A DNA stretch of 64,000 bases from a virus: positions 62,001 to 126,000 of the IMG/VR virus record IMGVR_UViG_3300034103_001442, one strand, 5' to 3'. Both the position numbers and the translations under genes were made by a program. The notes under the pieces are model-generated. The model did no database searches. It worked only from the letters and a program-made list of their open reading frames with translations, and was not told the origin of the DNA. Every line of letters starts with the position of its first letter. Positions within the stretch are counted from its first letter, which is position 1. Positions 1 through 64,000 of this stretch are shown in pieces.

Positions 1-414
1 CATGTTAATTTCAATATGACATGCGATTTGTGCAATTTTGTAGGCATCAACATCATACTCAAGGTAGCGACTGAGTGCGGCGACGAGGGCGCAAGTGAAT
101 GCTGATGAACCGCCAAGCCCACTACCAATAGTAGGGATGTCGGCAAATGATGTAATTTCTATGTTTGACTTTATTCCGAAATAATTTAGAGCATTTCGGA
201 CAATTTCATTTTGAATGTCATCAACTGAAGTGACAACCTCAAGTTTTGAATAAGTCAGTTTGATATGTGGCTGTGGTGTCCCAATAACCGATACGTAAAC
301 GTATTTGTCAATGGCGGTTGATAGTGTGGCACCACCGTGTTTTAAAAAGTGGGCGGGGATATCGCTACCCCCACCAAAGAAACTAACCCTGAGTGGCGCC
401 TTTGATAAGATCAC
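1..414 (-). CDS. GHMP kinase, HddA-like (heptose-7-phosphate kinase type), C-terminus outside window
   Basis: Reading the minus strand from a GTG at 414 gives 138 codons without a stop, running off the window edge. The N-terminus (MILSKAPLRVSFFGGGSD) and the glycine/serine ATP loop near residues 101-110 (IGSGLGGSSA) are typical of GHMP sugar kinases, and the FFGGGSD start is typical of the D-glycero-D-manno-heptose 7-phosphate kinase branch. It would phosphorylate a sugar phosphate for nucleotide-heptose synthesis. No ATG is available in frame upstream before a stop, so GTG is the start; it overlaps the end of the glycosyltransferase gene by 32 bases, which suggests coupling. The family is recognised from motifs only; a related sugar kinase is possible. 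Confidence 0.8.
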   Translation of the reverse strand, partial: MILSKAPLRVSFFGGGSDIPAHFLKHGGATLSTAIDKYVYVSVIGTPQPHIKLTYSKLEVVTSVDDIQNEIVRNALNYFGIKSNIEITSFADIPTIGSGLGGSSAFTCALVAALSRYLEYDVDAYKIAQIACHIEINM

Positions 415-1372
415 GATGCTCTGCCTTTAGTGCTGCAATCATTGATTTCCATTTGTGAATTACTGTCGTCCATGAAAATCTTGCATCAGCGTATGATTTC
501 ACAAATGATAACCAGTTTGTCAAATCGTTATTTTGTACATTATCAATCGCATACATCAACGTGTGCGCAAACATATTAGCATGGGCGTTGATATCACTAT
601 GATCACCGTCATATTGAACAGTCAACCCACCTGATGTATCAGTCAATGCTGAGAAGTTTGGATGTACAGATAAACAACCTGCTGACATCGCCTCAATAAG
701 ACTACGGCAAGATGTTTCTGGCCAAATACATGGATAGGCGAAAATATGAGCACGCTGATATGCCTCACGGACTACATCATTAGATGCCCAACCGTGATAG
801 TTGATTTGTGGGTGAGCCCTACAACGCTCGAACAATTCTTCAAATGGTTTGTTTCTTTGTTCCCATTCGCTACCATAAATTCCAAATGAGGAAAATACAT
901 CCAACTCGATGTTTGGATATTTTTTAGCCAGAACTTCAAATACAGGAACAAGAATTTCAAGACCACGGTGGGGTGTTGAAGTGTAAATGAGTCTGATTTT
1001 GTCTTTTGGTTTGTTTGTAAATGAAATTGGCTCAACGCCAGTTTCGATCACGGTGCTTTGATGACTGTATGGAACGCCCAAGTAGTCACGGTACTGTTGA
1101 TACTGCCAGTTGGAAGAAAATACAAGTTTGTGAAAACGTTTGCGGCTTTCCTCTTCCTTCAAGTGGGCTGCTTCTGGATCAAGCGCCAAATCATGAAGGT
1201 GGTAAATTCGAATTTTATCCTGCTTCAGTTCGCGGACGCGAGCAGTAATAATTTGAACATTTTCGAGTTCTTCACGGTCTAAACGATCAAACAGATTTTT
1301 CGTTGTAAGTTCAGTGCCGCCCTGTGACTCTTTATTCAGTTCGTTCAATTCTATTAAGTCTTGATTTTTCAT
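383..1372 (-). CDS. Glycosyltransferase (GT-B, group 1/4 type)
   Basis: A protein of 329 residues. The N-terminal motif ESQGGTEL, the middle segment LIYTSTPHRGLEIL and the C-terminal donor-binding region (PCIWPETSCRSLIEAMSAG, with the E-x7-E pattern) are those of GT-B glycosyltransferases. It probably transfers a sugar from a nucleotide sugar, either onto a surface glycan or onto phage DNA or protein. The start at 1372 is chosen because AAGGA lies eight bases upstream; an ATG at 1405 has no ribosome binding site. It overlaps the HAD gene upstream and the GHMP kinase downstream, so the three form one sugar-metabolism unit. Confidence 0.8.
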   Translation of the reverse strand: MKNQDLIELNELNKESQGGTELTTKNLFDRLDREELENVQIITARVRELKQDKIRIYHLHDLALDPEAAHLKEEESRKRFHKLVFSSNWQYQQYRDYLGVPYSHQSTVIETGVEPISFTNKPKDKIRLIYTSTPHRGLEILVPVFEVLAKKYPNIELDVFSSFGIYGSEWEQRNKPFEELFERCRAHPQINYHGWASNDVVREAYQRAHIFAYPCIWPETSCRSLIEAMSAGCLSVHPNFSALTDTSGGLTVQYDGDHSDINAHANMFAHTLMYAIDNVQNNDLTNWLSFVKSYADARFSWTTVIHKWKSMIAALKAEHRDLIKGATQG

Positions 1373-1673
1373 CAAAAAATTCCTTATCACTAAATGCCTT
1401 ATCATCTACCCAAACATCATAACTTGGTTTACCCATGCGGAGTTCATGATACAAAACTCCCCACTTGTCAAGTTGATTTCTTGTAATTCGGTATTGGTTT
1501 ATACCACTACCAGAACCTCGGGCAGTCCAGTAAATAATCGTATGACCATCGTGGTATAATGTATTTATGACCGCAATTCTTTCTTGAATCGGTTTTGATA
1601 ATTCATACGCTTGACGACCATCAACAGTTGGTGTATGACAAATTGTTTGGTCGATGTCAACTATGTAAATCAT
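1332..1673 (-). CDS. HAD-family phosphatase, small (capsule/sugar type)
   Basis: 113 residues beginning with the HAD nucleophile motif DIDQT (DxDxT) at residues 6-10; IIYWTARG (motif II region) and DVWVDDKAF (motif III/IV acidic residues) follow. Small HAD proteins of this type occur in capsule and LPS loci and in phages; a sugar-phosphate phosphatase or 3-prime nucleotidase role is possible. It sits directly before a glycosyltransferase and a GHMP kinase, favouring a sugar-phosphate substrate. The start overlaps the upstream stop by four bases (ATGA). Confidence 0.7.
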   Translation of the reverse strand: MIYIVDIDQTICHTPTVDGRQAYELSKPIQERIAVINTLYHDGHTIIYWTARGSGSGINQYRITRNQLDKWGVLYHELRMGKPSYDVWVDDKAFSDKEFFDEKSRLNRIERTE

Positions 1674-1987
1674 GCGACAATATCCTCAACGGTGGGGTCA
1701 TGGTCAACAGTGACTGATGTGACGCTGTCAAGTCTGAATGCTCTCCAGTCGTTCTTATCCACATCCCAAACTGATAACACACTCTCATTTACCTTTCTTG
1801 GCTTTGCGTTTTCTTTCACCTCAACCTTTGGTAAAATATCCTCACGCAAAGTGCAGCGCATTTTTCTAAACTCGCCATTGATTTTGGTAAAAGAAACAAC
1901 GCAGATATGCTCTTGCAAATTTTCAAGCAATGATTTCATTAGTGACTCGCTGATTAAGTTTTGTCTTTGATATTCCAGTAGTTCCAT
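1670..1987 (-). CDS. WYL_2/Sm-like SH3 beta-barrel protein (DUF2693 type)
   Basis: 105 residues. The pattern ICVVSFTKINGEFRKMRCTL followed by VLSVWDVDKNDWRAFRLDSV matches the small phage protein family described as a WYL_2, Sm-like SH3 fold. Function is unknown; a nucleic-acid or ligand-binding role is inferred from the fold. It lies in a tight operon between a 64-residue protein and the HAD phosphatase. Confidence 0.6.
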   Translation of the reverse strand: MELLEYQRQNLISESLMKSLLENLQEHICVVSFTKINGEFRKMRCTLREDILPKVEVKENAKPRKVNESVLSVWDVDKNDWRAFRLDSVTSVTVDHDPTVEDIVA

Positions 1988-2148
1988 TGCATTTGCACAG
2001 CTGTTTTAACAATTGTACGCTCGCTGGAACCGAACTCACGCTCATATACAGTTTGACCTTTGTCTGGGCTCTCGTAGATTTTTGGCTTACGCTCTGCTAC
2101 GTGATGAGCACCATCCAAGTCAGAAAACTTCAATTTTTCTTCACTCAC
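1954..2148 (-). CDS. Hypothetical protein, 64 aa
   Basis: A small charged protein (MSEEKLKFSDLDGAHHVAE start) without a motif I recognise; the C-terminal half is aromatic-rich (MQWNYWNIKD). It overlaps both neighbours, the ATGA overlap with glutaredoxin arguing for a real translated gene. Confidence 0.55.
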   Translation of the reverse strand: MSEEKLKFSDLDGAHHVAERKPKIYESPDKGQTVYEREFGSSERTIVKTAVQMQWNYWNIKDKT

Positions 2149-2363
2149 TTTAACGACTCCTCTAGTTGCGTATAGCCTCCAACCAGCGCATCATCCTTGG
2201 TGATGATTGGGACACTACGCATTGATGGAAAATTCTCCATAACAAACTCTCTAGTTACATCCGTGCCAATTTTTACCTCTGTAAACTCCAACCCCTTCAT
2301 TTTCAGGAGGGACTTGGCTTTTACGCAGTAGGGACAATCTGGCTTTGTGTAGACTTTATACAT
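2145..2363 (-). CDS. grx: Glutaredoxin
   Basis: 72 residues with the thioredoxin-fold core: active-site CPYC near residues 10-13, a cis-proline segment (SVPII) and the GGYTQLEE end typical of glutaredoxins. It supplies electrons to the class Ia ribonucleotide reductase encoded just upstream in the transcript. GAGGTG lies seven bases before the second of two adjacent ATGs, so 2363 is preferred over 2366. Confidence 0.88.
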   Translation of the reverse strand: MYKVYTKPDCPYCVKAKSLLKMKGLEFTEVKIGTDVTREFVMENFPSMRSVPIITKDDALVGGYTQLEESLK

Positions 2364-2386
2364 CATAATTCACCTCAGTAAGTAAG

Positions 2387-2788
2387 TCAAGTCTTTTTTA
2401 TAACACTCGACTTTCCGATTTTACAACTAATCCATTCATTATAATAATCATCGCGTTCCAACGCTTCTCTTTCGAACAGGTATTTAGCCTCGGTATAGTT
2501 TGTATCACCGCGAGTTTTGCATAATTTTAAAATTGTTCTTTTGAAATTTTGCTCGCCCAACAACTCAATATCTTTTTTCAGGGACGGTGACGAACCGTAG
2601 TAGTTTTCCCAGTCGGAAACCTTACGTGTCTTTTTCTTTTTCCCTTTGACTTGTTTGTACGCAGCGCGTGTGAAATACTTTCGCCCAATGTATCTTTTGG
2701 AATTCACCAGGCATTCAATTTCGTAAACAAACCCATAATAACCAGAGGCATCTTCAATTGTAAATTCTTTGCCTTCAAACAACCACAT
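2387..2788 (-). CDS. GIY-YIG-like endonuclease
   Basis: 133 residues. The segment GFVYEIECLVNSKRYIGRKY corresponds to the GIY...YIG core, and the EAKYLFE segment supplies the conserved acidic residue. Such free-standing nucleases often sit next to nrd genes in T4-like phages, where they can act as homing enzymes. The true start is the ATG at 2788, overlapping the zinc-ribbon gene stop (TGATG); the residue before it is a TTG codon. Confidence 0.7.
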   Translation of the reverse strand: MWLFEGKEFTIEDASGYYGFVYEIECLVNSKRYIGRKYFTRAAYKQVKGKKKKTRKVSDWENYYGSSPSLKKDIELLGEQNFKRTILKLCKTRGDTNYTEAKYLFEREALERDDYYNEWISCKIGKSSVIKKT

Positions 2789-2970
2789 CAATATTCATCA
2801 TCAAACGGCTCGACCTCTTCAGTCCACTTTTCCTCTTCCTCTTCAGGATCTTCTCTTTCTAGGTCGGTCGCGCCGCAAAATGGGCAAAACAAAATCTCAT
2901 CGTCGTCATCTACTGACTCTGACTTGATCTTAAAATCTTTCTCGCATGACAAACACTCATGCCATTGCAT
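2788..2970 (-). CDS. Zinc-ribbon protein, 60 aa
   Basis: Two cysteine knuckles (CLSC and CPFCG) about 28 residues apart form a zinc ribbon; the C-terminus is very acidic (ten Glu/Asp in about 20 residues). The start at 2970 follows AAGGAG at ideal spacing; a longer frame would overlap nrdB without a ribosome binding site. Function unknown; nucleic-acid or protein binding is plausible. Confidence 0.65.
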   Translation of the reverse strand: MQWHECLSCEKDFKIKSESVDDDDEILFCPFCGATDLEREDPEEEEEKWTEEVEPFDDEY

Positions 2971-2980
2971 ATGTTTCTCC

Positions 2981-4042
2981 TTACAAACTAAATCCCTTGA
3001 ATGTGTTTTGGTCCACATCTTTTTTAACACCGCCAACAATGTAACTTGTTATTTCAGTTTCTTGTGGCGCCACTTGAACCTCTCCACCACTGATCCACTT
3101 TTGTGTCCATGGAAGTGGGTTGGTTCCCGTTTTGTATATATTATCGAGACCTATTGCATGTAGACGTTTGTTACCAACCCATTCAATATAGTCACAAAGT
3201 AGTTTTTCATTCAGCCCAATCATTGAGCCATCTTTGAACAAATATTTCGCCCATGCTTTTTCTTGTTCAACAACAGACTTGAACATATCCAAAACTTCAT
3301 CTTGTGTTTGGGCTTGAATTTTCTCAAATGCTGGGTCGTCTTTTGGTAAAATCTTTAACAAGTGTTGTGTTGATGCCAAGTGGACATTTTCATCGCGGGC
3401 AATGAACTTAATGATTTTGGCATTGCCTTCCATTTTCTTGAGTTCAGCAAATGCCCATGAGCAAGCAAATGAGACGTAAAAACGGATACCCTCAAGTGCA
3501 TTAACAGCATTCAAACAGAGCCAAAGATCCTTTTTAGCCTGTAACAAAGTCTTATCATTCTTAATTACATTGTCATAATACTTGCTGATGTCTTTAGCAC
3601 AATCCACAATTTCTTTTATGTCCAGCATTTCATCAAACACCTTTGATGGGTCTGAGTAAACGTTTCTAATGATATGTGTATAAGAGCGCGAGTGAATTGT
3701 TTCGAAAAATGACCAAGTGATAATCCAGTTTTCAAGTTCTGGTAGCGAGGTCAATGGCAAAAGCGCAGCAACTGGAGCACGCCCCTGAACCGAGTCAAGG
3801 AGGATTTGACGCTTCAAGTTGCTCGTGAAAATATGTTTTTCGTAGTCAGATAAGTTTTTGAAATCTTTTGCGTCGCGTAGGAGATCAACTTCCTCAGGTC
3901 GCCAAAAGAATCCAAGTTGTTTATCAGTCAGTTTTTCGAAAATTGAATACTTCTGTTTGTCATAGCGAGCAATAGAAACTGGTGTCCCGAAAAATGCGGG
4001 CTCTTGGGTTGTATCAATTTTCTTTTGGTGGAAAACACTCAT
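2981..4042 (-). CDS. nrdB: Ribonucleoside-diphosphate reductase, class Ia beta subunit
   Basis: 353 residues forming the di-iron radical subunit. Metal-ligand segments are visible: FFETIHSRSYTHI and ARDENVHLASTQH with the E-x2-H patterns. It pairs with NrdA (5358-7658) to make deoxynucleotides for phage DNA synthesis, re-reduced by the glutaredoxin downstream. The start overlaps the stop of the preceding gene by four bases. Confidence 0.95.
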   Translation of the reverse strand: MSVFHQKKIDTTQEPAFFGTPVSIARYDKQKYSIFEKLTDKQLGFFWRPEEVDLLRDAKDFKNLSDYEKHIFTSNLKRQILLDSVQGRAPVAALLPLTSLPELENWIITWSFFETIHSRSYTHIIRNVYSDPSKVFDEMLDIKEIVDCAKDISKYYDNVIKNDKTLLQAKKDLWLCLNAVNALEGIRFYVSFACSWAFAELKKMEGNAKIIKFIARDENVHLASTQHLLKILPKDDPAFEKIQAQTQDEVLDMFKSVVEQEKAWAKYLFKDGSMIGLNEKLLCDYIEWVGNKRLHAIGLDNIYKTGTNPLPWTQKWISGGEVQVAPQETEITSYIVGGVKKDVDQNTFKGFSL

Positions 4043-4689
4043 GATTTATTCTCTTCAATATTATATTCAAAACGATCATCATCAGACAAAACCCATTTGG
4101 ATGTGTTTTCAACTGACCACATATTTGTGCCTAGTTTACGTTCAATAACATTCTGACCAGGTTTAGTGACAAAGGACGGTTCAAAAGCACGGATACGATT
4201 ATTAGGCTGTATTGCGAAATTTCCATTGTCCAATTTGATAAAATGACCGCACTTATGCTGTCCAGGAACTTCACTAAACCCTGTGTCAAGAACATTACGA
4301 TCCTCCTGTGACCAATCAAGGGTGAACAAGTATGTACCCTCATTCCAATTTTTACTTCGGTCAATGTAGCGCATTCGTTTATTGATCAAAAAGTCGAACT
4401 GTGTAACGCCAATGTAAGAACTAAAACAGTCCCATAAAACTAGGTTATAGAGTTCTTCTTGTTGAGCACCCTCCTTATGACAAAAGGCATGGATCGGCAT
4501 GCGGAACCAAACCCCCTCATCTTCCATAATAAAATGAAATAGAGGTACACGGTGCGGCACCGACGCCACACCGAAAATAAGAACTGGAAGGTAGAAGTCT
4601 TTTGACTCATCCCACTCAACCCTATTTTGTAAAAAGTTAGATCTAACAAAACACTCTATGGGAGGTATGTTAGCATTTAAATATGCCAT
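4039..4689 (-). CDS. Conserved phage protein of unknown function between nrdA and nrdB
   Basis: 216 residues, rich in aromatic residues, no signal peptide or membrane segment. No catalytic motif is recognisable. Its position inside the nrd operon suggests expression with nucleotide metabolism genes but says nothing firm about activity. The ribosome binding site is weak (AAGAAATAA). Confidence 0.6.
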   Translation of the reverse strand: MAYLNANIPPIECFVRSNFLQNRVEWDESKDFYLPVLIFGVASVPHRVPLFHFIMEDEGVWFRMPIHAFCHKEGAQQEELYNLVLWDCFSSYIGVTQFDFLINKRMRYIDRSKNWNEGTYLFTLDWSQEDRNVLDTGFSEVPGQHKCGHFIKLDNGNFAIQPNNRIRAFEPSFVTKPGQNVIERKLGTNMWSVENTSKWVLSDDDRFEYNIEENKS

Positions 4690-4695
4690 AATGTA

Positions 4696-5163
4696 TTATT
4701 TCTTATTTCGCTCAGCAAGTTTTGCTGCATAGGCTGCTTGCCTTTCTGCTTCTTTTGCTGCTCTTTCAGCATCACGAGCAGCTTCTTTTTCAGCCTGTGC
4801 TTTTGCAAAATCAGCATTCTTTTTAGCAATGGCTTCTTCTCTCCTCATAGCAACTACAAGTTTTCTTTCTTCAAGATAAGTGTGTCTGCTAGGATCTTGA
4901 CTTCCTGGTGCTTCATTTTTAACCATCGCAACAAATGCTTCAAGGTTGGTTTCCTTCATAATTCTACGATCTTCCAACCACTTGGCTGTGAGTTCTCTTG
5001 CTTGTCGAGCACACTCAGCAGCCTTTTCTGGATTGTTTATACGCCAGTCTAGAATTTCTGTTACTTTTTCCGTTGCCCATTGCTCGGCAATTCGCGCTTC
5101 CTTTCCTTCTGGCGTCAAAGCAGCGAAAGCCTCTGCTGACATATTTTTAATATTTACTGACAT
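4696..5163 (-). CDS. Ala/Glu/Lys-rich coiled-coil protein
   Basis: 155 residues. The last third is a run of alanine, glutamate and lysine (KEAARDAERAAKEAERQAA) that should form a long charged helix or coiled coil. The N-terminal part is also helical (TPEGKEARIAEQWATEKV). No known family recognised. It lies in the nrd operon, seven bases from the next gene. Confidence 0.55.
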   Translation of the reverse strand: MSVNIKNMSAEAFAALTPEGKEARIAEQWATEKVTEILDWRINNPEKAAECARQARELTAKWLEDRRIMKETNLEAFVAMVKNEAPGSQDPSRHTYLEERKLVVAMRREEAIAKKNADFAKAQAEKEAARDAERAAKEAERQAAYAAKLAERNKK

Positions 5164-5166
5164 ATC

Positions 5167-5349
5167 TTAATCCTCCGATTCCAACCAATCTATATTTTGG
5201 TATGCTACTCTAACACTTTTTAGGATATTATTTTCCTGAACTTCAATTTGAACGTCTTTTTCAGAATGGACGCCATATCTAGTATACCAAAGTATTTCAT
5301 ATACTGTGTCTGAATTTAATTCAGGACAATTATATATCCTTGCTTTCAT
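5167..5349 (-). CDS. Hypothetical protein, 60 aa
   Basis: A small protein beginning MKARIYNCPELNSDTVYEI. The ATG at 5349 follows GAGGTG by six bases and overlaps nothing essential; four extra codons upstream lack a ribosome binding site. No motif recognised. Confidence 0.5.
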   Translation of the reverse strand: MKARIYNCPELNSDTVYEILWYTRYGVHSEKDVQIEVQENNILKSVRVAYQNIDWLESED

Positions 5350-5357
5350 TTGACACC

Positions 5358-7658
5358 TCAAATTTTACAACTGTCGCACTCCGAATCAGACAGTTCGCCT
5401 TTAGCAATTTCAGGAAGTGATTTGATTTCCATTTCACCAGAACCATCGTAAGTGTTAAAATAATATAACTGCTTACCACCATACTTATAAAACATAAGCA
5501 CATGCTTAATCATTTCTGACATAGGTATTTTTTCTTCTTCATAATAACGTGGGTTGTATGAAGTGTTGACGGAAATACCTTGGTCAATAAACTTTTGAAG
5601 CACTGCGCAAATCTTTAAGTAGCCCTCTGGTGACTGTTGATCCCAAAGTAGTTCATACTTGTTCTTCAGTCTGCCAATCGCTGGGACAACCTGCTTCAGC
5701 ACTCCATCCTTTGATTGCTTGACGGATACAAGACTGCGTGGTGGCTCAATTCCATTTGTTGAGTTTGAGATTTGAGCGGATGTTTCAGCAGGCATCAAAG
5801 CCATCAGTGTTGAGTTGCGGATACCTGTAGCCTTGAGTTTGGCGCGGAGACTATCCCAGTCCATTTCATACTTTGGCTCAACGAGTTCATCAACATCCTT
5901 TTTGTAGGTGTCAATTGGTAAAATACCATGGCAATATTTTGAACTGCGGCTTGCTGGGATTTTACCACCCTCTTCAGCCAAATCAGCAGACGCCTTGATC
6001 AAATAATATGACCAAGCCTCGGCATACTGATGAACAAGTTTCAAGTCAGGGTCGCTGTAGTTGGTGTTATTTTTCGCAAGCCAATAGGCAAAGTTGATAA
6101 TACCAACACCAAGTGGTCTACGGTTCATAGTACCAATCATTGCGGCGACAACTGGGTAACTTTGATAGTCAAGCAGAGCATCAAGTGCTCTTACGGCGAG
6201 GGCGCAAGGCAACTCAAAGTCCTCTGGCTTCTTAATCTTACCCCAATTGATTGCAGCAAGTGTACAAAGACTGATCTCACCTTCATCATCATGAATACTA
6301 TTCAGTGGCATTGTTGGGAGATTAATCTCACAGCAAAGGTTGCTCATGCGGATAGGCGCCAAGTGTGGTAAAAACGAGCCATGATCATTGGCATGGTCAA
6401 CGTTCATCAAGTAAATTCGACCAGTGTCCTTTCGCTCTTGAATGAATGTTGAAAACAAATCAATTGCTGGAACACTCTTTTTGCGAATTTTAGTATTGCG
6501 CTCAGCCTTCTCATATAGTTCACGGAACTTTTCATTATCAACAAAGAAAGCATCATACAAGTCTGGAACATCTGCTGGGCTGAACAGGGTGATATTACCG
6601 CCCTGTAGCAAACGCTCATACATGACTTTGTTAAACTGTACACCGTAGTCCAAATGACGGACACGGTTGTCCTCAGTACCCTTGTTGTTTTTGAGGACTA
6701 AAAGATCTTCTACTTCGTAGTGCCAAATTGGGTAGTAGAGCGTCGCAGCCCCACCACGGACGCCACCTTGCGAACAACTTTTAACAGCAGATTGAAAATA
6801 CTTGATAAAAGGCACGATACCAGTATGACTAGCATCGCCGTTGCGAATACGGGACCCAAGAGCGCGAATACGCCCAGCACCAATGCCAATGCCAGCCTTT
6901 TGTGATACGTATTTGACAATTGATGAGGCTGTCGCATTTATGCTATCCAGCGAATCATCCGTCTCAATGAGAACGCATGAGGAAAATTGACGTTGAGGAG
7001 AGCGTACTCCTGCCATAATTGGAGTAGGCAAATTAATATAAAAACTACTAATGGCGTCATAGAGTTCTTTCACCCATTGTAAACGTGTCTTTTGTTTTCC
7101 CCAAACTGGATACCTACTGAACAAAGTCATCGCAATAAGCATATATGCCATTTGCGGTGTCTCATAAATTTCACCAGTGACACGATTTTTAATCAGGTAC
7201 TTACCACGGAACTGTTCCATGGCAGCATAGGTTAAATCATTATCGCGAGTGTGATCAATATAGGAATTCAGTAAATCAAACTCTTCCTTTTTATATAGTT
7301 CTAGAATTTCTTTATCATAATATCCAAGACCAACTACACGCTTTACATGGTTGTACAAATGCGGTGGGTCAAACGTTCCATAGACTTCTTTACGCAAATG
7401 ATAGTTAATCAAACGACCAGCAACATACTGATAGTTTGGTGTTTCTTCAGAAATGAGATCAGCCGCAGCCTTGATCAGCGTTTCCTGAATGTCAGCAGTT
7501 TTGATTTGGTTGTAAAACTGAATCTGAGTTTTAATCTCAAGATCAGAAACGGACACCCCACTCAAACCATCACAAGCATATGAAGCGACACGGTGAAATT
7601 TATTAATATCCAAAAGTTCCTTCTCACCATCTCTTTTTGTTACATATACTGGTGTCAT
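5358..7658 (-). CDS. nrdA: Ribonucleoside-diphosphate reductase, class Ia alpha subunit
   Basis: 766 residues. An ATP-cone-like allosteric domain (VTKRDGEKELLDINKFHRV) opens the protein; the ten-stranded barrel carries the active-site segments (SCVLIETDDS, SNLCCEINLP) and the finger-loop glycine-rich segment. The C-terminal redox pair is present (CDSC, last residues). It reduces NDPs to dNDPs with NrdB and glutaredoxin. Length is normal for the family. Confidence 0.96.
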   Translation of the reverse strand: MTPVYVTKRDGEKELLDINKFHRVASYACDGLSGVSVSDLEIKTQIQFYNQIKTADIQETLIKAAADLISEETPNYQYVAGRLINYHLRKEVYGTFDPPHLYNHVKRVVGLGYYDKEILELYKKEEFDLLNSYIDHTRDNDLTYAAMEQFRGKYLIKNRVTGEIYETPQMAYMLIAMTLFSRYPVWGKQKTRLQWVKELYDAISSFYINLPTPIMAGVRSPQRQFSSCVLIETDDSLDSINATASSIVKYVSQKAGIGIGAGRIRALGSRIRNGDASHTGIVPFIKYFQSAVKSCSQGGVRGGAATLYYPIWHYEVEDLLVLKNNKGTEDNRVRHLDYGVQFNKVMYERLLQGGNITLFSPADVPDLYDAFFVDNEKFRELYEKAERNTKIRKKSVPAIDLFSTFIQERKDTGRIYLMNVDHANDHGSFLPHLAPIRMSNLCCEINLPTMPLNSIHDDEGEISLCTLAAINWGKIKKPEDFELPCALAVRALDALLDYQSYPVVAAMIGTMNRRPLGVGIINFAYWLAKNNTNYSDPDLKLVHQYAEAWSYYLIKASADLAEEGGKIPASRSSKYCHGILPIDTYKKDVDELVEPKYEMDWDSLRAKLKATGIRNSTLMALMPAETSAQISNSTNGIEPPRSLVSVKQSKDGVLKQVVPAIGRLKNKYELLWDQQSPEGYLKICAVLQKFIDQGISVNTSYNPRYYEEEKIPMSEMIKHVLMFYKYGGKQLYYFNTYDGSGEMEIKSLPEIAKGELSDSECDSCKI

Positions 7659-7837
7659 TCGTTTGTCCTCTTTAGTGTAAATGTACCATCCTTGTTATCA
7701 ACCCACTCTAACGGAGTGGATTCATCCCATTTCAAATGGGTTAGGATCTCTTGGGGAATGTCTATATATAATTCCCCGTCAACCCTTTCCTTGACTTCGG
7801 TTTGATAAATTTTACCCTGCGACTGCTTCTGCGACAC
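7655..7837 (-). CDS. Small AbrB/MazE-like protein, GTG start
   Basis: 60 residues. The segment ELYIDIPQEILTHLKWDEST resembles the swapped-hairpin AbrB fold, suggesting a small DNA-binding or antitoxin-like protein. The start is a GTG at 7837 with AAGGAG seven bases upstream; the upstream extension lacks a ribosome binding site and overlaps thyX. The stop overlaps nrdA start (ATGA). Confidence 0.6.
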   Translation of the reverse strand: MSQKQSQGKIYQTEVKERVDGELYIDIPQEILTHLKWDESTPLEWVDNKDGTFTLKRTNE

Positions 7838-8477
7838 TTGGAAACTCCTTGGCGATAATGCCCCAGCACATTTTTGCAATGTCTGAATGTTCAAGTTGTG
7901 TTCCATTTGCCATCCTCAACTGGCAGTAGTGAACCCAGGAGCGTAGTGTGCCCGACATGTATAATGTTGTTTCGGTCAAACCCTCTGGCAGCACTGCTCT
8001 GGCTTGCTCTTTGGCAATACCCTTACCCAATGCCCACTGATACAAATGATCTGCTTCAGAAATAAGTTGTTCCTGTTTCATTTCCCACTCATTCCAAAGT
8101 TTTACATGTTCATCATTATGCATGTCGAGTTGAACGCTGTTTTGGCGATTTTTCGTATCTTGTAAACGAGCCTCGCGAGTCAAAAATGACTCTGATACAG
8201 CATAGCGTTGACTAAATTCCTGAAACGAAAATGAGCGGTGGCGGAGGACTTGTCTAGAAATATCACGTGTGGTTTTAATTTCCATAACAACATGAACCAT
8301 TTCAAGCGGAGACCAATGCTCATTCTTAATCAAATACTTTACCAACTTACCTGCGGTTTCCGCATTATTTTGATTTGCTGGGTTTGATACACGCGCAGCA
8401 TATGCAACCAATTCATTAGCGGTTTCACAATCGCAATTAACTGGTTTGGTAATTCCTATTAGGCGAACTGAACTCAT
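7812..8477 (-). CDS. thyX: Flavin-dependent thymidylate synthase
   Basis: 221 residues with the ThyX signature RHRSFSFQEFSQRY (RHR-x7-S-x-RY) near residues 79-92. It makes dTMP from dUMP using FAD, NADPH and methylene-tetrahydrofolate, in place of T4 Td (ThyA). It sits with nrdA/nrdB in the nucleotide metabolism block. Confidence 0.95.
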   Translation of the reverse strand: MSSVRLIGITKPVNCDCETANELVAYAARVSNPANQNNAETAGKLVKYLIKNEHWSPLEMVHVVMEIKTTRDISRQVLRHRSFSFQEFSQRYAVSESFLTREARLQDTKNRQNSVQLDMHNDEHVKLWNEWEMKQEQLISEADHLYQWALGKGIAKEQARAVLPEGLTETTLYMSGTLRSWVHYCQLRMANGTQLEHSDIAKMCWGIIAKEFPSVAEAVAG

Positions 8478-8671
8478 TGAACGTCTCCAATTATTGAATT
8501 TATTTTACGCATAACTTCTTGTTCAGACCTACAGTCCGAGAAAAGTTGTTTTGCTATTTGAACTTTGTTTATATTTTTGGTAAACACGCCACGCTCAATC
8601 ATAACTTGAACGCAATCACGCATAGCCATTGACGTCCCAGTGCTGTCGATCGTGTTTGACCAAATCTTCAT
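8474..8671 (-). CDS. Hypothetical protein, 65 aa
   Basis: Small protein with predicted helices (MAMRDCVQVMIERGVFTKN; QIAKQLFSDCRSEQEVMRK). Starts on a TAATG overlap with the upstream gene and ends on an ATGA overlap with thyX, which supports translation. No family recognised. Confidence 0.55.
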   Translation of the reverse strand: MKIWSNTIDSTGTSMAMRDCVQVMIERGVFTKNINKVQIAKQLFSDCRSEQEVMRKINSIIGDVQ

Positions 8672-8871
8672 TAAATCTTTCCGTTTTTGAAACCGTAGAA
8701 TTCAGAAACTTTTTTCAGGGCTTGATAGTATTTAAGCATTTCATTATCGCCCCTTCTGAATTTCTTTTGGCTCATACTACTAATTTGATCGCCAACTATT
8801 CGAATGTCTTTGGCTAAAAGACTCTCCAAAAAATCCATTTCATTATATGCTGAATTGATTTTCTTTTTCAC
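8671..8871 (-). CDS. Hypothetical protein, 66 aa, GTG start
   Basis: A helical, lysine-rich protein. An ATG at 8886 lacks a ribosome binding site, whereas a GTG at 8871 has GGAGG eight bases upstream and overlaps the primase stop as GTGA, so the shorter form is preferred. Function unknown. Confidence 0.55.
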   Translation of the reverse strand: MKKKINSAYNEMDFLESLLAKDIRIVGDQISSMSQKKFRRGDNEMLKYYQALKKVSEFYGFKNGKI

Positions 8872-9896
8872 TGGCAACGCCTCCATACAGAATGATACAG
8901 TTTAGCCTCAGCACCGCTGAAAGTGTTTTCATCAATGATAGTTTTGACCTGCTCAGGGGTCATACCCGCAAGCACCATGTCATTAATATCCTTTTGCTCG
9001 ATTTTTGTATCCCAAATACAGACTTTGTAGCCAGCCTCAATGCACTTGGCTATCTTTTTAACAGTATCAGAATTTCTAGGTTCGTTATCGTATACAACTA
9101 CTATACGCTCTTTGGGAAATGAAGTCAACTGTAATTCAGTTAAAATATCTCCACCAGCGGTAGCAATTGCATTAGGAAGGAACGTTGAGTCAATTGGTCC
9201 TTCAGTGACATAGATGGTTTTGCCATCATTAACGGAGTCAAGCCCAAATATGCGTGGCTTGTTTTCGTCAAGCATGATGGTGATATAGCGGAGACTTCCC
9301 GCATGAGGATTGAACGACCTGCCTTGGAATCCGAACAAATTCTTATCCTTATCCAAAAATGGTATAACAAGTCGCGGTTCTTCTGGTGCTTTCTCATTCA
9401 ACTTATCAGGGATCATTGAATTGACCCACTGTTTGAACTTCGGCGCGTAGAACAGTTTATAATGAACTGATGGGGGTATTTTTCTGTTATCTATATATTT
9501 CTTGACTGGATGGTCGTATGCCAACTGTGAAACTTTTTTTAATTCACCAAGTGAGGTATCCTTAATGAACTTCGGTTTCTCCATTTTCTTTACAAACTCA
9601 GTGAGATCCGAGTTTTGGGTTTTGTTCTCAGCCATTTTCTCCTTGACAAACTCGTAGTAAAGAGTTTCATCAAGACTCTTAATGAAGAATGGCAACCCCA
9701 TCGAGGCTCCACAGTTGTGACAGTGAAACCGCAATGCATTTTTCTTTACGTAGATGTACCCACGAGTTTTGGATTTGTTGGCTTGTGAATCGCCACAAAT
9801 GGGACAACGGAATCGGTAGGTGTTATTGTTTACGCGAACGAACTTATCAAGACGTGGTGAGATGTACCCGACGTACTTATGCTCAAGCCATAACAT
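8868..9896 (-). CDS. 61: DNA primase, gp61 (DnaG-type)
   Basis: 342 residues. An N-terminal zinc-binding domain (CPIC near residue 34 and CHNC near residue 60) is followed by a TOPRIM core (YVTEGPIDSTFL and VVVYDNEPR). It synthesises RNA primers together with the gp41 helicase at 32627-34021. A sigma70-like promoter with a short leader precedes it. Confidence 0.92.
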   Translation of the reverse strand: MLWLEHKYVGYISPRLDKFVRVNNNTYRFRCPICGDSQANKSKTRGYIYVKKNALRFHCHNCGASMGLPFFIKSLDETLYYEFVKEKMAENKTQNSDLTEFVKKMEKPKFIKDTSLGELKKVSQLAYDHPVKKYIDNRKIPPSVHYKLFYAPKFKQWVNSMIPDKLNEKAPEEPRLVIPFLDKDKNLFGFQGRSFNPHAGSLRYITIMLDENKPRIFGLDSVNDGKTIYVTEGPIDSTFLPNAIATAGGDILTELQLTSFPKERIVVVYDNEPRNSDTVKKIAKCIEAGYKVCIWDTKIEQKDINDMVLAGMTPEQVKTIIDENTFSGAEAKLYHSVWRRCQ

Positions 9897-9930
9897 AGAT
9901 ATTCCTGTGTATGATTAGGACAACAGTACC

Positions 9931-9959
9931 ATTATACTGGTCCCCAGGAAATAAAAAAA
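9931..9959 (-). promoter_or_regulatory. Promoter for the primase operon
   Basis: TATAAT (9931-9936, minus) with a 17-base spacer and a weak TTTTTT -35 box, about 35 bases upstream of the primase start. Confidence 0.5.
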
Positions 9960-9962
9960 GTG

Positions 9963-10304
9963 TTATTTCAATTCAAATGAAATTAATTTTGACACCAGCC
10001 AACCAACTACGGCTGCGCCACCAACAACAAACCATCTCCAAGTGTTGAGGTCTTCAATTTTCTTTTGTTGGGCTTCATGCTGTTTCTGCGCTTCATCCCT
10101 CATCAGTTTCATTTCTTGAACGAGATCAGTGCGCAACTCATCCATCATCGCTTGAATTTCTTTTTTGTCTTCAATTGTACGCTGGTCGAGTTTTTCGAGC
10201 GTTTTATCGAATTTCTCATATATGACACTAAAGAAACTGACTTTTTCTTTCATCGCAGCAACTTCAGTTTCCATTTTGCTGAGACGTGATTCAAAGTCTA
10301 TCAT
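9963..10304 (-). CDS. Coiled-coil protein with C-terminal membrane anchor
   Basis: 113 residues: a long charged coiled coil (about residues 1-88) followed by one hydrophobic segment (WRWFVVGGAAVVGWLVSKL). The tail-anchored layout and the neighbouring two-TM protein suggest a membrane or lysis accessory role. No family recognised. Confidence 0.6.
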   Translation of the reverse strand: MIDFESRLSKMETEVAAMKEKVSFFSVIYEKFDKTLEKLDQRTIEDKKEIQAMMDELRTDLVQEMKLMRDEAQKQHEAQQKKIEDLNTWRWFVVGGAAVVGWLVSKLISFELK

Positions 10305-10528
10305 TTTTTCGCAAACTTCTCCGCGCCACTTATACCAACCCCAGCAATCACAATGTAGGTCATAGCATCAAACATAAATGGATCGATTTTATAACCAAAG
10401 AACAAATTTGCCACAAATGCAATTGCTAGAAGTAGAAGTGCGATAAAAGTCACCCACCTCTTTGAAGATGGGTGACCGTCGCTGTCCTGCATTATCTCAA
10501 CAAAATAGTTTTTTAATCTTGCTAGCAT
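10301..10528 (-). CDS. Two-TM small membrane protein, holin candidate
   Basis: 75 residues with hydrophobic segments near 27-46 and 54-68 and a lysine-rich C-terminus (EKFAKK). Size and topology fit class II holins. It lies upstream of spanin-like genes, but the endolysin is far away at 37994. Ribosome binding site AAAGGAG is strong. Holin identity is inference. Confidence 0.55.
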   Translation of the reverse strand: MLARLKNYFVEIMQDSDGHPSSKRWVTFIALLLLAIAFVANLFFGYKIDPFMFDAMTYIVIAGVGISGAEKFAKK

Positions 10529-10571
10529 GATCGCTCCTTTGTATCAAAAAGATCATGCTATATGATTTTAA

Positions 10572-10967
10572 TTATTTTTGTTGGTTTGGGTCTGCGTTGA
10601 ATGGGTCTTGCGGAGACGCTGTTTCAACCGCTGGAGTTTCTGCCACTGCTGGTGCTGCTGCAGGAACTTCAGGAGGTGGTTCCGTTGGGACATAAACTGT
10701 ATCTGGTTCTGCTGGTTTTTCATCAGGCTTTTCCTGTTTACCGAGCATAATACCCGATAGGATACCTGTTAAAAACGTAGCAATTGGAGTGATCAACTCA
10801 AAGAATTTTGCATCATTTGGTGACTGTTCCATTGGCTGTGTTACAAAAATCAGTGAGTATAATACAACAAACACGATTCCTGTAAGAGTAAAAGCCAGGG
10901 AAAGTCCAACAATGAACTTCAAACGAGCCATCAATTCTGTATCAGTGTATCTTGGACCATTAAACAT
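10572..10967 (-). CDS. Two-TM protein with proline/alanine-rich tail
   Basis: 131 residues. Two hydrophobic segments (about 17-42 and 58-73) are followed by a Pro/Ala/Glu-rich tail (PPPEVPAAAPAVAETPAV). It probably sits in the inner membrane; role unknown, with a lysis-associated role possible because spanin genes lie close upstream. Confidence 0.55.
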   Translation of the reverse strand: MFNGPRYTDTELMARLKFIVGLSLAFTLTGIVFVVLYSLIFVTQPMEQSPNDAKFFELITPIATFLTGILSGIMLGKQEKPDEKPAEPDTVYVPTEPPPEVPAAAPAVAETPAVETASPQDPFNADPNQQK

Positions 10968-11239
10968 TATTCAACTCCTTCACTTGTTGGTGCTGGCGCT
11001 GGGCAAGGTTCTACAGCGGTAGGTGCTGCTTCTTCAGCGGCTGGTGTATTACCGCTATGAGCGGCATCCCAAGCCTGTTGACCTACCAAATTTTCAGAAC
11101 ACTCGCCTGTTGCAACGCATGCAGGCTTTTTGCACTCTTCATTATTCCAATTAGCGGGATCCTGGCAAGGATAGCGGTAATTGGCTTCACACCCAACTAG
11201 GGTGATGACAAACAATAATGAAAGTAGTGCAGCCCTCAT
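10967..11239 (-). CDS. Putative phage lipoprotein
   Basis: 90 residues with a signal peptide ending in a lipobox (LVGC, cysteine at residue 17). The mature part has several cysteines and an Ala/Pro-rich end. Likely anchored in the envelope of the infected cell; function unknown. The start overlaps the EF-hand gene stop (ATGA). Confidence 0.6.
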   Translation of the reverse strand: MRAALLSLLFVITLVGCEANYRYPCQDPANWNNEECKKPACVATGECSENLVGQQAWDAAHSGNTPAAEEAAPTAVEPCPAPAPTSEGVE

Positions 11240-11493
11240 TTCGCCTTTTTGGCTCGTGGCTTGCTAACTTTTTTGGCAACCTTTTCACCAGCTGCCTTTA
11301 CGTCTGCAAGATTCACCTTGCCATCCTTATTGACATCAAGGGTGTTTGCTACAGTCTTTGCTACTTCTGTAGCAGCAACTTTAACATCTTGATGATCAAC
11401 CTTTCCGTCTTCATTTGCATCTGGCTTGTTAAAAAGTTTCCAAACAATCCAAACTGCAACTGCGATCAATAATAGAACAATTAATGTACCCAT
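11236..11493 (-). CDS. Membrane-anchored EF-hand/dockerin-like protein
   Basis: 85 residues: an N-terminal transmembrane segment followed by two calcium-binding loops (DANEDGKVDHQDV and DVNKDGKVNLADV) and a basic tail ending KPRAKKAK. The loops fit EF-hand or dockerin repeats. Probably calcium-responsive; partner unknown. AGGAG ribosome binding site. Confidence 0.65.
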   Translation of the reverse strand: MGTLIVLLLIAVAVWIVWKLFNKPDANEDGKVDHQDVKVAATEVAKTVANTLDVNKDGKVNLADVKAAGEKVAKKVSKPRAKKAK

Positions 11494-11502
11494 GTTAAAC
11501 TC

Positions 11503-11754
11503 CTATTTTCTCAAACTTGATGAAACTAATCTACGTGCTGTTGATGTAGCCAGTGGCTGGTCGCTAGCACTCAATAAACTCAACGCAGCAATCAACATTA
11601 AAATGCCACGCACATCGCCTTTATCTGATGTCTTGTATCTATTTAGCGAGTTGGCAATCATGGACAAAAGAGAAAGTCTAGTGGCATCTGAACTACCACT
11701 AGACTTCTCATCGTCTTTTTCTTCTTGCTCTACAAATGTAGAAAACTTTTTCAT
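11503..11754 (-). CDS. Hypothetical protein, 83 aa
   Basis: Serine-rich; an N-terminal acidic part followed by a hydrophobic helix (GILMLIAALSLLSA). An AATAAATA sequence about 25 bases upstream could be a late promoter. No family recognised. Confidence 0.5.
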   Translation of the reverse strand: MKKFSTFVEQEEKDDEKSSGSSDATRLSLLSMIANSLNRYKTSDKGDVRGILMLIAALSLLSASDQPLATSTARRLVSSSLRK

Positions 11755-11781
11755 TTGTTTACTCGCTGTTTACTTTATTTA

Positions 11782-11967
11782 TTATTGCGGAACCGCAGGG
11801 GTTGGTTCTGCTGGTTTTGGTGGAGGTGTTATGGTCTTCAAGTCTTTTGGCGGAACCATCAACTCCTCTGGTAATTCGATTTTATCAAGTTTCGGTAACA
11901 AACGTGTTAGTGGGGTTCCACAACCTGTCAGTAACAAACTCATACAAATGACTAGAAGGTATTTCAT
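11782..11967 (-). CDS. Putative o-spanin (Rz1-like lipoprotein)
   Basis: 61 residues beginning MKYLLVICMSLLLTGC, a lipoprotein signal with lipobox LTGC, then a proline-rich mature part (PPPKPAEPTPAVPQ end). AAGGAGG lies just upstream of the ATG at 11967, which overlaps the stop of the i-spanin-like gene (TGATG). Together with that gene it would fuse inner and outer membranes in the last lysis step. Assignment rests on architecture, not sequence similarity. Confidence 0.65.
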   Translation of the reverse strand: MKYLLVICMSLLLTGCGTPLTRLLPKLDKIELPEELMVPPKDLKTITPPPKPAEPTPAVPQ

Positions 11968-12527
11968 CAGCCCTCCTTTTTCTTCCATGGCATGTTTGGC
12001 ATATCAGGAAGTTTGATATCAATGCCACGTTTCTTATTTTCTTCATCAATCTTTTTGTTCACTTCAAGTAGATATTTCTGAAGTGATACCAACTGCTGAC
12101 TGTTTTGTAAGCAGATGGAGTAATTCTCAACAACTGTTTGTAGGGCTACGTTGTCTTTAACAAATGAACTGCTACCATCAGCAGCAAGATTTAGATCGAG
12201 ATCAATCGCTGGAGAAGCGCCAGCATTGTGGGCGTGTATCCAACCATTCGATAGGTCATACTGACCAGGAACTTTTTCAGACGCAGCCTCAACGATTTTA
12301 GTTTCTTTTTCTTTGATCTTTGTGATTCTGTCAACATACTCCACCTTGACAACTTCGCGGATCATAGCCTGTTCTTTTTTCAAGGCAATGGATAGTTCCT
12401 CAGCCTCATTTGCAGCACGTTGTATTTCAACTTCGCCTTGAGCAATACCTTTTTTATATCCAGCACCAAATGCGCCGCCAACAATCAATACAACTGCTAG
12501 AATTTTATATGGAAGTGGTATAAGCAT
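11967..12527 (-). CDS. Putative i-spanin (Rz-like)
   Basis: 186 residues: one N-terminal transmembrane segment (ILAVVLIVGGAFGAGY) followed by a long charged coiled coil facing the periplasm. Location directly before a proline-rich lipoprotein gene is the classical Rz/Rz1 arrangement. A general periplasmic coiled-coil protein is the alternative. Confidence 0.65.
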   Translation of the reverse strand: MLIPLPYKILAVVLIVGGAFGAGYKKGIAQGEVEIQRAANEAEELSIALKKEQAMIREVVKVEYVDRITKIKEKETKIVEAASEKVPGQYDLSNGWIHAHNAGASPAIDLDLNLAADGSSSFVKDNVALQTVVENYSICLQNSQQLVSLQKYLLEVNKKIDEENKKRGIDIKLPDMPNMPWKKKEG

Positions 12528-12531
12528 AACA

Positions 12532-12708
12532 TTATCCTGGCAACCTTCTCTTCAACAATTTGAGAAGCATGTTTTGTTTTTCATTGTGACGTTTATATTT
12601 GGCATGCGCTTTTGCTGAAACTGGTGGATCACCTTGAGTCCCCGCAATATTGCCACCACCTGAAGTGTTTACAGGTGCTTCTTCTCTAAATGACTTAAAA
12701 TCTTTCAT
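12532..12708 (-). CDS. Small basic protein, 58 aa
   Basis: Starts MKDFKSFREEAPVNTSGGGN and ends with a basic helix (MLLKLLKRRLPG). The start overlaps the upstream stop (TGATG) and the stop is five bases from the spanin gene, a tight operon fit. The GGGNIAGTQG segment recalls a motif common in T4-like structural proteins, but no function can be given. Confidence 0.55.
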   Translation of the reverse strand: MKDFKSFREEAPVNTSGGGNIAGTQGDPPVSAKAHAKYKRHNEKQNMLLKLLKRRLPG

Positions 12709-13100
12709 CAGATTTTCCCTAATATTTTTACAATATTCTCATCTGACTCGATGTCAGAACTACGGACCGTTTTGTTTTCAATTCCAATTCCATGCATTAC
12801 ATCAGGCATTTGATTTAGGAGAATAAGAAATGGTTTCAAATACCTGTAATACCCATCCAATTTAAAAAACAATAACTTCGTGGTTGCTGGACCAAACATA
12901 TTATACAGAACGATCAAGTGATTCAGTATCAACCGCTCTTTCAACTCACCTGACTCTTCATAACGATTGAACAAACGTTTCAAATACTTAAAACGGTTCA
13001 AGTCATCGTAAAATTCAAGTGTGTCATAGTACTGCGGATTATCATAATGTTTCGCAGCATATAACAAAAAATTGGTATCGTCAACTTTATCAAAATTCAT
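12708..13100 (-). CDS. Conserved T4-like phage protein (DUF7207-like)
   Basis: 130 residues. The pattern FLLYAAKHYDNPQYYDTLEF followed by RFKYLKRLFNRYEESGEL and LILNHLIVLYNMFG is strongly conserved among marine T4-like phages. No catalytic residues are evident. ATG at 13100 overlaps the upstream stop (TGATG); the codon before it is GTG. Confidence 0.6.
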   Translation of the reverse strand: MNFDKVDDTNFLLYAAKHYDNPQYYDTLEFYDDLNRFKYLKRLFNRYEESGELKERLILNHLIVLYNMFGPATTKLLFFKLDGYYRYLKPFLILLNQMPDVMHGIGIENKTVRSSDIESDENIVKILGKI

Positions 13101-13339
13101 CACGCAAGTCTAACTTTCACATCCCCTGCACCAGTGTAATACAAATGACCGACGGCAACACCGCCAGTGTTTGCTGCTGAGTCATTAGCATATGGACCAC
13201 GAACAACTGCTCCACGCAAAGTTGTTAATGTTACCTTTTTAGTTGTGTTTACAGATACATCTGAAACGATAAAAAGGTCTGACCCATCTAATGATGTCAG
13301 TGCAGTAAACTCTGCGAATTTTTTTGCTCTGTCAGACAT
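13100..13339 (-). CDS. Small structural-type protein, 79 aa
   Basis: Sequence begins MSDRAKKFAEFTALTSLDGS, rich in Thr/Val/Asp with glycine turns, as in phage tail-fibre or decoration modules. It lies among virion genes one base from the nuclease gene. Function not established. Confidence 0.5.
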   Translation of the reverse strand: MSDRAKKFAEFTALTSLDGSDLFIVSDVSVNTTKKVTLTTLRGAVVRGPYANDSAANTGGVAVGHLYYTGAGDVKVRLA

Positions 13340-13759
13340 TTAATTACACCATGATTGTTTTGCATCGCCAAAATATTCGCGAGCAAATCCGTTTTTAATT
13401 AGTTCTGCTCTGAGTGACTTTCCATCAACGATGATATCACCCAAAACTCGACCGCCAAATTTGTCCCACTCTTTAATTTCTACTTGAACCTTTTTACCAG
13501 TTGTAAGTAGATTTTTTGTAAACTCACTTGCAGCCAAACCACGCTTGGCTTCAGACTCACATTTGGCTCTGAAACCTTTTTCAGGTGTATCAACGCCAAA
13601 CACGCGGATCTTTAACTTATCACCAAGTTCTTTTGGTAACCAGTTGACTTGAATCTCAACCGTGTCCCCATCTACAGCCCGTGTCACTTTCCAATCGTGT
13701 GGATTGGCAGCGACCGTGGCTGTGAATGATAGGGCAAGTGCTGCAAACAAAACTTTCAT
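13340..13759 (-). CDS. Secreted thermonuclease (SNase-like)
   Basis: 139 residues starting at the ATG at 13759: a signal peptide (MKVLFAALALSFTATVAANP) and a staphylococcal-nuclease-like OB fold. VDGDTVEI, KIRVFGVDTPEKG and the arginine in FGGRVLGDI correspond to the metal-binding and catalytic segments. It would degrade nucleic acid outside the cytoplasm, perhaps host or competitor DNA in the periplasm. A longer frame to 13966 overlaps the Ig-domain gene and is not used. Confidence 0.8.
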   Translation of the reverse strand: MKVLFAALALSFTATVAANPHDWKVTRAVDGDTVEIQVNWLPKELGDKLKIRVFGVDTPEKGFRAKCESEAKRGLAASEFTKNLLTTGKKVQVEIKEWDKFGGRVLGDIIVDGKSLRAELIKNGFAREYFGDAKQSWCN

Positions 13760-13767
13760 TGTTGGTA

Positions 13768-14415
13768 TTAGGTTACCGTCAATGTAGCGTTGTTGGATAC
13801 TGCGTTTGCTGCGCCAGCTGTTGAAACTTGGGCGCGGAGCAGTGTTCCAGTTGCGATCGTGTTTGCATCGACTGTGAGTGTCGCAGTTGTTTGACCGCTG
13901 AAACCTGCAACGGCTGCTGTTGTAGCAAATGTTGCCGTGTTTCCTGGTGACGTTGTGTACTGCCACAAGTAACTGAGTGATGCGCCAGCTGGTGCTGAAG
14001 CAGCAACAACACTGAATGTTGCCTGTTCGTTTGCAGCAGAGTTGGCTGAATCGTTTGCTGGTTGTGATGTGATTGACAACTTGTAGTCTGGAAAACGAAC
14101 ATCTTCAGCGTCACCAGTGATTGTGTTCATTGCAACGAGAACTTCGTTGTGGACACGACCTGCGCGACCGCCAGAACCTACTGTTCTGAGAACCCAGCCT
14201 GAGTGTGCTGATTTTGTGTTCGCGCCAGCACGTGCTGCAACTGCCTCGCCTTCAGCAACACCGAACTGACCGTGTGTGGCACCTGTTACGTATGCGTCTG
14301 CGGTTGTGTTGCCAAAAAGATTGGTTTGGTTAGCAGTGTTTGCTTCCTTATTTAATTGTGACACCGCCCAAAGTACTGAATTTGCAGCGTCGTCTGTATT
14401 GCCCCATTGTGCCAT
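13768..14415 (-). CDS. Virion protein with Ig-like domain
   Basis: 215 residues. The N-terminal half (MAQWGNTDDAANSVLWAV start) is a known type of T4-like structural module; the C-terminal 100 residues look like an immunoglobulin-like domain (SYLWQYTT and ATLTVDANTI strands). Ig domains on phage virions, such as Hoc, mediate weak surface adhesion. AGGAG ribosome binding site and a late promoter-like AATAAATA lie just upstream. Confidence 0.65.
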   Translation of the reverse strand: MAQWGNTDDAANSVLWAVSQLNKEANTANQTNLFGNTTADAYVTGATHGQFGVAEGEAVAARAGANTKSAHSGWVLRTVGSGGRAGRVHNEVLVAMNTITGDAEDVRFPDYKLSITSQPANDSANSAANEQATFSVVAASAPAGASLSYLWQYTTSPGNTATFATTAAVAGFSGQTTATLTVDANTIATGTLLRAQVSTAGAANAVSNNATLTVT

Positions 14416-14444
14416 TTCTTATTCTCCTAGAAAGGTTGTATCCT

Positions 14445-14452
14445 TATTTATT
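14445..14452 (-). promoter_or_regulatory. Late promoter-like box AATAAATA
   Basis: Variant of the T4 late -10 sequence TATAAATA on the minus strand, about 30 bases upstream of the Ig-domain virion gene. Confidence 0.5.
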
Positions 14453-14457
14453 TAATA

Positions 14458-14691
14458 TTATTGTTGGTCAGAATTGATCATGTCATCCATATATTGGGAT
14501 GACCTTCTTGTGTTAAGTCTTTTTATCTTTTCTTTTTTCTTTTCTTCTAATGGTAATTCTTGCTGCACCGTTGGACCAACTTTTCTTCTAATCTCTTCAA
14601 AAGAAGGACCACTCCAAGTTTTCACTGAAGTTTTCTTTTCCTCTGGCTTTACAAATTTGCCATCGGTAAAATTGGATGCTTTAATTCCCAT
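14458..14691 (-). CDS. Hypothetical protein, 77 aa
   Basis: Lysine/glutamate-rich with a C-terminal helix (KKKEKIKRLNTRRSSQYMDD). Starts on a TGATG overlap with the 813-residue structural gene, so it is translationally linked to it. Confidence 0.5.
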   Translation of the reverse strand: MGIKASNFTDGKFVKPEEKKTSVKTWSGPSFEEIRRKVGPTVQQELPLEEKKKEKIKRLNTRRSSQYMDDMINSDQQ

Positions 14692-17120
14692 CAGTCTGCT
14701 GTGTCGCCGAAACTTTTGTCGCGACCCTTGTTTTTGTACTTCATCGCAGCCCTCGCAATAGCAGCCATTCTTTGCTTTTGGTCAAGTGGCTTCTTTGCTA
14801 CTGGCTTTTCAACTTCTGTTGCAGCCTTCATGAAATGCTCATGAGATTTTGCAATCTTTTTTTGGTATACTTTCTTTTCATCAGGCTTCATTGCCATGTA
14901 TTTGCCAATAACCTTTTTGGCATGTCCTGGCTCAACAGGATGCTTTTGACCATCTTTGAATGTTACATGATATGGCTTTTCGGAGTCAGATGCCTTCTTT
15001 AATTGCATCATGATATGTTGATCTGGCTCATCCATAACAGCAGCATAGAATTTGGCACGTGCTACAGGATCCTTCGGTGGGCGACCACGACGACCTTCAT
15101 CCACCTGCTCGACTTCTTCCTTCTTCATAGGATTTGGCAACTTACGATAAATGTCAGCAACTTTCTTTGACCCTAATTTAGGATCTTTCATCACCTCACG
15201 ACCTGCAATCTTTGGTGACTGCATATCTTTCTTTACGCCTTGAATATAAGCATGAGCGCCAATTTGTCTGGTGGCATTATCTTTCTTGGCTTTATTTTCC
15301 ATATTACGTTCATCAAGTGTTTGATCACCAGTTGGCTCGTAACTGTCACCATGATACTTCATATCAGGCGGGTACACTTTTAGACCCATTGGAACTTCTT
15401 TTTCTGGTGGCTTTGGATTTTTTGCTGCATCAAATGCACGAATTTTCTTCAATGCTTTTGATTTATACCCTTGACGTTTTGCGAGTTTTTCAATAGCCTT
15501 ATCAGGATCTGCACTGCGTTTTGCATCAAGAACATCTTTGATCTTTACTTTGCTACGATCGCTTGCAACGTAATCCTTGAGTCTTTTAACACCCTTCTCA
15601 GTGTTTCCAATCTCATCAATTTGTTCGACTTCTTCGTTTGTCTTAGCGACTTGTTTTTTATCATATTCTTTGCGAGCCTGAGTCAGCATTTCCTCACCAC
15701 GCTTACGGCTGGCATCGCTTGATACTTTTTCTCTGTCAAATGCGCGTTGCAATTTGACGGCTGCACTCATACGTTTCGAGCCTTCATCCACTTGCTCGAC
15801 TTCTTCGCCCATCTGAACTAGACTTCTGCTCACGTCGCCGATTTTCTTTTTTGTTTTTGCTGTATCCAAACCGTATTTCTTTTGATGGGTGTGCATTGCA
15901 TTGAGATACTTTAAATGCGTGTTTAATTCTGTTTTGCTACCAACCATTGAACCTTTGTCCATAGATTGAATTTTTTGCATATCAGCGGCTTGGTCTTCGT
16001 TTACTGATTCGACTTCTTCTTTAAACTGATCAGTCTTGTATTTTTTAGCAAACTTCAAAAAATCACGCTTGATGTATTCGTGATCATCTTCATAGCCAGC
16101 AAGATGACGACCGTGAGTAGAGTCAAGATAGTGTTTGGCCATCGTTGAATTTGTGCCAGTCAAACTTCTGACTTTTGCGTGCATTTTAGAATACTTTTGA
16201 TCAGCATTATCTGAATGCTGACCGTGATAACCGTGACCAGGATTGCTTGTGACTGCTTCTTCGACTTGCTCAACTTCTTCTTTCTTCATAGCAGACAATG
16301 TACCTGCTTGTGGAGGCTTTTTCCACTGCTTCTTTGATTCAGCATCAACCTTCTTTTGAACTTCTTTTTGGCGAGCAGCGCGCATTGCTGAGGAAATAGC
16401 ATTGCGGCGTTTCTTGAGGTAGTTGTCAGAAGAGTCAACCTTTCCATCGTTGTTGACGTCTTTATCTTCTTTACCGACTGGGTCAAGTTTCTCCATGACC
16501 TTTTTGGCGGCTTCAACGACTGCAGGATTTGCTCCCAAATTTTTGTCTGCGACCATTTCTGTTTCCTCTGGATTAAATTCGTCATCAATAACTTTTACTT
16601 TACGTTCTGCTTTGGCAGCACGTGTGATGAATTGTTTCGTGTTGTCCACGTCAAAGTCACGTGGCTCCTGGGTATACTCTGTTGGCTTGCTTGTAAATGG
16701 GTTGCCCTCTGTTCCAGCATGTTTGAATAATTTTTCAACATGTGGTTGGAGGTAATTTATTTCACCCTCAAGTCCTAGTTTTGTTGCCAGGTACTGAATT
16801 TTAGACATATGATCTTTTGCATTTTCCAAATCAGTATCACTGACCTGTTTCTTAACCATCGCACCTTTTACAAGAGCAAACAACTTGTCATGGTGAATGG
16901 CGAGGTGTTCGGCATCAATGGCATTTGAATTTTTTGGAATGCCTTGCGAGAAAAGTTTTTGAGCCTCTGGAGAAATCTCAAAATGTTTTGATTTGTATGT
17001 ACCAACCGTGACTTGATCGTTTGGGTCATGCTCCATTGTGTCACGATCTTTAGTTACAGAAATTGCTCCTGTTTTGCCTTCGAGCATATCACGAATTTTA
17101 CTTTCTAAACTCTTGTACAT
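14691..17120 (-). CDS. Large structural/prohead-type protein with repeated EEVEQVDE motifs
   Basis: About 809 residues, highly charged and helical. The start at 17120 (MYKSLESKIRDMLEGKTGA) follows AGGAA and overlaps the Dps-like stop (TAATG). At least five copies of an acidic motif of the form EEVEQVDE/EEVEQIDE occur, coding DNA near 15100, 15620, 15790, 16010 and 16265. An EF-hand-like loop (DVNNDGKVDSSDN) is also visible. Large proteins of this type are packaged or scaffold-associated in cyanophage-like T4 phages; exact role unknown. Confidence 0.6.
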   Translation of the reverse strand: MYKSLESKIRDMLEGKTGAISVTKDRDTMEHDPNDQVTVGTYKSKHFEISPEAQKLFSQGIPKNSNAIDAEHLAIHHDKLFALVKGAMVKKQVSDTDLENAKDHMSKIQYLATKLGLEGEINYLQPHVEKLFKHAGTEGNPFTSKPTEYTQEPRDFDVDNTKQFITRAAKAERKVKVIDDEFNPEETEMVADKNLGANPAVVEAAKKVMEKLDPVGKEDKDVNNDGKVDSSDNYLKKRRNAISSAMRAARQKEVQKKVDAESKKQWKKPPQAGTLSAMKKEEVEQVEEAVTSNPGHGYHGQHSDNADQKYSKMHAKVRSLTGTNSTMAKHYLDSTHGRHLAGYEDDHEYIKRDFLKFAKKYKTDQFKEEVESVNEDQAADMQKIQSMDKGSMVGSKTELNTHLKYLNAMHTHQKKYGLDTAKTKKKIGDVSRSLVQMGEEVEQVDEGSKRMSAAVKLQRAFDREKVSSDASRKRGEEMLTQARKEYDKKQVAKTNEEVEQIDEIGNTEKGVKRLKDYVASDRSKVKIKDVLDAKRSADPDKAIEKLAKRQGYKSKALKKIRAFDAAKNPKPPEKEVPMGLKVYPPDMKYHGDSYEPTGDQTLDERNMENKAKKDNATRQIGAHAYIQGVKKDMQSPKIAGREVMKDPKLGSKKVADIYRKLPNPMKKEEVEQVDEGRRGRPPKDPVARAKFYAAVMDEPDQHIMMQLKKASDSEKPYHVTFKDGQKHPVEPGHAKKVIGKYMAMKPDEKKVYQKKIAKSHEHFMKAATEVEKPVAKKPLDQKQRMAAIARAAMKYKNKGRDKSFGDTAD

Positions 17121-17566
17121 TATTCGTTTCCTGTTGAAATTGTAGCCTTGAGCATCCAACGGTGTTTTTGGTGAATGTCAATGCGCTCTTCCAAAAAGTT
17201 TACAATACCATTTTCGCCAAGTTCATCAGCGATATTGCGGGCGTTTTTTAAACTAGCCAAAAGCAAATTGTTATCAGTGTAAAGTTTCGTCACCATTCCA
17301 ATTGCAGAAGGGATCAAAGTTTCATCTTTAACTGATGACAGTTCGATAAATCTAGAAAATGATCCTGGTGAATATGAATCCAGTGCCCTAATATGCTCTG
17401 CGATTCCATCAACAGCAGTATCAACTTCTTCATATAGTTTACCAAACATTTCATGATATTGATGGAAATCTGGTCCCTCAACATTCCAATGGAAATATTG
17501 AGCCTTCAAACGGAAAGCAAAACTCTCCGCTAGAACTTTCTTCATTGCTTCAATCAATTGTTCCAT
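17120..17566 (-). CDS. Dps-like ferritin
   Basis: 148 residues. The Dps core AQYFHWNVEGPDFHQYHEMF is present, and H26, H38, D53 and E57 have the same spacing as E. coli Dps ferroxidase residues H51, H63, D78 and E82. Dps proteins oxidise and store iron and protect DNA. Unusually it lies inside a structural-gene operon, between a DUF5872-like protein and a large structural protein, so it may be packaged or protect phage DNA late in infection. Confidence 0.85.
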   Translation of the reverse strand: MEQLIEAMKKVLAESFAFRLKAQYFHWNVEGPDFHQYHEMFGKLYEEVDTAVDGIAEHIRALDSYSPGSFSRFIELSSVKDETLIPSAIGMVTKLYTDNNLLLASLKNARNIADELGENGIVNFLEERIDIHQKHRWMLKATISTGNE

Positions 17567-17567
17567 A

Positions 17568-17852
17568 TCAACTTTCTACCTTTGCTCCTGCACGCCACTG
17601 ACGGCAACTCCAATATCTAGGTGTTGTTCTATCTGTAGCAGTTGCGCACTTGTGGCGAGCACGGAATGAGGCGCGACGTTTTGGATCATCGCGTTTGATT
17701 TCCATATTTGGGTCACCAAAACGAACTGTTTTGACATTTCCAGTTGATTTGTCGCGAACCTTCACCATAAACTTTCTTGGACCGCCAGGAGTGCGCTGGA
17801 TTTTACCCAATGTTTCTTCATCCAAGTTTCTAAACTCTGTAAACTTAATCAT
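17568..17852 (-). CDS. Small conserved structural-region protein (DUF5872-like)
   Basis: 94 residues. The segment VRFGDPNMEIKRDDPKRRAS followed by FRARHKC and RYWSCRQW is a conserved block in T4-like and some other phages, often linked to head genes. Conserved Cys/Arg residues suggest a compact fold. Role unknown. Confidence 0.55.
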   Translation of the reverse strand: MIKFTEFRNLDEETLGKIQRTPGGPRKFMVKVRDKSTGNVKTVRFGDPNMEIKRDDPKRRASFRARHKCATATDRTTPRYWSCRQWRAGAKVES

Positions 17853-20401
17853 TTGTCTACTTCCTGTTTATTGTTCATAAGGAAATCATGAACTGAATTG
17901 ATATAGTCTGCAGCCTTTGTAATCTTTGACTGAACCCAAGCATCGAGTTGTTTATCAGATGACATTTTAGATGAAATTGCTTGAGCCTTTTTGATCAAGC
18001 CCATCAACTCACTTTTTGCCATTGCGCCTTCGTCATCTGTGCCTTCGCTGATGAAGTTATCAAAACGATGCTTGATGATTGATTCCATTTGTAACAACTG
18101 GCTCAACTCTTCAACGCCAGGATAGTTTACAAAACCAGCCTTGATTTCAATTCCAGCATCGGCGGCAGTGATCATTTGGCCAATGCCAGCAGCACGGTCA
18201 AGCATGAAGGACTCATTCATTGTGAATGAATTGTTTTCTATTTCACCCTCATTTTCTTCTTTTGCGAATTTTTCTTTCTTTGTTATCGTGAGCATTTTTT
18301 TCAATGCGCCTGATCTTGCCAATCCAAGATTTTTAATTTGATTTTTCGAACCAATTCCTCCAGCGGCACGAGCAATTGTTGTATCGTGTTTTGATGCCAA
18401 AGCAGTTCCTGGTTTGAATTTTGCTTTTTGTGGTGTGCCAACTTTTATGATGCCACCTTTACTTAAGAAATTTTGCACGTCATTTTCCAAATCTGTTGTT
18501 GATGGCTTTTTTAAGACCTTTGTCATAGCACGACTTACTTCATCAATTTTTTCCACACTCACCAACATGCCATCTTTACCGACTTTGTATCCTTCTGGGA
18601 TTGGTTTGCACATTTTATCTTCAAAACAATAGTACTGACCAGGAGCGCATTCGGTTTTTGTTTCTTCTGAAACAGACTTCCAGCCACCACCCTTCGACTT
18701 GTACCATTTTGCAGCCCAACCGTTAGCATATGCTGATGGGTAAACATCAAACTTACTCTTTGCTAATGATTTTGCCTTTGACCATAGTTCTGGGTTTGTT
18801 GGTACGTTCTTTTCTTCAAGGTGTTCGACTTCTTCAGTTTTTACGAAAACTGGTTTGCCGCCTTTACCCTCGCGGTCAGCAACAGGGTCTTCCCTTCTTT
18901 TTCTTCTAGCAGCCTTTGCTCTATCTTCTTTATCCATTGCTCTGGCTTGAGCGAGTGGGAGGCACTTCGGCTTACCCTCACCCTCTTCACGAGCGCAGTC
19001 ACCTTTGATTTTACCCTTGGTGTCCATTCGAACCCACTTTTGATCAAACCACTTACGCAAATCTTCAGTGATTTGTTTTGATGCCCATGCGTCATCAATT
19101 GGGTTTGGATATGGGCGACCTGCTTCCTTTGCGCGAGCAGCAGCCTTTGCTTTTTGCTGTGGTGAGAGGTTCATTTCCTCTTCGATTTCTTTTTCAGGCT
19201 CTAACTTTTTCTTTTGCTTTGCTAGACGCTCTGTTTCTTTCTTTTCTGTATCAACGTCTTTCCAGTAGCCTTCAAACATTTCATTTGTCTTTTGGCATGG
19301 CGTGTCTTTTTTGTATTTCTTCACTAGTTTTGTTGTCCCTTCGTCACCAGCACCGCCAGCCTCATTTACTGGAACACAATTAGGAACCAGTTTACCATTT
19401 TTCTTTTTCATTCCCTTTTGGGTGTAACCATCCCAGCATTTTTCTCTAAGGTCTGAATCTAATTCATATGCCTTACCACCCGCAATGTAAGAATTTACTC
19501 GGGCAAATGCATATTGTTCTTGTGTTTGTTTTCCGTCCCAAGCCTCAAGCCCACGCTCAAAAATTGTTTTGAGTGTTTCTAACTCAACACCACTTTGCTC
19601 TGATTTCTTTTCGAGTGACTCATGAATTGGGTTGATTGGCGCAACCTTGTCAAGCATTTCGACAAGTGTTGACTTGAATGGATTTGTTTCTTCCAGTTCA
19701 TTAATCATTGTCTCAATGATATTGATAAGTGTTTCTGGGGTATACTCTTCAGCCATTTGCTGAATTGAAGTTTGATCTTCCTTATTCAGCAATTGTGAAA
19801 AAAGAGTTTCGAATTCTGCATTAAATGATTCGTGTTGTACAGCGGCTGGCACTTCACCCTTTAGAGCCAACTGTGGCTCTGAGTGCAGACTCTTCATTTG
19901 CTGACCCTTATAGAATGAACTCAAACGTTCGAATTCTTTACGGCGAATTTTTGGGAGCAAACGTGCTGCTAGACGTTTGATCAGTGCAGCCTTGCCCTCA
20001 AGTCTTTTATCAACTTGAATCTTTTGGGCAACGCTCAACTCGGCATATGGTTTGCCTTTGATTCCTGAAAAACGTTTTTTCAAAATCTCACGCGCTGCAC
20101 GTTCAGCACGGACTTGAAGTTTTTGTTTTGTTGCGGCTCTTTTCTTTGAAATTTCTCTTGCGCGCTCTAACTTCGACTCATAGCGTCTCATAATGCGAGC
20201 ACGCTTTTGTCTTTGCATAATCGTTAGGGCTTTACCCTCCTCGAGGGGAGGAGTTAGGTCTACGGCATCCTCTCGTTGTAATTTATCATTATCAATTTTT
20301 TGCTGAGGATTTGTGTCAATTTTATCTAATGGTTTCCCAGTTTTGGATCTGCCAGTAACTTTACCAACGCTGGTTTTCTTTTCTGTATCTTTATGGTTCA
20401 T
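17849..20401 (-). CDS. Very large charged structural/prohead-type protein
   Basis: About 850 residues, Lys/Glu/Arg-rich and largely helical. The start at 20401 (MNHKDTEKKTSVGK) follows AGGGA. An N-terminal block (RARIMRRYESKLERAREIS) and a C-terminal block (KQLDAWVQSKITKAADYINS) are shared with other T4-like structural proteins; one EEVEHLEE motif echoes the repeats in the downstream protein. A TATAAATA late promoter lies about 65 bases upstream. Confidence 0.6.
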   Translation of the reverse strand: MNHKDTEKKTSVGKVTGRSKTGKPLDKIDTNPQQKIDNDKLQREDAVDLTPPLEEGKALTIMQRQKRARIMRRYESKLERAREISKKRAATKQKLQVRAERAAREILKKRFSGIKGKPYAELSVAQKIQVDKRLEGKAALIKRLAARLLPKIRRKEFERLSSFYKGQQMKSLHSEPQLALKGEVPAAVQHESFNAEFETLFSQLLNKEDQTSIQQMAEEYTPETLINIIETMINELEETNPFKSTLVEMLDKVAPINPIHESLEKKSEQSGVELETLKTIFERGLEAWDGKQTQEQYAFARVNSYIAGGKAYELDSDLREKCWDGYTQKGMKKKNGKLVPNCVPVNEAGGAGDEGTTKLVKKYKKDTPCQKTNEMFEGYWKDVDTEKKETERLAKQKKKLEPEKEIEEEMNLSPQQKAKAAARAKEAGRPYPNPIDDAWASKQITEDLRKWFDQKWVRMDTKGKIKGDCAREEGEGKPKCLPLAQARAMDKEDRAKAARRKRREDPVADREGKGGKPVFVKTEEVEHLEEKNVPTNPELWSKAKSLAKSKFDVYPSAYANGWAAKWYKSKGGGWKSVSEETKTECAPGQYYCFEDKMCKPIPEGYKVGKDGMLVSVEKIDEVSRAMTKVLKKPSTTDLENDVQNFLSKGGIIKVGTPQKAKFKPGTALASKHDTTIARAAGGIGSKNQIKNLGLARSGALKKMLTITKKEKFAKEENEGEIENNSFTMNESFMLDRAAGIGQMITAADAGIEIKAGFVNYPGVEELSQLLQMESIIKHRFDNFISEGTDDEGAMAKSELMGLIKKAQAISSKMSSDKQLDAWVQSKITKAADYINSVHDFLMNNKQEVDK

Positions 20402-20466
20402 CAGAGTTTCCCTTGGGCTTATCTGGTACAACGAGCGGGATTGCCGTAGCCTAACCGCCTCTGTTT

Positions 20467-20474
20467 TATTTATA
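20467..20474 (-). promoter_or_regulatory. Late promoter TATAAATA
   Basis: Exact match to the T4 late promoter -10 element on the minus strand, between the 434-residue virion gene and the large charged structural gene. Confidence 0.7.
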
Positions 20475-20485
20475 AAATGTTTTAC

Positions 20486-21790
20486 TTAACGTGTGATTTC
20501 TTCCCAGTCCATTGACGCTAGGACATCATCACCATTCGACGCACCTGTTGCTATGATTGAAATCGATTCTGGAGTTGAGGTTAAACTGTTTCTGGTAAGT
20601 TGGAATTTGAACAACGCTTCTTTCAAAATATCCAACGATTGTGATGCTTGGTTGGTAACTCCCAAATAACCGTTAGCCAACACTGAGTAGCCACTGATGC
20701 CTGTAGCAGAAAGGTCGTATTCAACCGCTGAATCTGAACCTGCAGATGTCCAATTCGGGCTGGTCAGGGTTCCACCTCTCGCGACTCTCCATTCAATTCT
20801 TGTGTTATTACCTAAACCGAGCAAAGATATGGCAGTCAAAATAACAATAGCATCAAGCCTGTCCGATTTCAACCTCAGTGAAACAACAGGAATAAATGTT
20901 CCAGCCGTTGGCATATCTTTTGGGGTTGTTATAGGTGTTCCTATTGAGGATTGAGCGCCTCTGAGTTCATAACCACCCTCACTGATCACACTACTACAAA
21001 TCTGTTTAAATACACTATTGGATCCAGTAGTGTTAGTATTTTTGATTTCTATTCTCAAAGGCAATGATGCTGTGGTGATGTAAGTGGATGCTAACACGTT
21101 AGCATGGTGAAATACATGACATTGGATAAAGACGCCATCGATGACGAATCCACACCTTACAGAGCCAACTCCAAGCCATTCAATATCAATAAACATGATT
21201 TGTGCTTTTGTTATGTCCAAAGTTTTTCTTGAAGGACCATTACCAAGCAAGTTGTCACAATTCCAGTTAGTTTGCGACACTCTAGTTTCTGTTGGTGATC
21301 CTGTAACCAAAGATCTTTCAACCAGATAAAGATTTGTGCCATCCAACTCTAAATAGATTCCATTATCTTTCCCGAAATATCCAGCACGTTGTCTCAAATT
21401 AGATTTTGCTGGATTAAAAACGAAAGTATTCAAAATTTGCAGTGATTTGCCAGGCTGGTAAGGGAAAACTTTATTTGTTTCTCTAATAATTTCTGCATTT
21501 GCTGTAGTGTCTAAATTTAAATTAATCAGACCTTCATTTGCCGAAAAAGAATATGTTGTTGTGGCTGTATTTGAAGTTGACCACAATCCATTATCTTTAT
21601 AACGGTGGCTAGAGTCGAACAATGTCAATGGCGTTGACATTCTTGCTCTACCAAACGCATCTACTGCTTGACCTGTGAAATTTGAGCCATTGATTGGGTT
21701 GCCGTAAATGTCGGCAAGCATCATCATCTCATAAAGATGAACATTATGCGGTTGTTTGAATTCGTAACTATCTGTACGCCACTGTGCCAT
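20486..21790 (-). CDS. Virion structural protein, 434 aa
   Basis: Beta-rich protein beginning MAQWRTDSYEFKQPHNVHLY, a start shared with structural proteins of marine T4-like phages. Long stretches of Thr/Ser/Asn strands and hydrophobic strand patterns suggest a decoration or fibre-type protein. Stop and start overlap the neighbours by one base, giving one late operon with the bifunctional nucleotidyltransferase-like gene. Confidence 0.55.
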   Translation of the reverse strand: MAQWRTDSYEFKQPHNVHLYEMMMLADIYGNPINGSNFTGQAVDAFGRARMSTPLTLFDSSHRYKDNGLWSTSNTATTTYSFSANEGLINLNLDTTANAEIIRETNKVFPYQPGKSLQILNTFVFNPAKSNLRQRAGYFGKDNGIYLELDGTNLYLVERSLVTGSPTETRVSQTNWNCDNLLGNGPSRKTLDITKAQIMFIDIEWLGVGSVRCGFVIDGVFIQCHVFHHANVLASTYITTASLPLRIEIKNTNTTGSNSVFKQICSSVISEGGYELRGAQSSIGTPITTPKDMPTAGTFIPVVSLRLKSDRLDAIVILTAISLLGLGNNTRIEWRVARGGTLTSPNWTSAGSDSAVEYDLSATGISGYSVLANGYLGVTNQASQSLDILKEALFKFQLTRNSLTSTPESISIIATGASNGDDVLASMDWEEITR

Positions 21791-23508
21791 TACTTAACTC
21801 CCATGCCTGTGCGCACATCATTATACAATTCTTCTTTGTGCGCGTCTGACATTGTTGGTGGTGCCATTTTGAAGAATGCTTTTTTGTTTCCCGCTGCGGC
21901 GTGTTTACGCATCGCAGTTCCTGAGGCAGAGGTCAGCCCAGCCCCACCTTCTGCTCTTTCTTCACCTACTGGTTTGACTGTAATATTTTTGAAATTATAG
22001 TAGCCATGAGCAGACTCTTTACCGTTGTAATCGTTCAATAACTTTTTGAACGGCTCGACGCGGTCTGATCCAACATGAACTGTTAAATTTTCAACACCCT
22101 GTTTATGTAATGCTGCTGCATGGTGAAGAATTGTTGGTGCTGCTTTATCGGCAATTTTGATATTGGCTTTTGGAAATGCTCGTCTGGCATGCTTCAATTT
22201 TTGCTCGGGGGTCAATGGGTTTTTCTTATTGTCCTGAGTTGCCGTCAAAACGATTGTATGACCAGCGCCCTCTTTTTCAGCATCTTCGGTGACTTGATTA
22301 AATACTGCAGCATGACCAGCGTGAATTGGATTGACGCGACCGAGTGTAAGGTGGTGCGACTTGTTGCCCTTTTTAGCAGCAGCCAGTATTGCCCCACGTG
22401 CTCTATTTGCGGCGGTGAATTTTTTGACATTAACAACTTTTAATCCACGTGACACAAACCCCTCACCCTCTGATTCTTGCTCTCCGATTTTGTGGGTGTA
22501 ACCGCCATGTGCAGTTTTAGCCAGCCCAGATGCTAGTGAGTTGGTGGCATTTTGTACATGCTGATAGATTTGTAATGTTCTATCAAATGCCTTTCTATTT
22601 TTCTCAACGTGAGCGAGACTTGAGTCTTTTTCAGCAGCCTTTTGTAATTTTGATTTCTCAGTTTTTACTTTCTCAATACGTTTGCCATGATATTTTTCGA
22701 GAAACTTTTTATACCCATCAACACTTGCGGTTTCACCAGTGTCAATGGTTGAGTTTGTATATGCACGGAGTGTTTGCTCATGACCTGCCAAATGATCATA
22801 GGTGTGTTTTGCTAGTAGGTCAGCGGCTGCTTTGGTATGCGTTCTAACCTCTTTACGATCTTCTGGGTTCAACGCTTGCTCTTCAACACCTACAGTGTGA
22901 CGCATGACGTGAACATCTGGATGCTCTGAAAACTCTGAAGTGTTTGTGACTGGTGTTGCCTTTCTTTGCGGACCTTTCAGTTCACTATGAAGCACCACAC
23001 TGATTTTAGATTTTTTAAGTTTTTGCCCCTCTGGAGAGTTCAGAGGAACTGAATACGTTACAGTGTTGGGCGTGTGGCTGATTTTACCATTTCCCACAAC
23101 TCTTTTATCAGGAGTGCTGAGGTAACCACCCTGCCACTCGCCTTCTCTTTTTGGAATAACTTTTCCAATGTGTCTCAAAATGTGTTTGAGTGGCGCGGCG
23201 AGGTATGGCTTATGACCATGCTGGCGATCAACATCCTCTTCAGAGTAGTTGTACTGGGCTCCTGTTCCCTTGTACTTCACTCCAACTTTACCATTTTTAG
23301 AACGAACAACTTGGAACGACATACCATCATCTACTTTTGTAGAGGTATGAAACCTGCCAGTAGCAACACCGCGTATGGTGTTCAGCGCATGGTTGGCTGC
23401 ACTTTTGCCATCAAATGTTCTATGGGCTGGGTGCTCTATGTGAAGTATGCCGCCCTCATGTTTGACTTCTTCAGTCAGAAACTTTATGATCTTATCTAGA
23501 TTGAACAT
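21790..23508 (-). CDS. Fusion: ligase-fold (DUF6267-like) domain plus HxGH nucleotidyltransferase
   Basis: 572 residues. The C-terminal part contains LTLGRVNPIHAGHAAV, the HxGH-type nucleotide-binding motif of adenylyl/cytidylyltransferases, with a later SASGTAMRKHA segment resembling the second motif. The N-terminal part (residues about 50-150) resembles phage DUF6267 domains with a KxDG-like adenylation motif, here KVDDG, followed by YNYSEEDVDRQHGH. Substrate unknown; NMN or a nucleic acid is possible. Related cyanophage genes have carried misleading tRNA-synthetase labels. Late promoter upstream. Confidence 0.6.
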   Translation of the reverse strand: MFNLDKIIKFLTEEVKHEGGILHIEHPAHRTFDGKSAANHALNTIRGVATGRFHTSTKVDDGMSFQVVRSKNGKVGVKYKGTGAQYNYSEEDVDRQHGHKPYLAAPLKHILRHIGKVIPKREGEWQGGYLSTPDKRVVGNGKISHTPNTVTYSVPLNSPEGQKLKKSKISVVLHSELKGPQRKATPVTNTSEFSEHPDVHVMRHTVGVEEQALNPEDRKEVRTHTKAAADLLAKHTYDHLAGHEQTLRAYTNSTIDTGETASVDGYKKFLEKYHGKRIEKVKTEKSKLQKAAEKDSSLAHVEKNRKAFDRTLQIYQHVQNATNSLASGLAKTAHGGYTHKIGEQESEGEGFVSRGLKVVNVKKFTAANRARGAILAAAKKGNKSHHLTLGRVNPIHAGHAAVFNQVTEDAEKEGAGHTIVLTATQDNKKNPLTPEQKLKHARRAFPKANIKIADKAAPTILHHAAALHKQGVENLTVHVGSDRVEPFKKLLNDYNGKESAHGYYNFKNITVKPVGEERAEGGAGLTSASGTAMRKHAAAGNKKAFFKMAPPTMSDAHKEELYNDVRTGMGVK

Positions 23509-23532
23509 GCGCGAATCCTATAGGTTGTGATT

Positions 23533-23544
23533 TATTTATAAATA
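23533..23544. promoter_or_regulatory. Overlapping divergent late promoters
   Basis: TATTTATA at 23533-23540 (TATAAATA on minus) overlaps TATAAATA at 23537-23544 (plus) by four bases. Each points to a gene start about 20-30 bases away: the fusion nucleotidyltransferase on minus and the 450-residue gene on plus. Confidence 0.7.
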
Positions 23545-23561
23545 CACTGAAAAGGTGACGA

Positions 23562-24914
23562 ATGGCAAGAGGACTTACACATCCATCAGCGCACATAGGC
23601 AAACCGCTGGTTGATCTGGACACGAAACAAGAATACGTCTATGAGGGGTTTCAGTTCTACTCAGACCTGAAAAAAGTTCCAGGCAATTATTCAATCATAA
23701 AAGAGGTGAACAAATCACCAAGTGTTAAGTCTGCAGCACTTTTTAAATTCAACAAGTCAAATAAAAAATATGGCATCCTGTATTATGCCAGGTCAGTAAC
23801 TTCATCTACTAAAATTAATGCTGGCACTTTCAACATGCAGTACTCTGGGCGTAAGGGTGCTACCGAAAATTTAGGCATTACCTCTGATAAATTGATCAAG
23901 GGTGGTAAAATACAAAACAGAGTGTTGAATGGTTTGCCTGTAAATTGTGCAGTGTTTTCTTCAAAGCGAGAACTGTCAGAGTCAATTTTAAACGGACTCA
24001 AGGGTAACTTGAAAGTTGGTCCACAGGTTTTCGATACCGTCAAAGATTATTTGGGTAGTGATTTAACAAAGTTCAATTGGCAACAGGGTATTCAAGACTC
24101 TGATGTAAACGAACTTGGCAAGTACCTCGGCGAACTTGTTATTGGCGTTTGTGTCCTTGGTAAAAAGTTCAGTCCAGTTTTCAGTGAGAATATTTTTGCG
24201 GGAAAACAAATCAAGGAGTTCATAGTGCCTGATGACCCTTCATTTTCAGGCGTTGACTCAGCATTTGTATTGAATGATGGCACCCTCATTCCAATTTCAT
24301 CTAAACTTGGCGCTGGCGCAAAGGCATCAGTGTTCACCAACCTTTTACCAAAGGTGATGGGAAGTAAAAAGGCAATGGGGGATAGTGTTATCAAACAACT
24401 TGCTGATAGTGCTAAAAAGATCGGTATCAGCATTGAAGATTTAAATGCCAAACGTGGCGCAAAGGACATCGTGTATGAATACGGTGTCCGTAAAATTTTG
24501 AAATTGAGTCAAGTTGAAGTCCCAGACCCATATCAAGTGTTCAGGGACATTAAACAAAACCCAAACAAACTTTCCAAGTCAGCCAAAGCAGTCGTCGATG
24601 CCATTAAGAAAAACCCAAACATCGATGAAAACGTGAAGGCAAAACTACCAATGTCTGTCACCTCTGCTTTTTGTAGAGAAATAGCAAGACGCTTAAATGC
24701 TGATGAAGCCAGTCAAAAGATTGTCACGGAAATTTTAGCTGGCAAAAACTTTTACCAAGCAAACCTTGACTTGATAAAATGGAAAAAAGGAGAAGTCTAT
24801 TTCAAACTTCTCCTTTCTGGCAACGCCAACGTTGGTTTCGTAGGTAACAAAGCGGCTACTGATGACCTTGAAGCGAAACAAGGTCTGGTCAATTACGAGT
24901 TAAAGTATAGTTAA
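23562..24914 (+). CDS. Unknown 450-aa protein, nuclease fold possible
   Basis: One of the few plus-strand genes; AAGGTGA precedes its ATG and a late promoter lies just upstream. No family recognised with confidence. The segment VDSAFVLNDGTLIPISSKLG has the spacing of a PD-(D/E)xK nuclease core (D, then x-x-K after a strand), with serine in place of the usual acid, as in some restriction enzymes. Lysine-rich throughout. Convergent with a minus-strand gene it overlaps by 15 bases. Confidence 0.6.
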   Translation: MARGLTHPSAHIGKPLVDLDTKQEYVYEGFQFYSDLKKVPGNYSIIKEVNKSPSVKSAALFKFNKSNKKYGILYYARSVTSSTKINAGTFNMQYSGRKGATENLGITSDKLIKGGKIQNRVLNGLPVNCAVFSSKRELSESILNGLKGNLKVGPQVFDTVKDYLGSDLTKFNWQQGIQDSDVNELGKYLGELVIGVCVLGKKFSPVFSENIFAGKQIKEFIVPDDPSFSGVDSAFVLNDGTLIPISSKLGAGAKASVFTNLLPKVMGSKKAMGDSVIKQLADSAKKIGISIEDLNAKRGAKDIVYEYGVRKILKLSQVEVPDPYQVFRDIKQNPNKLSKSAKAVVDAIKKNPNIDENVKAKLPMSVTSAFCREIARRLNADEASQKIVTEILAGKNFYQANLDLIKWKKGEVYFKLLLSGNANVGFVGNKAATDDLEAKQGLVNYELKYS

Positions 24915-25445
24915 CCAAGGTGGCGGTGGTCTTTTAGTCCACTTATGCAGGTGTGTTTTACCCTGACAATAGTAGTTGCGATAATTCTCAACGGGATCAT
25001 CTGATACAATATACTTCTTGTCCATTGCTGGCGGTGGCTTGGTAAAGTCCCACTCTTTCAAATTCATCGGTGGTGACTGTAAAGCATATGCCAAACCATC
25101 TTGGTCAATCTTATGCTTTTTGCCATAACGGTAAGTATACTCTGTCATCAAGCCATACAAGTGATCAACCAACCAACTATAATTTTCTACCGAACTGCGG
25201 CACCAAACTGCTGATGGGTGATTGATATGCGTGGCTGAATAGAAAGTAAGGTCGCGATGATCATCCAGTCGCCAACGACGAGCCTTGCGACCTGTTGCAG
25301 TGCTACCCTGATATTCGGTGCCATCAATAAGTCTATGCGCAGTGCAAAGCAACTGTGCTGACTCTAGGATCATCTTGACTACATGACGGTCAACCATCCA
25401 TTCGGCTGCTTGCCTTGGATCATTTGAGAGGTAAAATATATTCAT
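24900..25445 (-). CDS. Conserved phage protein, 181 aa
   Basis: Begins MNIFYLSNDPRQAAEWMVDR; the pattern HVVKMILESAQLLCTAHR and HPSAVWCRSSVENYSWL is widespread in phages of many types. Some databases associate this family with pyrimidine-dimer glycosylase labels, which cannot be verified here. ATGA overlap with the upstream gene. Confidence 0.55.
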   Translation of the reverse strand: MNIFYLSNDPRQAAEWMVDRHVVKMILESAQLLCTAHRLIDGTEYQGSTATGRKARRWRLDDHRDLTFYSATHINHPSAVWCRSSVENYSWLVDHLYGLMTEYTYRYGKKHKIDQDGLAYALQSPPMNLKEWDFTKPPPAMDKKYIVSDDPVENYRNYYCQGKTHLHKWTKRPPPPWLTIL

Positions 25446-25702
25446 AAAGAGTTTACAAGTTGTCCCTGCATTGGCATTTCGAAAGTTCTATCTTTCTCAT
25501 CCCAAAACTCAGCAATTGCATCTTTGGCAAACTCTAGGGAAACGTACTGTCCGAGGATTAATTCCTCATTGGCTGATACTAGAATTTTAGCACCCCAAAT
25601 AGAGGTATATGCCATATTGTACACTTGACCAATTATCAAGCCATTGCGGACTTGATAATAGTACTGGACGCCTTTATCAACGTCCCGCCACTCACGTCTC
25701 AT
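25442..25702 (-). CDS. Hypothetical protein, 86 aa
   Basis: Begins MRREWRDVDKGVQYYYQVRN; beta-rich, with no recognised motif. Part of the early small-gene run; overlaps the following gene by four bases. Confidence 0.5.
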   Translation of the reverse strand: MRREWRDVDKGVQYYYQVRNGLIIGQVYNMAYTSIWGAKILVSANEELILGQYVSLEFAKDAIAEFWDEKDRTFEMPMQGQLVNSL

Positions 25703-25705
25703 AAT

Positions 25706-26194
25706 TTAATCCCAAAGGTTTTCGTAATATTTACCAAACAAACGGAATGCATTTTTTTTGCGATCATGATATGCTTTCATTTTTACCATATCATAAATTG
25801 GTTCGACAAGAGTTACCCTTTCAGTCCAGTCTTCGCCTTCTTTTTTCACCCACTTGTATTTACCTTTCTTGATGCAAAAATTTGGGTCACGGTTTTTGGC
25901 AAGTTCGCCAAATGCCCAAATCATCTCGCCAAGAATCCAGTCCCAACGCTTGAAGTGGTTGGAGTCTGTGTCCCATTCATTTTTCTTTGGCTTGGCTGCA
26001 GTTGAACGCAGATGTTCAGGAACATCTTCATCATCAGTGTAAGGTGCTCCATGCGCAGTTTTCTTCAACTGTTTGAGCATTGGATAAATGATATCAGAAA
26101 GAGTGTGAGCCATGTCCCAAGTGTCCCATGGATCAATATGAATAAACTTTTTTTGATCACCCTTCTTTGGGTATTTGCGAATTGTTACTTTCAT
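25706..26194 (-). CDS. Conserved phage protein, 162 aa
   Basis: The segment HIDPWDTWDMAHTLSDIIYP followed by KKTAHGAPYTDDEDVPEHL and NHFKRWDWILGEMIWAF is a block conserved in many T4-like phages. The ATG at 26194 is chosen because it overlaps the stop of a small upstream ORF (ATGA); seven more codons upstream are possible. Function unknown. Confidence 0.6.
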   Translation of the reverse strand: MKVTIRKYPKKGDQKKFIHIDPWDTWDMAHTLSDIIYPMLKQLKKTAHGAPYTDDEDVPEHLRSTAAKPKKNEWDTDSNHFKRWDWILGEMIWAFGELAKNRDPNFCIKKGKYKWVKKEGEDWTERVTLVEPIYDMVKMKAYHDRKKNAFRLFGKYYENLWD

Positions 26195-26307
26195 TTTGTT
26201 TTTTCGTGCAGCCATTCAGCCGCTTCACAAAGAAACTTCACCAAAAAAATAATACCAAGAAAAAGTGCACCTGTTAAAAGCAAACCCAATGTCAAATCAG
26301 TTATCAT
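26191..26307 (-). CDS. Tiny membrane protein, 38 aa
   Basis: MITDLTLGLLLTGALFLGII followed by FLVKFLCEAAEW: a single transmembrane helix and a charged end. ATGA overlap with the next gene and overlap with the previous stop fit the operon, but the ribosome binding site is weak. Confidence 0.45.
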   Translation of the reverse strand: MITDLTLGLLLTGALFLGIIFLVKFLCEAAEWLHEKTK

Positions 26308-26566
26308 TTTTCGTTACTGGACTGATGTCAACATCAAATGTTCTTACTTCGACAGTTTCGTAGTAACCCTGACTCCAAAGTTTTTGGGCTCTGCTTTTGG
26401 CATCCAAATACTCAACGTGAACGCTGTCATCAAACCACCACCAACGGTCGAAAAACCATTGAGGCTCACGGCGATACTCAACGTACCACTTGCCGCTGTA
26501 TTTGGTAACTTTGACTTTAAGTATTGGGTGTTTCTTTAAATAAAACCCAGAGTCGTTGATGTCCAT
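26297..26566 (-). CDS. Hypothetical protein, 89 aa
   Basis: Aromatic-rich, with a tryptophan cluster (QWFFDRWWWFDDSVHVEYL) in a beta-rich context. No family recognised. Confidence 0.5.
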   Translation of the reverse strand: MDINDSGFYLKKHPILKVKVTKYSGKWYVEYRREPQWFFDRWWWFDDSVHVEYLDAKSRAQKLWSQGYYETVEVRTFDVDISPVTKNDN

Positions 26567-26598
26567 ATTATACCACTTTTACCAGATCTTGTATATAT

Positions 26599-26862
26599 TT
26601 AAGCGAAAAGGTATCTCAAGATTCCAGCAAATAAAATGACCCCAAGGGTGCCATTCAGCACCATGATTGCTCGGTCATTCCATTTCCAGCCGACATAAAA
26701 CCAGCCGACAACACCAAGCCAACTAAAGAAAATGTCATAGATGAGGAGTTCAATCACACCGCTCGAGCGAAAAGTCACAGCAATCAAAACAAAAATGCTC
26801 GAGACCCACTTGATATACCAAGTGGCATCATATTTCGGTGTGACTGATTCCATTGTACTCAT
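26599..26862 (-). CDS. Small multi-span membrane protein
   Basis: 87 residues with three hydrophobic segments (around 17-35, 38-58 and 66-86). Resembles small membrane proteins of T4-like marine phages. Overlaps the upstream gene as ATGA. Function unknown. Confidence 0.55.
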   Translation of the reverse strand: MSTMESVTPKYDATWYIKWVSSIFVLIAVTFRSSGVIELLIYDIFFSWLGVVGWFYVGWKWNDRAIMVLNGTLGVILFAGILRYLFA

Positions 26863-27053
26863 CTTACATCATCCCTCTGCTTTCTGTAGTTGAGTATAGT
26901 GACCGCATCATTGATTTGGTCAAGGTACTTACACTCAGCAGTGTAGTTGAAGCCAGCCATGTTGTTGGCTGCATCCCGCGCATCCTTAATGATATACAGG
27001 AGTTCTTCGTTTGTTTTACCGTGATATGGATGTCCATCGAGAATTTTAGACAT
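26859..27053 (-). CDS. Conserved small phage protein, 64 aa
   Basis: MSKILDGHPYHGKTNEELLY followed by IIKDARDAANNMAG and AECKYLDQINDAVTIL, a block conserved in marine T4-like phages. The ATG at 27053 follows GAGGTG by six bases; the longer frame has no ribosome binding site. Function unknown. Confidence 0.6.
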   Translation of the reverse strand: MSKILDGHPYHGKTNEELLYIIKDARDAANNMAGFNYTAECKYLDQINDAVTILNYRKQRDDVR

Positions 27054-27399
27054 TGTTAACACCTCGAACAAGTGGGGCAACCCCAGACTTAATTTCTTCC
27101 AAAGCATTATCCAGCAAACGGTCGCCGATTTCTTCGAGCACTCGTTTGCCATTTGGCACAAGGTAAAGACCCTTCCACTGTATCCCAACTGACTTGGCGA
27201 GTGAACTCATGGAAAAGTAATTCGGCTTGTCACCGTCATTGAACAAACGGTAGTACATATTTTGGTACTTGCGCCACTTGTCCATTTTCGGAGTTGAGCA
27301 CTTGTCATAGTAGGGGATATACTTATCCGCAACTGCCACTTCTTCTTCGCGGCGACCAGCCCAAAACGTTTCGGGGAATTTCAAATCTTGCTGAACCAT
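27046..27399 (-). CDS. Hypothetical protein, 117 aa
   Basis: Begins MVQQDLKFPETFWAGRREEE; the middle holds YQNMYYRLFNDGDKPNYF. TTAGGA precedes the ATG at 27399. An early promoter lies about 35 bases upstream. No family recognised. Confidence 0.5.
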   Translation of the reverse strand: MVQQDLKFPETFWAGRREEEVAVADKYIPYYDKCSTPKMDKWRKYQNMYYRLFNDGDKPNYFSMSSLAKSVGIQWKGLYLVPNGKRVLEEIGDRLLDNALEEIKSGVAPLVRGVNNV

Positions 27400-27431
27400 C
27401 TTTATTTTCCTAATTACCAAACTATAGATCA

Positions 27432-27460
27432 AGTATAGGTTATTTCAGAAATAAAATAAA
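27432..27460 (-). promoter_or_regulatory. Early sigma70-like promoter
   Basis: TATACT at 27432-27437 (minus), 17-base spacer starting TTATTTC, and TTTATT at the -35 place. The same 30-base block recurs at 27972 and 32364. Confidence 0.6.
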
Positions 27461-27467
27461 GTCTTTT

Positions 27468-27509
27468 TTTAAAAAAACGGCGAGCCTCTTTTCAGAAACT
27501 CGCCGTTTT
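27468..27509 (-). terminator. Rho-independent terminator
   Basis: AACGGCGAG (27476-27484) pairs with CTCGCCGTT (27499-27507). On the minus strand the stem is followed by a run of T, and it lies directly after the gene at 27512. Confidence 0.85.
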
Positions 27510-27511
27510 CA

Positions 27512-27919
27512 TTAGGCTACGCGAGTAACGGTAACAAACCCACGACCAACCTTACGCGAGAACCGCGCACCAGTGATCTTGCTAACGTACTTCATAGCAT
27601 TGACCACCTTACGCACAGTCTTGCGCTTGGAGTATCGGTTATCAGCACTTGTCTTAAACGACACCACCGAGCCAACACCCTGATTCTTCGCTAGAAGAAT
27701 TTGGCGAGTGAAACCACTTCGACGACGACCACGCTCACCGATAAAATTCGGATCAGCAAGTTCCGCAGTTACAGTTTCAGCCACCACTTCAGTTACAAGT
27801 CCCTCGAGAACTCGGACTTCCTGGAGGAGTTTCGAATAAGACTTCTGTGCTCCTTCAATGACCGACTCAAGATGAACCAACTGCTCACGCTTCACGTTCA
27901 AAATATTCTGCAAATTCAT
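27512..27919 (-). CDS. Hypothetical basic protein with coiled coil, 135 aa
   Basis: N-terminal coiled coil (VKREQLVHLESVIEGAQKSY) and a very basic C-terminal half (RGRRRSGFTRQILL; SKRKTVRKVVNAMKYVSK) suggesting nucleic-acid binding. Start at 27919 follows GGAG. It has its own early promoter and terminator, so it is expressed as a single early unit. Confidence 0.55.
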   Translation of the reverse strand: MNLQNILNVKREQLVHLESVIEGAQKSYSKLLQEVRVLEGLVTEVVAETVTAELADPNFIGERGRRRSGFTRQILLAKNQGVGSVVSFKTSADNRYSKRKTVRKVVNAMKYVSKITGARFSRKVGRGFVTVTRVA

Positions 27920-27971
27920 ATCAACATCTCCATTACAAAAGTTACTAAACAATTAATCAACCAACTAAACC

Positions 27972-28000
27972 AGTATACGTTTTTTCAGAAATAAAATAAA
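27972..28000 (-). promoter_or_regulatory. Early sigma70-like promoter
   Basis: TATACT at 27972-27977, 17-base spacer, TTTATT -35; drives the basic protein with a leader of about 45 bases. Confidence 0.6.
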
Positions 28001-28007
28001 GTCTTTT

Positions 28008-28262
28008 TTATTCCTCCTTTTGCGCCCCAACCTTCCGCAAAAGTTCGTATCGCTCGCTGCTGAATTGTTCAAACATTCGCCAAAGTTTATCAAACTTCGC
28101 CTCATACAATGTTTCAATTCCAATCAGCATGTTAGCAACCTTATCATCATGACCCTTTTCCAGCGGCGCATCAAGCATAAACTCACTGACAGTTTTAATA
28201 TCAGAGGTCACGCGCCAGCATTCCATAATCTGTTGTTCAAAATCGAATTGATCGTACTTCAT
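28008..28262 (-). CDS. Conserved small phage protein, 84 aa
   Basis: Begins MKYDQFDFEQQIMECWRVTS; helical, acidic. The FDFEQQIMECW start and the IETLYEAKFDKLWRMFEQF block recur in marine T4-like phages. GAGG ribosome binding site. Function unknown. Confidence 0.6.
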   Translation of the reverse strand: MKYDQFDFEQQIMECWRVTSDIKTVSEFMLDAPLEKGHDDKVANMLIGIETLYEAKFDKLWRMFEQFSSERYELLRKVGAQKEE

Positions 28263-28263
28263 A

Positions 28264-28581
28264 TTAACCTCTACGCATCCGCGAAATATCTTTCATTTGT
28301 TCATCGTTAATAACTGGCACTGCGTTTGACTTATGCATTGTTGCAATGCCCTTAATCAAAGTGCCAGTATACTTCAGTGACTCTTTACGAGTGGTTGAAG
28401 ATAGGTCACTGGTCAATGACTCGAGGCGACTCGCCTGATCAGAGCCAGGACGTAGGTATGACACTGCTGAAAGTTTCAGGGTGCTGGTAATCTTATCAGT
28501 TCTCTGATACTTTTGGGCAATGACACCTTTCAACTTACGCTTTTTTTTCGGTTTGAACCGAGTAGCGCAATACACCATCAT
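28264..28581 (-). CDS. Hypothetical basic protein, 105 aa
   Basis: Basic N-terminus (RFKPKKKRKLKGVIAQK), Ser/Thr-rich middle. ATGA overlap with the gene upstream. No family recognised. Confidence 0.5.
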   Translation of the reverse strand: MMVYCATRFKPKKKRKLKGVIAQKYQRTDKITSTLKLSAVSYLRPGSDQASRLESLTSDLSSTTRKESLKYTGTLIKGIATMHKSNAVPVINDEQMKDISRMRRG

Positions 28582-28775
28582 GGACTGGGATACCTCTCAT
28601 TGTGAGAACGGTAAAAGGAATTAATTTTACCAATCTCACGGGACATTTCAATTACAAAGTCGTGAATGTCTTCCTCATTTCGAGAAATGTCATTCAACTT
28701 ATGAACAAACTCGCGCAGCACGCGAATTTCTTCCATAGTGCCTCGCGGCATAACTTCAAAATCACCTTCACTCAT
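28578..28775 (-). CDS. Hypothetical protein, 65 aa
   Basis: Helical acidic protein (EEIRVLREFVHKLNDISRNE). GGAG lies between the promoter -10 box and the ATG, so the mRNA leader can be only a few bases long. Confidence 0.5.
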   Translation of the reverse strand: MSEGDFEVMPRGTMEEIRVLREFVHKLNDISRNEEDIHDFVIEMSREIGKINSFYRSHNERYPSP

Positions 28776-28784
28776 ATAGTCTCC

Positions 28785-28813
28785 AGTATACGCGTTATAA
28801 GAAAAAAAGAAAA
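28785..28813 (-). promoter_or_regulatory. Early promoter, TTTTCT-17-TATACT
   Basis: -10 TATACT at 28785-28790 and -35 TTTTCT at 28808-28813 (minus). The start codon lies only nine bases from the -10 box. Confidence 0.65.
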
Positions 28814-28814
28814 G

Positions 28815-29000
28815 TTATTCGTTGTTTTGAAAATCTTCAAAGTGAAACCACTCACAAATCTCATTCAGAACTGCTCGCTCAATCTGTTCGCGAACATGAT
28901 GATCTTCTGGTTGATCAGTATGCTTGTGTGCACGATTCCAGCCAAGCATAACGCCAGTCTCAACACACTGAGCAATTAGATTGTATTCTTTTGCTTTCAT
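28815..29000 (-). CDS. Hypothetical protein, 61 aa
   Basis: Starts MKAKEYNLIAQCVETGVMLG; GGGAGG precedes the ATG at 29000. Histidine-rich middle (AHKHTDQPEDHHV). No family recognised. Confidence 0.5.
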   Translation of the reverse strand: MKAKEYNLIAQCVETGVMLGWNRAHKHTDQPEDHHVREQIERAVLNEICEWFHFEDFQNNE

Positions 29001-29170
29001 TTTACAACCTCCCAGCACTTGGCAACTGCATCTTTGTGAATCATCGTTGAGTTGGCTTCGAGGCAATTGCTATAGATTCTTTTCTCTGTAAGAGTAAACC
29101 CAAGCAGATACCCCAAAACAAATAAAATTAACGCTACCACAAAAATTGGCATTGCATTATCATCATTCAT
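28997..29170 (-). CDS. Small membrane protein, 57 aa
   Basis: MNDDNAMPIFVVALILFVLG start gives one transmembrane helix, followed by a soluble part with two cysteines. Stop and next start overlap as ATGA, and the start overlaps the previous stop, as elsewhere in this operon. Confidence 0.55.
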   Translation of the reverse strand: MNDDNAMPIFVVALILFVLGYLLGFTLTEKRIYSNCLEANSTMIHKDAVAKCWEVVK

Positions 29171-29459
29171 ATGTCATCTCCCATCTTGGCGTTCTATGCC
29201 AAACGATTTTTGAATTTGTTTTTTCATACTGCTCAACCAACTGCTGCAATGTCCACACAGCATCAGTCTCAACAGTTTCGAGCCAATCGCTGAATTTGTT
29301 ATAATCATCTGCCTTCATTATTGGCAAACCGATTTCTTCTGGATAACTCCAATCGCCACCATACATGTCGATACGACCACCAGCCCAATCACTGCCATGC
29401 TCTTTGATCCAATCCATATTGATCGGACCCATATAGTTGGTGCTGTAATGAATAGGCAT
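29163..29459 (-). CDS. Conserved phage protein, 98 aa
   Basis: MPIHYSTNYMGPINMDWIKE followed by DWAGGRIDMYG is a block seen in many unrelated phages. Trp/Tyr-rich, soluble. Starts on a TAATG overlap. Function unknown. Confidence 0.6.
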   Translation of the reverse strand: MPIHYSTNYMGPINMDWIKEHGSDWAGGRIDMYGGDWSYPEEIGLPIMKADDYNKFSDWLETVETDAVWTLQQLVEQYEKTNSKIVWHRTPRWEMTYE

Positions 29460-29611
29460 TACTCTATCTCTACTCCCATCGCATCAGCAATGCTTGTATA
29501 GATAAGTGCGAACATCATAAACACTACAAGCAGTGGAACAACCACAATTAGCCAAACAGGAAATGTGATTGTAAGAACTCCAGCAAGAATCTTCTTCTGT
29601 TTGTTAGTCAT
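29459..29611 (-). CDS. Small membrane protein, 50 aa
   Basis: MTNKQKKILAGVLTITFPVW followed by a very hydrophobic stretch (LIVVVPLLVVFMMFALIYT). One or two membrane spans. Overlaps both neighbours. Function unknown. Confidence 0.55.
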   Translation of the reverse strand: MTNKQKKILAGVLTITFPVWLIVVVPLLVVFMMFALIYTSIADAMGVEIE

Positions 29612-29834
29612 TGCCTTCACCATAATACTTCAACACAGTCTTGAATGCATCGATGTGTCGCTTGATCTCAGCAATGTCTTTCTTCTTGTTTGTGTCAAAG
29701 ATGGCAATCCACTCTTTGCCCTTCTTCCGTTTCTCAAGATCAACTTCAAGATTCTCAACAAGACTCTTCATTGAAGAAGTTGTAATCTTGTCAATTGTAT
29801 CCCAATCAAGTTCAACTGTGATTTTCTTGTCCAT
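29604..29834 (-). CDS. Hypothetical protein, 76 aa
   Basis: Lys/Glu-rich helical protein starting MDKKITVELDWDTIDKITTS. GGAG lies six bases upstream of the ATG at 29834. No family recognised, though the opening resembles small proteins found in many T4-like phages. Confidence 0.55.
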   Translation of the reverse strand: MDKKITVELDWDTIDKITTSSMKSLVENLEVDLEKRKKGKEWIAIFDTNKKKDIAEIKRHIDAFKTVLKYYGEGND

Positions 29835-29837
29835 TTT

Positions 29838-29942
29838 CATCTCCAAAAAATACGAATCATGATTGGTCCAATGCGAATGTCACGATAAGGATTGCCATTG
29901 TTGAATCGCACAGTTGATCCGAATGACCAATGCTTGACCCAA
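29838..29942 (-). CDS. Possible tiny ORF, 34 aa, TTG start
   Basis: A frame from TTG reads VKHWSFGSTVRFNNGNPY then RDIRIGPIMIRIFWR and a stop. It looks protein-like and fills an otherwise empty gap, in the same frame as the upstream gene just after its stop. No ribosome binding site; weak call. It may be a relic of a longer upstream gene. Confidence 0.25.
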
Positions 29943-29948
29943 TGAATA

Positions 29949-30398
29949 TCAACCTTCACCATAGGTCTCAAACTCAAACTCACCATCGACAACAGTCACC
30001 TTGACCAACTTGCCATCAGCACCACCGCTTGTGCGCAAATAGTCACGACCACCATCAATCATGTATGGTCCTTTAGTAACATAATCATGTCGAAAACGAC
30101 TCACAAGAACCTCACCATCTTCTGTCAACAAGCCTGTGATTGGTTCACTGAATGCACTTGCAGCATCAGTGATCATCACTTGTCCCTTGTAGGGACGAAA
30201 CATTCCAAAGTAATGCGAGTGACCTTTGCTCACATCAGGATTCGGTTGATAAAAAACATCAACAGGTGTGTCTGACCAACCAGACTCAAGTCTGATTGCC
30301 CAGTATCCCATATACTTGGCACCATATTGTTTTTCGATAACAGCAATTGCGTCAGGGCTGAAATAGAAACTGGGCGTCTTGATAAACATTGTGCTCAT
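29949..30398 (-). CDS. Hypothetical protein, 149 aa, leaderless mRNA likely
   Basis: Begins MSTMFIKTPSFYFSPDAIAV; beta-rich, glycine-containing. The promoter -10 box ends seven bases before the A of the ATG, so transcription should start on the start codon and no ribosome binding site is possible from this promoter. No family recognised. Confidence 0.55.
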   Translation of the reverse strand: MSTMFIKTPSFYFSPDAIAVIEKQYGAKYMGYWAIRLESGWSDTPVDVFYQPNPDVSKGHSHYFGMFRPYKGQVMITDAASAFSEPITGLLTEDGEVLVSRFRHDYVTKGPYMIDGGRDYLRTSGGADGKLVKVTVVDGEFEFETYGEG

Positions 30399-30404
30399 AG
30401 ATCA

Positions 30405-30433
30405 ATTATAATCTAACAATAATAAAAAGTAAA
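30405..30433 (-). promoter_or_regulatory. Early promoter giving leaderless mRNA, TTTACT-17-TATAAT
   Basis: -10 TATAAT 30405-30410, -35 TTTACT 30428-30433 (minus). Exactly six bases separate the -10 box from the ATG at 30398. Confidence 0.7.
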
Positions 30434-30443
30434 GCAATTTTTG

Positions 30444-30833
30444 CTAACTAAATTCTCTTGAACAGAACGAATAACCTTCTGGATCATCCCAATCCCACTC
30501 TGGATTGAACCAGCCTTCCTTGCGACCTTCTTCGTTGTGAACCTTCACTTTGTAACCTTGTGGGTGATACTCATTTACCACCACATAACCTGGTCTGCCA
30601 TAAATTTCTATCAATTCAACAAACTTATCAAATGGAACCGTACCACCATACTCATCGTAGATAATTTTGTCAACAAGATACTCTTTCCACTTTTGCCAAG
30701 TGGTCAAACCATCATACTTGTAACCATGGAATGAGAATGCCCAGCCATATGAATTCTTGCCGATGTGATACTTCTCATCGTATCGCTTACAGCATTCGCA
30801 AACATTGTCAACAACATAATAATTAGTGCCCAT
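30444..30833 (-). CDS. Conserved phage protein with Cys pair, 129 aa
   Basis: MGTNYYVVDNVCECCKRYDE followed by IGKNSYGWAFSFHGYKYDGL is a block found in many phages and some bacteria. The CECC segment suggests metal binding. GGAGTTGAATA precedes the ATG, the same translation-start cassette as the next gene. Function unknown. Confidence 0.6.
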   Translation of the reverse strand: MGTNYYVVDNVCECCKRYDEKYHIGKNSYGWAFSFHGYKYDGLTTWQKWKEYLVDKIIYDEYGGTVPFDKFVELIEIYGRPGYVVVNEYHPQGYKVKVHNEEGRKEGWFNPEWDWDDPEGYSFCSREFS

Positions 30834-31243
30834 TATTCAACTCCTTGTTCGTATTTGCCTTTGTTTTTTACACTGCACATTTCTCTGTTCATAACATCTT
30901 CAATGAACTTTTGATTGATACGCTTGATATGATACGCAAATCTGCCACCAAAGTAAACACAATACTCTCCCAAATAATTACTTCGCAACACGATAGTGTA
31001 TGCGCTGGTTATGGCTTGACCACCAAGACCACCAAACCCCAGTGCTGTGGAACTCCAGGTTTGACTGAACATGGCATAGACTTCAATATCACGATCACTA
31101 TGCTTGCGAGTTTTGGTAACTCTTTTGTTTTCTCCAGTTTTACCGAAATGTTCCCAATCACGGTCCTCGTATTCAATCAGAGGAAACCCCTCGTACATCG
31201 CATGAGCAATAGCATTAGATAAATTCTGTACTGCGTATTCCAT
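30833..31243 (-). CDS. Hypothetical protein, 136 aa
   Basis: Mixed alpha/beta, with a glycine-rich turn (TALGFGGLGGQAITSAY). Ribosome binding site GGGAGTTGAATA is nearly identical to that of the neighbouring gene. No family recognised. Confidence 0.5.
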   Translation of the reverse strand: MEYAVQNLSNAIAHAMYEGFPLIEYEDRDWEHFGKTGENKRVTKTRKHSDRDIEVYAMFSQTWSSTALGFGGLGGQAITSAYTIVLRSNYLGEYCVYFGGRFAYHIKRINQKFIEDVMNREMCSVKNKGKYEQGVE

Positions 31244-31458
31244 TATTCAACTCCCACAACTTTGAATTCTTGATTCTCACGTTTGAACTGGTTTGCAGCA
31301 TGCTGTGCTGCTTCTTCTGTAGTGAAGAAGTAATCCTTCAGCCACATTTCCCAGTCAGACCATTCGATATGCGACTTGAAGAAGCAACCGTTGTAGCAGC
31401 GTCTTTGTGGGTCGTCGTTGATCAATTGACCACGACGGATGTATAAAGTATATTTCAT
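31243..31458 (-). CDS. Hypothetical protein, 71 aa
   Basis: MKYTLYIRRGQLINDDPQRR start; Trp-rich middle. GGAG precedes the ATG at 31458 (the preceding codon is GTG). Tight overlaps on both sides. Confidence 0.5.
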   Translation of the reverse strand: MKYTLYIRRGQLINDDPQRRCYNGCFFKSHIEWSDWEMWLKDYFFTTEEAAQHAANQFKRENQEFKVVGVE

Positions 31459-31703
31459 CACTTAACTCCAAAATGCTTTTTCAAATCCTCAACACAACGA
31501 CGGACTTCAAAGTCCTCACGATTGTTATCACCCATGTATCGTTTGTTAACTACACCGATACATTCTTGAACAATCAACTCAGCGAACTTTTCCAATCCTG
31601 GTGAAATCATTATTTCTATTGGACCACCAACCCATAGTTGGTCTTTAATTGGCTCATATGCAAATCCAGCCTGTAGAGCAAGTTCTTTAATTCGTTCGTT
31701 CAT
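31458..31703 (-). CDS. Conserved small phage protein, 81 aa
   Basis: MNERIKELALQAGFAYEPIK start, FAELIVQECIGVVN block and a C-terminal DLKKHFGV are typical of a small protein family common in phages. Function unknown. Ribosome binding site GGAGTTGAAGA. Confidence 0.6.
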   Translation of the reverse strand: MNERIKELALQAGFAYEPIKDQLWVGGPIEIMISPGLEKFAELIVQECIGVVNKRYMGDNNREDFEVRRCVEDLKKHFGVK

Positions 31704-31706
31704 TCT

Positions 31707-32066
31707 TCAACTCCGATAAGTCTGTTCTGTTTCACGAATCCAGAACGCAGCATCTTCGGACTCAGAATCCCAAGAAGAATCTGCATCATACTGACGCAAC
31801 AATTGCTCCGTCGTTTGCAGATCATCCAAGTAACCACGACCGAACTGCGCAAGACGACCCTGCACATCTTCGCATGCAAAGTCAGAATCCCAATCGAACT
31901 CTGCTTGAAATGCATCGCAATAATCGCAAGAACCGAATGCGCCTTGCACCCAGCCACGCTGACCTTGGTACTCGACCAAAGCAACCCATGAGCCTTGCCA
32001 GTCACCAAACTCCTGAAACGCGATCACTCGCGCACCAGCAGCAACCAATGAATCTTGATATGACAT
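31707..32066 (-). CDS. Acidic protein, 119 aa, leaderless mRNA likely
   Basis: Very acidic and aromatic (ADSSWDSESEDAAFWIRE). Acidity of this type is found in DNA-mimic inhibitors, but there is no direct evidence here. Its ATG starts exactly six bases after a TATATT box, so the mRNA should be leaderless. Confidence 0.55.
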   Translation of the reverse strand: MSYQDSLVAAGARVIAFQEFGDWQGSWVALVEYQGQRGWVQGAFGSCDYCDAFQAEFDWDSDFACEDVQGRLAQFGRGYLDDLQTTEQLLRQYDADSSWDSESEDAAFWIRETEQTYRS

Positions 32067-32072
32067 ATTAAG

Positions 32073-32101
32073 AATATACCCTACCTTGAAAATAAAATAA
32101 A
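32073..32101 (-). promoter_or_regulatory. Early promoter giving leaderless mRNA
   Basis: -10 TATATT 32073-32078, 17-base spacer, TTTATT -35. Six bases to the ATG at 32066. Confidence 0.6.
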
Positions 32102-32102
32102 G

Positions 32103-32357
32103 TTAGGCAACCACCTGAATGCGCGGCTCAATCCACTCGTCGTCGAACATGTGCTGACCAGGAAGGGGAGCAACGAAAGTGTCAGACCAGAACCTCTCTT
32201 CAACCTTACCCTCCCACACACGCTTGATCTTGTTGGCGCGGAAAGTGCCATCAGGAAGAATGGCAGTCACGAGACCGACATAATAACAATCCGTCGTGCT
32301 CGGAAAATCGAGCGACTTCACGACGGAACCTACTTCAACAGTGTTTTCAGTTTTCAT
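32103..32357 (-). CDS. Hypothetical protein, 84 aa, leaderless mRNA likely
   Basis: Beta-rich small protein (MKTENTVEVGSVVKSLDFPS; ILPDGTFRANKIKRVWEGKV) resembling small barrel folds. Its ATG lies exactly six bases after TATACT. No family recognised. Confidence 0.5.
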   Translation of the reverse strand: MKTENTVEVGSVVKSLDFPSTTDCYYVGLVTAILPDGTFRANKIKRVWEGKVEERFWSDTFVAPLPGQHMFDDEWIEPRIQVVA

Positions 32358-32363
32358 ATTATC

Positions 32364-32392
32364 AGTATAGGTTATTTCAGAAATAAAGAAAA
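32364..32392 (-). promoter_or_regulatory. Early promoter giving leaderless mRNA, TTTTCT-17-TATACT
   Basis: -10 TATACT 32364-32369, -35 TTTTCT 32387-32392 (minus); six bases to the ATG at 32357. Confidence 0.7.
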
Positions 32393-32430
32393 GTCTTTTA
32401 TTTTAATAAGAATCAATGAGTTACAGGCAT

Positions 32431-32588
32431 AAAAAAAGGGTGCCCTTTCGGACACCCTCCCACGATGCGTGTATCGAGAGGAACCCCACCTGCTGAGAAC
32501 CAGCTGCCTCGACTGTTCCAATCGTCTCTAACGAGACACTTGCCACTTTACGGACTCTAGAAACCGTAACCCACGCACCACATTGTGT
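32431..32588 (-). ncRNA. Candidate structured late ncRNA, about 158 nt
   Basis: A 235-base gap without a credible ORF. On the minus strand it starts just after a TATAAATA late promoter and ends in a strong terminator: GGGTGTCC-GAAA-GGGCACCC then seven T (32431-32457). Between them are stems TTACGG/CCGTAA (32548-32569), GTCTC/GAGAC (32524-32537) and GCTG/CAGC (32492-32504), with further partial pairing. Promoter, folded body and terminator together fit an independent small RNA. Ends are estimated from the promoter and terminator. Confidence 0.65.
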
Positions 32589-32593
32589 AGTCT

Positions 32594-32601
32594 TATTTAT
32601 A
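32594..32601 (-). promoter_or_regulatory. Late promoter TATAAATA for the ncRNA
   Basis: Exact T4-type late element on minus strand, in the gap after the helicase stop; the only transcript it can start is the structured RNA and whatever reads past its terminator. Confidence 0.65.
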
Positions 32602-32626
32602 ATGGGAAGTTGATTTTTTCAAAAAA

Positions 32627-34021
32627 TTATTTAAAATTTTGGAATTTTGTTTTGTCAAATTTGAACTCTGTGATCTTTTCGCCAAACTTTCCCTTATCAG
32701 CCACTGGACCATCATCCATGATATTGTGTTGGGCTGCAACCTCAACATCATAGAGTTTCATCTTTGACCTATCAATACCAACAACAAATCTTCGGTTGTT
32801 GCCTGGATCACCATAACGGTTCTTCAACTGCTTGACCAAAATTTGGTTCATGCGTTCAAGTTCCTCAGTGCTGATCAACGCAAACATAAAGTCAGCCGTA
32901 GCAGGTAGACCAAATGACTCGGAGGTATCTTCAAGTCCAACATCAGAGTTTGTAAAGCCAGACCTGTTCGTTTGGGTTGCTGATATAATTGGAACGTTAG
33001 ACTCAACCGCAAGCCCACGCAACTCTTCAGCAATTGCCTTGATGTACATATAACTGTTGACATTGCTGTTTGGCTTGATTCTTGATGAGGCGCAAATGTT
33101 CAGATAGTCAATGTAGATAATATCAGGGACAAAGTTTTTCTTGACTTTCAACTCACCAAGCAGGTGGCGAAAGTTTGCCGAGCCAGCACAAGCAGTTGGA
33201 TACTCTTTGACGATCAACTTACCCTTGGCTTTTTCTCTAATTTTAGTAATCTTGCGGTCATATGAGTCTTTTGGTAAGTCCTTGAGTTCATCAAGGGTGA
33301 CATCCATAAGGTTGGCATCAATACGTTCAGCAATCTTTTCCTCAGCCATTTCCATGGTGATATACAAAACGTTGTAACCACTGATAAGGTTGTATGCCGC
33401 GCAATGACACATAAACAAAGATTTACCAACGCCTGTTCCCGCGAGCGCGATGTTCAAAGTTTTTTTGGGCAAACCGCCATCGGTAATTTTGTTAAAGTAT
33501 TCGAGGTCAAATGGAATCTTTGACTCACGCTTATGATACAATTCAAAACGTTCATCAGAGTCGAGAAGGAAGTCGTGACCGATGCTACTATCAAATGATA
33601 CACCAAGCGCATCAGATAAAATTTTTGGAATTGATCCAACTGAAATCTTATCGTCTTTTTTATCAACCAACTTAATGGCTTCCATCAATGCATTGTATAG
33701 TGCCTTGTCTTTACAAAACTCTTCAGTGCGGTCAACCAACCAATCGAGTTCACGGTCTTCACTTTCTTTCAGTGTTCCAATCAACTCTTTGGTTAATTTA
33801 AACTGCTCTTCATTCAGATCAGTTGAACTTTGAATATCAATCAGCAACGCTTCCTTGGTCGGAAGTTTGTTATATTGTTTTACATACTTATCAATCAATT
33901 CAAAAATAACTTTGTGATTGCGGTCACGGAAATAATCGACACGCAAAAACGGTATGACCTTACGGGCATACTCTTCCCTATATATCAGGTTACCAAAAAT
34001 TATTTCTTCGATGTTGATCAT
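32627..34021 (-). CDS. 41: Replicative DNA helicase, gp41 (DnaB-type)
   Basis: 464 residues. N-terminal helical domain, then a RecA-fold motor: Walker A AGTGVGKS at about 194-201, Walker B region (FVPDIIYIDYLNI) and the SATQTNRSG segment. Unwinds the fork as a hexamer with the gp61 primase. Overlaps uvsX by four bases. Confidence 0.93.
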   Translation of the reverse strand: MINIEEIIFGNLIYREEYARKVIPFLRVDYFRDRNHKVIFELIDKYVKQYNKLPTKEALLIDIQSSTDLNEEQFKLTKELIGTLKESEDRELDWLVDRTEEFCKDKALYNALMEAIKLVDKKDDKISVGSIPKILSDALGVSFDSSIGHDFLLDSDERFELYHKRESKIPFDLEYFNKITDGGLPKKTLNIALAGTGVGKSLFMCHCAAYNLISGYNVLYITMEMAEEKIAERIDANLMDVTLDELKDLPKDSYDRKITKIREKAKGKLIVKEYPTACAGSANFRHLLGELKVKKNFVPDIIYIDYLNICASSRIKPNSNVNSYMYIKAIAEELRGLAVESNVPIISATQTNRSGFTNSDVGLEDTSESFGLPATADFMFALISTEELERMNQILVKQLKNRYGDPGNNRRFVVGIDRSKMKLYDVEVAAQHNIMDDGPVADKGKFGEKITEFKFDKTKFQNFK

Positions 34022-35073
34022 TCAGACTCCACAAATTCTTCGTTGCCTTCGTCATCGGTCATGCCGTAACTGTAATACTTTTTGGCAGCGGCTTCAAGTT
34101 GTTCCATAACTTCCTTGGTGAAGAATTTTTCTGGCTCATCATTGATTGCCTTACCGAAAACTTTATCACCATTTGGAAGTTCGTAGCGAGTGCTGACCTT
34201 CTTAAATACCCCAGCCTTCTCAGCAAGTTCAAGCAAGCCATAGTATTTGTCAAGACCAGACTTGTATGAAAGTTTCACAACAGCGGAGGCGTTTTCCTTC
34301 GACATACGTGACTTATACATCTTGATCTTAATCAAGTTACCAACAACATCAGTGCCATCCTTGTCTTTGCTCTTTGAAAGCATAGCAATGGTTGATGCGG
34401 CATACTTCAAACCAGTGCCGCCCGAGATTTCATTTGTCGGAACATAAGCACCAACTGCAGCATAAACGTGATTGGTCAGAAGCATTGGAATTTTAGCCCG
34501 AGCAAGTTTTAAAGTCAATACCCTGAATGCAGCCTTGATGACCTGTGCCTTGGTCATATCGCGAGTTTCCTTACCCTCAGAACTATCTTCCATTTCTTTT
34601 GTAGTTGACAGCATGCCAAGTGAGTCAAGCACAAACATCATTGGGGGACGTTTATCGGCAGGGCGTGCGATGTAAGCATCAATCAACTTAATGGCATGAT
34701 GACGAAACTTCTGAATTGTATCAGGCTCGGCATAAATGACACGGTTGACATCAACGCCACGTGACTTCATCATATCACGAGTCACTGCGGCTTCGGTGTC
34801 ATAATAAACAACGCCAGCGTCAGGGTTGTTGTCAAGAAAGTTCTTGACGATGCCGAGGACGAAAAATGTTTTACCAGTTGATGATTCACCAGCGAATGCA
34901 GTGATTTTGTTATTTGGAACACCACCATACAAACTACCACTCAACACTGCGTTGAGCATGTATGATCCAGTGTCAATGAAACCAGAATATTCACCAGCAC
35001 CCTCGCCATCTGCAACGATGCTTGTATCCTCGTCTTTAATTTGATCTACTAAACTTCTAAAAAAATCGGTCAT
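34018..35073 (-). CDS. uvsX: UvsX recombinase (RecA-like)
   Basis: 351 residues with Walker A GESSTGKT at about 62-69, Walker B (PMMFVLDSLGML) and the MLLTNHVYAA segment. Catalyses strand exchange for recombination-dependent replication and repair. Long leader with GAGGTG ribosome binding site behind a TTGACT promoter; cotranscribed with gp41. Confidence 0.93.
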   Translation of the reverse strand: MTDFFRSLVDQIKDEDTSIVADGEGAGEYSGFIDTGSYMLNAVLSGSLYGGVPNNKITAFAGESSTGKTFFVLGIVKNFLDNNPDAGVVYYDTEAAVTRDMMKSRGVDVNRVIYAEPDTIQKFRHHAIKLIDAYIARPADKRPPMMFVLDSLGMLSTTKEMEDSSEGKETRDMTKAQVIKAAFRVLTLKLARAKIPMLLTNHVYAAVGAYVPTNEISGGTGLKYAASTIAMLSKSKDKDGTDVVGNLIKIKMYKSRMSKENASAVVKLSYKSGLDKYYGLLELAEKAGVFKKVSTRYELPNGDKVFGKAINDEPEKFFTKEVMEQLEAAAKKYYSYGMTDDEGNEEFVESE

Positions 35074-35106
35074 GGGGTCACCTCTTGATACACTTTCAAG
35101 TAATCA

Positions 35107-35135
35107 ATTCTATTGTATTTGGGAAATAAAGTCAA
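35107..35135 (-). promoter_or_regulatory. Promoter for uvsX-41, TTGACT-17-TAGAAT
   Basis: -10 TAGAAT 35107-35112, -35 TTGACT 35130-35135 (minus), 17-base spacer beginning TTATTTC. Confidence 0.7.
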
Positions 35136-35137
35136 CG

Positions 35138-35416
35138 TCACTCGGACTTTACAATTTGGTCTAACTTCTTAATGAATGCGTCGATTTTCTGTTTTCTATC
35201 TGGCCAATAAATGTATTCACGTTTATCAGCGTCCTTTGCTAAATTTTGAAGCAGGGGTATAATCATCTTGTACATTGTCTCAACTTTGCTATCAGCGACT
35301 TTCACCGTTTGCTCAACTGCTACTTGTGCTGCTTTTTCTTCACGCTTTTTAAATTCATCCTCGCCAAAAGTGGTGAAACCAAAGTCAAAGTTTTCATCTA
35401 GTTCTATTCTAGCCAT
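35138..35416 (-). CDS. Conserved protein next to DNA polymerase, 92 aa
   Basis: MARIELDENFDFGFTTFGED start followed by a Lys/Glu helix. The MARIELD...FDFGF start is conserved next to gp43 in marine T4-like phages. AGGAG ribosome binding site. Role unknown; association with replication is inferred from position. Confidence 0.6.
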   Translation of the reverse strand: MARIELDENFDFGFTTFGEDEFKKREEKAAQVAVEQTVKVADSKVETMYKMIIPLLQNLAKDADKREYIYWPDRKQKIDAFIKKLDQIVKSE

Positions 35417-35424
35417 TGTTGCTC

Positions 35425-37929
35425 CTATGAGAAAAAGTCCTCAAGTGTTGCTGTTTTTTCAACGTGCCAACCAATGGTGCTGATAATACTTTTGATCGGC
35501 TCAATATACGCTTTATCAAATTGAGTTTCGTAGTCAATGAAATTTTCCAACCCAAACTCTTTCGGCAAACCACTAGGACAAGACAGCACAGTTATGTTAT
35601 ATGGGTTTGGTTTCTTCATGTAACAGAATTTGATCTTTTCACCACTTGCTATACCCTGATATTTATTCGTCAGATGTTTTTTCTCAATCAGGTGGTTGAA
35701 AAATATCGCACCCTTGACATGAATGGGTGTGCCCTTCTCATATAACAAGTTCTGGTTTTGAGCCCATTTCTCAATATCAGTCACACCTCGCGGGAATGCG
35801 ACATCCTCAAACTCCATCTTTCTAAACTCACCACGGAAGTTTTCGATAAACCTGTGAAGTGCTGACTCGTTCTCATTCATGATAATCTCAAGTGACTTCT
35901 TAATGTTATCACGACATGACGATGGGGTTGAGGAGCGGACAGCCTCAATGCCCATCATCTTGAGTTTTGGCTTATCATACAGCACACCCTCTTGATCCCA
36001 CACGTTGAGGATGTACATTTTCTTCGCCTTCCAAATACCCTTATTGGCGATAGCCTCACGCTTCATGATCATCTTTTGTTGAGCAGCGTGCATATAGTTC
36101 GCAAGTTCTTGATAGACACTGTCAATGTATGGCTCAAGTTTCTTTTGGCAAACCGTATCAATGAACTTGACAATCTTTTTGTCATCAGTTTCATTTGGCA
36201 TAACTTCTTGAACCAAACGGTCAAGAGTGATGTACACTGAGTCAGTATCAGACGCAATGACATAATCTTTTTCTTTTGTCTTGAACAGTTTGTTGAGGTA
36301 CTCATTGAGTTTACCCTCAATCCAACGGATGGACAACTGACCAGACATAGTGATTGCCTCCGCATGGTTGATATCATACCAGCGGAAGTATTGATTACCC
36401 AACGCACCGTAAGCGGAGTTCAGCTGAATCTTTTTCGCCATTTGCATGTTGTTGAGACGAGCAATTTCTTTCAGCAGTGCAGGGTTTTTGAACTTCTCAT
36501 ATTCTTTCTTGACCTCAATCATTTGCTTCTTGTACACTACACGGTCGTTGTACATCTTTTGCATTAGTGCGGGCAAGAACCCTTGACGCTCTTTTGAATA
36601 CACGCAAAGGTTAGCGGCAATGGCGCAATTCATTTTGTCAAGGTATTCGTGGTAGTCAGTTATTTTGCCATCCAATATTTCCTCAATGGAATGCGACTGC
36701 TTGAGTTTAGTCACAAACGTCTCGGGGGAGATATTATACTGCATAATCAAGTGGGGGTAAAGTGAGTTGAGGTCGAATGATACAACCCATTTGCTCAACC
36801 CAACCTTTGGGTCTTTGACATAGCCACCAACTAGTGACTTACAGTTTTTGTTTTTATCAAACTGCGGGATGACGATGTTTTTACCACGGAGGTAGTTATG
36901 TACAATAACATCCCACTGCTTAACTGAGGCAAGTGTATCTTCATAGTTGACCTTGGCGTCATATGACAGCGCATAGACCAACTCAATGAATTTCATTTTG
37001 TCTTCGAGTTTTTCAATCAGTTCAACGTCACGGATGTTATACTCAATATACTTTTGAAAGTTTGAGTTGTACATATCTTGCAAGCCAGTATACTCTGAAT
37101 AGTCCAGTTTGCGCTCACCAAGTTCAACGTTGGCAATATGATCTAGGCGATATGACTCCTGTTGAGTGTAGGTGAATTTTTTGTACAGGTTTTGATAGTC
37201 AAGCACGTTGACCCCAACTGGACTGTAGGCGATGTTTTCACGCCCACGGATTTGAACTTTGTATTCTTCCAAAATGTTCCAAGGTGACAAACGTTTAGCA
37301 TCATCATCGCCAAGTACATTTTTGATTCGGTTTACAAGGTACGGAATATCAAAGAACTCAATGTTCCAACCAGTGACTACATCAGGGAGATATTCCTCAC
37401 TATTCCAAATCTCAAGGAAAACACGGAGCAATGCAGCCTCATCAGTGCACTTGTAGTACTTGATATTGTCTTGATGCTCGGTATAGTCACCGCAACCAAA
37501 TACAACCTTTTTGCCATCACGTGACATAGTGATGGCTGTGACTTCGTTCAGTGCGGTGTCCACTCGGGGAAAACCGTTATCAATGCTAACCTCAATGTCG
37601 ATGCTAACTACTGAAATCAGCGAGGGATCATACTTAACCTCTCCATGAAAGGTGTCATAAATGTAGAGGTAGGTGAAGTCACTGAGTCCATACAGGCTCA
37701 TACCCTGCACACCCTCATACTTTTGTAGGAACTCTCGACCTTCAGACATACTGCTGAAGTCTACACGACCGACATATTCACCCTTGAGATTTTTATACTC
37801 AGTAGCCTTGTTCGAGGGTATAAATAGATATGGCTTGTACTGGACGGACTTTTTATATGGTTTACCATTTTGGTAACCTCTGACCAGTATCTGGTTACGG
37901 TGCCTTGTTACGTTCGTGTAAAAATGCAT
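35425..37929 (-). CDS. 43: DNA polymerase, gp43 (family B)
   Basis: 834 residues from the ATG at 37929 (GGGAG just upstream). Exonuclease motifs SIDIEVS, GWNIEFFDIPYLV and YNIRDVELIEKL; polymerase motif A DLNSLYPHLIMQYN, motif B KIQLNSAYGALGNQY and motif C ASDTDSVYI. Works with gp45 clamp, gp44/62 loader and the gp41/61 primosome. A plus-strand late promoter box overlaps its start codon. Confidence 0.96.
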   Translation of the reverse strand: MHFYTNVTRHRNQILVRGYQNGKPYKKSVQYKPYLFIPSNKATEYKNLKGEYVGRVDFSSMSEGREFLQKYEGVQGMSLYGLSDFTYLYIYDTFHGEVKYDPSLISVVSIDIEVSIDNGFPRVDTALNEVTAITMSRDGKKVVFGCGDYTEHQDNIKYYKCTDEAALLRVFLEIWNSEEYLPDVVTGWNIEFFDIPYLVNRIKNVLGDDDAKRLSPWNILEEYKVQIRGRENIAYSPVGVNVLDYQNLYKKFTYTQQESYRLDHIANVELGERKLDYSEYTGLQDMYNSNFQKYIEYNIRDVELIEKLEDKMKFIELVYALSYDAKVNYEDTLASVKQWDVIVHNYLRGKNIVIPQFDKNKNCKSLVGGYVKDPKVGLSKWVVSFDLNSLYPHLIMQYNISPETFVTKLKQSHSIEEILDGKITDYHEYLDKMNCAIAANLCVYSKERQGFLPALMQKMYNDRVVYKKQMIEVKKEYEKFKNPALLKEIARLNNMQMAKKIQLNSAYGALGNQYFRWYDINHAEAITMSGQLSIRWIEGKLNEYLNKLFKTKEKDYVIASDTDSVYITLDRLVQEVMPNETDDKKIVKFIDTVCQKKLEPYIDSVYQELANYMHAAQQKMIMKREAIANKGIWKAKKMYILNVWDQEGVLYDKPKLKMMGIEAVRSSTPSSCRDNIKKSLEIIMNENESALHRFIENFRGEFRKMEFEDVAFPRGVTDIEKWAQNQNLLYEKGTPIHVKGAIFFNHLIEKKHLTNKYQGIASGEKIKFCYMKKPNPYNITVLSCPSGLPKEFGLENFIDYETQFDKAYIEPIKSIISTIGWHVEKTATLEDFFS

Positions 37930-37934
37930 AAATA
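37927..37934 (+). promoter_or_regulatory. Late promoter-like box CATAAATA for the endolysin
   Basis: Plus-strand CATAAATA 60 bases upstream of the endolysin ATG; it overlaps the gp43 start codon on the other strand, so early and late transcription run in opposite directions here. Confidence 0.55.
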
Positions 37935-37951
37935 CTCCCATTGAACTGACA

Positions 37952-37980
37952 AGTATACCTGAATGAGTTAATAAAGAAAA
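37952..37980 (-). promoter_or_regulatory. Promoter for DNA polymerase, TTTTCT-17-TATACT
   Basis: -10 TATACT 37952-37957, -35 TTTTCT 37975-37980 (minus), leader of about 16 bases containing GGGAG. Confidence 0.7.
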
Positions 37981-37993
37981 GCGCGAGGGAAAT

Positions 37994-39166
37994 ATGAGTT
38001 TAGCCAACCTACAAAAAAAGATGGGCATCGTCTCCGATGGTGCTTTTGGACCAGGAACATTAAAGGCAGCAATGGCGTACTACAAACTGACGCCAAATCG
38101 TGCTGCACACTTCTTTGCCCAAACGGCACATGAGTCTGGTAATTTCAAAGCATTTAGTGAAAACCTCAGTTACTCAGCAGATGGTTTGCTGAAAATTTTT
38201 GGTAAGTATTTCAATCCAGGCAACGTTACAAGTTATGCCCGCCAACCTGAAAAAATTGCCAACCGTGTATATGCCAACCGCATGGGTAATGGTAATGAGG
38301 CAAGTGGTGATGGTTGGAAGTATCGTGGGCGTGGCGCATTGCAATTAACTGGTAAAGACAACTATGCCGCATTTGCGAAATATTTAAACAAACCAGAAAT
38401 TATGACAAACCCAGACTTGGTCGCGACCGAATATGCATTTGAATCCGCAATGTTTTTCTTTCAAAAGAATAACCTCTGGGCGATTTGTGATAGTGGCGTT
38501 AGCGATTCAACTATTTTAGCAATGACCAAAAAAATCAATGGTGGCACTCACGGTCTTGCTGACCGTAAAGAGAAAACAATTAAGTACCTCGGTTGGTCAA
38601 TGTCAAACGCACAACCAACAAAGGCAGCACCCCCTCCAGCCCCAGCAAAGCCAGCAGCAGCGCCAGCCAAGCCAACTACAAAATTATCCCCTGATACTGT
38701 TTTGTCTGAAAATTTTAAACTTGGTGAGTTCATAAAATCAGAAACCGCAATACGTAAAGGTATTGACAACAGCCCAAGCGAGGAACATCTTGAAAATCTT
38801 AAACTTGTATGCCAAAAAATTCTTGAACCAGTTAGGAAACACTTCGGCAAACCAATTCGTATTAATAGTGGGTACCGTGGTCCTGCTCTTAATGCTGCTG
38901 TTGGCGGATCAAAAACTTCGCAGCATTGCAACGGAGAGGCAGTCGACTTTGAAATTGACGGACTTGCCAATCCTGAACTAGCAAAGTGGGTTGCTGCCAA
39001 CTGTGACTTTGACCAAATCATTCTTGAGTTCTATGACCCAAAGGAAGGACCAAACAGTGGTTGGGTTCATGCAAGTTATACAAACAAAAAACCAAACCGC
39101 AAACAAACAATGACGGCATCAAGTGCTGGCGGTAAAACCGTTTACACTCCTGGATTTAAAATATGA
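37994..39166 (+). CDS. Modular endolysin: GH19 chitinase-like plus M15 peptidase
   Basis: 390 residues. The N-terminal GH19-type lysozyme domain shows FAQTAHESGNF with catalytic-type Glu at residue 47 and KYRGRGALQLTGKDNY. A Pro/Ala linker follows (TKAAPPPAPAKPAAAPAK). The C-terminal domain has the zinc-peptidase M15 pattern SQHCNGEAVDFEIDG and a later WVHASY. It would cut both glycan and peptide bonds of peptidoglycan. No signal peptide, so a holin is needed for export. Late promoter upstream. Confidence 0.88.
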   Translation: MSLANLQKKMGIVSDGAFGPGTLKAAMAYYKLTPNRAAHFFAQTAHESGNFKAFSENLSYSADGLLKIFGKYFNPGNVTSYARQPEKIANRVYANRMGNGNEASGDGWKYRGRGALQLTGKDNYAAFAKYLNKPEIMTNPDLVATEYAFESAMFFFQKNNLWAICDSGVSDSTILAMTKKINGGTHGLADRKEKTIKYLGWSMSNAQPTKAAPPPAPAKPAAAPAKPTTKLSPDTVLSENFKLGEFIKSETAIRKGIDNSPSEEHLENLKLVCQKILEPVRKHFGKPIRINSGYRGPALNAAVGGSKTSQHCNGEAVDFEIDGLANPELAKWVAANCDFDQIILEFYDPKEGPNSGWVHASYTNKKPNRKQTMTASSAGGKTVYTPGFKI

Positions 39167-39273
39167 AAAACAAATTGTTGACTTTTATTCAAGAGTGGGG
39201 GTTGCTATTCGTTCCTCCTTTGTTATTTGTAGGATTTTGGTTGTTAATAACACTCACTGATATTCTTTATTGA
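39163..39273 (+). CDS. Tiny membrane protein, 36 aa, holin candidate
   Basis: MKNKLLTFIQEWGLLFVPPL then LLFVGFWLLITLTDILY: a single long hydrophobic segment. ATGA overlap with the endolysin stop and a start overlap with the next gene show tight coupling. A lysis role is inferred only from position and topology. Confidence 0.5.
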   Translation: MKNKLLTFIQEWGLLFVPPLLFVGFWLLITLTDILY

Positions 39274-39401
39274 TGCAACCATACAAAGAAGTCATTTGGC
39301 ATTTTGTTTGTTCCAAATGCACGCTTTGGTGGAGTTTTGCAACTGATGGGGAGTGGAAACCAAAAGAATGGTTTTGCCCCCACTGCGGCACCAAACATTA
39401 A
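39273..39401 (+). CDS. Zinc-ribbon protein, 42 aa
   Basis: Two metal knuckles (CSKC and CPHCG) separated by 21 residues with a Trp-rich middle (LWWSFATDGEWKPKEWF). Starts on a TGATG overlap and ends just before a terminator. Function unknown. Confidence 0.55.
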   Translation: MQPYKEVIWHFVCSKCTLWWSFATDGEWKPKEWFCPHCGTKH

Positions 39402-39432
39402 AAGAAAGGGGGAGTTTCCTCCCCCAATCTTA
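39401..39432. terminator. Bidirectional terminator between endolysin unit and Hsp20
   Basis: GGGGGAG (39408-39414) pairs with CTCCCCC (39419-39425). On the minus strand the stem is followed by TTTCTTTT; it separates converging transcripts. Confidence 0.75.
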
Positions 39433-39906
39433 TCACTTTTCTTCGACTAAAAGTTGTGGTGAAGTTTTAATTTCGATTTTCTTCGGCTTTTTGTGTTCTG
39501 GAATAACATCAACCAGAGTCACAGTCAACATACCATTAGCAAGCACCGCAGACTCAACTTGAATTGTATCTGCTAGAGTAAACTGACGAGTAAATGCCCT
39601 GTCAGAAATACCACGGTAAACATAATGAATATCTTTGTCCACGTCAAGTCGATCGAGCGTTTCATGATTGCCTTTGATTGTCAATTTACCATCTGCGACT
39701 GAAATGTCGATGTCATTTTCAGCAAAACCAGCCACTGCGAGTTCAAGCACATACTTGTCCTCGTTCATGATTTTCTTTACATTGAATGGTGGGTAGTTGG
39801 CTTTACCGTATGCAGCAGCCTCATTGAATTGTTTCATGAGTCTGTCAGCGCCAAGAAAATAACGCTCAAATAGATCATTACCAAATACGTCTTTTACGTA
39901 TGTCAT
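39433..39906 (-). CDS. hsp20: Small heat shock protein (Hsp20/alpha-crystallin)
   Basis: 157 residues. Alpha-crystallin domain with YVLELAVAGFAENDI, LTIKGNHE, GISDRAFTRQFTL, the GMLTVTL strand and a C-terminal IPEHKKPKKIEI tail. Prevents aggregation of client proteins; common in marine T4-like phages. Late promoter upstream, so it acts late, possibly in virion assembly. Confidence 0.92.
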   Translation of the reverse strand: MTYVKDVFGNDLFERYFLGADRLMKQFNEAAAYGKANYPPFNVKKIMNEDKYVLELAVAGFAENDIDISVADGKLTIKGNHETLDRLDVDKDIHYVYRGISDRAFTRQFTLADTIQVESAVLANGMLTVTLVDVIPEHKKPKKIEIKTSPQLLVEEK

Positions 39907-39935
39907 ATGTTTCTCCTTTAATAAGCAAGATTGTT

Positions 39936-39974
39936 AGAATTGCATCCCATTTCGGCGATGCAATTCTATTTATA
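39936..39974 (-). promoter_or_regulatory. Late promoter TATAAATA with adjoining 11-bp inverted repeat
   Basis: TATAAATA (39967-39974, minus). AGAATTGCATC (39936-39946) and GATGCAATTCT (39957-39967) form a perfect palindrome that starts at the promoter edge; most of it would form a 5-prime hairpin on the hsp20 mRNA. Confidence 0.65.
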
Positions 39975-40169
39975 TCAATCTTCCTCTTTTCCCACACCGA
40001 GCATTGACAAAAATAAGTCAACAGCGACGAGGATGAAGAACGCTTTGCCGACATTCTCAAAAAACAATTCCCAGCCAGGATGAGTCCCGCCCACCACAAA
40101 CATTATTAGTGACAGTGCGAAACAAATTGTTAAAGACCAAAACCCTCTACTGATTAAGTAAATTATCAT
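39975..40169 (-). CDS. Small membrane protein, 64 aa
   Basis: Two hydrophobic segments (SLTICFALSLIMFVVGG and AFFILVAVDLFLSML). Overlaps the upstream gene. Function unknown. Confidence 0.55.
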   Translation of the reverse strand: MIIYLISRGFWSLTICFALSLIMFVVGGTHPGWELFFENVGKAFFILVAVDLFLSMLGVGKEED

Positions 40170-40425
40170 CTTGCTCCAACTCGAAAAGTTTTTCCTCCCA
40201 CTTTACGCCGATGTAATATTCAGCCACAGTGGTTAGTGATTGAAGAAACTCTAAATTGTCTTGATACTCATAATGAATATCATGCTGAGTGTTTGCCAAG
40301 TATTCTGGGTTATATTCAATTTCTTTTATCAATGATCGGTTACGTTTGCGCAATGAAGATATATCACGCAAAATCGTTTCATTGACTATTTCATCGATCA
40401 TTGATTGCTGTAGATTTACTTTCAT
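40147..40425 (-). CDS. Hypothetical helical protein, 92 aa
   Basis: MKVNLQQSMIDEIVNETILR start; acidic, helical, with LEFLQSLTTVAEYYIG. AAAGG ribosome binding site inside the end of the upstream gene. Resembles phage proteins of unknown role. Confidence 0.55.
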   Translation of the reverse strand: MKVNLQQSMIDEIVNETILRDISSLRKRNRSLIKEIEYNPEYLANTQHDIHYEYQDNLEFLQSLTTVAEYYIGVKWEEKLFELEQDDNLLNQ

Positions 40426-40549
40426 GCCTTTCCATTTCCTTTAACAAAATTTCTTCAACCAATTTATTGAAGGTGATATCGCGACGGTGAGCCTCAAGCA
40501 TTAACTGAAATAAAGTTTCGTCATCTAAATCAATTTCGATTTCTTCCAT
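40391..40549 (-). CDS. Small ribbon-helix-helix-like protein, 52 aa
   Basis: MEEIEIDLDDETLFQLMLEA followed by HRRDITFNKLVEEIL has the strand-helix-helix pattern of Arc/MetJ-type proteins and is a widely conserved small phage protein. Probably a dimeric DNA-binding regulator. GGAGG ribosome binding site. Confidence 0.65.
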   Translation of the reverse strand: MEEIEIDLDDETLFQLMLEAHRRDITFNKLVEEILLKEMERHESKSTAINDR

Positions 40550-40718
40550 TAGCACCCTCCGCAATGCATTTAGTTATTGCTGCATACCAAGCAAGTTGCT
40601 TAATCGCCTGACGTTTGTACACTTCATACAAAAGTTTCCCTGATGGCGTTCGCTCATAGGGATCCATTTCCATAAAGAGGCAAAACTCAATGGCAACTTG
40701 ATCTATCTTTTCAGCCAT
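40530..40718 (-). CDS. Hypothetical protein, 62 aa
   Basis: MAEKIDQVAIEFCLFMEMDP; helical. The ATG at 40718 has poor spacing to GGAG; a TTG at 40730 is an alternative start. No family recognised. Confidence 0.45.
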   Translation of the reverse strand: MAEKIDQVAIEFCLFMEMDPYERTPSGKLLYEVYKRQAIKQLAWYAAITKCIAEGANGRNRN

Positions 40719-40723
40719 TGGGT

Positions 40724-40948
40724 CTAACAAGACTCCTTACTCCCAAAATATTTACGCAAGTCTTCATCGAGAAATTCGGCAAGTTGATTCACAGGTTCAA
40801 CTTCATGATCTCGATAAACTATATGCTGCTTGTAAAAATCATATACCTTATCGTACAAACCAGGAACATCAAAGTAAAATATTTGCCCACTGTAGATTTT
40901 GTAGGCAATTTCGTCGTTGTTGATAATTTCTGCAATATTAGATTTCAT
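40724..40948 (-). CDS. Hypothetical protein, 74 aa, leaderless mRNA likely
   Basis: MKSNIAEIINNDEIAYKIYS, acidic and Tyr-rich. The ATG lies exactly six bases after GATACT, and there is no ribosome binding site between them. No family recognised. Confidence 0.5.
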   Translation of the reverse strand: MKSNIAEIINNDEIAYKIYSGQIFYFDVPGLYDKVYDFYKQHIVYRDHEVEPVNQLAEFLDEDLRKYFGSKESC

Positions 40949-40954
40949 ATTACA

Positions 40955-40983
40955 AGTATCCTGCTTCTTGATATTAAAGTCAA
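40955..40983 (-). promoter_or_regulatory. Early promoter giving leaderless mRNA, TTGACT-17-GATACT
   Basis: -10 GATACT 40955-40960, -35 TTGACT 40978-40983 (minus). It overlaps the 3-prime end of the metalloprotease-like gene. Confidence 0.65.
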
Positions 40984-41651
40984 GCGGCAATCTTGGTACG
41001 TACAGCAGCCATGCGGCGGTAAGTACGAACCCACTGCTGGGCGGTCATAGTGGTGGTCTTGCGATGCATGCGGAGACCGCTAGAGCGGAACGTCTTCTTA
41101 AGGATGTCGCCAGCCTTTGCGCTCATGAATCGCGAGACCAACTTGACGAGAGTTTGACGAAAGGACAAGTCGTGATGCATATGACCCGCAACGTGAGCCA
41201 GTTCATGAAGCAACACATACATGTTGAAGCCACTAGTCGGGCAAAGAGTGATTTGACCCCATGTAGCAAGACCAGCAGTGCGGCTACGCATACCCATATC
41301 ACGCTTTTGAACCAATCGAACGTTACGGGAGCCGCTGAGTTTGGACCAAGTCTTGCTGCTGATGATGTTGTTCATCGCACGCAATGCTTCATCGTAGTCT
41401 TTGAAGTTCTTGTTAACACCACCAACCTTGGTGTAGTTACACAAAAATTCGTTCTCAGCAGTATACACCTTCGTCTTTTCGCTATCCTTGTACGCGCTAC
41501 GACCGCGACGCTTGACACGGCTGAAGCGCAGAAGATACTCATCATACTTTTTAACTTCTTCCAAAGTCCAATCCCAAGAAAGAAGTTCGTCAACGTCATT
41601 ACGAGAAATGATACTTGTGTAGATCACTTTGCTTTCCTTTTTATCAATCAT
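40980..41651 (-). CDS. Zinc metallopeptidase-like protein (HExxH, SprT-like)
   Basis: 223 residues. HELAHVAGHMHHDLSF carries the HExxH zinc motif and further His residues as in SprT-like gluzincins. The C-terminus is strongly basic (MHRKTTTMTAQQWVRTYRR). Could cleave protein-DNA adducts or host proteins. Its ATG lies six bases after TATACT, so the mRNA should be leaderless and early. Confidence 0.65.
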   Translation of the reverse strand: MIDKKESKVIYTSIISRNDVDELLSWDWTLEEVKKYDEYLLRFSRVKRRGRSAYKDSEKTKVYTAENEFLCNYTKVGGVNKNFKDYDEALRAMNNIISSKTWSKLSGSRNVRLVQKRDMGMRSRTAGLATWGQITLCPTSGFNMYVLLHELAHVAGHMHHDLSFRQTLVKLVSRFMSAKAGDILKKTFRSSGLRMHRKTTTMTAQQWVRTYRRMAAVRTKIAA

Positions 41652-41657
41652 AGAACA

Positions 41658-41686
41658 AGTATATTCTATTTCAGAAAAAAAGAAAA
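41658..41686 (-). promoter_or_regulatory. Early promoter giving leaderless mRNA, TTTTCT-17-TATACT
   Basis: -10 TATACT 41658-41663, -35 TTTTCT 41681-41686 (minus); six bases to the ATG at 41651. Confidence 0.7.
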
Positions 41687-41722
41687 GTTTTAAATTTACT
41701 TAAAAATCAATGACTTACCCAC

Positions 41723-41751
41723 TTGACTTTATTTCTCATCTTTAGTATAAT
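41723..41751 (+). promoter_or_regulatory. Plus-strand sigma70-like promoter, antisense to MazG-type gene
   Basis: TTGACT (41723-41728), 17 bases, TATAAT (41746-41751). It is the best consensus match in the window yet reads into the 3-prime end of the minus-strand pyrophosphatase gene, with no plausible plus-strand ORF ahead. Confidence 0.55.
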
Positions 41752-41768
41752 GGTTCTGTTGAGCGAAT

Positions 41769-42155
41769 TTAAAGATCTTTTATGTCACCACTGAACAAAT
41801 GGTGACTGGTTGACTTGAACAAAACGGAGTGCAAATCTGGTTCCTTGTAGTTTGGTCCCTTCATAACCTTCCCATCTTCGCGGTAGATCGGTTTACCATT
41901 TGGTCCAAGTTTGCTCATGTTGCTTCGTTGAACTTCTAGGAAACATTTGTCAAGGTTGATACCAAACGCATGACCAGCGCCATAGGTGACATACAAAATA
42001 TCGGTCAAGGCATCAGCAACGCCAACGATATCTTTTTCGCCCATTGCTTGGAAAAGTTCTTTCAACTCTTCATTGATTAATTCATAACGCAACGCTTGAG
42101 TGTCAATTGATGGAAGTTCAGGGGAAGTTTTTACCTCCTGCCCAAACTTGGTCAT
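41769..42155 (-). CDS. MazG-type NTP pyrophosphatase-like protein
   Basis: 128 residues from the ATG at 42155 (GGAG five bases upstream). The all-alpha NTP pyrophosphohydrolase pattern is visible: ELINEELKELFQAMG then DIVGVADALTDILYVTYGAG, with the acidic metal-binding residues. Hydrolyses nucleoside triphosphates, perhaps dCTP/dUTP-type or ppGpp-related. A GTG start at 42188 is an alternative. Confidence 0.7.
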   Translation of the reverse strand: MTKFGQEVKTSPELPSIDTQALRYELINEELKELFQAMGEKDIVGVADALTDILYVTYGAGHAFGINLDKCFLEVQRSNMSKLGPNGKPIYREDGKVMKGPNYKEPDLHSVLFKSTSHHLFSGDIKDL

Positions 42156-42177
42156 AAAGTCTCCAACCATTTTAAAA

Positions 42178-42579
42178 TTACTTACCACGGATTCTCTCCC
42201 TCAATTCAGTTGTGCTGTAGTCATGATACCTTGAAGTGTAGACGATGTCATAATGTTTGAGGTCATCGCCTGTAAATGCTCTTCCATGATAATCACCACC
42301 AATAAAACGGTAGTCAATTTTAGTCGTCAATAAAATATTGAGCAAGTCATGCTCAGTATCATATGGGATAATTTCATCAACAAACCTACAACCACGCAGT
42401 TGAACCCAACGTTCATACATACTTTGTATTGGCTTGCCCTTTGTATCTGGGCGTTCAACATTTGGGTTGGTGTGTAATCCAACAATCAGCCAGTCGCATT
42501 TTTCTTTTGCCTCAGCAAGCATTAAAACATGACCAGGATGAAATAAATCAAACGCTCCACATGTAAATCCAATTTTCAT
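42178..42579 (-). CDS. Cytidylyltransferase-like protein (glycerol-3-phosphate type)
   Basis: 133 residues. CGAFDLFHPGHVLML is the HxGH CTP-binding motif, and YSTTELRERI matches the second motif (xxSTTxI) of TagD and HldE-C type enzymes. Would make a CDP-alcohol or ADP/CDP-sugar. May work with the heptose-kinase-like gene at the window edge, although they are far apart. Confidence 0.8.
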   Translation of the reverse strand: MKIGFTCGAFDLFHPGHVLMLAEAKEKCDWLIVGLHTNPNVERPDTKGKPIQSMYERWVQLRGCRFVDEIIPYDTEHDLLNILLTTKIDYRFIGGDYHGRAFTGDDLKHYDIVYTSRYHDYSTTELRERIRGK

Positions 42580-42722
42580 TTTATTTTACCTCGCTTACGC
42601 ATATCTTTGTATTCAGTGAATGACATCCTATATTGGGCTGATGGGTGTTTAAGGTAGTCTTGATACCAACCCTTACTGTTTCTCTTTGCTGGCGCGTTCT
42701 GCTTTTCTTCTTTTTTTAACAT
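42576..42722 (-). CDS. Small basic protein, 48 aa
   Basis: MLKKEEKQNAPAKRNSKGWY followed by QDYLKHPSAQYRMSFTEY. Start at 42722 has an AAGGTGGAG upstream; longer frames exist to 42797. Lysine-rich; function unknown. Confidence 0.45.
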   Translation of the reverse strand: MLKKEEKQNAPAKRNSKGWYQDYLKHPSAQYRMSFTEYKDMRKRGKIK

Positions 42723-43161
42723 GCTCCATCCACCTTGCATAAAGTCCTTCCTCTTTCCCATAGGCTTCAATTTCCCATGGGCTGTCATAGTAATCATCTA
42801 ATTCATCGCCAGAGTTTTTCCACAGTTTACCTTTCCAGTAGGTCTTGATAATATCCCCACGCTTGATATGGTCTTTCATCTCTCCAGTTAGCCACTGTTT
42901 GAGATGCACAACCTCATGCGCGAGAGTCTTAAACTTCGACTTCCTGTCAAGTTTGCTGTGTATTGTTATTTCGTATGTTTTTGGGCGATTTGTGTTAACA
43001 CAAGATCCTTGATCGCTCTTCATCTCTGCGAGTCTAAAGATGAGTGTAACATTATTTAGTTTTCTTTTCGAGACACCAAGTTTATGCAAGTAAAAATAGC
43101 AGGCATCAGTAACGCTCTCACGAAACTTTTTGTTCGTTCTCCCTCGGAAGGTGATTCGCAT
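42673..43161 (-). CDS. HExxH metallopeptidase-like protein, copy 1
   Basis: 162 residues. LAHEVVHLKQWLTGEM supplies HExxH, and DSPWEIEAYGKEEGLYARW supplies the downstream acidic helix typical of gluzincins. It is a paralogue of the next gene upstream. Its ribosome binding site lies in the loop of a hairpin that ends in the start codon (43161-43194). Confidence 0.65.
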   Translation of the reverse strand: MRITFRGRTNKKFRESVTDACYFYLHKLGVSKRKLNNVTLIFRLAEMKSDQGSCVNTNRPKTYEITIHSKLDRKSKFKTLAHEVVHLKQWLTGEMKDHIKRGDIIKTYWKGKLWKNSGDELDDYYDSPWEIEAYGKEEGLYARWMEHVKKRRKAERASKEKQ

Positions 43162-43194
43162 AGAGTGAACTCCAGAATTTAGAGCGTCACTCTA
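43161..43194 (-). promoter_or_regulatory. Hairpin enclosing the ribosome binding site of the HExxH gene
   Basis: TAGAGTGA (43161-43168) and TCACTCTA (43187-43194) are perfect 8-bp inverted repeats; GGAG lies in the loop and the ATG begins at the stem base. Could control translation. Confidence 0.5.
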
Positions 43195-43203
43195 TATATA
43201 AAA

Positions 43204-43440
43204 TCAGATCTTGTCCATATACCTCTTCATGAATTTATGCATCAGTTTGTACTGCACCATCGTAGGAACATTGAAGAATGGAGACTCGAGAACAAATGGA
43301 CATCCTTGATCCCATTTACCATACTTCATGAAGTGTGCATACTCTAACAGATGAGAGTTGTCACTTGGGTCGAATCTTACTAAATTCCTTTTCCGCTTTA
43401 AAAATGTTCCACTTGGTGTAAAGTCCAACTTCTCGACCAT
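43204..43440 (-). CDS. Conserved phage protein, 78 aa
   Basis: MVEKLDFTPSGTFLKRKRNL, then YGKWDQGCPFVLESPFFNVP, a block conserved among phages. ATG at 43440 with GGGAG about ten bases upstream; overlaps the upstream metalloprotease-like gene by 80 bases. Function unknown. Confidence 0.5.
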   Translation of the reverse strand: MVEKLDFTPSGTFLKRKRNLVRFDPSDNSHLLEYAHFMKYGKWDQGCPFVLESPFFNVPTMVQYKLMHKFMKRYMDKI

Positions 43441-43858
43441 ATGCTTCAATCTCCCATGGGGAATCGAGGACTGTAATATACTCACGTTTTGTCTCCTTCC
43501 AAAGTTTACCACGCCATAAGACTGAGGGTGGCTTGCCATCTACAAACAAGTCTTTGATCTCACCTTTCGCATACTGTTTGACATGAACCATCTCATGCGC
43601 CAGTGCTCTAAATGGATCTGATTCGTTCGTATATCTCTTTTTGTCATCACGCAGGTGAATCGTGAACACGCGAGGAGGATTGACATCGTCTGCGTTTTCA
43701 CAAAACCCAGACAGATCTAATTTCTTATGCAACTTGATCAGAATTGATAGGTTGTTAACCATCCGAGGATCCATAAGTAGCAAACCGTATAGGAGAGTTG
43801 CGGACTTGTACTCATCCCTACGCTTTTTGCTACGGCATCCTGTTACGCTAATTTCCAT
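43361..43858 (-). CDS. HExxH metallopeptidase-like protein, copy 2
   Basis: 165 residues. LAHEMVHVKQYAKGEIKD and LDSPWEIEAYGREVGLYTKW match the neighbouring paralogue almost block for block. Zinc binding is expected; substrate unknown. Follows a leaderless small ORF with GGAG as ribosome binding site. Confidence 0.65.
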   Translation of the reverse strand: MEISVTGCRSKKRRDEYKSATLLYGLLLMDPRMVNNLSILIKLHKKLDLSGFCENADDVNPPRVFTIHLRDDKKRYTNESDPFRALAHEMVHVKQYAKGEIKDLFVDGKPPSVLWRGKLWKETKREYITVLDSPWEIEAYGREVGLYTKWNIFKAEKEFSKIRPK

Positions 43859-43948
43859 TTATGCTCCATAAAAAAGTGGGCGGCAAAAGAGCGGTTCACA
43901 GAGGGATTTACCCAATTTACGAAAAACCACGGTGCTCTTTGCCGCCAT
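43859..43948 (-). CDS. Leaderless mini-ORF (29 aa) that doubles as a long hairpin
   Basis: ATG six bases after TATATT gives MAAKSTVVFRKLGKSLCEPL and nine more residues, with TAA touching the next ATG. The same RNA can fold GGCGGCAAAGAGC against GCTCTTTTGCCGCC, followed by CACTTTTTT. It is therefore either a small protein gene, a leader peptide with attenuator, or a short hairpin RNA. Confidence 0.4.
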   Translation of the reverse strand: MAAKSTVVFRKLGKSLCEPLFCRPLFYGA

Positions 43949-43954
43949 ACATTC

Positions 43955-43983
43955 AATATACTACAACTCAGAAATAAAGAAAA
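43955..43983 (-). promoter_or_regulatory. Early promoter, TTTTCT-17-TATATT
   Basis: -10 TATATT 43955-43960, -35 TTTTCT 43978-43983 (minus); six bases to the mini-ORF ATG. Confidence 0.65.
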
Positions 43984-43990
43984 GGGCTCA

Positions 43991-44161
43991 CTACTTTTTT
44001 GAAATTACAACTGAGTAGTTCTCACTAGTAATATTTCTTTTTACAATGTCACTTTGTATAGATAAAGCAAACCTGTAATCGTGAGTGACCAATAAAATTT
44101 TTTTACCAACACTCACGATGTACCTTTTAGGTTGCAATGGCAACACTAACGCCTCAAGCAT
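43991..44161 (-). CDS. Hypothetical protein, 56 aa
   Basis: MLEALVLPLQPKRYIVSVGK then KILLVTHDYRFALSIQSDIV. Starts on a TAATG overlap with the coiled-coil gene. No family recognised. Confidence 0.45.
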   Translation of the reverse strand: MLEALVLPLQPKRYIVSVGKKILLVTHDYRFALSIQSDIVKRNITSENYSVVISKK

Positions 44162-44700
44162 TAATTTGCTAGTGGGTTTTCCCATGCTTGCTTAATTTTT
44201 TCATCAACTTTCTTTTCAAGTTCTTTTAATTTTTGATCCGTTTCACGTTCAATTGTTCTCAAACGTGCTGACATATCACGGTCAGTTACGCCAACAAATC
44301 CACGCACTTCTTTATCAAGTTCGCGATTACGACGATCTGCAGCATCCATATCGGCTTGGAGACTATCAATATCGCCCTTTAGGTCTGAACGAACATCGCG
44401 GATAATATCACCGCTTTCATCAACCATTACAACTGCATTATCGACGCGCTCTTCCATCTTGGTGATGCGCTCTTGGATTGCAGAAAGATCTGGTGCAACA
44501 TACTCTTGAATCTGTTGCTTCATGTCCATATAATCTTTATAGAACTCAAAGGCTCCATAAAGACCGCCCAATACTGAAGAAACAATGCCACCAGCGATCA
44601 TTAATTTTGCTGGGGTAAAACTGTACCCACCAATGCTGATGACCGTATTTGGGTCAACTGCTGCTTCTAGTTTATCTACCTTCTCGTCTAAATCGCTCAT
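44161..44700 (-). CDS. Membrane-anchored coiled-coil protein, 179 aa
   Basis: A hydrophobic segment (LMIAGGIVSSVLGGLYGAF) near residues 33-51, then a long charged coiled coil (MKQQIQEYV through LEKKVDEKIKQAW). Similar proteins occur near structural genes of cyanophage-like T4 phages. GGAG ribosome binding site. Role unknown. Confidence 0.6.
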   Translation of the reverse strand: MSDLDEKVDKLEAAVDPNTVISIGGYSFTPAKLMIAGGIVSSVLGGLYGAFEFYKDYMDMKQQIQEYVAPDLSAIQERITKMEERVDNAVVMVDESGDIIRDVRSDLKGDIDSLQADMDAADRRNRELDKEVRGFVGVTDRDMSARLRTIERETDQKLKELEKKVDEKIKQAWENPLAN

Positions 44701-44724
44701 TTGTATTGCTCCTTGTTTTATATT

Positions 44725-45168
44725 CTATCTCGTTATAATATAAGCAAATCCAAAAATTATGCCAACAAGCATAAAAAATAAAATCCCCACACAAACCATT
44801 AATGTAATTTCTTCTTGCCTGTGCGCGGCTTCAATTTCAGCGCGTCGTCTTGCTTGCGCCGCTGCTAATTCCATCTGCGCATGCATTTTCTGAAACTTCA
44901 CCCAATCATCCCATAATCCAGGTCGCCCAGCAATCAGCATATAGTCTTTAAGTTCTCTTTCCTTTTTTCGCACTTCTTCTAATGCAAAAAATTCTTCTAG
45001 TCGGCTACGCTCATTTGCAGGTGTTTCAATAACTTTCTTTTCTAACTTTCGTTTACCTTCAAAAAACTTTCCTAATTGACCTGCGCAATCACTTAATTCT
45101 CTGCCGTTAGAGACAACCTCCTTGATAACCGCATATGCAGCATTGATTGCTGCGAGTTCTGCTAACAT
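44725..45168 (-). CDS. Conserved T4-like protein with coiled coil and C-terminal TM
   Basis: 147 residues. The block MLAELAAINAAYAVIKEVVS and GRPGLWDDWVKFQKMHAQ is conserved in marine T4-like phages; the C-terminus is one membrane segment (LMVCVGILFFMLVGIIFGF). Starts on a one-base overlap with the large secreted gene. Function unknown. Confidence 0.6.
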   Translation of the reverse strand: MLAELAAINAAYAVIKEVVSNGRELSDCAGQLGKFFEGKRKLEKKVIETPANERSRLEEFFALEEVRKKERELKDYMLIAGRPGLWDDWVKFQKMHAQMELAAAQARRRAEIEAAHRQEEITLMVCVGILFFMLVGIIFGFAYIITR

Positions 45169-47414
45169 TACTTGTACTGCTCTTCGACCATCTTTTTATA
45201 TGTGTCAGTGTTTCCTTTTTCGAGAAAATATGAACCGCGAACATTATCTTTGTAGACAACGTTCTTGTATATATCTTCTGGTTTATAAAACGGCACATCT
45301 TGAAGTCTTTGCGACAAATAAGAACTCACATCTGCATCCACTGCAATTGCTGATACAATACCTGATTGATCAGCGTCCATGTAGTTTGCATTAATTGCAT
45401 CTTGTTGTTCTTTGTTCGCAGCAACTACTTGCTCGGCACGAACTTCAGCATCAGACTTTTCAATTGGTTTTAACACACCAATAATTTCAAGATTCATCAT
45501 GCTTGGTGGTTGATTAAACGTATTTGCCACGGCAAGTGCTGGATCAATCAATGCATTTGTTGTCTCGGCATCTTTTGCAGACTCATCATCAAACTTTTGC
45601 TCTGATGATGCAACAGCCGCAGCAACGATGTTTAGTGCTTCAGCCTCTTGAGCCTCTGCCGTTACTGTTTGATCAGCATTCTCAGCCATCATTTCTTTAC
45701 CAACATCAAAACTTATTTCAGCAGATGCTTCTGCTTGTAACGTTGCTTCGGCAACTACGGTTTCGGTTGTTGTTTCGATCGCTTCAGCCACGACAGTTGA
45801 TTCTTGTACCTGCGCTTCTTCAGCCGCTACAGTTTCTTCTGATTGGACTGATGTGCTTGAAGAGTCACTAGCAACCATTGATGCTTCGGCTGCGGTGGCT
45901 GATATTGTCTCAGCCTCTGCGACGGATTCATTTGCAGATGCTTCCGTTCCAGCAAGAGTTGCAGCCAATGCTTCTTGCCCCAACGCTCTACCTGTTTCCA
46001 AAAGTTCAGCAGAGGCATCACCTTCATTTGATGCCAAAGCAACTTCTTCGTTTGCTGTTTCGCTTGATGACGCTGCCTCAGCAACTGCAGTTTCAGAAGT
46101 TTCATTTGCAGTTTTTGATGATGAAGAAGATGCAGTAGTTGATGTTGTTTCGCCAGCAACGCTTCCTGCAGTAGTTACATCAGCAGCAATTGATAGCGCA
46201 GCCTCAAGAACATCTTTTGAAATTGAGTCAGATAGTACTGATGCCTTTTCTTCGTTTTCTAATGTCTTGGCTACAGCAACAGTTTCAACAACTTCCTCTT
46301 CATCATCAATTGTTTCTTCATCAGCAAGCAACTCTTCAAGATCTTCATCAATCATTTCTTCATCAGCAATTTCTTCAGCGACAAGAACTTCTTCTGCGAC
46401 TGAATCGTCTACTGTTTCTTCTTCGTCTTCGGTAAATGCATCTGAACCGTCATCTGAACCACTGTCAAATCCAGTATCAGCAAGCATTTCTTCATCAATG
46501 GCGTCACTTGTTATACTGTCAATAATACAAGTTGGATCAGTTGGGTCAGTGGCGCAATCGACTTCAGCAACAGATGGTGGTATATTACTACCGAATGAGC
46601 AACTTTTAACAACACCACCAATTGGATCACTACCCCAGTCGCCATTAGTACAAGCATACGTTCCTGCTTGAAATTCTTGATAGATGTAAACACCATCAGC
46701 ACCATATCTTACAACACCTGGTTCGGTGAGTGTAAACAATTCATTTTCACCAGCCAATCTTTCCCAATATAAAAAATCTGTTGGAGGTGGTGCCGCAGCA
46801 TATGTTAAACTTAAATCAAGACTTCTAACTTGCGGACCATAGTAGCCAGCCCAAAATCTATCATCTTTACCTGTAAAACTAATTTGTATTCGACCAATTT
46901 CAGATATATCGTATGGATTGGTAAAACTTATTTCACCGCCAAATAATGTCCAACCATTTGTGGTTTGTCCTAATTGAAAATTAAAATCTTCTAGGATATT
47001 GTTGTTTGGGTCATAAAATTTAATGGCTGCGGACAACGTACCCCTGCTAAACTCTTGGTTGAAATATTCCCAACTATATTTGAAACTGTTTATTTGAGTT
47101 CCGTTTCCTGGAAACTCACTTGTATCAAATAAGTTGTAATTTACTGTGCCCTGCGCATAACCAAATATAAAAGTTCCTGTTTGACCGTTGTACCCAGGAA
47201 TATTTCCGCCAGAAAATCCACCACCACTTGAATTGGTATTAACGAATCCAGTCCAAGTATAATTTGTTCCCTGTGGTGGAGGGTTCAATGTAGTATAAAT
47301 TAAATTCTCAGTTTCACCAGTAGGAGGTGATGCTGGAATGTATGGACCAGGAGTGTACTCCTGCGCGAACGCAGGAGCCACTGCTAATAAAAGTAGAGCG
47401 AGAAGTCGCTTCAT
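45168..47414 (-). CDS. Large secreted Ala/Glu-rich protein, 748 aa
   Basis: Signal peptide (MKRLLALLLLAVAPAFAQ), then a beta-rich domain (about 20-215; NYTWTGFVNTNSSGGGFSGG), then a roughly 350-residue low-complexity region of Ala, Glu, Ser, Val and Thr (EEVLVAEEIADEEMIDEDL). The C-terminal 100 residues look ordered. The signal peptide is nearly the same as in the adjacent Asn-rich protein. Probably exported to the envelope or part of the virion. Confidence 0.55.
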   Translation of the reverse strand: MKRLLALLLLAVAPAFAQEYTPGPYIPASPPTGETENLIYTTLNPPPQGTNYTWTGFVNTNSSGGGFSGGNIPGYNGQTGTFIFGYAQGTVNYNLFDTSEFPGNGTQINSFKYSWEYFNQEFSRGTLSAAIKFYDPNNNILEDFNFQLGQTTNGWTLFGGEISFTNPYDISEIGRIQISFTGKDDRFWAGYYGPQVRSLDLSLTYAAAPPPTDFLYWERLAGENELFTLTEPGVVRYGADGVYIYQEFQAGTYACTNGDWGSDPIGGVVKSCSFGSNIPPSVAEVDCATDPTDPTCIIDSITSDAIDEEMLADTGFDSGSDDGSDAFTEDEEETVDDSVAEEVLVAEEIADEEMIDEDLEELLADEETIDDEEEVVETVAVAKTLENEEKASVLSDSISKDVLEAALSIAADVTTAGSVAGETTSTTASSSSSKTANETSETAVAEAASSSETANEEVALASNEGDASAELLETGRALGQEALAATLAGTEASANESVAEAETISATAAEASMVASDSSSTSVQSEETVAAEEAQVQESTVVAEAIETTTETVVAEATLQAEASAEISFDVGKEMMAENADQTVTAEAQEAEALNIVAAAVASSEQKFDDESAKDAETTNALIDPALAVANTFNQPPSMMNLEIIGVLKPIEKSDAEVRAEQVVAANKEQQDAINANYMDADQSGIVSAIAVDADVSSYLSQRLQDVPFYKPEDIYKNVVYKDNVRGSYFLEKGNTDTYKKMVEEQYK

Positions 47415-48775
47415 CAGCCACCTACGGAGGCTACTGGAATATCAGTTGATTTTTCTTGCTCTTTCTTTTCCCAAAATTTCCACCACTTCTTCTTGAAGTC
47501 TGGACGTTCTTCTTGGTTGCCTGTCCACTCTGTTGTTGCTTCTTTGCCGATTTTACCCATGTATGGGCAAGGTGTTCCAGCCATTTCCATAGCCTTGAAC
47601 ACTCTTTCATCTTGACACATTAGTGACACAGCAGCAACCTTCATACCCATGTCGTATAGAGTCTTTGATAGTTTCAAACGTTCGCAATTCATATCACGAA
47701 CTGCCTTACCAGCAGAGACACCGAACACTTGAGTTTGTACAGCGCCAGAAACGCCTGACACACAGACATCTTGGCTGTATGTTGAGATCATTGGAGCAAT
47801 AGCACTAGCAGGAGGTGCTTTGATTGTTGTTTCTGTTTTTGTAAAGTTTTCGTTACGATTGATATTCGTATTTGTATTTTCAGTTTTTACATTTGATTGG
47901 CTTGTGCTTTCAGACTTGTTAACGTTTTCGTTTTTGTTTACAGCTGTTGATGTGCTTACATTAACATTGTTATTTGTGTTTACGCTAGTGCTATCGTTTT
48001 TATTAACATTGGTATTTGTTGAAGTTGAGACGTTGTTGTTATTATTTGTGTTGGTTGAAGTTGAGACGTTATTGTTGTTATTCGTATTCACATTATTTGA
48101 GTTGATATTTGTGTCATTTTTATTGTTATTATTATAAGTCACTTCACCAGATAGGTTGTTATTATTGTTATTTGTGTTCGTAGATGTTGAGGTGTTCACA
48201 TTGTTATTATTATTTGTATTTGTGCTCACTGATTCATTCGTACTATTATTGTAATTAACGTTCGTATTTGTCGATACGTTGTTGTTATTATTTGTAGAAG
48301 TGTTAACATTCGTATTTGTGGAAACACTGTTATTATTATTCACGTTGGTATTCGTAGAAACACTGTTGTTATTGTTAGTGCTTGTACTGTTCACCGTTGA
48401 CGTATTCACATTGTTATTGTTATTCGTCGATGTGGTGTTATTGTTATTATTGTACGTCACCTCACCAGACATATTATTGTTGTTGGTGTTGACGTTTGTA
48501 TTCGTAGACGTCGAATTGTTCGTGTTTACGTTGTTGTTATTATTCGTATTCGTACTTGTAGAAGTCGAATTATTCGTGTTAATATTCGTATTGAGATTCG
48601 TATTATTCGTCGTCTCAGTACTGGTATTAACGTTCGTGTTGTTATTTGTGTTTGTATTCGTCGTCGTTGACGTAGTGTTAACGTCACTAGTCGTGTTGAC
48701 CGTAGAAACTGTAGTAGTTTGTGCGAATACTGTTCCAGAAACGAGAAGAGCAAGAACTGCTAGTAATCTTTTCAT
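47414..48775 (-). CDS. Secreted Asn/Thr/Ser repeat protein, 453 aa
   Basis: Start at 48775 after AGAGGG. Signal peptide MKRLLAVLALLVSGTVFAQ, then about 290 residues made almost only of N, T, S and V (NTNNNNNVSTSTNTN type repeats) with two SGEVTYNNNN blocks. A C-terminal ordered domain has four cysteines (SQDVCVSGVSGAV; NCERLKL; LMCQDERVF; GTPCPYMG) and ends basic. Function unknown; the repeat DNA is prone to length change. An ACTAAATA late-like box lies 65 bases upstream. Confidence 0.6.
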   Translation of the reverse strand: MKRLLAVLALLVSGTVFAQTTTVSTVNTTSDVNTTSTTTNTNTNNNTNVNTSTETTNNTNLNTNINTNNSTSTSTNTNNNNNVNTNNSTSTNTNVNTNNNNMSGEVTYNNNNNTTSTNNNNNVNTSTVNSTSTNNNNSVSTNTNVNNNNSVSTNTNVNTSTNNNNNVSTNTNVNYNNSTNESVSTNTNNNNNVNTSTSTNTNNNNNNLSGEVTYNNNNKNDTNINSNNVNTNNNNNVSTSTNTNNNNNVSTSTNTNVNKNDSTSVNTNNNVNVSTSTAVNKNENVNKSESTSQSNVKTENTNTNINRNENFTKTETTIKAPPASAIAPMISTYSQDVCVSGVSGAVQTQVFGVSAGKAVRDMNCERLKLSKTLYDMGMKVAAVSLMCQDERVFKAMEMAGTPCPYMGKIGKEATTEWTGNQEERPDFKKKWWKFWEKKEQEKSTDIPVASVGG

Positions 48776-48840
48776 TGTACCCTCTTTGTTGTTTGCATAA
48801 CGAAACATCAAAAAAGGATATAATTCAATGGTGATGAGTG

Positions 48841-48848
48841 TATTTAGT
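48841..48848 (-). promoter_or_regulatory. Late promoter-like box ACTAAATA
   Basis: Variant of the late -10 element upstream of the Asn/Thr/Ser repeat gene on the minus strand. Confidence 0.4.
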
Positions 48849-48866
48849 CGTTTCCGTTTTAGAAAT

Positions 48867-48900
48867 AAAAAAAGAGCCTGCACCAAAACGGTACAGGCTC
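48867..48900 (-). terminator. Rho-independent terminator
   Basis: GAGCCTG (48874-48880) pairs with CAGGCTC (48894-48900), extended by GTACC/GGTGC; a T run follows on the minus strand. Ends the gene at 48942. Confidence 0.85.
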
Positions 48901-48941
48901 CAACTCATGAGGATAAGTATGAGTTAAATGTTAGCTGTAAA

Positions 48942-49244
48942 TTAGGCAGCAATCGTAACGTTGATCGCGTCACGATAGAGCGTCTTACGCGAACGAGCAA
49001 CCTGACGGTTGGAACGATACGTATTGAACGCCTTGTTGGCACTACCAATGCGGTAGGCAAACACCTTACGACCACGGCTGTTAGTTACGCGGTTGGTGTA
49101 AACAGTTACACCAGCGTTACGAGCGCGGTAAGCAAGGTCAGCGATATTCTTAACCTTAAAGAGGGTGCGAGCCTGACGGGTCGTAACCTCACTACCCTCA
49201 TTGACGAGGAAGTTAAGGAAAGAGTTAAGTGCAGTCATCTTCAT
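48942..49244 (-). CDS. Small basic DNA-binding-like protein, 100 aa
   Basis: Starts MKMTALNSFLNFLVNEGSEV; the TTRQARTLFKVKNIADLAYR segment looks like a helix-turn-helix or winged helix, followed by basic strands. Strong GGAG, its own early promoter and terminator: a monocistronic early gene. DNA binding is inferred. Confidence 0.6.
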   Translation of the reverse strand: MKMTALNSFLNFLVNEGSEVTTRQARTLFKVKNIADLAYRARNAGVTVYTNRVTNSRGRKVFAYRIGSANKAFNTYRSNRQVARSRKTLYRDAINVTIAA

Positions 49245-49305
49245 AATTACTCCAATAATATAATTTCAAGTTTAACAAAGTGTTGGACGCTTATCCAACT
49301 TTACC

Positions 49306-49334
49306 AGTATACCCCAACCCAGAAATAAAGAAAA
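49306..49334 (-). promoter_or_regulatory. Early promoter, TTTTCT-17-TATACT
   Basis: -10 TATACT 49306-49311, -35 TTTTCT 49329-49334 (minus). It lies just downstream of the odd Met-type tRNA. Confidence 0.7.
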
Positions 49335-49351
49335 GGGGTGTTTTGGTTCGG

Positions 49352-49422
49352 TAGCGGAGCCGAGAGTTGCACTCGGAATTGAGGATTATGAGTCCTCTGT
49401 GATGCTGTTTCACTACCCCGCA
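49352..49422 (-). tRNA. tRNA-Met-like (CAU), atypical
   Basis: Cloverleaf with anticodon loop CTCATAA, D stem GTGA/TCAC and T stem CCGAG/CTCGG. The D loop lacks GG, the T loop is TGCAACT, the first acceptor pair would be U-U, and the end is CCG not CCA. It is separate from the main cluster; it may be degenerate or specialised. Confidence 0.6.
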
Positions 49423-49427
49423 ATAGA

Positions 49428-49661
49428 TCACTTCTCGCACTTGTCCAGCAAGTAGGCTTTCGCAGTACGTAATTCTGAGTTTGACAAAGAACCATCGTTG
49501 TTCTTGTCTGCTCTTTCAAAAAGTTTTGCATCAACATCGCAATAACGGTTGAGGTCTTCAAGTGTTACCTTACCATCTTGATCAAAATCGTAAATTGATA
49601 CACGGTCAACTGCCAATGCTGGTGTTGATGCGAGAGCGAGTGCTAGAATAAACTTCTTCAT
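49428..49661 (-). CDS. Secreted EF-hand protein, 77 aa
   Basis: Signal peptide (MKKFILALALASTPALA) followed by two EF-hand loops, DFDQDGKVTLEDL and DKNNDGSLSNSEL. Predicted periplasmic calcium-binding protein. ATGA overlap with the SGNH gene. The second phage-encoded EF-hand protein in the window. Confidence 0.7.
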   Translation of the reverse strand: MKKFILALALASTPALAVDRVSIYDFDQDGKVTLEDLNRYCDVDAKLFERADKNNDGSLSNSELRTAKAYLLDKCEK

Positions 49662-50074
49662 TTTGTGATTTCTCCAATTTTCTTATAACCGTTACCAGTG
49701 GGATGTATGCCATCTTTTGATAGGGATGGAATCCTAATAATCCAATCACCATACATCTCCGCAATACTTTCTACATACTCTTGAATTCTGACGATAGGGA
49801 TTTCGCTAGTCTTTGCATTACCAGCAGGAAGAATCCAGTATACCGTTTCTGCTTGTACTCGTTCGCGCAGTTTAAACAGTTCCTTTTCAGTCTTAATGTA
49901 CTTGTGGTCATTACTACCAAGACTGATTACAACAATCCTACCAGCAAATTTTTGCGGATACTTTTTGTTGAATTGTGTGGTATTGATTCCACTCGTAGCA
50001 TAAGCCACACACTCGGGGCGAGCCTGTGCAGTGCCAACAGCAATACTATCACCCAAAATCAAACAGTCAATCAT
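49658..50074 (-). CDS. SGNH/GDSL hydrolase
   Basis: 138 residues. Block I GDSIAVG with the nucleophile serine, block III SLGSND, and the catalytic Asp/His block DGIHPTGNGY. Would cleave an ester, such as an O-acetyl group on a surface glycan or peptidoglycan. No signal peptide, so it is cytoplasmic or virion-borne. Confidence 0.8.
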   Translation of the reverse strand: MIDCLILGDSIAVGTAQARPECVAYATSGINTTQFNKKYPQKFAGRIVVISLGSNDHKYIKTEKELFKLRERVQAETVYWILPAGNAKTSEIPIVRIQEYVESIAEMYGDWIIRIPSLSKDGIHPTGNGYKKIGEITK

Positions 50075-50136
50075 ATTTCTTTTTTATGCCAATAATTTGG
50101 TATACGACAAAATGTCGCACACTTACTTATATAGAA

Positions 50137-50256
50137 TCAGCCCTTTTTTTGGCTCTTTCTATTAATTTTTTTACCCTGACCGAAAATGCGCTCCCAGTTT
50201 TTGTCAAACTGTTTTTTTGGGATGCTCAACGGTCTTTGTTTACTACCTTTGGACAT
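50137..50256 (-). CDS. Small basic conserved phage protein, 39 aa
   Basis: MSKGSKQRPLSIPKKQFDKN then WERIFGQGKKINRKSQKKG. The MSKGSKQRP...FDxNWxxIFG pattern is conserved across many podo- and myoviruses. Function unknown. Lies one base after the HNH stop. Confidence 0.7.
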   Translation of the reverse strand: MSKGSKQRPLSIPKKQFDKNWERIFGQGKKINRKSQKKG

Positions 50257-50257
50257 A

Positions 50258-50830
50258 TCAATTTTTCCAAACACGACTGTTCTTTGGGATACTCGCCATC
50301 AAGTATTCCATTTGATCAGCGAGCACCTTACGATTTTTCAGTAGTATACGTTCATGCACAGTTGGTGCATATGGAACATAGATCAAATGCATCTTGGCTT
50401 CTTCTGGTGTACGGTTGCCTTTACGATGATTACATGAACGGCAAGCAGTGACACAGTTAGTCCACTGATTTGTACCGCCTCGGGATTTCGGATGAACATG
50501 GTCAATCGTCAATTGGCTTGATGAAAACTCATCACCACAGTATGCACAAATATGCCAGTCACGAGCATACAACGTCATTCGATCAGCAAATTTGGTTTGT
50601 TGATTGTAAAACTTATCACCAAGCAATGGACCACTGACACCGATGATTGAAGAAATATCAATGCGTGATTGCTCGCCAAAATTGTTACGCCCACCAAACA
50701 TGGACTTCACTTTGGTTCCCAATTCCCACAACACTTTTTCTTTTGCGTAATAACAAGCAGCCATTTCAAAATTCACCCAGTCTTTGGGCATGCCGCCTTT
50801 ATCAACAACCAATACCAGTGACACAATCAA
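50258..50830 (-). CDS. HNH endonuclease
   Basis: 190 residues. Zinc-binding CAYCG and CRSCNHRKGN flank the HNH core (SQLTIDHVHPKSRGGTNQW). Starts at GTG (50830) with GGAG. May be a homing enzyme or act in DNA processing; related proteins are common in T4-like phages near tRNA clusters. Confidence 0.85.
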   Translation of the reverse strand: MIVSLVLVVDKGGMPKDWVNFEMAACYYAKEKVLWELGTKVKSMFGGRNNFGEQSRIDISSIIGVSGPLLGDKFYNQQTKFADRMTLYARDWHICAYCGDEFSSSQLTIDHVHPKSRGGTNQWTNCVTACRSCNHRKGNRTPEEAKMHLIYVPYAPTVHERILLKNRKVLADQMEYLMASIPKNSRVWKN

Positions 50831-50833
50831 CTC

Positions 50834-50953
50834 CTACCAGTGATGGATAATATTTGCTATGATAAAAATACAAGTTACGATTTCTAGGGCACGGATACAC
50901 CACCAAATAACTGGTGTATGTTTTTCAACTTTTCTACTATATCTAGTGATCAT
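50834..50953 (-). CDS. Tiny membrane protein, 39 aa
   Basis: MITRYSRKVEKHTPVIWWCI then RALEIVTCIFIIANIIHHW: a basic N-terminus and one hydrophobic segment. A CATAAATA box ends five bases before its ATG. Its stop overlaps the HNH ribosome binding site. Confidence 0.45.
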   Translation of the reverse strand: MITRYSRKVEKHTPVIWWCIRALEIVTCIFIIANIIHHW

Positions 50954-50957
50954 ATTT

Positions 50958-50965
50958 TATTTATG
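50958..50965 (-). promoter_or_regulatory. Late promoter-like box CATAAATA
   Basis: Minus strand, directly after the tRNA-Leu 3-prime end; could start a late transcript over the tiny membrane gene and the HNH gene. Confidence 0.4.
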
Positions 50966-51047
50966 GTGCCCAGAAGAGGACTCGAACCTCCATGCCTTTC
51001 GACGGCAGATTCTAAGTCTGCTGTGTATACCATTCCACCATCTGGGC
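50964..51047 (-). tRNA. tRNA-Leu (UAG)
   Basis: 84 nt with long variable arm; anticodon loop CTTAGAA, T loop TTCGAGT, acceptor GCCCAGA, encoded CCA. Confidence 0.95.
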
Positions 51048-51058
51048 GTTTTAAATTT

Positions 51059-51148
51059 TGGCGGAAGCGGAAGGATTCGAACCTTCGTGTCCCGTTAAGG
51101 ACTGCTTGTTTTCAAGACAAGTGCGATCAACCACTCTGCCACGCTTCC
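51059..51148 (-). tRNA. tRNA-Ser (UGA)
   Basis: 90 nt, long variable arm, anticodon loop CTTGAAA, acceptor GGAAGCG/CGCTTCC, encoded CCA. Confidence 0.95.
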
Positions 51149-51160
51149 AAAATTTTATTC

Positions 51161-51478
51161 CTACGAATTTATCTTATAATACTCTTTCATGATAAAAAAG
51201 TCAAGCGCCTTAACAATCTTGCTAATCCTATAGGACTGATTGTCACCTGCCGCTTGACGTGTTTGATGGTTTACTAGATGTAACTCATAAACCAAATCTT
51301 CAAATGTAATACTTTTGTTTCTAATTTTCCGTAGTATTTCACGGTATTGTTCCGCGTATTGATATACTTCTTTGTTGTATGAAATACCACTAGCAGATGC
51401 ACCTTTGTTATCAAGCGCATCGCAAAGCATATCAACATGCGGCTGTAAATCTTCGAACCGTAATTTCTTTTGTGTCAT
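51161..51478 (-). CDS. Hypothetical protein within tRNA cluster, 105 aa
   Basis: MTQKKLRFEDLQPHVDMLCD start; helical and soluble, no recognised family. It contains the promoter for the two tRNA genes downstream in its 3-prime end. Ribosome binding site poor. Confidence 0.5.
   Translation of the reverse strand: MTQKKLRFEDLQPHVDMLCDALDNKGASASGISYNKEVYQYAEQYREILRKIRNKSITFEDLVYELHLVNHQTRQAAGDNQSYRISKIVKALDFFIMKEYYKINS
51176..51204 (-). promoter_or_regulatory. Promoter for Ser/Leu tRNAs, TTGACT-17-TATTAT
   Basis: -10 TATTAT 51176-51181, -35 TTGACT 51199-51204 (minus), just upstream of tRNA-Ser. Confidence 0.65.
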
Positions 51479-51483
51479 AAAAT

Positions 51484-51557
51484 TGGAGCGGGATGCGAGA
51501 ATCGAACTCGCGCGTAAACCTTGGCAAGGTTTCAGGCTACCATTACATCAATCCCGC
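51484..51557 (-). tRNA. tRNA-Gly (GCC)
   Basis: 74 nt; anticodon loop TTGCCAA, acceptor GCGGGAT/ATCCCGC, encoded CCA. Confidence 0.95.
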
Positions 51558-51564
51558 ATAAATA
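51557..51564 (+). promoter_or_regulatory. Late promoter-like box CATAAATA, plus strand
   Basis: Five bases upstream of the ATG of the small plus-strand ORF; the T4 late geometry would place +1 on that ATG. Confidence 0.4.
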
Positions 51565-51569
51565 GTTAT

Positions 51570-51746
51570 ATGGAAATATCGAATGTAAAAGAAAATAGTT
51601 TGATACAAGGTAATTTAGTCGAAAAACCTAAACCTGTACCGCAAGTACCTTCCGAGTCCAGTTTACTCTCAACACCGCCAGAAGAAATTCAAAAAAATAT
51701 AGAGCGTTGGAGAGAGTTTAATGAACGCATACATGTAGTTGTTTAA
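51570..51746 (+). CDS. Small plus-strand protein in tRNA cluster, 58 aa
   Basis: MEISNVKENSLIQGNLVEKP start and TPPEEIQKNIERWREFNERI end. It is the only plus-strand gene in the cluster and fills the gap between two minus-strand tRNAs. No ribosome binding site, but a late promoter-like box at leaderless distance. No family recognised. Confidence 0.45.
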   Translation: MEISNVKENSLIQGNLVEKPKPVPQVPSESSLLSTPPEEIQKNIERWREFNERIHVVV

Positions 51747-51748
51747 AA

Positions 51749-51823
51749 TGGTGCGCGATGAGAGGGTCGAACTCCCGACATTTGCCGTGTAAAGGCACTA
51801 CTCTACCACTGAGTTAATCGCGC
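51749..51823 (-). tRNA. tRNA-Val (UAC)
   Basis: 75 nt; anticodon loop TTTACAC, acceptor GCGCGAT/ATCGCGC, encoded CCA. Confidence 0.95.
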
Positions 51824-51824
51824 A

Positions 51825-52121
51825 TTAATTCGTCAACACTCTATATAGACCATAAGTGTCTACAATAGTCAATAGCAAATAATTAGCAAACATACCAAAA
51901 CTATTTCGTGTCCATGCCGCCCAAGCATACATGGCGCAACCACTCATCCAAAATGGATATAACAATTTGAGTGGTGGATCGGGAACAGTTACAGCCATAG
52001 CAACGGTGCAACCGATACTGATAATCCAAGCGATCACTTCAACGCAAAATCTAAACGGATACGATTGATAATCGGTTTTCGCCCAATTCCATGTATCAAC
52101 CATTGCTTTTTTGATAATCAT
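51825..52121 (-). CDS. Conserved membrane protein, 98 aa
   Basis: The block WAKTDYQSYPFRFCVEVIAW followed by IISIGCTVAMAVTVPDPP and CAMYAWAAWTRNSFGM is strongly conserved in marine T4-like phages. Three hydrophobic segments. Strong GAGGG ribosome binding site between tRNA genes. Function unknown. Confidence 0.65.
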   Translation of the reverse strand: MIIKKAMVDTWNWAKTDYQSYPFRFCVEVIAWIISIGCTVAMAVTVPDPPLKLLYPFWMSGCAMYAWAAWTRNSFGMFANYLLLTIVDTYGLYRVLTN

Positions 52122-52134
52122 AGTTCCCTCAATT

Positions 52135-52210
52135 TGGCGCGCTCGGCAGGATTCGAACCTGCGTATATCTGCTTAGAAGGCAGATGCCTCATCCACTAGA
52201 CTACGAGCGC
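52135..52210 (-). tRNA. tRNA-Arg (UCU)
   Basis: 76 nt; anticodon loop CTTCTAA, acceptor GCGCTCG/CGAGCGC, encoded CCA. Confidence 0.95.
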
Positions 52211-52211
52211 A

Positions 52212-52285
52212 TGGAGCAGAGTAGGAGAATCGAACTCCTTTGACCAGCTTGGAAGGCTGGGACACAACCAATATGCCAACTCTGC
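52212..52285 (-). tRNA. tRNA-Gly (UCC)
   Basis: 74 nt; anticodon loop CTTCCAA, acceptor GCAGAGT/ACTCTGC, encoded CCA. Confidence 0.95.
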
Positions 52286-52292
52286 GTAACAC

Positions 52293-52377
52293 TGGTGCGA
52301 CTGGTCGGACTTGAACCGACATGGCTAACGCCGACAGATTTTAAGTCTGTTGTGTATACCGATTCCACCACAGTCGC
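52293..52377 (-). tRNA. tRNA-Leu (UAA)
   Basis: 85 nt, long variable arm; anticodon loop CTTAAAA, acceptor GCGACTG, encoded CCA. Confidence 0.95.
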
Positions 52378-52382
52378 GAAAA

Positions 52383-52459
52383 TGGTCGGACAGAGAGGAT
52401 TCGAACCTCCGACCCTCTGCTCCCAAAGCAGATGCACTACCAGGCTGTGCTACTGTCCG
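52383..52459 (-). tRNA. tRNA-Pro (UGG)
   Basis: 77 nt; anticodon loop TTTGGGA, acceptor CGGACAG/CTGTCCG, encoded CCA. A strong promoter lies nine bases upstream. Confidence 0.95.
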
Positions 52460-52467
52460 ATTTATAC

Positions 52468-52496
52468 ATTATAAGTTAGTGATGAAATAAAGTCAA
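52468..52496 (-). promoter_or_regulatory. Internal tRNA-cluster promoter, TTGACT-17-TATAAT
   Basis: -10 TATAAT 52468-52473, -35 TTGACT 52491-52496 (minus): consensus sigma70 element between tRNA-Met and tRNA-Pro. Confidence 0.8.
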
Positions 52497-52497
52497 G

Positions 52498-52574
52498 TGG
52501 TGCGCCCACTAGGACTTGAACCTAGAATCAACAGATTATGAGTCTGCTGCATTAACCAATTATGCTATAGGCGC
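52498..52574 (-). tRNA. tRNA-Met or Ile2 (CAU)
   Basis: 77 nt; anticodon loop CTCATAA, encoded CCA. CAU can be Met or, after lysidine modification, Ile; the sequence alone does not decide. Confidence 0.9.
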
Positions 52575-52578
52575 GAAA

Positions 52579-52653
52579 TGGAGTTGCGGACTGGACTCGC
52601 ACCAGCATAGAACAGTTTTGCAGACTGTCGCCTAACTTCTCAGCCACCGCAAC
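52579..52653 (-). tRNA. tRNA-Cys (GCA)
   Basis: 75 nt; anticodon loop CTGCAAA, acceptor GTTGCGG/CCGCAAC, encoded CCA. T loop is TGCGAGT, with G in place of the usual second T. Confidence 0.9.
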
Positions 52654-52654
52654 A

Positions 52655-52725
52655 AAATTTACTGATCGGTAAAATTTTGTTAACAATAATTAACAATGTC
52701 AAAAAATTTACTGATCGGGAAAATT
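52655..52725. repeat. Two near-palindromic direct repeats between tRNA genes
   Basis: AAAATTTACTGATCGG followed by N and AAAATTT occurs at about 52655 and again at about 52701. Each copy can fold on itself (AAAATTTAC against GTAAAATTTT, loop TGATCG). Position between tRNA-Cys and a CAU tRNA suggests a processing or insertion scar. Confidence 0.6.
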
Positions 52726-52801
52726 TGGTAGCAACGGTTGGACTCGAACCAACGATAAACTCCGTATGAAGGAGGTGCATTAGCCACTATGCTACGTTGC
52801 C
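52726..52801 (-). tRNA. tRNA (CAU), Met or Ile2
   Basis: 76 nt; anticodon loop TTCATAC with a C-U mismatch at the stem top, acceptor GGCAACG/CGTTGCT, encoded CCA. Confidence 0.85.
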
Positions 52802-52803
52802 AT

Positions 52804-52890
52804 TGGCGGAAGGCAGTGTACTCGAAACACATTCCCAAAGGGAACCATCTGTTTAGCAAACAGCGACAGATCCTCTCTGCTTTACCTTCC
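52804..52890 (-). tRNA. tRNA-Ser (GCU)
   Basis: 87 nt, long variable arm; anticodon loop TTGCTAA, acceptor GGAAGGT, encoded CCA. Confidence 0.93.
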
Positions 52891-52895
52891 TAAAA

Positions 52896-52972
52896 TGGCG
52901 ACTCGGATGGGACTTGAACCCACGACCTCATGCGTGACAGGCATGTGAACTAACCAACTGTTCTACCGAGCC
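52896..52972 (-). tRNA. tRNA-Asp (GUC)
   Basis: 77 nt; anticodon loop CTGTCAC, acceptor GGCTCGG/CCGAGTC, encoded CCA. Confidence 0.95.
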
Positions 52973-52976
52973 AACT

Positions 52977-53053
52977 TGGTGGGACAAGATGGATTCGAAC
53001 CATCGACCTCAGTCTTATCAGGACTGTGCGCTAACCAACTGTGCCATTGTCCC
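52977..53053 (-). tRNA. tRNA-Ile (GAU)
   Basis: 77 nt; anticodon loop CTGATAA, acceptor GGGACAA/TTGTCCC, encoded CCA. Confidence 0.95.
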
Positions 53054-53059
53054 GAATAA

Positions 53060-53146
53060 TGGTGGGAAAGGAAGGATTCGAACCTACTCAGCCGATTGGC
53101 GACAGATTTACAGTCTGTTGTGACTCTCCAACTTCACCGCTTGCCC
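53060..53146 (-). tRNA. tRNA-Tyr (GUA)
   Basis: 87 nt, long variable arm; anticodon loop CTGTAAA, encoded CCA. Acceptor GGGCAAG/CTTTCCC and the T stem each hold one mismatch. Confidence 0.9.
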
Positions 53147-53155
53147 ACATAAACT

Positions 53156-53229
53156 TGGCTGAGGCGCATGGATTCGAACCACGATAAGCAGGATCAAAAC
53201 CTGCTGTCCTGCCGTTAGACGACGCCTCA
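53156..53229 (-). tRNA. tRNA-Gln (UUG)
   Basis: 74 nt; anticodon loop TTTTGAT, acceptor TGAGGCG/CGCCTCA, encoded CCA. Confidence 0.95.
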
Positions 53230-53461
53230 AAAATAAAATGCTTCCCCCTGCAGGCGGTTTTTGTCGTCCCACCACAAACACTTATGTGGTATCCGCATCC
53301 CAACACAGGGAGATTGTCGTATTGCCAACGCTGAACTTCATCAGGGAGATCACTATGGGAATCCAACCCATTTCTCATCATGCGTGTCGCACTAGCCATT
53401 GGATTCATGGCACGTTATGATAGCCGACACGTACATTGCTGCAGAGGTGTCGGGCATATTT
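53230..53461 (-). ncRNA. Structured non-tRNA segment 1 in the tRNA cluster
   Basis: A 230-base gap with no convincing gene. On the minus strand CCGACAC and GTGTCGG form a 7-bp stem (about 53422-53451), and CCTGCAGGGGG lies at the other end. A reading frame here runs into tRNA sequence and is not credible. May be a stable RNA released by processing of the tRNA precursor, as T4 RNAs C and D are. Confidence 0.4.
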
Positions 53462-53536
53462 TGGTGGAGGATGAGAGAATCGAACTCTCAACTCTGCGAT
53501 GCAAACGCAGCGTGTTCCCATTAGCACTAATCCCCC
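53462..53536 (-). tRNA. tRNA-Ala (UGC)
   Basis: 75 nt; anticodon loop TTTGCAT, acceptor GGGGGAT/ATCCTCC, encoded CCA. Confidence 0.95.
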
Positions 53537-53698
53537 AATAAGGTGTGGGCTACCATTTAAGGTTTGTTCTTAATCCTTACCCCCACACAGCAAGGTTGCG
53601 ATCCGTTCTGCCTCATAATTCGATCAGTGCTACCGAAACGGATAAGCCCTTACACTGATAGGATGAACCCGACAGAGCGCGCCTGCAGGTCACCAAGA
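53537..53698 (-). ncRNA. Structured non-tRNA segment 2 in the tRNA cluster
   Basis: Contains GTGTGGG paired with CCCACAC (about 53542-53588) enclosing AAGG/CCTT, and ATCCGTTT paired with AACGGAT (about 53597-53645). No T-loop sequence, so not a tRNA. No ORF that stays clear of the tRNAs. Confidence 0.4.
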
Positions 53699-53773
53699 TG
53701 GCTGGCGAGGATGGGATCGAACCATCGACAGGCTGATTAACAGTCAGCTGATCTACCTCTGATCTACTCGCCA
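53699..53773 (-). tRNA. tRNA-Asn (GUU)
   Basis: 75 nt; anticodon loop CTGTTAA, acceptor TGGCGAG/CTCGCCA, encoded CCA. Confidence 0.95.
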
Positions 53774-53785
53774 AAAAAATTAAAC

Positions 53786-53860
53786 TGGCTCCCCGATACG
53801 GACTCGAACCGCAACCAACAGTTTTGGAGACTGCGATGCTACCAATTACACCATCGAGGA
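53786..53860 (-). tRNA. tRNA-Trp (CCA)
   Basis: 75 nt; anticodon loop CTCCAAA, acceptor TCCTCGA/TCGGGGA, encoded 3-prime CCA. Confidence 0.93.
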
Positions 53861-53872
53861 ACAATCACAATA

Positions 53873-53948
53873 TGGTGAGACCACTGGGACTCGAACCCAG
53901 AACTTACGAGTTAAAAGCACGTTACTCTACCAGTTGAGTTATGGTCTC
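53873..53948 (-). tRNA. tRNA-Lys (UUU)
   Basis: 76 nt; anticodon loop CTTTTAA, acceptor GAGACCA/TGGTCTC, encoded CCA; one mismatch in the anticodon stem. Confidence 0.93.
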
Positions 53949-53962
53949 AAATTCATAATATA

Positions 53963-54037
53963 TGGTGAACCCAAGGGAATTCGAATCCCTATTCCATCCG
54001 TGAAAGGGATGTGTCCTAACCGTTAGACGATGGGTCC
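53963..54037 (-). tRNA. tRNA-Glu (UUC)
   Basis: 75 nt; anticodon loop CTTTCAC, acceptor GGACCCA/TGGGTTC, encoded CCA. Confidence 0.95.
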
Positions 54038-54039
54038 GC

Positions 54040-54129
54040 AAAAGGTGCTGGTTACTCATCCAGCGTCACAATGTGCTTCGGGGTGACAGTCTCCGCTGCT
54101 ACGAACTTCTGATAGCAGTCAGGTTAAAT
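54040..54129 (-). ncRNA. Structured non-tRNA segment 3 in the tRNA cluster
   Basis: Three consecutive stems on the minus strand: CTGCTA/TAGCAG, GTCAC/GTGAC and CTGG/CCAG. Compact enough to be a 90-nt stable RNA between tRNA-Thr and tRNA-Glu. Confidence 0.45.
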
Positions 54130-54205
54130 TGGTGCCTTCAGAGAGACTCGAACTCCCAACCTACTGATTACAAATCAGTTGCACTACCAATTGTGCTATG
54201 AAGGC
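54130..54205 (-). tRNA. tRNA-Thr (UGU)
   Basis: 76 nt; anticodon loop TTTGTAA, acceptor GCCTTCA/TGAAGGC, encoded CCA. Confidence 0.95.
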
Positions 54206-54463
54206 AAAACCTTGATACCTGCCCCAACTCCCGCAGATATCGGTGGCTTCCCGCATACAAGTATGCATCGAAACCTTACCCAGTGTCCTATAATTTTAAA
54301 CAACTTTTTGCCGCTTGGACAAAAATTCCTGCTTACCTAATACAGGACGGTCTTTTCGTAACCGTGGCTCTCAACCGCCGAACTTCGCTATCGGTGCGCC
54401 TGTATGCGCTTATGATACAGGTCAAGTTGTTGGTGGGTAAGTAACCTTACCTCATCCAACATA
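54206..54463 (-). ncRNA. Long structured leader RNA of the tRNA operon
   Basis: About 258 bases from the promoter at 54470 to the first tRNA, with no ORF over 24 codons. Clear hairpins on the minus strand: GGTAAGGTTACTTACC, CCTGTAT/ATACAGG and GCATACTTGTATGC. Long structured leaders before tRNAs are unusual; it may be a separate stable RNA. Confidence 0.5.
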
Positions 54464-54469
54464 GAAAGA

Positions 54470-54498
54470 AGTATACATTAAGTCAGAAAATAAAAAAA
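54470..54498 (-). promoter_or_regulatory. Promoter of the main tRNA operon
   Basis: -10 TATACT 54470-54475, 17-base spacer, TTTTTT at -35 (minus). Confidence 0.55.
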
Positions 54499-54520
54499 GT
54501 GTTTTTTAAAAAATTATTTA

Positions 54521-54703
54521 TTAAGAATAAACAAAAGTGATGATAAGAGAAAACAAAACTGCAAACCCAAGAATGATGTAGATATCTCGCCGAGCAATCT
54601 TGTTATTTTTTAATTCATCCCAAGTCAACTTCGGCTTGATTGGACACCCTTTGCTATAGCAACTCTGTTCCATTTCCTTGTTACAAACGTGACAAAATTT
54701 CAT
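54521..54703 (-). CDS. Small Cys-rich membrane protein, 60 aa
   Basis: MKFCHVCNKEMEQSCYSKGC with a CxxC knuckle and further cysteines, and a C-terminal membrane segment (YIILGFAVLFSLIITFVY). GGAG six bases before the ATG at 54703. Function unknown. Confidence 0.6.
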   Translation of the reverse strand: MKFCHVCNKEMEQSCYSKGCPIKPKLTWDELKNNKIARRDIYIILGFAVLFSLIITFVYS

Positions 54704-54816
54704 AGTGACTCCACGTGCCACTTGTAAAGTAAGTTTTTCAAACGTTTGGGGAACATTTCCCAAGGAACATACCACTTACTCAAGCAAAACATCGCAATTC
54801 GACCTTTGATACTCAT
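54700..54816 (-). CDS. Tiny basic protein, 38 aa
   Basis: MSIKGRIAMFCLSKWYVPWE then MFPKRLKNLLYKWHVESL. AGGTGAG precedes the ATG and the stop overlaps the next start (ATGA). It is the first gene after a TTGACT promoter. Function unknown. Confidence 0.55.
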   Translation of the reverse strand: MSIKGRIAMFCLSKWYVPWEMFPKRLKNLLYKWHVESL

Positions 54817-54850
54817 TTTACTCACCTACTAATAATTAAACGATAGTAAG

Positions 54851-54879
54851 AGTATATTGAGTTCTTGAAATTAAGTCAA
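54851..54879 (-). promoter_or_regulatory. Promoter, TTGACT-17-TATACT
   Basis: -10 TATACT 54851-54856, -35 TTGACT 54874-54879 (minus), overlapping the regA stop region. Confidence 0.75.
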
Positions 54880-55277
54880 GGGGTCTTTTTTCTACCGATG
54901 TTGTACTTGGTTACCAGTTCCCAGTCATTTTTCTCTTTGTACGGAAGGATCTTCACCTGACTCAATGGGACAACTGGTTCAGCAGTTTTGCTGGCATCAA
55001 CAATCTTAACCAAACCCCACTCTTGGAGTAGGTTGGCAATCGTGTTTCGACGACCTTGATCTGACTCAGAAAACTCTGTTGGCTTACCATCAAGCGCAAA
55101 CAACTCTTTGAAATGAACGATGTAATACTTGCCTTGCTTATGAAGGATGTGGCAAGATTGATAGAGTGTTTTTTCTTTTCTTGAGGCAACACCGATGCGT
55201 GTCAAAGTTTCACGGACTTTCAAGAAGTCATCTTCTGTCTTAAGTATGACCTCTACTAGTGATTCTACTGAACTCAT
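54876..55277 (-). CDS. regA: RegA translational repressor
   Basis: 133 residues. DFLKVRETLTRIGVAS, LYQSCHILHKQGKYYIVHFK and RRNTIANLLQEWGL align with T4 RegA over its length. RegA binds AU-rich ribosome binding sites of early mRNAs and represses them. Position after gp62 is the T4 order. Confidence 0.93.
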   Translation of the reverse strand: MSSVESLVEVILKTEDDFLKVRETLTRIGVASRKEKTLYQSCHILHKQGKYYIVHFKELFALDGKPTEFSESDQGRRNTIANLLQEWGLVKIVDASKTAEPVVPLSQVKILPYKEKNDWELVTKYNIGRKKTP

Positions 55278-55279
55278 TT

Positions 55280-55669
55280 TTATCCACCTTTGTCAAATTC
55301 TTTTAATTGTTGTAGTTGTTCAGGTGATAGAATTTGAATAGCAGATCTTGCCTTCTTCATGTTGTAACCATAACATCTGGCGACCGCTTCCAAATCACTG
55401 TCTTCCTTCTTCTTCGCCCATTTGCTATATCGCTTCTTGGGTCTAACAATATTTATTAAATACTGATACTGAAGTTTGTTATCCAAGTGATGGTTACCAT
55501 TCATCACGTTAGCATACTGAATTGTATCGGGGAAGTAAGACAAAGCACTGTTGATAAGCCACGCATTGTATGACTTTTCCGCAAGTTGATCGTTCTCAGT
55601 GCCTCGCATCAAATCTTTTTTACTAAAGTTGATGGAGTCTACAAAATCAAATGGATTCATCTTTGCCAT
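55280..55669 (-). CDS. 62: Clamp loader small subunit, gp62
   Basis: 129 residues. NPFDFVDSINFSKKDLMRG, SYNAWLINSALSYFPDT and ANVMNGNHHLD match the gp62 family. Forms the clamp loader with gp44 and loads gp45. GAGGAAC ribosome binding site. Confidence 0.88.
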   Translation of the reverse strand: MAKMNPFDFVDSINFSKKDLMRGTENDQLAEKSYNAWLINSALSYFPDTIQYANVMNGNHHLDNKLQYQYLINIVRPKKRYSKWAKKKEDSDLEAVARCYGYNMKKARSAIQILSPEQLQQLKEFDKGG

Positions 55670-55844
55670 TTTTGTTCCTCAAAACTTCAGCAGACTTGTC
55701 GAAAAATTCAGCGCAAGGCTCACAAATTTCCAACTCAATCAAACCTTCTTGAACCTGCATTCGCAAAATAGAAAACTCTTCATTTGGTTTCTTTTTTGCA
55801 TAACACATTTTGCATTTGCCTTTAGTGAGTATGTCAAAAATCAT
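55647..55844 (-). CDS. Small zinc-finger-like protein, 65 aa
   Basis: CKMC and CEPC knuckles separated by about 30 residues (KCKMCYAKKKPNEEFSILRM). Sits between gp44 and gp62 with ATGA overlap; not present in T4 at this place. Function unknown. Confidence 0.6.
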   Translation of the reverse strand: MIFDILTKGKCKMCYAKKKPNEEFSILRMQVQEGLIELEICEPCAEFFDKSAEVLRNKNGKDESI

Positions 55845-56773
55845 TTGAACTCACACTCAACCATGATCTCAGTCAAGCAAGCCATCAAGTTGATATCGGG
55901 ATTTGCAACAAATGCATTTTGATACTGATAGCGAGCAATGATAAGAACAAGTTGAGGGATGCTCTTTTTGTCTACATACTCTTCACACTTGTCAAACAAG
56001 TTACGGAAAAATTCATTTGGCTCAAAGTCAGCCTCGCCAATCCACTTGCGTAAGTTGGTATAGTCTTTTTCTTTGAGGTATCCAACGAGTTTGGTAAGGT
56101 TGACATCCCGCATATTTGAAAGGATGCCAGTGTCGATTTTACCAGTTGCTGAATAGCGTTGAAGTTCATTCAAAACTCTACGCCAATCAGGAAAATGCTT
56201 CTTGATTACCTCCGCAACAACTGCCTTTTCATATGGAACACTCTCAGCGTTGAGGATGTCCATCACACGCTTCATGAACTGCTTGGCGAGTTCAGCCATA
56301 TCACCCTTGTTGATTTTAAACTCAATGACCGAGCACCGTGACTTCAGTGGGTCAATGATTTTGTCTTTAAAATTACAAGTGAGGATAAAACCACAGTTCT
56401 TTGAAAACTCCTCCATAAAATTACGGAGGGCTGGCTGGGTGTTGTTAGTTAGGTAGTCAGCCTCATCAAGGATGACATACTTGCGTCCACCACGGAGAGA
56501 AACTGATGAGGCAAACCTACTGATTTCATTACGCAATGTATCAATGTTACCATTTAACGAACCGTTGATCACGATGTAATCGCAATCAAGCATTTCACAC
56601 ATTGCTTTAGCAACAGTAGTTTTACCTACACCAGCCCCACCAGAGAGAAGTAAGTTTGGGATATTTTTTTGATCGACAAATTGCTGGAAAGTTACCTTGA
56701 GTTGTTCAGGTAAAATTGTATCAGCGATGGTCTTGGGGCGGTATTTTTCAACCCACAAAAAGTCAGTAAGCAT
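55841..56773 (-). CDS. 44: Clamp loader large subunit, gp44 (AAA+)
   Basis: 310 residues. LWVEKYRPKTIADTILP start, Walker A SGGAGVGKTT at about 44-53, Walker B VILDEADYLT. ATP-driven loading of the gp45 sliding clamp. GAGGTG ribosome binding site. Confidence 0.95.
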   Translation of the reverse strand: MLTDFLWVEKYRPKTIADTILPEQLKVTFQQFVDQKNIPNLLLSGGAGVGKTTVAKAMCEMLDCDYIVINGSLNGNIDTLRNEISRFASSVSLRGGRKYVILDEADYLTNNTQPALRNFMEEFSKNCGFILTCNFKDKIIDPLKSRCSVIEFKINKGDMAELAKQFMKRVMDILNAESVPYEKAVVAEVIKKHFPDWRRVLNELQRYSATGKIDTGILSNMRDVNLTKLVGYLKEKDYTNLRKWIGEADFEPNEFFRNLFDKCEEYVDKKSIPQLVLIIARYQYQNAFVANPDINLMACLTEIMVECEFK

Positions 56774-56803
56774 TTTTCACCTCTATCATTATAAAATTAA
56801 AAA

Positions 56804-57133
56804 TCACTCAGTTACTATTCTACGCCACTTTCCATTAATCTTTAAATACATTTCACCGTCTGGTCCGACATTCATTCCAACATTAACATCCTTTCTTGTA
56901 CCAGAAACATATCGTGGTTCACGTATGAACATATGGTTTGAAGGCGATGCTGGATCTGGAAGTCTTTGACCATAAGTTTGCTGGAATTGTATATTGGTCA
57001 TGGTTTTGTCAAGTTTCTTTACACACTCTGTTTTTTCAGGATCTGGCAAAACGGCTGCAGCGGCAACAATGCCGCCACCAGCCACGCCACCAGCAAGACC
57101 AAGATATTTGAAGAAATTACGTCTTGTTGTCAT
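56804..57133 (-). CDS. Tat-signal exported protein, 109 aa
   Basis: MTTRRNFFKYLGLAGGVAGG has the twin-arginine consensus (TRRNFFK) followed by a hydrophobic Gly/Ala stretch. The mature part is small and beta-rich, ending MYLKINGKWRRIVTE. Predicted to be exported folded by the host Tat system. Start at 57133 with GGAG eight bases upstream. Function unknown. Confidence 0.65.
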   Translation of the reverse strand: MTTRRNFFKYLGLAGGVAGGGIVAAAAVLPDPEKTECVKKLDKTMTNIQFQQTYGQRLPDPASPSNHMFIREPRYVSGTRKDVNVGMNVGPDGEMYLKINGKWRRIVTE

Positions 57134-57290
57134 CGTTTTTTCTCCGCGACCATTCATTGTAACCAACCTCAGCACCCATGGAAATTAGAATACCATAAAT
57201 GCCATAAGATGGTTCTAAATTTAAAAAGAAAGCAACCAGCGTGTAAACAGCAAAACCTAAAATCAGTGCCGCAAAAATAAGATCTTTCAT
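57117..57290 (-). CDS. Small membrane protein, 57 aa
   Basis: MKDLIFAALILGFAVYTLVA then a second hydrophobic segment (SYGIYGILISMGAEVGY). GAGG ribosome binding site; overlaps the Tat-signal gene by 17 bases, so the two are coupled. Function unknown. Confidence 0.6.
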   Translation of the reverse strand: MKDLIFAALILGFAVYTLVAFFLNLEPSYGIYGILISMGAEVGYNEWSRRKNDDNKT

Positions 57291-57302
57291 AATTGCCTCA
57301 CA

Positions 57303-57330
57303 ATAAAAGAGGGGGAGTTGCCTCCCCCAT
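57303..57330 (-). terminator. Terminator after gp45
   Basis: GGGGGAG (57311-57317) and CTCCCCC (57322-57328) with a T-rich tail on the minus strand. Same stem as the terminator at 39408. Confidence 0.75.
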
Positions 57331-57333
57331 CAA

Positions 57334-57993
57334 TTAACCCTGATAAGAGGATGAAGACTCAACAGCAATCCAGTACTCGACTTCCTTACCCTTAAAGTGT
57401 GACAAACCCTTCGATGAAATTGATACATCGTAGTCGCCAGCCATCACCTTGATATTTTCAGCGCGGAACACCATGCGGAAGTTCGCATTGGTTGTACCAA
57501 CTTCAACGTTGAAAACGTCAGCAGTTGTACCCTTGACATCAACCGCCTGAAGATAGATTTTACCATTCTTGCCTGTGACGGCAATCTCAGGCAAACCTAG
57601 CACGCCAAGCGCACGTGTAGCCTTGGTCAACTTGGCTTCTGGCAAATGGAAATTAACTTCAGCATTTGAGAGATTAATTTCCTTTTCAGGTGCAGCAACG
57701 ATCATAGAAGGATCAGTGAAAGTATACTCACACTGCTCTTCGCCATCACCCACAACAACGTGCTTCTCATTAAAGGTCAACTCTGGAGAGTCAAACTGAG
57801 AAACGACACCCAAGAAACGGGAAACGTCATAAATCGCAAACTGCTGGGGGAAGTCTTGATTCAACATTGCCTTTGCCATCACAGTCTTTGACGGTGAAAT
57901 GGTGCGGATAACGTTGCCAGGCTTTACAAGCACTGATTGATTAATGGTTGCAAAATTCTTCAATACACTAACTGTCTTATCATCAAGTTTCAT
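57334..57993 (-). CDS. 45: DNA polymerase sliding clamp, gp45
   Basis: 219 residues. MKLDDKTVSVLKNFATINQS start, FAIYDVSRFLGVVSQF and KLTKATRALGVLGLPEIAV segments match gp45 clamps. Tethers gp43 and is needed for T4-type late transcription. AGGAG ribosome binding site; TTGACT promoter upstream. Confidence 0.93.
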   Translation of the reverse strand: MKLDDKTVSVLKNFATINQSVLVKPGNVIRTISPSKTVMAKAMLNQDFPQQFAIYDVSRFLGVVSQFDSPELTFNEKHVVVGDGEEQCEYTFTDPSMIVAAPEKEINLSNAEVNFHLPEAKLTKATRALGVLGLPEIAVTGKNGKIYLQAVDVKGTTADVFNVEVGTTNANFRMVFRAENIKVMAGDYDVSISSKGLSHFKGKEVEYWIAVESSSSYQG

Positions 57994-58022
57994 AACAATC
58001 TCCTATAACAAACGAGTTATTA

Positions 58023-58051
58023 ACTCTAACGCAAATCACAAATTAAGTCAA
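58023..58051 (-). promoter_or_regulatory. Promoter for gp45, TTGACT-17-TAGAGT
   Basis: -10 TAGAGT 58023-58028, -35 TTGACT 58046-58051 (minus); -10 is weak. Confidence 0.5.
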
Positions 58052-58054
58052 GGG

Positions 58055-58915
58055 TCACTTTTTCTTCTTTAACAAACTAGAATCAGCAGTTGCTGCTGCG
58101 CCAATTTGAGCAAGGTCAATGAGTGAACCGCCGAACACATACATACCAACGTGCTGGAGTTTCATCCATGGGCAAAGCCAAACATGCATTCCAGCCTTGC
58201 GTGACCACTGACAGAACATATAGTCCTCAGACAAGTAGCGATTTGACTCCTCGCAAATTGGGGTGTCGAAAAATGCCATGATCTGACGAGTGCCATCAAA
58301 GTGCTCAGTGCGGATATGATCTGGGCGATACAATTGCTTTGGATATGCTTCCTGGAATTTTTCAAACGTCTTACGGCGAATCATCATGAAGCCAGTTCCC
58401 GCCTCAAGCACTTCAACTGGTTGCCCGAGTGGAATTTCGGTCTGACCGCCAACTGGGTTGAAAACGTAGTCACCAACGTACTTGTCAAGATCTGCTGGGT
58501 CTTTATCAGCAAATCCCTTATCAACTGCAACCTTAATCTTTTCCCAACTAATGCACTTCTTTGGGTATGGACCAGCGATGATGTCATACTTGTTATCAGG
58601 ATCTTCATGATCAGACAACGCAAGAAGCGCAATGACATCGTTGGCATTAAATCCAATATCAGAGTCAATGAACATCAAGTGAGTATCACCACTGCGCATA
58701 AACTCATCAGCGCAATAGTTTCTCGCGCGAGTGATTAGTGACTCATTGAACAAAAAGTAAAACCTTACCTGAATTCCATAGTGTGTACAAAGTGCTGAAA
58801 GGTCAGCAACTGACCTAGCAAACATACCACTACATTGACCGCCATACATTGGAACCGCAAGAAATAACTTACGCTTGCGGAGTTCTTCTACAGACACCTT
58901 AATATCAATTCCCAT
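58055..58915 (-). CDS. Glycosyltransferase-like protein (GT-A fold)
   Basis: 286 residues. LFLAVPMYGGQCSGMFARS start, then FNESLITRARNYCADEF and HLMFIDSDIGF; the DSD is the metal-binding DxD of GT-A enzymes. Proteins of this type are common in T4-like phages. In this place, next to base-modification genes, it could act on hydroxymethylated bases, but a glycan target is equally possible. Confidence 0.65.
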   Translation of the reverse strand: MGIDIKVSVEELRKRKLFLAVPMYGGQCSGMFARSVADLSALCTHYGIQVRFYFLFNESLITRARNYCADEFMRSGDTHLMFIDSDIGFNANDVIALLALSDHEDPDNKYDIIAGPYPKKCISWEKIKVAVDKGFADKDPADLDKYVGDYVFNPVGGQTEIPLGQPVEVLEAGTGFMMIRRKTFEKFQEAYPKQLYRPDHIRTEHFDGTRQIMAFFDTPICEESNRYLSEDYMFCQWSRKAGMHVWLCPWMKLQHVGMYVFGGSLIDLAQIGAAATADSSLLKKKK

Positions 58916-59189
58916 TTTTCATTGCCTCATCGTGAATATAAAGTTGAATAATTGAATAGTGAATAATCTTCAATAAGTCTTTTCGCCACTCTTCAGGTGT
59001 ACCTTTTTTACCATAGCGTTGCGAATACTTTTGAATGTTGCCCATACAAAAACCAGTGCCGTGACCCGAGTCAATAATAAACTCAGTTGCCTGATATTTG
59101 TTTTGTGAGTAGTGTTGGGCGTAGGTGCTATTGACGTACTCTCGAATTTCATCGAGTGTTGCACCCTCATTGTATTTATAATCAGCCAT
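58905..59189 (-). CDS. DUF3310-like small protein
   Basis: 94 residues. ATEFIIDSGHGTGFCMGNIQ then KYSQRYGKKG and WRKDLLKIIHYSI match the DUF3310 pattern (helix-GN-x-x-KY-x-x-R). Such phage proteins are often placed with nucleotide metabolism or modification genes. Overlaps the kinase gene by eight bases. Confidence 0.65.
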   Translation of the reverse strand: MADYKYNEGATLDEIREYVNSTYAQHYSQNKYQATEFIIDSGHGTGFCMGNIQKYSQRYGKKGTPEEWRKDLLKIIHYSIIQLYIHDEAMKNGN

Positions 59190-59724
59190 TGACCACCTCT
59201 GTAATATACTTCATAATTTTATCTTGATCCTCAATGCTCTCATTATTGAAACGTTCAGTTACAAACTTCAACTCAAAGTTACCAAGTATGTTACTGATTT
59301 TACTTTCACGACCAGCAAGCCAAGTCTCATTTTGGTTTGACCCACGCTCAGCATAACGAACCTTGCGAGTGTCAGACTTGGTTTGTAGGTAAACCATTTT
59401 GAGGTCAAACTTATTATTGCAATGCTCTAAAAAAGAAGCAGTACAAAGACGATCACCCTCAAAGAAAACAACGGAATCATTTGGCAGTGTGTCAAGAAAC
59501 TTAATAGCCTCTGGCTGAACTGCCATGCTCATTCGGTCTGTTCCAGCAAACACTTCACCCTCTTCATACTTACCAAGGACGTATTTGTTCTCATGCTTAT
59601 GATAGGGAACAAGTTTGAAATCTTCCTTGAGTGTGCCTTTAGCAAAACCGAGTTCACAAAGAACACGACGCATAAGAGTTGACTTGCCACTTCCTGGCTC
59701 GCCAAATATAGCAACAACTTTCAT
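59182..59724 (-). CDS. P-loop kinase, 5-hydroxymethylpyrimidine DNA kinase-like
   Basis: 180 residues starting MKVVAIFGEPGSGKSTLMRR, Walker A GEPGSGKST at 8-16. The pattern AGTDRMSMAVQPEAIKFL and VVFFEGDRL resembles phage P-loop kinases that phosphorylate 5-hydroxymethyl bases in DNA. GAGGTG precedes the ATG at 59724. The assignment draws on neighbours (TET-like and ADDT-like genes) as well as motif resemblance. Confidence 0.65.
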   Translation of the reverse strand: MKVVAIFGEPGSGKSTLMRRVLCELGFAKGTLKEDFKLVPYHKHENKYVLGKYEEGEVFAGTDRMSMAVQPEAIKFLDTLPNDSVVFFEGDRLCTASFLEHCNNKFDLKMVYLQTKSDTRKVRYAERGSNQNETWLAGRESKISNILGNFELKFVTERFNNESIEDQDKIMKYITEVVNG

Positions 59725-59731
59725 ATTCACC

Positions 59732-60817
59732 TCAGTTCAAAAATCTAGTCAGTGAGTTTTCTGCTTCTTGATTGTAGAAGGGCATGTTTTTGATTGATGT
59801 CCAACGTTGTGGTTGCTTGTTGTACCAAGCCTCAACACGAGGAATTCGACCAAAATCTTTTAGACAGTTTACCCAGTCTTTACAGTAGGCGTGATCGGTT
59901 TCAGCCTTGTAGTTTTCATACAGCAGTTCTTGTGGAATGACATGCTGTCTACCCTCTAGGTATTTATTCCAAAGCCAGTCATACTCTGGCCAATCACGCT
60001 TCATTTGCATCGTTTCAGCATACTGTTCATCTATATAGCAGCCGCCATAACGGGAACCTTTATGCTGACGTTTGTAATTACAGCAAGCAGTCTCAAGCGT
60101 GAAAAACCCAGCGCGGATAAATTTTTTATCAGCAATATACTCAGCAGCAGTTCGCTCTAGGTATTCACAGTCTTCATTTGAAATAGTATCACCAGTCAAG
60201 TCGTCTCGACCGATACAAAACGCCCAACCTGACCTATGACTTTTGCCATCAGCAAATTCCATAGTTGGGGGTAGGATAGGGGCATCAATAAACCTAGCAA
60301 TCGCCTCTGAAAAACACCAGTGACCCATTCGCCCCCAGTGATACCAATTGGTCATACATTTTTCTTTGAGGTCATTGTAGTTCTTGTATTTGTCATCGCT
60401 TTGTAGGCATGACTGGATAAAGTTCCCAAGTGTGCCATAGTGCTTCAATGACTCGCCAACTGAATAAAGAAACTTATCAAATACAAGTTTGCGGTACTTA
60501 CAGTCAGGCGAAAACAGGAGTCGTTTTTTGTTCTCAAAGAAAAAGTCAACTAACCCCTGAACATTTGGTGTGATGGTTGAGAAACGATCAGCAAACATTG
60601 ACTCGCATGGACCAGCATAAGTTGCACCATGAAACAAACCAAGGACACAACGTTTCTCAAAGTCAAACCCCATATCATCGGCAATCCATTTTTCAACTGC
60701 GATGTCGGGGGAGCAATCGTTTGTAAGGCAATGAAATTCGTAAAATTTATCAAAACCTACTTTGCGATATTCTATATCGCGGTAGTCAATATCAGATAGC
60801 ATAGATACATTTTCCAT
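59732..60817 (-). CDS. ADDT-like amino acid:DNA transferase
   Basis: 361 residues. CLTNDCSPDIAVEKWIADD, FHGATYAGPCESMF, then a tryptophan-rich helical domain with WGRMGHWCFSEAIARF and GKSHRSGWAFCIGRDD, recall the phage ADDT family predicted to attach amino acids to activated hydroxymethylpyrimidines. Catalysis on a phosphorylated base by the kinase product is the predicted role. Start at 60817 or 60802 is uncertain. Confidence 0.6.
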   Translation of the reverse strand: MENVSMLSDIDYRDIEYRKVGFDKFYEFHCLTNDCSPDIAVEKWIADDMGFDFEKRCVLGLFHGATYAGPCESMFADRFSTITPNVQGLVDFFFENKKRLLFSPDCKYRKLVFDKFLYSVGESLKHYGTLGNFIQSCLQSDDKYKNYNDLKEKCMTNWYHWGRMGHWCFSEAIARFIDAPILPPTMEFADGKSHRSGWAFCIGRDDLTGDTISNEDCEYLERTAAEYIADKKFIRAGFFTLETACCNYKRQHKGSRYGGCYIDEQYAETMQMKRDWPEYDWLWNKYLEGRQHVIPQELLYENYKAETDHAYCKDWVNCLKDFGRIPRVEAWYNKQPQRWTSIKNMPFYNQEAENSLTRFLN

Positions 60818-61454
60818 GACGCCAGATTTCTTCCCTTATTTCATAACCAAGGTACTGGCGCTGATTTCTTTTAGCAGCAGCCAGCGTTGTACCAATTCCA
60901 GCAAATGGGTCATATACAACATGACCCTCATCAGTATAATTTAGTATACAGTATTCGGCGATTTCAATCGGTTGACCAACAACTTCGCCATCAATTTTCT
61001 TTTCTTTACCGAATGGTCCCCAAAAATCTTTACCGTAAGTTTGATACAACGAGTCTTTTCGCAGGTTGTACAAACCCTTGACGCCTTCTTTTTGAAAGGT
61101 CAATATATGTAGGATTTGCGAGGAGTAGGCATTGAAACTCTCGCTTTTCTTAGAATATTTTACATCTCTTAGATAATAACCGTTCTCAGAAAAAGAGTCA
61201 ATGACAAATTTAAATTTCGGTAAAATGCGCCCACCATTGCGACGGTCGCCAGTAAATGAAACAGTGGCAGTGCCCAAACGCGGATTCATCATTGGGATAA
61301 TGCCATCCATGAATTTGGTCTTGTAGGTCTCAGGCTTGTTTATATCAACTCCGAAAAACCCAAGGTCTTCATAACAAGGTGGGCTCATGAACAGGTAGTC
61401 ATACTGCTCACTGGCAAACGTATCTAAACAACTACCAAGTTTGTATTCACTCAT
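60792..61454 (-). CDS. SAM-dependent DNA methyltransferase (beta-type motif order, SPPC)
   Basis: 220 residues. Motif IV near residues 24-28 reads SPPCY, not the usual SPPY; the SAM-binding motif is C-terminal (YDPFAGIGTTLAAAKR and RQYLGYEI). This order fits beta-class amino-methyltransferases, but the cysteine after PP would also suit a cytosine-C5 catalytic PC. It overlaps the TET-like gene (ATGA), suggesting it makes that enzyme its substrate. Confidence 0.8.
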   Translation of the reverse strand: MSEYKLGSCLDTFASEQYDYLFMSPPCYEDLGFFGVDINKPETYKTKFMDGIIPMMNPRLGTATVSFTGDRRNGGRILPKFKFVIDSFSENGYYLRDVKYSKKSESFNAYSSQILHILTFQKEGVKGLYNLRKDSLYQTYGKDFWGPFGKEKKIDGEVVGQPIEIAEYCILNYTDEGHVVYDPFAGIGTTLAAAKRNQRQYLGYEIREEIWRHGKCIYAI

Positions 61455-62824
61455 TCAAAAAACGCCTCAAGGCTCGCATTTACACCAACAACGCCATCTT
61501 CATCTTTCATGTTGTGTTTCTTTAAGTAGTCCAACCACTCTTCACTTTCCCACATTCCTGGGCTGATACCATTCCAAAGTGGTCGCCAAAACTTATGATC
61601 CTTGTTTGCACGACGTTCATCAACAAACTTACGACGCAGTGTTTCATACTCCCAAGACTTCAACTCGAGCATTTTCTCGCGGAAGTAACAAACAAGTGAA
61701 ATACGCTCGCTCTTTGGATCATCTGGATTATTCAAAACAATCGGTGTGTTACCATGAATAATCTCATGATTGTTAACAAGGAGCAAGTCTCCAGGACGAA
61801 CGTTGACCGCTACACGGTACTCGGGGAAAATAAGGTAGCCACCAGTATAGTTACCAGTGCCTACAACCAGCAGATTACTCAAACCGTCATTCAAGTCACC
61901 AGCGTCACGGTGGGCAGCAGTACGGAAAGTCTTATTGACCGTGATTGTAGTGAATACAGTTTCAGGGACAAGAAAACGTTTATCAAGTTTATCAGCCGCT
62001 ACTTTTTGGTTTGACCAACGCCATGGCATTAAGTCTTTGAAGCCACGGTTGAGTGATTGTAAGAATGGATAAGAAAGGGCAAACTTGTCAGGGTGTTTTT
62101 CGGTGTATGAAGTCGCACGACCATATGGAATGCGTGGGTAACGATCATACCAACCAGCAACACCAGAATAAACTGACTTGGCATAGTTTGTAACTGAAAT
62201 CCAGTCATTGACTACACGCTCCGCATCAGCACGTTGCTCAGCCGCTGGCTTGTCCAATATTGAATCAACCCACTTATCAAACCAACCGTGATACTCTGGG
62301 TAAACCTTGGTCACCTCAGAGCGTAGCCAAACTTGACCACGTGTATCATCTGGGTTTGCGCGTGGTTTACCCGAGTGACGCTCGCGAATTTTTTCAACTG
62401 ATTCATCTTGAATGAGTTTTGCCGAGTTGTCGAGGAAAAAATCTAGAATTTCTAGTTCGTACTCGGTGACCCAATCGCGACCTTTGCGACCAGCAGTTGT
62501 AAGAAGTTCGCCTCTTGGACCAGCAGCAAGACCTCGGTTTTGACTCTCAGTTGCGGCTTCACGCAATCCATTGTAGGCTTGCTCTTGCTCCTCTTTGGTG
62601 AAAAAGTTTTTACGGAATTTAAAAGCAACAGTGCGTTCATCAGTACCATCAGCACAGTTGTTACAATCTTGATTGCAGTTTTCCTTCGTTGTAATATCAC
62701 AAACGGGAGGCATGAAACAATCAGTGTCTTCCTCGACTAGAATGTCGTAGTGACTTTCATCTAGATAATGACCGAGCAAATGCTCACAGTCAATTTTCTC
62801 TTTTGCTGTGATTACTTTAACCAT
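61451..62824 (-). CDS. TET/JBP-like 2-oxoglutarate/Fe(II) dioxygenase
   Basis: 457 residues. The iron-binding triad is visible: AHRDAGD (H305, D307) and NNHEIIHGNT (H357), with YTGGYLIFPEYRVAVNVRPG between and R374 (SERISLVCYF) as the 2-oxoglutarate arginine. These blocks fit the TET/JBP family that oxidises 5-methylpyrimidines in DNA. Four cysteines at 42-57 may bind a metal. First gene of the putative hypermodification cassette, after peptide deformylase. Confidence 0.85.
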   Translation of the reverse strand: MVKVITAKEKIDCEHLLGHYLDESHYDILVEEDTDCFMPPVCDITTKENCNQDCNNCADGTDERTVAFKFRKNFFTKEEQEQAYNGLREAATESQNRGLAAGPRGELLTTAGRKGRDWVTEYELEILDFFLDNSAKLIQDESVEKIRERHSGKPRANPDDTRGQVWLRSEVTKVYPEYHGWFDKWVDSILDKPAAEQRADAERVVNDWISVTNYAKSVYSGVAGWYDRYPRIPYGRATSYTEKHPDKFALSYPFLQSLNRGFKDLMPWRWSNQKVAADKLDKRFLVPETVFTTITVNKTFRTAAHRDAGDLNDGLSNLLVVGTGNYTGGYLIFPEYRVAVNVRPGDLLLVNNHEIIHGNTPIVLNNPDDPKSERISLVCYFREKMLELKSWEYETLRRKFVDERRANKDHKFWRPLWNGISPGMWESEEWLDYLKKHNMKDEDGVVGVNASLEAFFE

Positions 62825-63366
62825 GATAAAAACTCCCTTGACTTATCTGACAGTTGGCTCATAGGTTTGATGGGGCTGTTCCTATTAAACTTTTTGGCAA
62901 ACTTTTTCGCTTTTTCAAGATGATACTCGCTTGCTCTACTAGTATATAGTAAACCATTTAAATGGTCAAGTTCATGTTGAAAACATCTTGCGGTGATACC
63001 ATCAAACACCTTTGTGACAGTCTCACCGTTGGGGAGCGTATACCTTGTTTTAATTTTCTTTGGTCTTTTGATTTTAACAAACAGACCAGGATTGGACAAG
63101 CAACCCTCTTCCATTAAAATAGTTTCTGATGAATAGTCTACAATCTTAGGATTAAAACAACCAATGACTTCTTCAGCACGCAATACAAACGCACGGTAAG
63201 GTAAACCCACTTGGTTAGCACTCAACCCAAGCCCATGATACTCAATCATAGTCTCAGCAAGGTTGTTATACAACTCAACTGGGTTTGTAGGTGGGTTTGC
63301 AAAATCAAACAACTCCATCTCTTGGCGGAGGATCGGACTGTCACATTCCAACAACTTTAATATCAT
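62812..63366 (-). CDS. def: Peptide deformylase
   Basis: 184 residues with all three PDF motifs: GLGLSANQVG, EEGCLSNPG and QHELDHLNG. Removes the formyl group from nascent proteins; phage versions are common in marine T4-like phages. Overlaps gp46 and the TET-like gene. Confidence 0.93.
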   Translation of the reverse strand: MILKLLECDSPILRQEMELFDFANPPTNPVELYNNLAETMIEYHGLGLSANQVGLPYRAFVLRAEEVIGCFNPKIVDYSSETILMEEGCLSNPGLFVKIKRPKKIKTRYTLPNGETVTKVFDGITARCFQHELDHLNGLLYTSRASEYHLEKAKKFAKKFNRNSPIKPMSQLSDKSREFLSWLK

Positions 63367-64000
63367 ACCATCCTCGAAAAATTCTGATGCTTCACAAACT
63401 TAATAACCGAATGAAACTTGTCATACAACTGATCACCCTTATGGCTGATGATGAACACGTTTGTATCGGCTGTCAGGCTCTCCAAAATTTTCAGAAACTC
63501 ATCTGTTCCCGTAGCATCAAGTGAACTATCAAACACCTCATCCATAATCAACAAGTTTGTTGATGCGGAGTTACGCATTTTAGCAATTGACCGCCAAGTG
63601 AATAACAGTGACAAGTCAATTCGCATTTTCTCACCTTCACTGAATGAGTCATAAGAAAATTCATCACGGAAACGAGACTTGATCGTTTCTTTGAAGTTTT
63701 CATTCAACTCAAACTGAACAAAGAAGTCCATTGAGGCTAGGTACTTGTTGATCAGTTTGTTCATGATTGGAACATACTGACGAATAATTTTCGTTTTGAT
63801 ACCCGAATCTTTCAACAACACTGATGCTACGTCTTGAATTTTCTTTTCTTGATGCAACCCTTCAAGTGATGACACCTTGCTCTTCAATTCAGTTTGTAAC
63901 TTTTCAATCTCAACATTGTTGGCGTCAATAACCTTCGTGTTGTTTCTGATCTTTTCAATTTCATCGTTTAACGTACTGATTGACTCATTCCAAGAGGATA
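63363..64000 (-). CDS. 46: Recombination endonuclease subunit gp46 (SbcC/Rad50-like), partial
   Basis: 212 codons, open to the window edge, so the N-terminal half is outside. Part of the coiled coil (SWNESISTLNDEIEKIRNN) leads into the ATPase lobe: ABC signature FSEGEKMRIDLSLLF and Walker B NLLIMDEVFDSSLD, then IISHKGDQL. Works with gp47 to resect DNA ends. Confidence 0.92.
   Translation of the reverse strand, partial: SSWNESISTLNDEIEKIRNNTKVIDANNVEIEKLQTELKSKVSSLEGLHQEKKIQDVASVLLKDSGIKTKIIRQYVPIMNKLINKYLASMDFFVQFELNENFKETIKSRFRDEFSYDSFSEGEKMRIDLSLLFTWRSIAKMRNSASTNLLIMDEVFDSSLDATGTDEFLKILESLTADTNVFIISHKGDQLYDKFHSVIKFVKHQNFSRMV

Follow-up and report, generated by a model that had tools for sequence, protein, structure and literature searches.

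A structured late-type RNA gene beside the gp41-like helicase gene, one of an undescribed family in uncultured T4-like viruses

What is encoded in the gap that follows the gp41-like helicase gene of an uncultured T4-like virus? The window analysed here, 64,000 nt in length, is positions 62,001–126,000 of IMG/VR record IMGVR_UViG_3300034103_001442. A first-pass annotation, made without database searches, had placed in this gap a dedicated late small RNA of 158 nt with its own promoter and terminator. The gap was given as 235 bases; measured from the gp41 stop (32627) to the start of the next ORF (32357), it is about 269 nt. On the minus strand, from 32601 to 32431, it contains a late-promoter box, then a folded body, then a GAAA-capped terminator (Table 1).

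Table 1. Features of the predicted RNA gene and its neighbours in the window
Feature	Position	Strand	Basis
T4-type late promoter box TATAAATA (-13 to -6)	32594–32601	-	Sequence; box common to homologues
Predicted 158-nt late RNA	32431–32588	-	Start inferred from T4 late promoter spacing; fold z = -3.96
Conserved four-way-junction core	32464–32579	-	Covariance models R1 and R2
P1 5' strand GGUGCGUG	32572–32579	-	8 of 8 P1 pairs with double changes; 93% of cells paired
P1 3' strand CACGCAUC	32464–32471	-	Covariation
P2 hairpin	32548–32569	-	5 of 5 pairs with double changes
Junction J2/3, in the window AGUGGCAAG (family AGAGGCAAG)	32539–32547	-	GGCA in 98 of 98 parsed members
P3 hairpin	32523–32538	-	Covarying; clear in single folds; 55% of cells in model
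Junction J3/4, in the window GGAACA (family GGAAUA)	32514–32519	-	GGAA in 98 of 98 parsed members
P4 5' strand GUCGAG	32508–32513	-	100% of cells paired
P4 3' strand CUCGAU	32473–32478	-	100% of cells paired
Extra hairpin within P4 bulge	32492–32504	-	Only some members
P5 hairpin AGG-UGGGGUU-CCU	32479–32491	-	Varying stem, conserved loop
Intrinsic terminator hairpin, GAAA loop	32435–32460	-	Fold
Terminator seven-T tract	32431–32437	-	Sequence
gp41-like replicative helicase gene, fixed upstream neighbour	32627–34021	-	phrog_19, E 6e-127
84-aa ORF downstream, without family match	32103–32357	-	ORF list and family search

The unconstrained minimum free energy fold of the 158 nt has -60.8 kcal/mol (z = -3.96), and none of 200 shuffles was as good. 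It consists of four stems, where at least three had been proposed, and of the terminator, whose GAAA loop and seven T had already been described and whose stem has 11 bp. A simple terminator scan did not pick up this terminator, probably because G-U pairs lengthen the stem into the T-run. Counted from a T4-like start near 32588 to the final T at 32431, the RNA would be 158 nt long, a predicted length, as no transcript has been seen. The annotation had seen no ORF that fits. Two short mechanical ORFs of 49 and 41 aa overlap the RNA on the minus strand, but loop lengths vary freely among the homologues and no frame is kept, and a coding reading was rejected. Scans of the gap for tRNAs and Rfam families gave no match. 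At the predicted 5' end, before P1 (32580–32591, minus strand), is the word UACACWAUGUGG, which could form a small CAC/GUG hairpin. It is conserved in the window's clade (the GUGCGUGG clade) and absent from other clades.

The first relatives were viral contigs fetched via gp41, in which the region after the helicase gene aligns at 83% in three loci (L001–L003) and at 69% in two others (L004–L005). Conserved words from the alignment of these five were then used in exact-pattern searches independent of gp41, which yielded many more loci, and anchored folding gave a single architecture in all of them. Because the first MAFFT alignments misplaced P1 between subfamilies, covariance model R1 was based on a single marine-type subfamily (17 sequences, the window excluded), and the rest were aligned to it. 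R1 recovered all 84 candidate loci and also the window RNA, which it had not seen (33.9 bits, E 1.9e-6). Model R2 scored the window core at 63.8 bits, its sole match in the 151.7-kb virus record, and the RNA is single-copy in the genome and contig records searched. A pattern that held only the two junction words brought in a second set, 47 members that had played no part in the model.

Pattern and covariance searches together found at least 131 members in IMG/VR viral contigs, with 99 distinct sequences. All are on uncultured contigs, many of them near-identical. The count is a lower bound and diversity is also underestimated, and the identity of the core was in part selected for, as the seeds were exact patterns; the E-values of the covariance models are rough. 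The RNA was not found in the 18 cultured or single-cell T4-like records searched, and model searches gave no homologue in T4, S-SM2, P-SSM2, Melnitz, ACG-2014d, S-CRM01, DLP6, phiM12, S-CREM1, P-TIM68 and others. A blastn search of 50,697 phage records gave no real match, the short matches being to terminators or within genes. In bacterial genomes there were 59 pattern matches, none of which scored as a member, and no host version was seen.

All members share one order of parts: P1, P2, AGAGGCAAG, P3, GGAAUA, and P4 capped by P5. P1 has 8 bp and closes a four-way junction, and P2 starts 2–3 nt after it. P4 has 6 bp and an asymmetric bulge of 4–17 nt, which in some members, the window included, holds an extra hairpin; P5 is a 3-bp stem with a 7-nt loop. 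In the first set, of 78 distinct sequences after alignment, pairing holds in 88.9% of cells, double changes occur in 24 of the 26 pairs, and covariation scores 0.562; slid controls have 29–57% of cells paired and a score of at most 0.111. The second set gave the same pairing (88.9%) and a score of 0.681, with slid controls at most at 50% and 0.181. P4 and P5 were paired in 100% of cells in both sets. The 55% for P3 is a lower bound, this hairpin being variable in length and poorly aligned by the model. With P3 left out, there are 163 G-U pairs and 10 A-C pairs, and this tolerance of G-U over A-C indicates that this strand acts as RNA. The helices vary freely and the junctions do not – GGCA in J2/3 and GGAA in J3/4 are near-invariant letters, present in all 98 parsed members. 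Variable helices around fixed junction and loop letters are what would be expected of a scaffold that displays a binding face or a tertiary core. A pseudoknot between GGAA of J3/4 and UUCC of P5 was considered and rejected, as P5 also occurs as CAC/GUG and as other stems without UUCC.

The signals for transcription are kept across the family as well. One of three late boxes (TATAAATA, ACTAAATA or CATAAATA) was found in 127 of the 127 members that have 60 nt of upstream sequence, and in 0.6% of control windows; in the homologues it nearly always stands 13–24 nt ahead of P1. A second, overlapping tally (128 members) had 111 with TATAAATA, 14 with ACTAAATA and 3 with CATAAATA. TATAAATA is the late consensus of phage T4 (PMC2984593; PMC2988020), and ACTAAATA, carried for example by L260, L265, L278, L393, L396 and L407, matches the variant a/gCTAAATA of phage Aeh1 (PMC2988020). 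The likeness to the Aeh1 variant hints at lineage-specific late sigma factors. The sequence mark of a T4-type late unit, a gp55-type box about 6 nt before the predicted start, is present; its other mark, late expression dependent on gp55, gp33 and gp45, is inferred from the box alone. At the other end, a hairpin and T-run follow the RNA in 94 of 98 distinct members, and the four exceptions show hairpins by eye. The whole window has 7 exact copies of TATAAATA vs 1.95 expected: besides the one before the RNA, two form an overlapping pair on opposite strands at 23533–23544, and others are at 20467 (-), 37819 (+), 39967 (-) and 59173 (-).

A promoter, a terminator, no conserved ORF and a structure under selection are the attributes of a stand-alone structured non-coding RNA gene, and all four are met. 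The proposal of such a gene, with late-type signals, is thus supported, and the covariance search in related viruses that had been put forward as its check turned up compensatory changes and did so again in the second set. That the structure is kept by compensatory change in homologues is decisive for accepting the observation as real. The transcript itself, its ends and its timing have not been shown, and lateness is inferred from the box. We put at about 85% the probability that the locus encodes, as a gene of its own, a late structured non-coding RNA that belongs to an undescribed family in a branch of the T4-like viruses; there is as yet no transcript, timing, partner or phenotype. By inference, the late RNA polymerase would make an RNA of about 110–160 nt that acts in trans. 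Its freely varying helices would serve as scaffold, and AGAGGCAAG, GGAAUA and the apical UGGGGUU, all near-invariant, would be the working face for one conserved partner. The partner is unidentified; contact would most likely be through a ribonucleoprotein or an RNA-RNA docking site.

Several other roles can be imagined for such an RNA. It could act against a host defence system or an RNase, as decoy or antagonist, or it could modify RNA polymerase. A fixed loop displayed on a changing scaffold fits a decoy, and restriction to certain clades would go with host-specific use. Nothing in the sequence ties it to a known defence RNA, however, and late expression would be late for counter-defence. 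This role is unlikely.

Somewhat harder to sustain is a role in packaging, in the virion or in assembly, like that of the phi29 pRNA or of ROOL and GOLLD cages. Late promoter, single copy, structure and lack of coding would all suit it. The pRNA is a small structured phage RNA, but its architecture and phage family are different, none of its loop-loop complementarity is kept in the new family, and there is no packaging evidence for the new RNA; T4-type terminases are not known to need an RNA. GOLLD and ROOL are likewise phage-encoded structured RNAs of unknown function, and GOLLD expression rises during lysis, but both are far larger (GOLLD often >800 nt) and mostly near tRNA islands (PMC12286853). 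Rfam gave no link between them and the new RNA.

The loop of P5 offers another lead. The P5 stem takes many forms (AGG/CCU, CGG/CCG, UGG/CCA, CAC/GUG, CAG/CUG, UAG/CUA, GGG/CCC and CCG/CGG), while the loop is UGGGGUU in 129 of 131 members and UGGAGGUU in the other two. The second set was found without using the loop, yet it carries UGGGGUU in all except two UGGAGGUU members. In E. coli 23S rRNA, the P-loop hairpin is GACUGGGGCGGUC, with the stem GAC-UGGGGCG-GUC; like the UGGN of T-boxes, the P-loop pairs with the CCA ends of tRNAs. The P5 hairpin might imitate the P-loop or work like UGGN, so that late in infection the RNA would capture tRNA CCA ends or P-loop-recognising factors. The geometry is the same (3-bp stem, 7-nt loop), five of the seven loop letters are those of the E. 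coli P-loop, and UGG is kept in all members, the two UGGAGGUU variants included. The 3' end of tRNA-His is ACCCCA, to which UGGGGU is complementary, and the phage's own tRNA set lacks His: its 22 tRNA genes are in an array at 49350–54205 of the window (minus strand) with none for His or Phe, and the rest of the 151.7-kb record has no further tRNA. Against this, five matching letters are few, the complementarity to tRNA-His may be coincidence, and the rest of the RNA resembles neither 23S rRNA, a T-box nor an anticodon-reading stem. The likeness to the 23S P-loop (H80) or the T-box UGGN bulge is confined to the apical hairpin with its G-rich UGG(GG) loop. The RNA does not qualify as a T-box riboswitch: there is no Rfam match, UGG is in a hairpin loop and not in a bulge, and stem I, specifier and downstream regulated gene are absent. 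The likeness is only a lead, of sequence and geometry without binding data, and mimicry is about as doubtful as packaging. Still more speculative is the full scenario, set in T4-like viruses of uncultured aquatic bacteria, in which a late copy of the P-loop on a four-way scaffold would seize tRNA acceptor ends or P-loop factors and redirect translation or the fate of tRNAs for virion production.

An RNA that regulates late or host mRNAs by base pairing, whether to silence or to activate them, would have its own promoter and terminator, the usual build of an sRNA gene. The P2 and P3 loops vary freely, however, and are ill suited as seeds; those unpaired letters that are conserved are rich in purines and not anti-Shine-Dalgarno; and conservation lies in the junction fold. 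This role is improbable.

None of the known RNA families accounts for the locus. At the gathering threshold, Rfam 15 (4227 families) found only tRNAs in the window and in ten other loci, and its E-value mode, applied to three members, gave weak and inconsistent matches far below threshold and mostly over the terminator. Among these, L20 leader, SorY and STnc390 were rejected, being inconsistent between members. No description of the RNA family was found in the literature searched, most subscription papers being outside the search. Virulent phages have few structured RNA classes that are well supported, and in T4-like phages we know of no gene dedicated to a late RNA of this kind. The nearest cases are rnaC and rnaD of T4 (species 1 and 2), which are likewise small RNAs of a T4-type phage, stable and without known function; they lie in the tRNA operon, however, and the new family is beside gp41. 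The models did not match at rnaC or rnaD (R1 had only an 18.6-bit chance match elsewhere in T4, R2 none), so that the RNA has neither the homology nor the tRNA-operon place that membership would entail. The T4-like cyanophage S-PM2 also has a non-coding RNA, CfrI, which runs antisense to psbA and to a gene for a homing endonuclease (PMC2984593), whereas the new RNA is intergenic, structured and next to gp41. The first-pass annotation had called the class rarely described in T4-like phages; the wording understates the case, as no described family matches. The novelty is that of a new RNA family without known relative, not of a proven new mechanism.

The position of the RNA next to gp41 raises the question of whether it belongs to that gene. 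In every locus that includes gp41 (124 of 124) it is 3' of that gene, with a median distance of roughly 300–370 nt; it shares the strand of gp41 in 86 of them and is on the opposite strand in 38. In the gp41 tree, the opposite-strand members come together as a single well-supported clade, apart from the isolate phiM12, in which the RNA is missing, and the same-strand members fall into another clade. The tree suggests that the RNA was inherited, inverted once and lost several times, although two origins remain possible. A cis element of the gp41 operon or of the gene that follows, be it a 3' UTR, an attenuator or a riboswitch, would explain why the RNA always adjoins gp41. The opposite-strand clade largely refutes it; in addition, the RNA has its own promoter and terminator on its own strand, and the genes downstream differ between loci, so that the marks of a cis-regulatory leader or riboswitch are not met. 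Because one clade has it on the strand opposite gp41, the RNA is read as an independent gene, and we give the cis reading very little weight. Even less credible is a DNA element such as a cruciform or origin, for which the location in a replication gene cluster could speak, since G-U is allowed and A-C avoided and the RNA is always behind a late promoter.

The helicases of the viruses that carry the RNA have diverged to about 57% identity. A single copy, kept at one address across such diverged helicases and inverted once without loss, suggests a function worth keeping. With a conserved loop, a variable scaffold and a known late promoter, the family is a clear object for tests, and its covariance model can be used at once for annotating aquatic viromes and for searching metatranscriptomes.

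Other features of these loci are of a minor kind. Two members (L258, 660–773; L268, 368–480) have no gp41 in the stretch fetched, and in L258 a metallophosphoesterase gene follows. At most loci of both strand types, the interval between gp41 and the RNA has a small ORF ending LNxGGGFDGxTPxFF (for example L004, 4603–4821; L426, 1449–1664; L106; and L262). This ORF has a weak match to phrog_29065, and tblastn found no homologue among cultured phage isolates. An ARAGORN call of a permuted tmRNA, predicted only, with the tag ANDSNYDMALAA, is at L453 8546–8856 on the minus strand (G000:C1 48546–48856). In three loci gp41 is in pieces (L115, 1815–3693; L259, 5195–7429; L480, 10044–12852), with inserts of roughly 0.3–1.6 kb that are perhaps introns or inteins.
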